Assembly (NCBI RefSeq): GCF_000330505.1
Contig: NW_004440103.1
Coordinates: 54,869-78,327, forward strand
Reading direction: 5' to 3'
Origin: Entamoeba invadens IP1
Lineage: Eukaryota > Evosea > Mastigamoebida > Endamoebidae
Length of the DNA: 23,459 nt
Shown here piece after piece: positions 1-23,459 of the stretch. The notes beneath the pieces were generated by a model, which searched no databases, had not been told where the DNA came from, and saw only the letters and a program-made list of their open reading frames with translations. The first letter of the stretch is position 1. Every line of letters starts with the position of its first letter. Position numbers and translations under genes: made by a program.

Positions 1-339
1 AAGCGGTTTTTTTATCCTCCCTGTTAAATATTATTTTTTCGTATTGATACAGAAGCATGTTATTCTATGTTAATATCAACATAAATTTAATTCAATTTAA
101 TTTATAAACGCTAATATAACACTGTTTTTACTTGTCATTATTGTTATTTGTTAATTTATTCAAACATGATTTATCACGTTTAACTTATCCAATATGTGGC
201 TTTTATTGTTTATTTCTGTTTTTATAAACATTTTTTTATTCTTTCTGTTTTTGTTTTTTTGTAATTTTTGTTCTGTTTTGCTTATTTAACATTTTCACAA
301 AACAAAACATTTTTTTAAAAGAAGAAAAATAAGTAAAAG
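1..339. other. AT-rich intergenic DNA, no gene seen
   Basis: Long T and A runs with no open frame of useful length and no RNA signature. Nothing is supported here. Confidence 0.6.
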
Positions 340-480
340 GAAATTGTCCAAATCATTTTTTTATATTTTCAAAACCCCCTTTCTAACCCAAACCGGCAAA
401 TAGTCAGTTTTATTTTACTTAAAATAATTAACAAATGAAAACTCAATTACCTAAGATTGTTCAAAAATAACCTTTTAGAT
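340..480 (-). repeat. Dispersed repeat copy B (inverted relative to 3340-3490)
   Basis: Read on the minus strand, this stretch contains AATCTTAGGTAATTGAGT (441-458), identical over 18 bases to 3348-3365 on the plus strand. Beyond the identical core, both copies continue with a T-rich stretch and then a CGGTTT...GGGGTTTT segment in the same order, so roughly 100-140 bp appear homologous but diverged. The copies face each other about 2.9 kb apart. They could be two independent insertions of an old repeat or the eroded ends of one larger element. Confidence 0.5.
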
Positions 481-1221
481 GAAATTTTATATCGCTTTAT
501 TGTGTTACAACATTAAATATAAAAACGCTACATCGTCAATCCACTTCATAATAAACAATGTCAAATAGTCGCATTAATAAATATAACGATAATATAAACA
601 CCAATATCATTATAATCGAATGACAATATACTTTTTATAAAAAAGAACTAAATATATTAAACCATCATTAGACCCCATTTTTCTTTTTAATGCTTTGCTC
701 TTGTTAAACACAAATCAACTCAAACATGTTTATTTGTGTGATTATAAAATATACAATTCAAATTTAAGTTGATAAAAAAAATAAAAATTTTTAAATATTT
801 TTTTGTGTATGAAGGCAAAAAAAGTTTTAGGTAAAAGAAAAAATAAAAACTTATTATTATTACGTTTCTGTTTCGAACGTGTTAATTTTTAATATCAGAT
901 AATTTTCCACAAAAATGAATTTTTGGTATAAATAATAAAATAATGATATAATGATAATTTTAAAATTTTTAATATTTATTTTTATCTATTTTTCAGGAAA
1001 ATCACTTAATATTAATTCCAAATTATTTAAACAGTTTTGGGACAAATTTTTAAAAAACTGTTAAAAAGAGCAATATTTGGTTGTCGGCGTATTAAACTTT
1101 ATAAAGATTATAATTCATTTTAAATTATTTGTAATAATATACATAAGACCCAGTTATCATAAAATAAAAAGTAAACAAATCACCGTTAAACAAATTTATA
1201 AAAATAAAAAAGTCAACAAAA
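481..1221. other. AT-rich intergenic DNA
   Basis: Mostly A/T homopolymer-rich sequence. An open frame beginning at 1077 runs to 1331, but its first half has low-complexity residues and no recognisable domain. Only the part after about 1222 has coding character, and in another frame. Confidence 0.5.
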
Positions 1222-1800
1222 ATGAATCTTCTCAAAAGTTTACACATTTTGAAAACTCATCTACAAAATATTTACAATATAGATCACACGAGAAAGAAAA
1301 ATGCATAGTGTCAAGAATACAGGAGCGATAAAGGTAGAGAAGTAATTTCTATTGAAACAGACTTGAGTACAGATCTTTATGTAAGTAGAAAATACTTATT
1401 AGAAAAAAATATCTAGAAACTGAAAAAGAGAAATGTTTCTAGACAACATTAATTGGATTGGGGTGAATCGATCCAAAACGACAAACGTAGATTTAGTAGA
1501 AGAAACTGAGCTTGAGAAAGCCTTTACGAAGGAAGAGTAAAAAAATTTAAAGTTTATATCAAAAGTCATAAAAATGACTGAGAAAGTGGTATGAACTTTG
1601 GTTTGAATATGACGGTAGCGACAAGAGATCTTTTTTTCTTGTTAACACGGAGAAACGGGCATTGAAATAAGTCAATCAGAGGTATGACTGTTATACTCAT
1701 GGAAGAAACAAAGGTGGTAGTTTTGTAAGTGTACTGTGAAACTCTTCATAAAACACGAAGGGAAACTGATAATAATAATAACATTAAAGAAACGGAACCG
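1222..1800 (+). pseudogene. Decayed unrecognised protein-coding stretch
   Basis: I do not recognise the protein. An ATG at 1222 opens a frame (MNLLKSLHILKTHLQ...) interrupted by a stop near 1288, with plausible coding text continuing after it. From about 1441 a second frame reads DNINWIGVNRSKTTNVDLV... and ...ELEKAFTKEE up to a stop near 1538. Near 1585 a third frame reads KWYELWFEYDGSDKRSFF, and near 1678 another reads QRYDCYTHGRNKGGSFVSVL. Base composition here is less AT-biased than the flanks. The picture is one gene broken by several frameshifts and stops. It lies between two inverted copies of a dispersed repeat, so a dead transposon gene is possible but unproven. No catalytic motif is visible. 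Confidence 0.35.
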
Positions 1801-3339
1801 TTTCACATTATTCAAACAACTATTTCAAAAGTATATAAAATGAACCAATAAATACAAATACGATAAGAACGAGAAGTTGTGTATGATTAATTGACTCGTT
1901 TTAATAATTTTTGTTTGCTAAACATTTCAAAGATATATCAAATAATACAAAAATAAAAGCATATATAAAGGAATGTTTAATGTTTTTAAACTTTTTTTAC
2001 ACTTTTTATTGGTCATTTTTATGTTGCTATTTTTGCTTACTTTATTTTTGTAACTGATGTTATATATAAATTGTGAGAGGTTAATCGAATAAGATTTCTA
2101 TAAACACTAAAATGTTATTTGTTTATTGGAATTAATTTTTCACCACCAATTTTAAAATATTGATGGGTTGGAACAAATTTTTTAACAGGTTTTATTTTTT
2201 GTGTGTTTTTTCTGTTAATTTATTTCACAATAATACCGTTTTTGCCTAAATCTATTTTTTGAATAACCAAACATTAGCCTTACTTTTTTTTATTAATATT
2301 AAACCATTTACTTTGAATGTATTATGATAATATTTTGATTTGATTTTATAGATTAATTATGATATTAATGTAATTATACCATTTTATCAATAGCAAATAA
2401 CGACTTTGTAAAAGTACCAAGGTTTTACTGTTTTTAAACAACAACGAAAACGATGTTGTGCCGAAAATGATAGTTGGAGTAATAATTTTTTACTTTCGAC
2501 GCGTTGTTTAACACTCAAATGGCCTAAAGCCAAAAAATATAAATTTTCAAATAATTTAATACCAAATTTGATTTTTGCCTTTCATTTCATTTTTCATGAA
2601 TTTCATGTTTCAAAATGAAATTTGGTAAAAATTTTATAAAAATATTTTTGAATATGACGACATAATTAAATAATTGTTTTGTATAATTATAATAACATAA
2701 ACTAATATCATAAAAATTTTTGGATTTTGCAAAAAAAGACAAAAATGGTGTTTGGAAAATATAATAATGTAAACTATTGTTACATAATATTAATTAAATA
2801 ACTAAATAAATAGTTTTATATATTTTTTATCATATTATTTACTATTTGTTATGATAATGTTATAATAATATTAATAATTTATTTTTTTGTTTTTTTTCAG
2901 ATCTATTTTTAATGACACGAACTAAAACATCAATAAAAACAACATATTATCGAATTAAAAGCAACTTGCTGTTTATCTAGTCAACACCGTCACACATCAA
3001 ATTAAATTGAGTTTGTTATGGTTCGTTTTTATATTATTAATATACGTCTTATTTATGCAACAAAATTTGTTATTGTATATTGGATATATTATTATTTAAT
3101 AAAACAAATTTGGGGTTCTGAAATATAGTAAAACCTATTAAACGCGGCACTTTTGAATTGCGCAACTCTCAATAGAAAGCAGTTTAGACTGAATCCAAAA
3201 ATCGAGTTTTCTATAGAACAGGTTTTGATGTTTGATTGGCGAAAATTCCCGTTCTTGAGAGAACAAAAATTACCATACATTCTTGCTTTTGAAAAGTTTG
3301 ACTGTGTTTTTGAAAAAAAAGTGTTGCTATTTTTAACCT
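1801..3339. other. AT-rich intergenic DNA with a near-palindromic segment
   Basis: No convincing gene. At about 2569-2626 the outer words ACCAAATTT and AAATTTGGT flank CATGAATTTCATG, giving an imperfect fold-back. Short open frames on both strands at 3092-3359 overlap the beginning of a dispersed repeat and have no recognisable domain, so I do not call them genes. Confidence 0.5.
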
Positions 3340-3490
3340 CAAAAACAAATCTTAGGTAATTGAGTCCTCATTTTTATTATTTTTGACTAAGTTTTGGGTC
3401 ATTTTTCGGTTTTTCGGCCAAGAAGGGGTTTTTGGTCTTTTTTAATGACTTTTTTCAAGAAGGCATTTTTTGATATTGTTATTATTCTAA
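3340..3490 (+). repeat. Dispersed repeat copy A
   Basis: Contains the 18-base word AATCTTAGGTAATTGAGT (3348-3365), also present on the minus strand at 441-458. It continues with GTTTTGGGTCATTTTTCGG and GGCCAAGAAGGGGTTTTTGG, which resemble the corresponding part of the other copy. It is more G-rich on this strand than its surroundings. The element family is unknown. Confidence 0.5.
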
Positions 3491-3721
3491 TAAAAAATTG
3501 GTTTTCGGCCAGTTAAGTGTTAAGAAATGATATTCACAATTATTTTTTTTTGTCAAATTAGATATGTTTGAAAAATATATTATGTTTGAAAGAAAATAGA
3601 CAACAATGTTTGTGTTGATAGTCTAATCGATCTTGTTATTCCGCTATGTTTTTATCACTAATTAATAATTAGTTTATTTTTTGAAACATAAAATATAGTT
3701 GTTTTTAAGAACCATATAGTT

Positions 3722-3974
3722 TGTTTTATTTTTCAAGATTGTTTTTCACCAACTCAGAATTTTTGTTCACATCTCAAAAATAATCAAATTAAATTTTAGA
3801 TGGATTTTTAGTAAAAAGGTTGAAAACAATCACACCAATAACTTGTATAAAAACAACGGAACTTGCTACGAAGTATTGAAAAAACGCAAAACAGACAAGT
3901 TAGCAAACTATTATCTTTTCAATTCATTGAACTACAACAAACTGTGTTATAGAATGTATAACAACAATAAGTAA
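3722..3974 (+). other. Open frame without a start codon; possible gene remnant
   Basis: From just after a TAG near 3718 to the TAA at 3972-3974 one frame stays open for about 84 codons with no ATG until close to the end. The second half has varied, soluble-protein-like composition (for example NLYKNNGTCYEVLKKRKTDK, then ANYYLFNSLNYNKLCYRMYN) with two cysteines. Such a long stop-free run is unexpected in DNA this AT-rich. It may be the 3' end of a decayed gene or an exon. No family is recognised. Confidence 0.3.
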
Positions 3975-4044
3975 ACAAGTTTGTTATATGTAATGTATAT
4001 ATTAATCTATATATTCAATAACAATGACATTTAAGGTGGTTGAA

Positions 4045-4193
4045 ATGTACTTGATAGTGAATCTGTTTTGGACACTCCAAGTACATCGCTTAATACTATA
4101 AATTTTATCGGCTTGAAAATATATGTCTCGGGATTTTTGATGTTTCTATTGCGTAAATCCCGAAAAATATTAAAATTATATCTTCGATATAAT
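4045..4193. other. Three consecutive hairpin-forming inverted repeats
   Basis: Hairpin 1: ATGTACTTG (4045-4053) pairs with CAAGTACAT (4078-4086), with extra pairing of AGTG to CACT inside. Hairpin 2: TCGGGATTT (4128-4136) pairs with AAATCCCGA (4155-4163). Hairpin 3: ATTATATC (4175-4182) pairs with GATATAAT (4186-4193) around a TTC loop. All stems are perfect over 8-9 bp. Three in 150 bp suggests a structured RNA or a small fold-back element. No known RNA family is recognised and no Pol III box is obvious. Confidence 0.45.
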
Positions 4194-4630
4194 ATCTTAT
4201 TTAAACTAGTTCTTATTTGTTAGTTAATTTGAGTAATATCCTTGTGCAGAAAAATGTTATGAAAAAATAAAACAGGCATGACAATCTTTTTAAAAAGACC
4301 AAACGACAAAAAAAAGAAAAAAATAACACTGCCTAATAAAAAAATTAACAGGGAAACAAGGAAACGTGTTAAAAATCACTTCCAATAAAAAAATTGTGGT
4401 GGTATTGGTTAAACATAAAAAATGACAGTTTATTTATTTTCAAAAATTACTCCGCTTCAATGTTCCATCCAAAATTATCATTTAGAATTTTCAATTATTT
4501 TCAATGCAAATTACATCGAATCATTTTCATTATACATTTCAATTGTTAATTTGATATAATTGATAATTTTAATAAATTTGTGTGTTTTACATTACACTTT
4601 AACAACAACAACAATGAAAATGAAAATGGA
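4194..4630. other. AT-rich downstream region of the minus-strand surface-protein gene
   Basis: No gene seen. It holds the 3' flank of the minus-strand gene ending at 4631 and A/T-rich sequence. The plus-strand open frame reaching from 4560 into that gene is its antisense shadow. Confidence 0.5.
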
Positions 4631-5620
4631 TTACATTAACAAAACAACAACTCCAATCAACACGGAAATTGTCATGGACAAAGCACCATCAAGTTTTGAA
4701 ATTTCTGAATTTTCGTTTGGTATAACAAAAGTGACTGGTTCTTCGGGTTTAACTTGTTCTTCTGGTTTATCTGTCTCTGAAGGTTCTGTGGAAGTCACTG
4801 GTGGATCTACTGGTTTTGAAGGTTCCACTGGCTTTTCTGGCTCTGATGGTTTTTCTGATGTTTCTGGTTGTGATGGTTCGACTGGCTTAGAAGGTTCAAC
4901 AGGATCGACTGCAGCTCTTGTTTTGTAGCATTGACCAGGTTTTGTGACAATTTCACAGTTGTCAACATCAAAAGTGTCCAACTCGATTTTAACCCAGTGA
5001 TTTTTGACAAGTGTGCATATTTTGTTTTCTATTGAGAACAATACTTTAGCCGTTGAATCTGTTGGAAGTTTGTCTAGCCACTCGCCTTTGATGTGATTCT
5101 TGTCATTTTGATTGATTCTGAATCCAAAGTTGTAAACATTATTGACACCACCTAAGATGTAACTGAAGCTAAGTTCTTTTTGTGTTGAGAGAATGTACGA
5201 TGGAATGTAATTACCAGCCGGGCAATTGGCTATAGTAGTATCAACCACATATTTCCCATGATTGGATTGTCGAGGGGAATCACCATGTATGCGGGATATG
5301 AGCTTCCAGCTATTCCAAACCCGTTGCAAATGCCACACTGTTTGTAATACTCATTTGCATCCATGTATGTTTTTCTGTACCCATTACAATTTGAATTGTC
5401 AAAAATGCTCAACTGAGTATTTTCAATTTTGACAGACACACCAGTTGTGATTGTATAACACTTGTTGCCAATGTTGTTTGGAACATCGACTTCGTAATTA
5501 AAAAAAAGTGCCAAAATGCGTGTCAATACCAACAAAAACGTGCCAGAATGGGACTGGGTACTGTAAGTCGACTGGATAAGCCGCAAGTGATACTGCAACA
5601 AACAGGAAGAGAGAGAACAT
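4631..5620 (-). CDS. Secreted GPI-anchor-type surface protein with Pro/Thr/Glu-rich stalk; two apparent frameshifts
   Basis: The ATG at 5620 opens a typical signal peptide (MFSLFLFVAVSLA, then AYPVDLQYPVPFWH). The frame breaks at a run of eight T's (minus strand, about 5493-5500), continues in a second frame through a Cys-containing domain (CYTITTGVSVKIENTQLS, CNGYRKTY, CGICNGFG), and breaks again near 5261-5263, where one A is missing from an A-run. It then continues to the TAA at 4631-4633. The two shifts cancel: the whole span is 990 nt, 329 residues. The C-terminal part holds a low-complexity stalk of E-P-S-K-P-V-type repeats (about residues 235-300) and ends in a small-residue site followed by a hydrophobic tail (LSMTISVLIGVVVLLM), as in GPI-anchored proteins. 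It is likely O-glycosylated at the cell surface (inference). Family not recognised; recent pseudogene or homopolymer sequencing errors. Confidence 0.65.
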
Positions 5621-5646
5621 TGAATGAATCACAGAATTTTCTTTTT

Positions 5647-5655
5647 CTTTTTATA
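5647..5655 (-). promoter_or_regulatory. TATA-like element upstream of the surface-protein gene
   Basis: On the minus strand TATAAAAAG lies about 27-35 nt before the ATG at 5620, followed by an Inr-like GATTCATTCA directly before the start. Entamoeba genes typically have a TATA-like box near -30 and very short 5' leaders, which supports the chosen start. Confidence 0.5.
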
Positions 5656-5699
5656 CTAATTATTTGGACATTTGAAAAATGAATGAAAACAAAACAACA

Positions 5700-8600
5700 C
5701 ATTTTAAGAACAAATACCAAAATAGCTAATAAATCTTAACACAATGCAATGGTTTTGGCACTGTCTGGTCTTTTTGATCTTAATTTAAATTATTCGCTTA
5801 TTATTTTTAAATATTTTGAAATGAAAACAAACTTGTCTTTAAATGCATTTATTATAATTATATAATTTTATAATAATTTATTTATCGATTGTATTATTTA
5901 AAAATATAAAAAATAACAATGTCTATTTAATTATATAATGGTAAAAATAACATAAATACATAAAGTTTGTGTTCTTTAAAAAACAAAAACCACCCGGGTA
6001 TATTTGAAATATTTTTTATTTCAAATGTATTAGTAATAATAATATTTATGATGTAACTAAAATCAACAGTTAAATCAATTAAATGTCATTAATTAAATAA
6101 TTCTTATAAAAAATATTAAAATAATAAAACAATGTTTCAAATAAATTTTACATTTGATGAACATTACAAAATGGAGTATTTTGTGAATGTTTATAATTTG
6201 TAGGTTGTGAAATAAAATGTAATTTCAAAACGAGACCCGCAAATGTAATTATTTTAATATAAAAAATCTTCGTATTCCAAACACATGATTAAAGTTTGTT
6301 ACGTTGTTAATTAAGTTGTCATTTGATAAACTCAATTTTTACCCTGCCTTAATAGTTGAAATAGTTGTTTGAAAAACTTAAACAAAAAGTATAAACAACA
6401 CAATTTCATGTGATGTTCCACAAAAATTACATATTTTCTTTTGTTTTACATTTGGTCTTTTTCAAAATGGCATATTAATAATGTTTATACATACAATTTA
6501 TACAAATCAGCAAGTGGTTGACACATGAATATGAATTTCAAATAATGCTGTGAATCACATGTAGAGTTTATTCTTTACAAGTAAAATTAATTTCATTTAT
6601 ACTATGTTGTTTTATTACAAAAAAATAAACATTTTTACTTTTTTGTTTTTTGTAAAAAATATTTTCTATATCATCATTTTTAAGGGATTCATGAGGATTG
6701 TAATTTTTCTGAGGATGGTAAATATCTTAAACATAATTTCTTTCATTTTGGATTTTTTTGCCTAAGATCAAAAAGGTATATTTTGAAACACATGATTTTC
6801 TTTAAAAATGCTATTTATAGATTTTTTGAAAGATGATTCTTTCAGTTGATTTTTACAAAAAAAATAATCTATTTCTATTTTCTGATTTACCACTTGACTA
6901 ACCTTGGTTTAAATGAAAACATTTGACAGACATTTAAATTATCGAAAAAGTCGATTTTTAATCAAAATCACAAAACAAATTTATCGAACAATTTTTAATT
7001 TTTTTACAAAAATAATTTATTATAAATCAATTCATGATATTTCAAACAATAAAAATTGATAGCAAATAACATAATGATAATTAATACTTTATGCGATGAC
7101 AATTTATGTATTTGCGCAAATTCAAAACGCGAGGTTTTGGATATCGATGAAACAACGATTGATAAATAAACAAATTTGTAAAATTATTGTTTTTGTTTTA
7201 AACGGTTTTATTTATATTTCAAAACATATAAACACAAGAAATATATGTTTATATTATTTTTTATACAATATCAATTCTCAATAAAAATGTGTTCAATTTA
7301 TTAATCAATTTTATATATTAATTGGCGTTTTTGTTGTGTTTTGACGATTTTTGATATAATCAATTATCAAAACTCACTTTATAAATTGTTTGATAATTTT
7401 ATTTATAGAATTTTAAATCAATAGTGGCAGTGCTATACATATCTCTGAGGATGGTAAGTCGTGTAACAAACAGACATTGTCAACACAGACTTAAACATCT
7501 AAAAAGTGAAATGACGTGTTCCCATATTCAAAAATAGTAACTTACTCAATATACATTTCAGATAGATGTAAAAGTGTAAACTTTCTATTTCTGTCATCCT
7601 CAGAAAATAATTGCCATCATCAGAACTCTAAATCTGTTTAAAACACAAGTTAATATCAAAATGAAACATTCATATTAAAATATACACAATATGATTAACT
7701 TTGTTATTACAATAAATTTGAATAATTGCATAAATTACAAAGTTATTAATAAATTTGTTATTTTAAAAATACATTTTTAGAAAATCAGTGTTTTCGACTT
7801 TTTCAATTTTTCATTTTGATAAAAAAACAATTATCAATTTAAATGTAAATTCAATCGTTTTGTTATTAAAAAGGATTCGTAAATAATATCAATAAGTTTA
7901 TAATTATAATGTGAACAAATACAATTCACACTTTATTATTTCCCGTCTCAAGTAAGCGAGATATAATTATTGTTTTTGTTTACTGATTATTGTGGCGATT
8001 TTTTGATTGTATTTAATCTTTTGGCATTTATGACAAATTATTACCATTATTTAAAATTCGAACTTTGACTCGAAATATTAAGTGTAAATTATAACTTGAG
8101 TTATGAGAGTGGGCCTTATGGGGAACTGACCCTTATGGATTTTATTTTTGTATCCTCAGAAAAATATCTTTTAATAAAGATAGCCTTGATCCTGAGGATA
8201 CACCTTATCCTCAAGAAACCTTTAAATAATTAAAAAATGAAGTATTCAGCCACTATGTGGTCAAATGAAAAATATTATTTATGTTATTAGTTGGGTTATT
8301 GGTTAAATAACATCTAAATATTCATATATATAATATCCCTTTTGAAGCTTATCTACTCCCACGAGTTTGGAACATTACATTGAAATTTGACACAAAATAC
8401 AGTTAATGGACAGACTTTAATAATATAACGATGGGTTCTGTCACACTGTGACAGATAAAAACCAGTTAATAATAAAAAATCTTAAAAATTTGTGATAAAA
8501 AAGTAAAATACAATAAATTACAAATTCCAACTTATTATTCAATGAACTTTAAATTACAATAAAATATGAACATAAACTATAAACCTTTTGAAAAAATGTT
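5700..8600. other. Long gene-poor AT-rich region with recurring CTGAGGAT words
   Basis: No convincing gene in 2.9 kb. The open frame at 7096-7284 is low-complexity and unconvincing. The octamer CTGAGGAT or its complement recurs near 6710, 7445, 7597, 8152 and 8192. At three of these sites it is extended to TTTTCTGAGGAT (one on plus, two on minus). Otherwise A/T runs dominate. Confidence 0.5.
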
Positions 8601-8689
8601 AAACCAAATTCAATTTAAATTTGTTCTAATTATATGTCATAATGCGTTGTTTATTACTGTGTAGAATAAAGACACCGAGGATAGAAAAA

Positions 8690-9140
8690 TATAAACAATT
8701 GGCTGAATATTTGAAGCCGTAAAAAACAATACAAAGTGTCTCAACACGCATTTGTATGAAAGATAAAACAACACTAATAAAAGAACAAATCAAAGCACTC
8801 AACGCCAAGTCTTAACACTTAAAACCAATGCACCAGTTTACATTCTTGAGCAAATGTTTTTGCTTTGATTAAGAAGAATGTTGCTGAAATCATAGTATGA
8901 GCCGAAACTGTTAAAAAACATTTAGATATCTCAACAAGAGAAAGTTAAGACTATGAAAAACTAAAAGGTCGCATTAGAAGATTCGAAAAAACAAATTCTG
9001 AACTTAAAATAAAATGGGATGAATGTGATAAATTTGAAAATGACATTTCTGAATGGAGACCAAATTGATACTTCTTGAACAAGTTGCCTATTTACAAACA
9101 ATCAAAAAACGCGTACGTAATGAAGTTGATTGTTTTATTT
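8690..9140 (+). pseudogene. Decayed coiled-coil protein, possibly sorting-nexin BAR-like
   Basis: One plus-strand frame reads coding-like text with scattered stops: ANVFALIKKNVAEIIV (about 8842-8890), AETVKKHLDISTRES, then DYEKLKGRIRRFEKTNSELK and WDECDKFENDISEW up to about 9060. A +1 frame then continues ETKLILLEQVAYLQTIKK to about 9130. The composition is charged and helical, as in a coiled coil. The LKIKW-x-x-C-D-K-F-E-N-D-I-S-E-W spacing recalls the W-x-x-K-P-D-K...DI-x-E-W stretch of SNX1/Vps5 BAR domains, but this is a weak resemblance from memory. Several in-frame stops and a frameshift show it is not functional. It meets the ClpB remnant tail to tail at about 9110-9140. Confidence 0.35.
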
Positions 9141-10095
9141 TCTTCCATCTGTGAGACGTCAGTCGTTAAACACTTGTAGGTGCGCCTTCGCAGTTTCATC
9201 AAACAGAACAATGCTGTATGGTTTTCTTCTGACTGCTCTGCAAGTGCCTTTGCAATCTTTGTCTTGCCAACAACACTTGGCACAAGGAACATGAATTACT
9301 TAGTTAAGTTAGTGTCTGAACAATAACAACTTCTGCTTCTTAAAAGAGTCTCGGGTCACATCCTCACCACGCCAAACAACTTGTGTGTATCTCGTCACCA
9401 ATTTAAGTAATCTTGTCTTCTTGTTCTGTGTCACTGCTTACTGTGATAGGTCCATTTGCTCACCACGTCATCTATTAGCTGTGGGGATCATTTGCACCGG
9501 CAGCATTAGTGTTACTTTTGTTTGGTTCTTCAATTTTATGAGCCACTTTTACCTCTGGGATTGCATGACACTTTAAGTCTGCGCAACCTCAAGATCTCTT
9601 GTTGTCTGGTTCAGCTCTCTCAAATGCCATCTTCTCTAGTGTCGGTTGTGTGTTTTTTCTTTACAAGTTTTTGATTTCCTCTGATTGTGAATTTTTTATG
9701 TGAAGATTGTTGCACACGCCGTCAACCAAATCAATTGCCTCCTCTTGCAAGAAATTCTCATTGATGAATCTCTTTGACAGCGACGAAGCTGCAACAAAAG
9801 CATGTCCGCGACTGTCAATTTATAATGGCTTTCTCCTGTTGCACACGCATACAAAATAGTGTGGCTTTTATCTATGAACAGAATAATTTGAATCTTCGAC
9901 TCTTTCACCTCATTAGAAGCAGCATTAAGTCACTTTTCAAACAGTCCTTTGTATTGCCCATCAGCAATCAGTACACCCATATCAAGTGCACTGACTCTGT
10001 AATGCAAGTTTAAAGAAACAATATTTGACTTTTCGCTACCTTAAACATTTCACAACAGCTGTTTTATTAAAACCAGGTTCAACAAGCAATGGTAA
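9100..10095 (-). pseudogene. ClpB: ClpB/HSP101 AAA+ disaggregase pseudogene
   Basis: Reading the minus strand from 10095 downward gives pieces of ClpB in the right order but in changing frames. NBD1 Walker A appears as E-P-G-F-N-K-T-A-V-V-K (normally GEPGVGKTAVVEG). Then come SALDMGVLIADGQYKG, a TGA where an Arg is expected, NEVKESKIQIILFIDKSHTI (Walker B, with Lys-Ser where Glu-Ile normally follow Asp), SKRFINENFLQEEAIDLVDG, remnants of the middle domain and linker, then NBD2 P-loop text V-V-G-K-T-K-I-A-K-A-L-A-E-Q and RRKPYSIVLFDETAKAH. ClpB proteins are about 850-900 residues. Here the N-terminal domain and the C-terminus are gone, roughly 90 residues are deleted between the NBD1 Walker B region and SKRF, and about 40 between the NBD2 P-loop and RRKP. 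Intact homologues thread and refold aggregated protein in the cytosol; this copy cannot. Confidence 0.85.
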
Positions 10096-10420
10096 AAAAA
10101 ACTATTTTATTCGACAATATAACAAATTTGTTGTGATTTTGTTTGAATATTTTATTTGTTTATTTAATAACATTTTAATTTAATTTTCTAAATTAAAAAC
10201 AACAGTTTTAATGAAATATTTTAACTATATAAATACAATGAATATCATTTTGGTGACCCATTTTTTATTATATTTAGCACTATAATATTGTATTATATTT
10301 TAATAATAAATTATCATTTAAGAATGGGTATTTTTACGAAAATAATCTCATAACTTGTAATGGTGAATTATATATTGATCTATAATTTATTAAAGTTGTT
10401 TACAAAGAAGGATTTTGAAA
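10096..10420. other. AT-rich promoter-side intergenic DNA of the LRR gene
   Basis: No gene. An in-frame ATG at 10360 would extend the LRR protein by 31 residues, but these are low-complexity, lie upstream of the TATA-like element and do not match the usual N-terminus of the family. Confidence 0.5.
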
Positions 10421-10429
10421 TATTTAAAT
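10421..10429 (+). promoter_or_regulatory. TATTTAAAT core promoter element
   Basis: TATTTAAAT lies 24-32 nt before the ATG at 10453 and matches the Entamoeba TATA-like consensus (GTATTTAAA type). With the very short leaders usual in Entamoeba, it points to the ATG at 10453 rather than 10360 as the start. Confidence 0.6.
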
Positions 10430-10452
10430 ACCGAAAAACTGTAATTATAAAA

Positions 10453-11607
10453 ATGTGTGGACTTTCTGGTTATCATGCTATGATAGTATCGAAGTACTTT
10501 GAGACTATCAAAGACTTTATAAACTTGGAGTTTGTATGCAAGAAGTTTAGTGGTAATATGGGAAAGTTTCATTTTAATCCGTTTTCGTTGAATTCCAAAA
10601 CACTTGGATACTTTCCAAACATCGAGACACTTCACTTGTGGAATAAAAAAGATGAAAATTTTGGCAATGAATTTATGACCAACACAGAAGAAAATGAAGA
10701 CAATGGAGATATAACCATTTTAAAGAAAAAGTTCTTTCGAATTATTGTGTGGTTCAGTGTTGATTTTGGAACGGTTGACAGAAACAAAAGTCGAAACATC
10801 CAGTTTAAAAATGTCACTTACACTGAAAATGATAGAAATAAATATGGTTATATCATACCATTGAGCGTAACATTTATTGATGGTAATTGTTTTGATGGAT
10901 GCAGTAGTTTAACTAGTGTTACAATACCATCAAGCGTGACATCAATTGGTGATAATTGTTTCTTTGGATGCAACAGTCTCAGCAGTATTACAATACCACC
11001 ATGTGTCACATCAATTGGTGATGGTTGTTTCTGTGAATGTAGTAGTTTGAGCAGTGTTACAATTCCACTAGGTGTCACATCAATTGGTGATTATTGTTTT
11101 GATGGATGCAGTAGTTTAACTAGTGTTAACATATCATCAAACGTAAAATCAATTGGTAGATGTTGTTTCTGTAAATGTATTAGTTTGAGCAGTGTTACAA
11201 TTCCATCTAGTGTTAACTCATTTGGTGATTATTGTTTTTGTGAATGTAGTAGTTTGAGCAGCGTTACAATACCATCGACTGTCACATCAATTGGTGATGG
11301 TTGTTTCTGTGAATGTTGTAGTTTGAGCAGTGTTACAATTCCACTAGGTGTCACATCAATTGGTGATGGTTGTTTCTGTGAATGTAGTAGTTTGAGCAGT
11401 GTTACAATTCCATCTAGTGTTAACTCATTTGGTGATTATTGTTTTTGTGAATGTAGTAGTTTGAGCAGCGTTACAATACCATCGACTGTCACATCAATTG
11501 GTGATAATTGTTTTGATGGATGCAGTAGTTTAACTAGTGTTAACATACCATCAAACGTAAAATCAATTGGTAGATGTTGTTTTTCATCAAACACAGTAGT
11601 TCATTAA
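10453..11607 (+). CDS. BspA-like leucine-rich repeat protein
   Basis: 384 residues. Residues 1-75 (MCGLSGYHAMIVSKYFETIK...) are the N-terminal domain common to Entamoeba BspA-family LRR proteins. An acidic linker follows, then a truncated first unit and ten 23-residue LRRs of the Treponema/Bacteroides BspA type (L-S-S-V-T-I-P-S-x-V-T-S-I-G-D-x-C-F-x-x-C-S-S). The repeats are cysteine-rich (usually CF..C). There is no signal peptide, no hydrophobic anchor and no CAAX box; it ends S-S-N-T-V-V-H. The family is large in Entamoeba and is thought to mediate protein binding at the surface or in the cytoplasm; the partner here is unknown. The start is set by the TATTTAAAT box. TTAATTT at 11618-11624 just after the stop fits the Entamoeba poly(A) motif. 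Near-identical repeat blocks indicate recent internal duplication. It is the only clearly intact host protein gene here. Confidence 0.92.
   Translation: MCGLSGYHAMIVSKYFETIKDFINLEFVCKKFSGNMGKFHFNPFSLNSKTLGYFPNIETLHLWNKKDENFGNEFMTNTEENEDNGDITILKKKFFRIIVWFSVDFGTVDRNKSRNIQFKNVTYTENDRNKYGYIIPLSVTFIDGNCFDGCSSLTSVTIPSSVTSIGDNCFFGCNSLSSITIPPCVTSIGDGCFCECSSLSSVTIPLGVTSIGDYCFDGCSSLTSVNISSNVKSIGRCCFCKCISLSSVTIPSSVNSFGDYCFCECSSLSSVTIPSTVTSIGDGCFCECCSLSSVTIPLGVTSIGDGCFCECSSLSSVTIPSSVNSFGDYCFCECSSLSSVTIPSTVTSIGDNCFDGCSSLTSVNIPSNVKSIGRCCFSSNTVVH
10854..11590 (+). repeat. 69-bp tandem LRR-coding repeats with higher-order duplication
   Basis: Successive 69-bp units encode the 23-residue LRRs. Block copies are nearly identical at DNA level with offsets that are exact multiples of 69: 11181 versus 11388 (207), 11044 versus 11320 (276) and 11101 versus 11515 (414). 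This pattern indicates recent unequal exchange or slippage inside the gene. Confidence 0.85.
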
Positions 11608-11624
11608 AGCAAATGAGTTAATTT

Positions 11625-12033
11625 GATAATATTTCATTTATTTATTTTTTATTATTAATAAAAATAATAATAATTGAAAAAAACAATTAATTATTAGCGA
11701 AATTAATTTTATCATTTTCTTAAAGCGCGCGAGAAATAGGAGGAGGTTACTAAAGCCGACCCCCTCTTCCACCTCCTGGTAACAGAGATTACTTAAATGT
11801 AAGATTTTGTAATTTGGTGAGTATATACCACGTCTTTTTAAAAATTAAAAACAAAAGTTAATATAACAGAATTAAGTTATATCAAGAAAAAGTATCAGTT
11901 TTTAATCAATAATATGAAAATAAAACCAAATAATTTAATTGACTTGTTATTCCATAATATAGAGACAATTTATTATGTTTTTTGTTTGTGTAATGTTATG
12001 CACATTATCAAATTTTTAAAATGGATACAATTA
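11625..12033. other. Intergenic DNA with a small GC-rich island
   Basis: AT-rich except 11724-11786, which contains GCGCGC, AGGAGGTTAC (11741-11750) and ACCTCCTGGTAAC (11771-11783). AGGAGGT can pair with ACCTCCT. No gene or known RNA is recognised. Confidence 0.45.
12032..12033. repeat. TA target-site duplication, left
   Basis: TA directly precedes the left inverted repeat, and TA (13565-13566) directly follows the right one. A TA duplication is the hallmark of Tc1/mariner-type insertion. Two bases alone are weak evidence, but they agree with the protein encoded inside. Confidence 0.5.
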
Positions 12034-12034
12034 T

Positions 12035-12363
12035 TTTCACAACAATTCCTTATTTTTTCATAACAAGGAAAAATAGATTTCTGTTTCATAACAATTAGAT
12101 TTGTACATTTTTTCAGCCCTGTTTTAAAATAATTATTTTTTGTTTTACAATTTGCGTGATTGTTGCATAATTGGCATTATTGTTGCATATCAATATCAGG
12201 TGTTTCAGAACTATTAATTTATCCTCAAATCAATAATTTATTGTTCCAAAACAAAAAGTTGTTTCATAATTATTGTATTTTGTTTTAAAATAATATAGTA
12301 TTATTGTATAATCGCATTGTATAATTTCACAACAAAACGTTATAAATTAACACAAAAAATAAA
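12035..12363 (+). repeat. Left terminal inverted repeat with ~20-bp iterons
   Basis: The arm is built from degenerate copies of a word like GTTTCATAACAATTA, starting at about 12083, 12121, 12142, 12162, 12182, 12202, 12243, 12261 and 12282, with weaker copies near 12035, 12056, 12103, 12222, 12304 and 12325. The spacing is about 20 bp or twice that, and exactly 20 from 12142 to 12202. The outer TTTCACAACAATTCC is echoed at the inner end as TTTCACAACAAAACG. These are probably transposase-binding sites (inference). Confidence 0.85.
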
Positions 12364-12485
12364 CTATAAACTAAAAAATAATATAATCGCAATTGGATTC
12401 TTTGAGTTCACCCACGGAGATGAAGTCAAAGGATTTTTAATCGCGAAGAGGTTTTTTATTTGTAGAAACACCACAACCGGTAGAA

Positions 12486-13004
12486 ATGGCAGAAAGAAAA
12501 ACAGCCGATGACATTGTTACCTCATTAGTCCCACTACCACCTCAGCCATTTGTACACACAGCTCAACAATTGAATAATGAGAGGACTAAGAGGATTTATG
12601 TCGTTGTTACAGAAACACAGAGGAAGACTTTAACTGAAGAATACGCTGAATATGGGAAGGCAAAATACTGGAAGTTCTATAAATTTGGTGAAAAAAATCG
12701 TATTAGTGAGTCTTCAGTTAAAAGATTATTGGGACAATTGGCGAAAGGAGAAGACATATCGAAACCCAGAAAACAAGGAAGAAAGTTTAAATACAGTACT
12801 TCACTTCTTTCAGCTATTGCCAAAAAGTTGTCACTTGAAGGAAAAATTCTCAGAGAAACCAAAAAGGCTTTTACAAAAGAGGAGTTAAAAAAAGAATTGA
12901 AGGAGGAACTATTCTTTGAAATTGTTAGTGTGTCAAAAATGTACTTTTATATCAAGAACAAGAATAACATGGAAGAAGCAAACCATCATCACTTTTTTTA
13001 CTGA
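12486..13004 (+). CDS. Tc1/mariner-type transposase DNA-binding protein without catalytic domain
   Basis: 172 residues from the ATG at 12486 to the TGA at 13002-13004. Residues about 47-85 form a first helix-turn-helix candidate ending in ISESSVKRLLGQL. Residues 95-104 (R-K-Q-G-R-K-F-K-Y-S) resemble the GRPRK-type AT-hook linker of Tc1 transposases. Residues 105-158 form a second HTH candidate ending in IVSVSKMYFYIKNK. This is the paired-like arrangement of Tc1/mariner DNA-binding domains. Full transposases are about 340-400 residues with a DDE/DDD core after this point; here the frame ends in NHHHFFY with no catalytic domain downstream. It may be a deletion derivative whose product binds the inverted repeats and competes with full transposase (inference). 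The frame is intact and basic. The start could lie upstream, but no better ATG is in frame. Confidence 0.7.
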   Translation: MAERKTADDIVTSLVPLPPQPFVHTAQQLNNERTKRIYVVVTETQRKTLTEEYAEYGKAKYWKFYKFGEKNRISESSVKRLLGQLAKGEDISKPRKQGRKFKYSTSLLSAIAKKLSLEGKILRETKKAFTKEELKKELKEELFFEIVSVSKMYFYIKNKNNMEEANHHHFFY

Positions 13005-13072
13005 AATCATTATCAGGGGTCCGATCAAATACTGATTAGAGCTTCGACTATATCACACCAACAATAATATGC

Positions 13073-13100
13073 AGAGTGATTACTCACTCTACCTTGGTAG
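13073..13100. other. Hairpin in the 3' interior of the transposon
   Basis: AGAGTGA (13073-13079) pairs perfectly with TCACTCT (13084-13090) around TTAC. An overlapping alternative stem is CTACC/GGTAG (13089-13100). It lies between the stop codon and the right inverted repeat and could be a structured 3' UTR or a deletion scar. Confidence 0.4.
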
Positions 13101-13234
13101 TGACTCGTTAAGTTTTTCCCATGAAGACATGTATTTTTTTAAGTTATCTCGTGTTTAATATTAATTTTTATCGAATAGATTATAAAATTATACCAATTTA
13201 AATTGTTTATTAAAAGAGTTTTGTTTTGATAATA

Positions 13235-13563
13235 TTTATTTTTTGTGTTAATTTATAACGTTTTGTTGTGAAATTATACAATGCGATTATACAATAATAC
13301 TATATTATTTTAAAACAAAATACAATAATTATGAAACAACTTTTTGTTTTGGAACAATAAATTATTGATTTGAGGATAAATTAATAGTTCTGAAACACCT
13401 GATATTGATATGCAACAATAATGCCAATTATGCAACAATCACGCAAATTGTAAAACAAAAAATAATTATTTTAAAACAGGGCTGAAAAAATGTACAAATC
13501 TAATTGTTATGAAACAGAAATCTATTTTTCCTTGTTATGAAAAAATAAGGAATTGTTGTGAAA
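13235..13563 (-). repeat. Right terminal inverted repeat with ~20-bp iterons
   Basis: Exact-length reverse complement of 12035-12363; every segment I checked is identical. It carries the same iteron array in mirror image, so iterons in both arms point the same way relative to the element ends. Confidence 0.85.
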
Positions 13564-13564
13564 C

Positions 13565-13566
13565 TA
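13565..13566. repeat. TA target-site duplication, right
   Basis: TA immediately follows the right inverted repeat, matching TA at 12032-12033. Confidence 0.5.
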
Positions 13567-13994
13567 ACTATATTTTATAAACTTGAGATTTGGTGTTTTT
13601 GATCAATTTAATTTAATTTAATGCTATTATAATTGTTTTTTAAATTGTTTAATAATTTCGTTTATTTTTTAATTCAACACTTAAAAACACTTCCTGTTAA
13701 AAGTGTATTCAAATATTCATTTAATATTTCGGAAATTGACCACTTATTTTTTATTATAAATATAGTAAAACAAACTAAATTAATTAATTTTCAAAATTAT
13801 CAATTATTTACCAAGTGCAGTAAAATCAAACAAAATAACAAAGTTTTTTCTTGTTAAAATGATTTGTCGTTGATTTACAACGTCTTATTTAAACCTTTAT
13901 CGTTTAGTTTTGTTTTTCAAAATCATTAAACTTGTTGACACTACTTTTTAAACTCGATGTGTTTCACAAAAATCAATCAATTAAAATGTTTTCC
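13567..13994. other. AT-rich intergenic DNA
   Basis: An open frame at 13633-13857 (74 codons) has low-complexity, Asn/Phe/Ile-rich text without a domain. I do not call it a gene. Nothing else is seen. Confidence 0.5.
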
Positions 13995-14848
13995 AAAACT
14001 CTGTACCGTTTCCAAAATTTATAAAAACCCTTTGTCCCAGTTTCCCGTTATTTCCTATTTTTTATTTGTTTTATTTTACTGTTTGTTGAACCAACAACGG
14101 TACACAGTTTAAAACCCTTAAAAACCAATACAGTTTCAATTATTGAACAAAAAATCGGGAAATCACCCAAATATTGGGTAAATCTTCCCCGATTTTCTAG
14201 GTTCGTTATTTGGTCAGTGGTTTATTTTGTAACTAAACGTGAGTAAAACAACATATTTCTAACAAACACAAAATAAACGATAATATAATGATTAACTAAT
14301 GATGTAATAAAGACATCATTGCATCAAATGATACAACACTTAAATTAATAATAAGTTTTTGTTTATTTCAACAATTAAAAAAGTAATCGATAACATAAAA
14401 CAAACATTTAAACAATCAAAGTTATTAATCAAAAGAGTCTTAAATAAAATAAACAGTTCAAAAATTAAAAAAAAACTTTTCAATTGTAAGTCTTAATGTT
14501 ATTTTTTTTCTCTCAATGCTTGTTTTACTCATTAGTACTTTTCATTTTTATACAAAACACGACTTGGTGATTCTGTAAACATGGACATTTAATTATAAAG
14601 TTGTGTTTTATCTTTTTGGCAAAAATCGTGTTATGGTAATCAAAATTTTAATCCCAAGTTTGTTTTTTATATTTTTCAAGTAAATTTTTGGTGCAAGATT
14701 TATTTGTCAAGTAAAATTTAAAAAAGTCAAGTTCGTTATTTTGTTTTTTTCGAGTAAATATTTTGAACAAAAAATGAGGGTTAAGCAAAGGAAAAAATAT
14801 TTAGAAATTATTTGTCTAAAAAATCGGGGCATCCCAGTACAGAGTTTT
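13995..14848. repeat. Candidate old inverted-repeat element with internal hairpin
   Basis: AAAACTCTGTAC (13995-14006) is repeated exactly inverted as GTACAGAGTTTT (14837-14848). Inside, AAAATCGGGAA (14151-14161) pairs with TTCCCCGATTTT (14185-14196), enclosing ACCCAA (14165-14170) paired with TTGGGT (14174-14179). A related CCCCGATTTTTTAG word occurs on the minus strand near 14813-14828. The arms diverge beyond the 12 bp, so this could be an eroded MITE or chance. No coding sequence is seen inside. Confidence 0.35.
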
Positions 14849-15115
14849 CAAAAACAGTTTAATTTATAATTTGAAAATAGTATCATAACAATATTTAATA
14901 TGAAATTATATTGTTTGCAACAATGTTCAGTCTAAAAAAGTATTATATCAGTAAAATTAACAACATTAGATGACGTTAAAATAACCAGTGATTAAAATGA
15001 ATAAGATAGTTTTATTAATTTTTGTATTTTATATTATAATTATATTCAGTAGTTTAATTATTTTAAAACATATGAATTATTGTAGTTTATTTTATTTTTT
15101 ATAATTGAAAGTGAA

Positions 15116-15197
15116 GCAAGAGTGGCCGAGTGGTCCAAGGCGCTTGTTTCAGGTACGAGTCTTTTCGAAGGCGTGGGTTCGAACCCTACCTCTTGCA
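15116..15197 (+). tRNA. tRNA-Leu(CAG)
   Basis: 82 nt, no intron. The acceptor stem GCAAGAG pairs with CTCTTGC with discriminator A, as expected for leucine. The D arm is GCC/GGC. The anticodon stem CTTGT pairs with ACGAG (one G-U) around the loop TTCAGGT, giving anticodon CAG, which reads CTG. The variable arm is long (13 nt, CTT-TTCG-AAG stem), as in class II tRNAs. The T arm GTGGG/CCTAC encloses TTCGAAC. Internal A box TGGCCGAGTGG and B box GGTTCGAACC are intact. A TTTT run (15198-15201) directly after the gene serves as Pol III terminator. The gene stands alone, not in a visible tandem tRNA array. Confidence 0.96.
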
Positions 15198-15201
15198 TTT
15201 T
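15198..15201 (+). terminator. Pol III T-run terminator of tRNA-Leu
   Basis: Four T's start immediately after the discriminator base, the standard Pol III stop. A second T-run follows at about 15208. Confidence 0.75.
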
Positions 15202-15399
15202 ATACACTTTTGTTTTATATTATTTTTTAACAATTTTTAATTGATTTAAAATTAGAATGTTTACTTGGAATTTGAAAAGTTAATAAATAAAAACTCCAAA
15301 GACTGAAGCGAACTAAAAGAACTGCCTAACGATATCTTCAACAAAAAATTTTAACCAATTTATATATAAGCAACAAACTTGAAAGAAGAAGACATTCAA

Positions 15400-16529
15400 A
15401 TAGGAGAAGAAGGAGCTGAAGTACAAGACTTGTTGTAGATAATGGATCCGGTATGTGCAAGGCCGGTTTAGCTGGTGATGACGCATCACAAGCTGTCTTC
15501 CCATCAATTGTTGGAAGACCAAAACAAGTCTCAGTAATGGCTGGTATGGGCAACAAGGACACTTATGTTGGAGATGAAACACCTCAAAGAGAGGTATTTT
15601 GACTTTGAAGTACCCAATTGAACACGGTATTGTCAACAACTGGGACGACATGGAGAAGATCTGGCACCACACTTTCTACAACGAGCTCAGAATTGCACCA
15701 GAAAAGCACCCAGTCCTCTTGACCGAAGCCCCAATGAACCCAAAGGCTAACAGAGAAAAGATGACACAAATCATGTTCAAGACTTTCAACGTCCCAGCCA
15801 TGTACGTTGAATTGGGGCGTTCTTTCATTGTACGCCATTGATAGAACGACTTTATTGTCATAAATTCTGGTGACGGTGTCTCTCACTGCGTCCCAATCCA
15901 TGAAGGATTCTCACTCCACACGCCATTCTCAGAATTGATTTTGCTGATCAGATCTCGCTGACTACCTCATGAAGATCTTGACTAAAAGTTGTTATTCATT
16001 CATTTCAACTGCTGAAAGAAAAATTGTCAGAGACACTAAAAAATACTCTGTTACTTTGCTCTTGACTTCAACAAAAAAAAATGCAGAAAGCTGTTTCATA
16101 ATCAGAACTCGAGAAGTCATACGAACTTCCAGATGGTCAAGTCATCACTATTGGCAATGAGAGATTCAGATGCCCAGAAACACTCTTCCAGCCATCATTC
16201 CTTGGTATGGAAGCATTAGGTATCCACGAGACAACTTACAACTCAATCATGAAGTGCGATGTCGACATCAGAAAGGACTTGTACGGAAACATCGTCTTGT
16301 CTGGTGGAACATCAATGTACCCAGGCATCATCAGCAACTTGAGAAGGAGATGGTTGCTCTTGCGCCACCAACAATGAAGATCAAGGTCATTGCACCACCA
16401 GAGAGAAAGTACTCCGTCTGGATTGGAGGCTCAATTCTTGCTTCATTGTCCACTTTCCAGAACATGTGGATCACCAAGAAAGAGTACGACGGGTCTGGAC
16501 CAGCCATCGTCCACAGAAAGTGCTTCTAA
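15400..16529 (+). pseudogene. Actin pseudogene
   Basis: The region matches Entamoeba actin end to end but in several frames. The expected ATG is ATA (15400-15402) followed by [15 protein letters not shown] and [14 protein letters not shown] read in one frame (about 15432-15590), [20 protein letters not shown] and [19 protein letters not shown] in another (to about 15800). Broken text around 15800-16110 follows, including SGDGVSHCVP and DYLMKIL. Then [19 protein letters not shown] and [17 protein letters not shown] read on, and after a last frameshift near 16340 it finishes with [19 protein letters not shown] and I-V-H-R-K-C-F plus TAA (16527-16529). Its 1130 bp is close to a full 376-codon gene, so small indels rather than large deletions broke it. 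There is no intron. Higher GC than the flanks marks it clearly. Intact actin drives motility and phagocytosis; this copy is dead. Confidence 0.93.
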
Positions 16530-16830
16530 AACTTTTTGTTTTCAATTTTGTTTTTTGAATTTTAAACACAATATAAAGCATTGTAAAAATTTATAAGTTT
16601 CAACATTGAGATTCTGATAAATAAATAAATTCATGATTAATTGTTCAAAAATTTAAAATCAAATTAAAATCATGTTTAAAAAATTGTTTAATAAAACAAT
16701 TAAATTTTAAAACAACTTCAGAATATGTTCAATAGAATTTATTTGACTACATAATAAAGATATTTCCCAAACAACTAAAACATTTACCAAATAGTTGAAT
16801 ATAAACAACAATTTATTGTTTAATATTAGA
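16530..16830. other. AT-rich spacer between two pseudogenes
   Basis: No gene or RNA signature. It separates the actin end from the transporter remnant. Confidence 0.5.
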
Positions 16831-16834
16831 AAAG

Positions 16835-17613
16835 TGGGAAAAACCCCTGTCCTCTTCCATAGCCTCTGAAGATGCCAAACCCAATAACAGAGAAAGAAAA
16901 TTAGTTTTCATCTTATTTATGCAGGGTATCTGAAATATTTTGAAGCCGACTATAGTCCCCATTTTGTTGGTAACACCACTTGACTTGGATTTGGTCTGGA
17001 GAGTTGCTTCAGCACTTGGTGCAGTCCCATGTATCCTCACCTTATATCACAGAATTATAATGCCGATGCCAAAGAAGAAAGTAGCTGCAAAGGCTACGAA
17101 GAGTGAGGTGAAGCGACTGATTAAGAAGAATTGGTATTACTTATTTGGGACCGCTGGTTGTTGGTTCTTCGTTGATATTGCGTTCTATGGCAACTCGATG
17201 TTTAATTCCACGGTACTACAAGTCATTGGATTTAAACCGAAAGACACGGACAGTGATCACCGGCAAGGCCCGATCTCCACTGCAATAAAAAATTTGATAT
17301 TAGTCTCAATTGCATTCCCTGGCTTCATAGTCAGTTTCTTATTAGTCGATCGGATTGGAAGAAAGCCATAACAGTTGTTTGGATTTGCTGGAACAGCGGT
17401 TTGTTTGTTGTTCTTATGATCGGAACAGCTATTTCTGAACCATTCTCGTCCAAGTTTGGTCACTTAGCGACGTTCTGTACATGTGGTGGATTGATGATGA
17501 TTAGGTTCTGTTTGTTGTTCATTGCCCCGGAAGGAGAGGGCGTCGATATATAAGATGTCGTGTTCTCTACGGGTATAAGAGGTTCGAAGACGACACTTCC
17601 AAAAGTGTAGAGA
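16835..17613 (+). pseudogene. PHO84-type inorganic phosphate:H+ symporter (MFS) pseudogene, 5'-truncated
   Basis: The first recognisable text, P-L-S-S-S-I-A-S-E-D, corresponds to the G-G-D-Y-P-L-S-x-x-I-x-S-E motif in TM4 of the phosphate:H+ symporter family, so TM1-3 are missing. The frame continues (NNRERKLVFILFMQG), hits TGA at 16931, and runs on through DLDLVWRVASALGAVPCILT (TM6 end), an Ala/Lys-rich central loop, the WYYLFGTAGCWFFVDIAFYG helix, then FPGFIVSFLLVDRIGRKP. TAA interrupts at 17369. After a further frameshift near 17417 come IGTAISEPFSSKFGHLATF and, past another stop, F-S-T-G-I-R-G-S (17560-17590), which recalls the F-P-T-x-x-R-G motif near TM11. Intact relatives import phosphate across the plasma membrane. 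Multiple stops and missing ends make this copy non-functional. Confidence 0.85.
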
Positions 17614-18590
17614 AATTCAAATGATTATTATTTACAATCATTATTATTTGATAGTTGTCAAGATACCAATGAAAAATTAAGTAATTATTTGTTATTTTTC
17701 AAACAAAAATCAATTCACAATCTATAATAAGAATTAATTATTAATTTTAATAACTTTTTTAAAGTCTCAAACTTAATTAAATCAATTTGTAAAGACACAA
17801 ACAGCAATTGTAAAGAAGAAAAAACAAAAACGAAAAGAAGGCACATTTTTTAAAAAATCATAAAAAACCAAATAAAAAATATTTTAAAATGATATGCAAC
17901 CACCAAGTTTTTGATTTATTTGTCAATTTATTTTAAAATAAAATTAATTCGACAAATAATTGATTCATGTTGTTGAATTTAAAAATAAAATAAGTCTTGA
18001 ATTTTTTTTGTTGTATTTTTCGTATGTTTTTAATATTGAAATTACAATCATATCAATGATAAGTGTTGTTGTTAGTATAATTTAATTTAACAACAAAAAT
18101 TATTGTATTTTTTGATTCAAATAATAAAAATAATTATAATATTTTGATAAACTTATTAAATTGTATTTTTGGAATAATGAAATAGTTGGAATTGAATGAA
18201 AACCAATATTTTGTTGTTTTTTTAAAGACATATTTTATTTTTTGACTTTTCGAATAACAGTTACTTAATTTTTAAAATACAGAAAAACAAAAAAATAATT
18301 TTATTATTTAAATATATATAAATATTGTTTTTAATAGTAAATATAAGTAAAAATATATTATTAAATAGAATTAATTTTTGGAAATGTTCTAAAATCACAA
18401 AAATATCACAATCAATTGCTACAACAACATCAATAAAACTTTGGAATATATATCCAAAAACAAAAACTGTTTATTTTAAGAATAAAATAAAGTGTTTTTT
18501 TTTCACAAAATACCTTCTATTTTAATTTTAAATGCTTTGATTTTAATGTTCAAATAAAAACACAATACAAACAATTGGATAACAAAGAAA
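17614..18590. other. AT-rich intergenic DNA
   Basis: Nothing supported. An open frame at 18325-18525 is Lys/Asn/Ile-rich low complexity without a domain. Confidence 0.5.
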
Positions 18591-18815
18591 ATGGAGACAC
18601 GGTGGCATTGTTTCGATTTTTTGAATAGAAGCATGAACGACAAAAATATTATTTAATATTTGTTTGATATTATTTTGAATACACTAATAAAACCATTAAT
18701 GCACATTGAATACAATTTAAAACATCGAAGAAGTCAAGAGATAGCATACAAAGATCCAATTAGCTTGTATTTCGACATTGTGTTAATAGACTACTGTGTT
18801 TTTGGTCGATTATAA
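18591..18815 (+). pseudogene. Short unrecognised coding remnant with one in-frame stop
   Basis: An ATG at 18591 opens a 75-codon frame with one TAA near codon 22. The text (METRWHCFDFLNRSMNDKNI, then HIEYNLKHRRSQEIAYKDP and ISLYFDIVLIDYCVFGR) has ordinary protein composition, unlike the surrounding A/T-rich sequence. I do not recognise a family. It may belong with the fragments at 18890-19310. The opposite strand is also partly open, so orientation is not certain. Confidence 0.3.
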
Positions 18816-18889
18816 ATAAGAAATTTATAATTAGAAAAAAAAACAATATAAAAAGCAAGAATTTGATATTCAAACACATTGATTGAACA

Positions 18890-19310
18890 CGGCTACCTGA
18901 ATTAAAAATGTATTATATCTCGAAAACGAATATGCTGTATTAACCAAATGGAATGTGTCTAAAATTGCAAGCATACATTCAAAGCTTGTAATTCTCTGTA
19001 TGTTTATTATATCTAAACAATTACAACCAACAACCAAGGCGTCATTAATGTACAAATAACATTATTATTATTAACATACACTCTCTCTTTAATCAACACC
19101 AAACGAAAACAATGCGCACTTCCCCACTTGGTTACAAAACATCATTATTATTGTACATGGGTTGTTTCTGCTTGTTTTAAAATTTAAAGTATTAACCATA
19201 CAGAAAGTGATCATGCATATAGACGCCGGCTTGTACATAGTCGGCAACCAATGTAATTGGACAAGATATCCTTGTGAAATAGCCATTGCCATTACGACTC
19301 TTTTATAACA
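18890..19310 (+). pseudogene. Unrecognised coding remnants, orientation uncertain
   Basis: Two plus-strand frames look coding: LYLENEYAVLTKWNVSKIAS continuing to a TAA near 19046, and a 72-codon run near 19091-19306 (NNAHFPTWLQNIIIIVHG, then IQKVIMHIDAGLYIVGNQC). The minus strand also has open frames over the same bases (19292-19089 and 19055-18870). Higher local GC, for example around 19200-19270, suggests decayed coding DNA. Neither strand gives a family I recognise. Confidence 0.25.
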
Positions 19311-19379
19311 ATAAAGGAGTCCCTCTTTGTTGTTTAAATAAAGTTAGACTGAATTAAAAAATCAATAAAACAAATTAAT

Positions 19380-19439
19380 AGCGCTTATACGGCACAATAA
19401 CAGTCTACACAACAAATCACAGAGGTGTGAGCGCTTATA
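19380..19439 (+). repeat. AGCGCTTATA direct repeat pair
   Basis: AGCGCTTATA occurs at 19380-19389 and 19430-19439, 50 bp apart, in otherwise unremarkable sequence. It could be a remnant target duplication around a 40-bp insert, or chance. Confidence 0.25.
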
Positions 19440-20825
19440 ATTATAATATTTATATTGTAAATATAATACAGAGAAAGACACAAAGGAAATAAATGAAGAT
19501 TTAAGAAGAAATGAAGAAGAAGTCGCTGGGATATAATTGATCGATTACATTGTCAGTTCGTTGTTTTTTATTTGAACATTTGTTATAAATTTTAAAATAG
19601 CTTATAATTAATTATACAGTAAGTAATAAACGTATAGACAAATTTTAATTATTTATAAACTTTCTATTCAAAAATTAATAAAACATCTAACATTCATACA
19701 TTTTATTATAGTAGTCAGGTCGACAGAAATATTATCAAATAATCAAATAAAAAGTATTTGACATAATTGAAACCTTAATGAATACTGTTTATCTATGTTG
19801 ATGTATTTTGTGGTTGTTGTGTGTAAATCTGATGACAAAAATGACCAAATTCAAATTAAAGCAGTTTTTATTTAAATGTTACTGATGATGCAATCAACTA
19901 ATTATTTCTAATTCACAAAAGTTGTCAAGTTATTAATTAATAAAAATGTATAACGTTCAAAAACGTGAGGATGAAAAAGTTGTTATGAAAATAAAACAAT
20001 TTTAAATCACAACAACAATCTAAAATAAGATATTCATATCTAAATGAAATGATTGATTTGAATTTGAATTTGTGTTGGATTAAATTGTATATCATGAATG
20101 TTTGAAATATTACAGTAAAAAACACAAAAATATTTACAGACCACACACAGAGTACTTTTACTATCTCTAAATAAAATTAAATTCTGAAAACTATAACCAA
20201 AAAACAGTTAAAAATCATCAACACAACATCAAATCATTTAATTCTATTTTTAAAATTTGAAATCAAATGATTTAACATCTCAAATTGTAATATGGTTTAA
20301 TTAATCAACAATAACTATGCGTTTCATGACATCCTTTTTGAAACATTAAAAACACATTGCACATTTTTGATGAGTTTGTTGAATATTTAATGACAACGAA
20401 GTACCCTATTTAGATTACATCAACAATACCATTTAATTTGTTTGTATTTAATAACTAATGATACTTTGTGTTAAAAAATGTTTGTTGTAGCTCAAACAAT
20501 AATTGTGACTTATATTTCACGCTTTCTTGTGTAAATAAGTGATTAAAAATAAGTATTGTTGATTTAAAAACATAAATATTTGGAATGAAGTTTTTTATTA
20601 CTCGAACTTAATCTAAAAAATATTTGGAATGATGGTCTTGATTAACGTTAAATTGAGAAACTAAATATTAGTTTTATTTAAAATGAATAATGTATATTTT
20701 CTAACAAAGAAATCACAATTATACATTTATATTAATAATATAAATTATATCGTACTTATTGTCTATATTTTTTATTTAATTACAAACAACAAAAGTATGT
20801 ACCTCTCGTATTGAAAATAACAAGA
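19440..20825. other. AT-rich intergenic DNA
   Basis: A short charged, coil-like frame at about 19470-19538 (TEKDTKEINEDLRRNEEEV) may be another remnant. AAATCATTT near 20235 and AAATGATTT near 20267 form a weak fold-back. The minus-strand frame at 19937-20146 is Phe/Ile-rich low complexity. No gene is supported. Confidence 0.45.
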
Positions 20826-20844
20826 TGTTCAACGAAAAAAACAA

Positions 20845-21338
20845 GTTAATTGTTCGAAAAGACGATGCTTTGATTATTGAAGCCACTAAAAGTGTGTGAA
20901 AAACAGTTGTAAATAAACGCATTTAAAAGTTGGTGCGGAGAAATTGTTCAAGAAATGCAAAGTGTTCATTAATTTGACTGGTTGTCAAGAATGTGTTTCA
21001 CCAAAAATGTTGGAAGGAAGAACAATGAACCGTGTTAAAATGTGAGATGGAATTTTTTTTGTTAATAAACAAAATGTGATAAGTTTAATCAGAAATTGAA
21101 AGATGTGCACAACAAAAAAATGAGATAAGTGTAAAGAGAATTTATTATTTCTGAAAACACATACAATACGCCATACAAACAAGGCGACACTGGATGTAAG
21201 GTTGGTATGAACAAAAGTGAATCATTGAGAATTAATGTTGTAGCTTTGGTATATGTCTTGATGATCATTTTTCATGTTATTTTGTGGTTGTTTTTGGTTC
21301 AAAAATCTGTTTTTATTATTAACATTAATATTATGTAA
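20845..21338 (+). pseudogene. Decayed Cys-rich type I membrane protein
   Basis: One frame from about 20848 reads N-C-S-K-R-R-C-F-D-Y with stops, then K-C-V-K-N-S-C-K, then KLFKKCKVFINLTGCQECVS and MLEGRTMNRVKM before a TGA near 21043. The spacing of cysteines resembles the CXXC-type ectodomains of Entamoeba transmembrane kinases and other Cys-rich surface proteins. Further on, another frame reads NTYNTPYKQGDTGCKVGMNK and then a single hydrophobic span (RINVVALVYVLMIIFHVILW) followed by a TAA at 21336-21338. The order of a Cys-rich exterior then one membrane helix suits a type I receptor cut off before any cytoplasmic domain. At least three stops and a frameshift make it a pseudogene. The specific family is inference. 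Confidence 0.45.
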
Positions 21339-21955
21339 TTGTCATAATTACAAATTTCAAACAATGGGAATGAATACATGTAAGAATATTATCAAAAAGC
21401 GGATTTAGATTGATTTATTAGTCTTATCTATATATAAAGAGAAAAGTATATTTTGAATTTAATATATAATTTGCATTACCATCACCACTTCTAAAAATAG
21501 ATTTCTTATTTTTTCTATTTGATACTTATTAAGAATTCAATTATGACTCACCATGTTTATGATAGGCTGGTTTGCATGACTCAGAGTAGTTGTCTACATC
21601 AACTATTTTTTCGCCCCCTTTTCGCATTCTCATGTTCTGTGTAATTTTGTGTATTTCCTGGTTCAAAAGATGCTCTTCCCAAATTCACTTATTCACGAAA
21701 AATAGACGCCTTTGACTGTTTATTTATAATGAAATAGAAAATAAGAATTGGACAGTACGACTTTGATTTTTCTTCGAGTATGTAATTTTCTATTTAACAA
21801 ATAGAATTCACAAGATAGAATGAAGATTTTTTATATTTTATTACCAAAGAAAGATATACAGCAAAGTGATGAAAAAAATGTATGGCAAAGATATATGTTA
21901 CAAATGATTAAAATTCACACAAAACACAAAACAACAAATAAAGCAAATAAGTTAT
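21339..21955. other. AT-rich intergenic DNA
   Basis: No gene recognised. A short less AT-biased stretch at 21595-21640 (with a run of C's) has no identifiable content. Confidence 0.45.
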
Positions 21956-21957
21956 AA

Positions 21958-22725
21958 ACAAAAACACTCTTTGTGTGAAATTGTAATTATCAATCAACTC
22001 TTTTTGTTTGGTGGTGTAAGTGGATAGGTTGCAATTGTTTTCATCAGTACGTTTCTTGTACACTGCTATACAATGACCATTTTTAAATCCAAAGTAATAT
22101 GAACTGTTTTAATGATGTAAATAAAAATAATAATTGTTATAATTTCCACGCTTCTCGATCTCTTTGGATTTGAAGTGCCACTTTCTACAAGTGAAAAGTA
22201 TAAAAATTGCCACTATCGAGCCAATGGTCAATAGCATTGATATTTCTCATGTAAGTACCACCAAACTTGTTGTGATTTGTGTCTTCTATCAAAAAGCACA
22301 AGTTGCTTTGTTTCATCATTTTTGCATCAAACATAGAAATACATTGTGACAAATTGTCTTTGCCCGAGTCAAACACAACACTCATAATCTTCATATCTGT
22401 TGACTTTTTAAATGTGATGTGTTCTCGCTTCATTATTTCTTTTTCATGTTTTCTTTTAGAATTGTTGTTTTTCGATTTGAATATTTTATCAACTTTGTTA
22501 TTATTTGTTTGGACAATTATATTGATTTAATCTTCAATTGGTTGTGTTTCTATTTACATTTATCATCAAGATGTGATATTCTGATGTCGTGTATCTCAAT
22601 CAACTTGTCGTTGTCATTATTTGAAGTGTTTTCCAAACCAGTAACAATTGTGTAAACTAATGTTTAAAAGGTTTTTTTCTTACAATAATCTCATCAAGTT
22701 TATCGAAGTATCCATTTTCGTTTTA
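21958..22725 (-). pseudogene. TLDc-domain protein pseudogene
   Basis: On the minus strand the frame from 22433 reads SVVFDSGKDNLSQCISMFDA, then KQSNLCFLIEDTNHNKFGG and NAIDHWLDSGNF. This matches the first half of the TLDc domain as found in many Entamoeba proteins (V-F-D-S-D...N-x-x-F-x-x-K-I...N-L-x-F-L-I-x-D...N-x-F-G-G). After a frameshift near 22190 a second frame reads NSSYYFGFKNGHCIAVYKK and DNYNFTQRVF, the C-terminal part. Upstream (22460-22725) lie charged helical pieces with stops (TIVTGLENTSNNDNDKLIE), consistent with the N-terminal coiled coil usual in these proteins. TLDc proteins are linked to oxidative-stress protection and V-ATPase regulation in other eukaryotes; the many Entamoeba paralogues are uncharacterised. 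This copy is broken. Confidence 0.65.
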
Positions 22726-23459
22726 AATGTTCAACCTTCAAACATTAAAAATGTTTTAAATAAACTTTATATTTTTATCATTATTTCACAATTGTTGTGA
22801 TTAATCAAATACAATAATTGAATTTACGTGTTGTTAAATACAAACAAGTAAATGTTGAGTAAGCAGAAGCAAAAATTATTAATAATAACAAGCAAACAGT
22901 AATTATAACAAAAATTTACGATATGATAAATTGTCAATTACAACGTTATTACATTCAGACAGATGAAAAAATGTGTGTTTCACTTTATATTTAACCGTGT
23001 TCATTTTAAGCAACTTCAAGCTTTTTATATAACTTTTTCAAATTTGAAGTGTTCAACATTTTCACAAAAAGGATCAACTTAAGCATCTTGTGTAACTGAA
23101 ACGCTTGTTGTATATAGCTCCGACAACTGTTGTATTACTTGCTCGACACTACCAAATTTGGCAATTTTTATTAATATTATTACAATTTTATTACATAATT
23201 AATAAAAACTATTATAACTTTTTTACTAATATTATGATAAGTTGATTAATAAACATCATATCAATTTAAATAGATTTAATTCAATAATGATTAGTACATA
23301 CAAATTATTAATTAACAAAGTTACTTGTTTAACTACAGTTTAATTAATATAAGTGTTGTTAACTTTGCTGGTGTTGAACAAAGATTTTTAAAACAATATC
23401 AACAAAAAGTAACTTGAAAGTCAATTATTAAAACAAATATTAGAGCATCAACAAAGTTT
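22726..23459. other. AT-rich intergenic DNA to window end
   Basis: No open frame with protein-like composition, no tRNA and no clear repeat. Confidence 0.5.

Follow-up and report, generated by a model that had tools for sequence, protein, structure and literature searches.

The locus described here raises the question of why both inverted arms of a transposon should be filled along their length with short, degenerate words placed about 20 bp apart. It lies within a stretch of 23,459 nucleotides of Entamoeba invadens DNA (the window), for which a preliminary description had been correct as to the Tc1/mariner type and the phased units, but not as to the ends of the element, its recent activity or the alignment of all sites along a full arm on one side of the DNA. 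The reading favoured below is that the words are probably binding sites for the element's own transposase.

Ends, arms and coding remnant of the window element

The element occupied positions 12028–13570 (1543 bp) and was a decayed, internally deleted and frameshifted Tc1/mariner (DDE_3) copy. The TA target-site duplication was found at 12026–12027, homologous to the TA preceding CAGTTAG in seven other complete copies, and at 13571–13572, a position that was likewise compared with the sister copies; TA flanked the window copy on both sides, as it did the seven sisters. In the larger element set discussed below, ends were searched as TACAGT-like, such that TA was there partly by construction; the ends of the seven sisters were not searched in this way. 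The sister boundary consisted of TA and CAGTTAGTTTCAC at the left, and of GTGAAACTAACTG and TA at the right, in all seven complete copies, with small variants further inward. The window carried mutated forms of these, its termini being CAAT and ACTA where the seven complete family-A sisters had CAGT...ACTG. Its left terminus (CAATTATTTTCAC) differed from CAGTTAGTTTCAC by two changes and its right terminus by one, the last base being mutated; given these changed termini, the window copy has probably lost its mobility. The TA pairs previously taken as the ends (12032–12033 and 13565–13566) fall inside the terminal inverted repeat (TIR), and the true ends lie 6 bp outward. Assignment to the Tc1/mariner type was borne out by the TA duplication, the CAGT...ACTG termini of the sisters and the DDE_3 domain of the relatives.

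The left arm (12028–12363, forward strand) and the right arm (13235–13570, reverse strand) were each 336 bp long. Positions 12025–12363 and 13235–13573 were 99% complementary, and 12035–12363 matched its partner arm at 329 of 329 positions; when 12026–12363 was compared, mismatches occurred only at 12028, 12030 and 12034. The three positions at which the arms differ all lay within the outermost 7 bp (12028–12034 and 13564–13570), as if arm-to-arm copying ended short of the termini. A search of the 35-Mb, 233-contig genome with the interval of the preliminary description listed 84 matching stretches, many being the two arms of one copy.

Since the two arms are identical beyond base 7, a motif chain obtained on the right arm was transferred to the left. 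It placed 15 iterons on the forward strand at 12032–12333, starting at 12032, 12053, 12081, 12098, 12119, 12140, 12160, 12180, 12200, 12220, 12241, 12259, 12280, 12301 and 12322; in the right arm the 15 units were inverted, with starts from 13566 down to 13276. The units are degenerate versions of a GTTTCANAACAA-like word, 15 to each arm, and most lie 20–21 bp apart; the spacing was exactly 20 bp between the units starting at 12140, 12160, 12180 and 12200. Both the iteron arrays of ~20 bp and this exact run of four units had been proposed beforehand, and were confirmed. When spacing was left free between 12 and 29 bp, the successive steps were 21, 28, 17, 21, 21, 20, 20, 20, 20, 21, 18, 21, 21 and 21. 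The sister copies L009, L010 and L014 had one common spacing series over 14 steps, with 20 and 22 where the window has 21 and 28, and one or two extra units at the inner end of the arm; motif positions were thus conserved among genome copies, as the preliminary description supposed. The 28-bp step of the window (22 bp in these sisters) is due to a 7-bp insertion that was present in both window arms and in no other fetched locus.

Downstream of the left arm, an ORF of 172 aa (12486–13004, forward strand) was recognised as a remnant of the DNA-binding half of a transposase, since it aligned over both predicted helix-turn-helix (HTH) regions. Its N-terminus was lost through a frameshift, the upstream frame being broken, and its C-terminus was frameshifted. 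An internal deletion had its junction at 13040–13041 (forward strand), where 503 bp of sister L009 (1025–1527) were absent; these hold all three catalytic codons, as placed by hand from the frames. The 172-aa protein had no significant match in Pfam or PDB, and comparison of its frame with the nearest relative indicated mild constraint only (dN = 0.076, dS = 0.158).

Full-length relatives with a catalytic domain, as had been anticipated, were found in the same genome, where DDE_3 matched in at least 150 places. The domain lost from the window copy was identified in L010 (E = 5e-18), L027 (E = 1.1e-22) and L041 (E = 1.2e-19), and some of the relatives had open frames of 402–452 aa. Residues D242, D323 and E357 (L027 numbering) were invariant in 35 aligned sequences, with 33 residues separating the second D from the E. 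An AlphaFold model of L027 (pLDDT 81.6) comprised an N-terminal extension, helices at 78–119 and 138–194, and the catalytic domain; in the model the helices can be read as two HTH regions preceding the catalytic domain. A Pfam search of the L027 protein gave no HTH match, and the best PDB match of the model in Foldseek was the Mos1 transpososome (4u7b, E = 8.2e-9). Elsewhere, relatives with 22–49% identity were found at 52 loci in viral_contigs; none was found with L041 as the query, nor any relative of L027 in genome_contigs. One derivative (L018:498–1602) was MITE-like, 1105 bp long, with arms identical over 324 bp, and in it no frame opened by ATG exceeded 44 aa.

Three other features were observed near the element in the window. 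A BspA-type leucine-rich-repeat gene with 69-bp tandem repeats adjoins it (10360–11607; 415 aa; LRR_5, E = 2e-107). Repeats of this type, AT-richness and the many DDE_3 places accord with an Entamoeba genome. A broken actin gene (15599–16529) was represented by two separate frames matching Pfam Actin (E = 3.3e-27 and 4.5e-25), and 16940–17371 resembled the major facilitator superfamily only weakly (E = 0.003, below the cut-off).

The position of the coding remnant bears on one alternative, namely that the arrays are mainly promoter-proximal operators through which the element regulates itself, the repressors being truncated proteins like the 172-aa product. The open frames begin ~40–110 bp inward of the left arm, the 172-aa ORF retains both predicted HTH regions, and in a reporter assay Bari3 transposase reduced the expression driven by the Bari3 TIR (PMC4120734, partial text). 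However, the right arm is equally complete, though no promoter is needed there, and the 172-aa frame is without its N-terminus and under the mild constraint just described. A mainly regulatory role seems unlikely on this evidence, and sites at which transposase assembles on the ends are preferred.

A common period among long-armed families

In the window arm the two best lags in autocorrelation were 21 (z = 3.42) and 20 (z = 3.32), with weaker values at lags 40–42 and 60–61. The null maximum over lags 10–60 was 3.10 at 95% and 3.48 at 99%, and the signal was therefore barely above chance; the peak near 20 bp that had been predicted exceeded the first limit and not the second, and was stronger in sister L009 (lag 20, z = 5.2). 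With leave-one-out scoring, the motif chain reached 91.7 bits at a spacing of 19–22 bp, against at most 41.3 bits for the other five spacing classes and 41.5 bits for the best of 50 shuffles.

The analysis was extended to 46 sources, from which 34 elements were accepted (TACAGT-like ends plus inverted arms) and 12 left out, being without an inverted repeat or without such ends. L058 was accepted but left out of analyses, its arms matching poorly. From the 34 elements, 16 arms entered the autocorrelation, comb and free-spacing fits, and 14 the spacing-class test. Families A to M are an informal grouping by transposase and word, and every arm came from one genome. The array arms were 164–527 bp long, with 11–18 units each.

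The 19–22-bp class was the best of six in all 14 arms (13 families), at 53–173 bits. A later batch consisted of L132, whose arms had already been seen, and L133–L138; L133 and L135 were left out because not both of their ends were found. The five arms with complete ends again preferred 19–22 bp, L132 and L138 representing new families and L134, L136 and L137 being relatives of M, G and L respectively. The preference thus held for 19 of 19 arms from ~15 families. The first shuffles had used half the search seeds of the real arms; repetition with equal seeds and 50 shuffles gave the same result, each of the 19 arms beating 50 out of 50. Among 94 controls, 19–22 bp was best in six: three of 57 inner segments, two of 23 flanks (these 80 being a random draw from a larger pool) and one of 14 short-TIR ends. 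The last was the 3' end of L131, which with 42.1 bits outscored the 20 shuffles made from it.

Pooled over 13 families, z was 9.3 at lag 20, 13.6 at lag 21, 9.2 at lag 41 and 8.4 at lag 62, with no clear gain at the half-steps (1.6, -2.5 and -3.1 at lags 10, 30 and 50). A 10.5-bp signal of curvature or nucleosomes was not seen in the pooled values. When spacing was free between 12 and 29 bp, 96 of 190 steps were 20 or 21 bp. The best-fitting period was 19.85–20.6 bp in 15 of 16 arms, the fit being weak in K, and H giving none; the free-spacing fit lost the period in H and K, and a rigid 20.4-bp comb was weak in six of the 16 arms (D, E, G, H, K and M). Compensation of phase between neighbouring steps was weak (r = -0.22, permutation p = 0.046; H, K and extra A copies left out). 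Because the period is shorter than 21 bp, sites on 10.5-bp DNA would drift by ~15–40 degrees per unit. The proposal that all sites face one side of the DNA therefore holds for neighbouring units but not along the whole arm.

Twenty further DDE_3 loci were inspected. Ten had TIRs of ~20–30 bp, seven of these with ends reading TA then AACTG (L113, L114, L120, L124, L125, L129 and L130) and the remaining three being L121, L123 and L131; one (L132) had a long phased arm, and nine had no clear TIR (L115–L119, L122 and L126–L128). Among elements with readable ends, arrays go with long arms. Two of the short-TIR elements had further features. The element L121:1536–5051 (3.5 kb, 28-bp TIRs) encoded a DDE_3 protein of 695 aa, and another of its ORFs matched an Ulp1-type protease (Peptidase_C48, E = 2.5e-4); a similar-looking second ORF occurred in L118 (LupA, below the cut-off). 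A fragment of a glyceraldehyde-3-phosphate dehydrogenase gene (L129:2446–3195) lay ~60 bp from a short-TIR element.

The period of ~20.4 bp was common to the families and the words varied between them, those of each arm being very degenerate. The words were GTTTCAAAA-like in families A–F, AAAAAGGATGG in I, GGATNTAATT in L, ATTAGGTA in J, ATTATC in M and AAAAATGATGAA in L132. Similarity of words was not significantly related to similarity of transposases across eight families (Spearman 0.19, Mantel p = 0.16). Within family A, variable columns were not significantly rarer in the iteron core (22 of 120) than in the spacers (37 of 178; p = 0.66); unit positions 1, 2 and 5, chosen post hoc, looked conserved, with 2 of 45 columns variable. 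The fourth unit of the window arm contained TGTACATTTTTTCA (12102–12115, forward strand), an instance of a TGYACM-then-TCA form common to families A–F. This form occurred once in each of seven arms from these families and was not found by the same pattern in the other 12 of 19 arms; it stood at base 75 of the arm in the window, 68 in L009, 68–70 in B, C, D and F, and 110 in E. Its role may differ from that of the ordinary units.

A uniform period with changing words might also be produced if the arrays bound a host protein or set a nucleosome-like or HMG-type chromatin, for silencing or marking, and the transposase used the outer site only. Nucleosomal DNA has ~10.2 bp per turn, and ~20.4 bp is two turns at that value. 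Yet no clear gain of the kind given by rotational nucleosome positioning appeared at lags 10, 30 and 50, the spacing was found at only one of 14 ends of short-TIR Tc1/mariner elements in this genome, and words that vary between families argue for a reader encoded by the element. A host reader is improbable on these grounds, and the transposase remains the preferred occupant of the units.

Concerted evolution of the arms

Changes in the arms, defined as departures from the majority letter, were almost always shared by both arms of an element. In gap-free columns of eight families, 151 changes (113 columns) were common to both arms while 11 affected one arm; these counts are of letters rather than of independent events. 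Family A alone contributed 96 both-arm and seven one-arm changes, and three of the seven were at the ends of the window element. With gap columns the counts were 104/7 and 151/10, together 255/17, which include one block of 40–41 bp counted per column.

Arms are exchanged between elements as well, those of L009 and L015 being 98–99% identical and their ORFs 77%. In 26 of 28 family-A pairs, similarity was higher for the left arms than for the ORFs; of the other two pairs, one was tied and one showed the reverse. The arms of L043 and L044 were 98% identical except for a 41-bp block corresponding to two units, while the arms within each element matched. Gaps between distant arms were mostly of 17–22, 40–41 and 61–62 bp, with others of 6, 7, 10 and 12 bp; these sizes were not treated as strong evidence, since alignment of periodic sequence tends to open gaps of unit length. 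Among the length changes, only the block in family K (L043, L044 and L050; 98–99% identity) escapes this bias.

The near-perfect identity of the window arms had been taken to suggest recent activity. Because arms evolve in concert, their identity is no clock and no evidence of such activity, and the window copy itself has altered termini, carries frameshifts and has lost its catalytic domain. In elements of this kind, the age of an insertion should not be taken from the identity of its TIRs.

That the arrays are functionless remnants of tandem, satellite-like growth of a terminal site, their pattern kept visible by homogenisation, is also improbable. In favour of this reading, arms can differ by whole units (the 41-bp block), concerted evolution is strong and the core positions of family A are without extra constraint. 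Against it, units within an arm are far diverged and still keep their spacing across families with different words, the TGYACM site keeps a distance of 68–70 bp to the arm's end in L009 of family A and in B, C, D and F, and the non-coding arms exceed the ORF in similarity in those 26 family-A pairs.

Proposed transposase loading and comparison with known systems

Phased arrays were present in every long-TIR arm tested, with a common period, words differing between families and concerted arms, and one clean change in arm length involved two units. As judged from sequence, these patterns are best explained if the units are sites for a transposase with two HTH regions and the arms serve as platforms on which it loads cooperatively for synapsis, with autoregulation as a possible further role; we consider this account probable. 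The predicted two-HTH transposase, the words differing between families, the fixed register and the precedent of Bari, where repeats in the ends are bound (PMC4120734, partial text), together suggest that each unit is one two-HTH site. The unconstrained core of family A, the lack of a significant relation between words and transposases, the arms in which the rigid comb or the free-spacing fit was poor, and the phased short-TIR end of L131 speak against so simple a reading. Whole arms would then be tandem arrays of recognition units placed two helical turns (~20.4 bp) apart, on which many transposase molecules would load in register, so that the ends are cooperatively marked and paired; only the terminal CAGT end would be cut. 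As the array is directly upstream of the ORF, it may when loaded repress transcription while transposase is abundant. Copying from arm to arm and from element to element would keep the arms alike, probably through gene conversion or palindrome-templated break repair.

A bolder and more doubtful possibility is that these elements form a branch of Tc1/mariner in which ends with one to three sites have given way to arms that are regular tracks, along which transposase might polymerise into a helical filament with one molecule per two turns. The DNA would then be slightly overwound, and it is similarly conjectural that the ~20.4-bp register would be under selection while the word was free to drift. 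Tc1/mariner ranks with the best-studied transposase superfamilies, and few binding sites are described for its ends. If a branch with 11–18 sites in a fixed two-turn register is real, it would offer a system for transposase assembly along DNA, and would inform the number of subunits per synapse and the manner in which a word changes at ~15 sites in two arms. Concerted evolution provides a route to a new word, since a change in one arm may be copied to the other.

A foldback-type organisation, which had been suggested for this element, stands as an analogy of arm structure and not as ancestry. Foldback and Galileo elements are defined by a transposase of P or Mutator type together with target duplications that exceed TA in length. 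What the present elements share with Foldback, Galileo and Tetris is inverted arms of great length with internal repeats; unlike Foldback and Galileo, the relatives found here carry DDE_3 and duplicate TA, and the Galileo transposase places Galileo with P elements (PMC3573991, partial text).

Tc1/mariner families of Entamoeba have been named, and Pritham (2005) is said to be their source description. Hydargos, Gemini, Piglet, Mogwai and Gizmo (PMC2657916, partial text) are possibly the same elements as those examined here. The mariner TIRs of <50 bp given in the same partial text fit only the short-TIR groups of this genome. Among the open-access titles and abstract openings examined, none dealt with phased arrays in Tc1/mariner arms. 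Relative to the few-site ends described for Tc1/mariner, phased-array arms may be new, with an earlier mention in Entamoeba possible.

The closest known organisation is that of IR/DR Tc1-like elements, which have a TA duplication, a DDE transposase and long TIRs with internal transposase sites. The TIRs of the Tc1/mariner superfamily are typically of 12–28 nt (PMC4054914, partial text). In the IR/DR group (Sleeping Beauty, Minos, Bari, S and Paris), the partial text of PMC4120734 describes ends of ~250 bp with two or three direct repeats. Like that group, the present elements combine a TA duplication and a DDE transposase that has a two-part DNA-binding region with long TIRs containing repeated internal, here putative, sites for the transposase (PMC4120734, partial text). 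They differ in number and arrangement: as the preliminary description had supposed, there are more units than is usual for Tc1/mariner ends, with 11–18 putative sites per arm, phased and filling the arms, in place of two or three at each end (PMC4120734, partial text).
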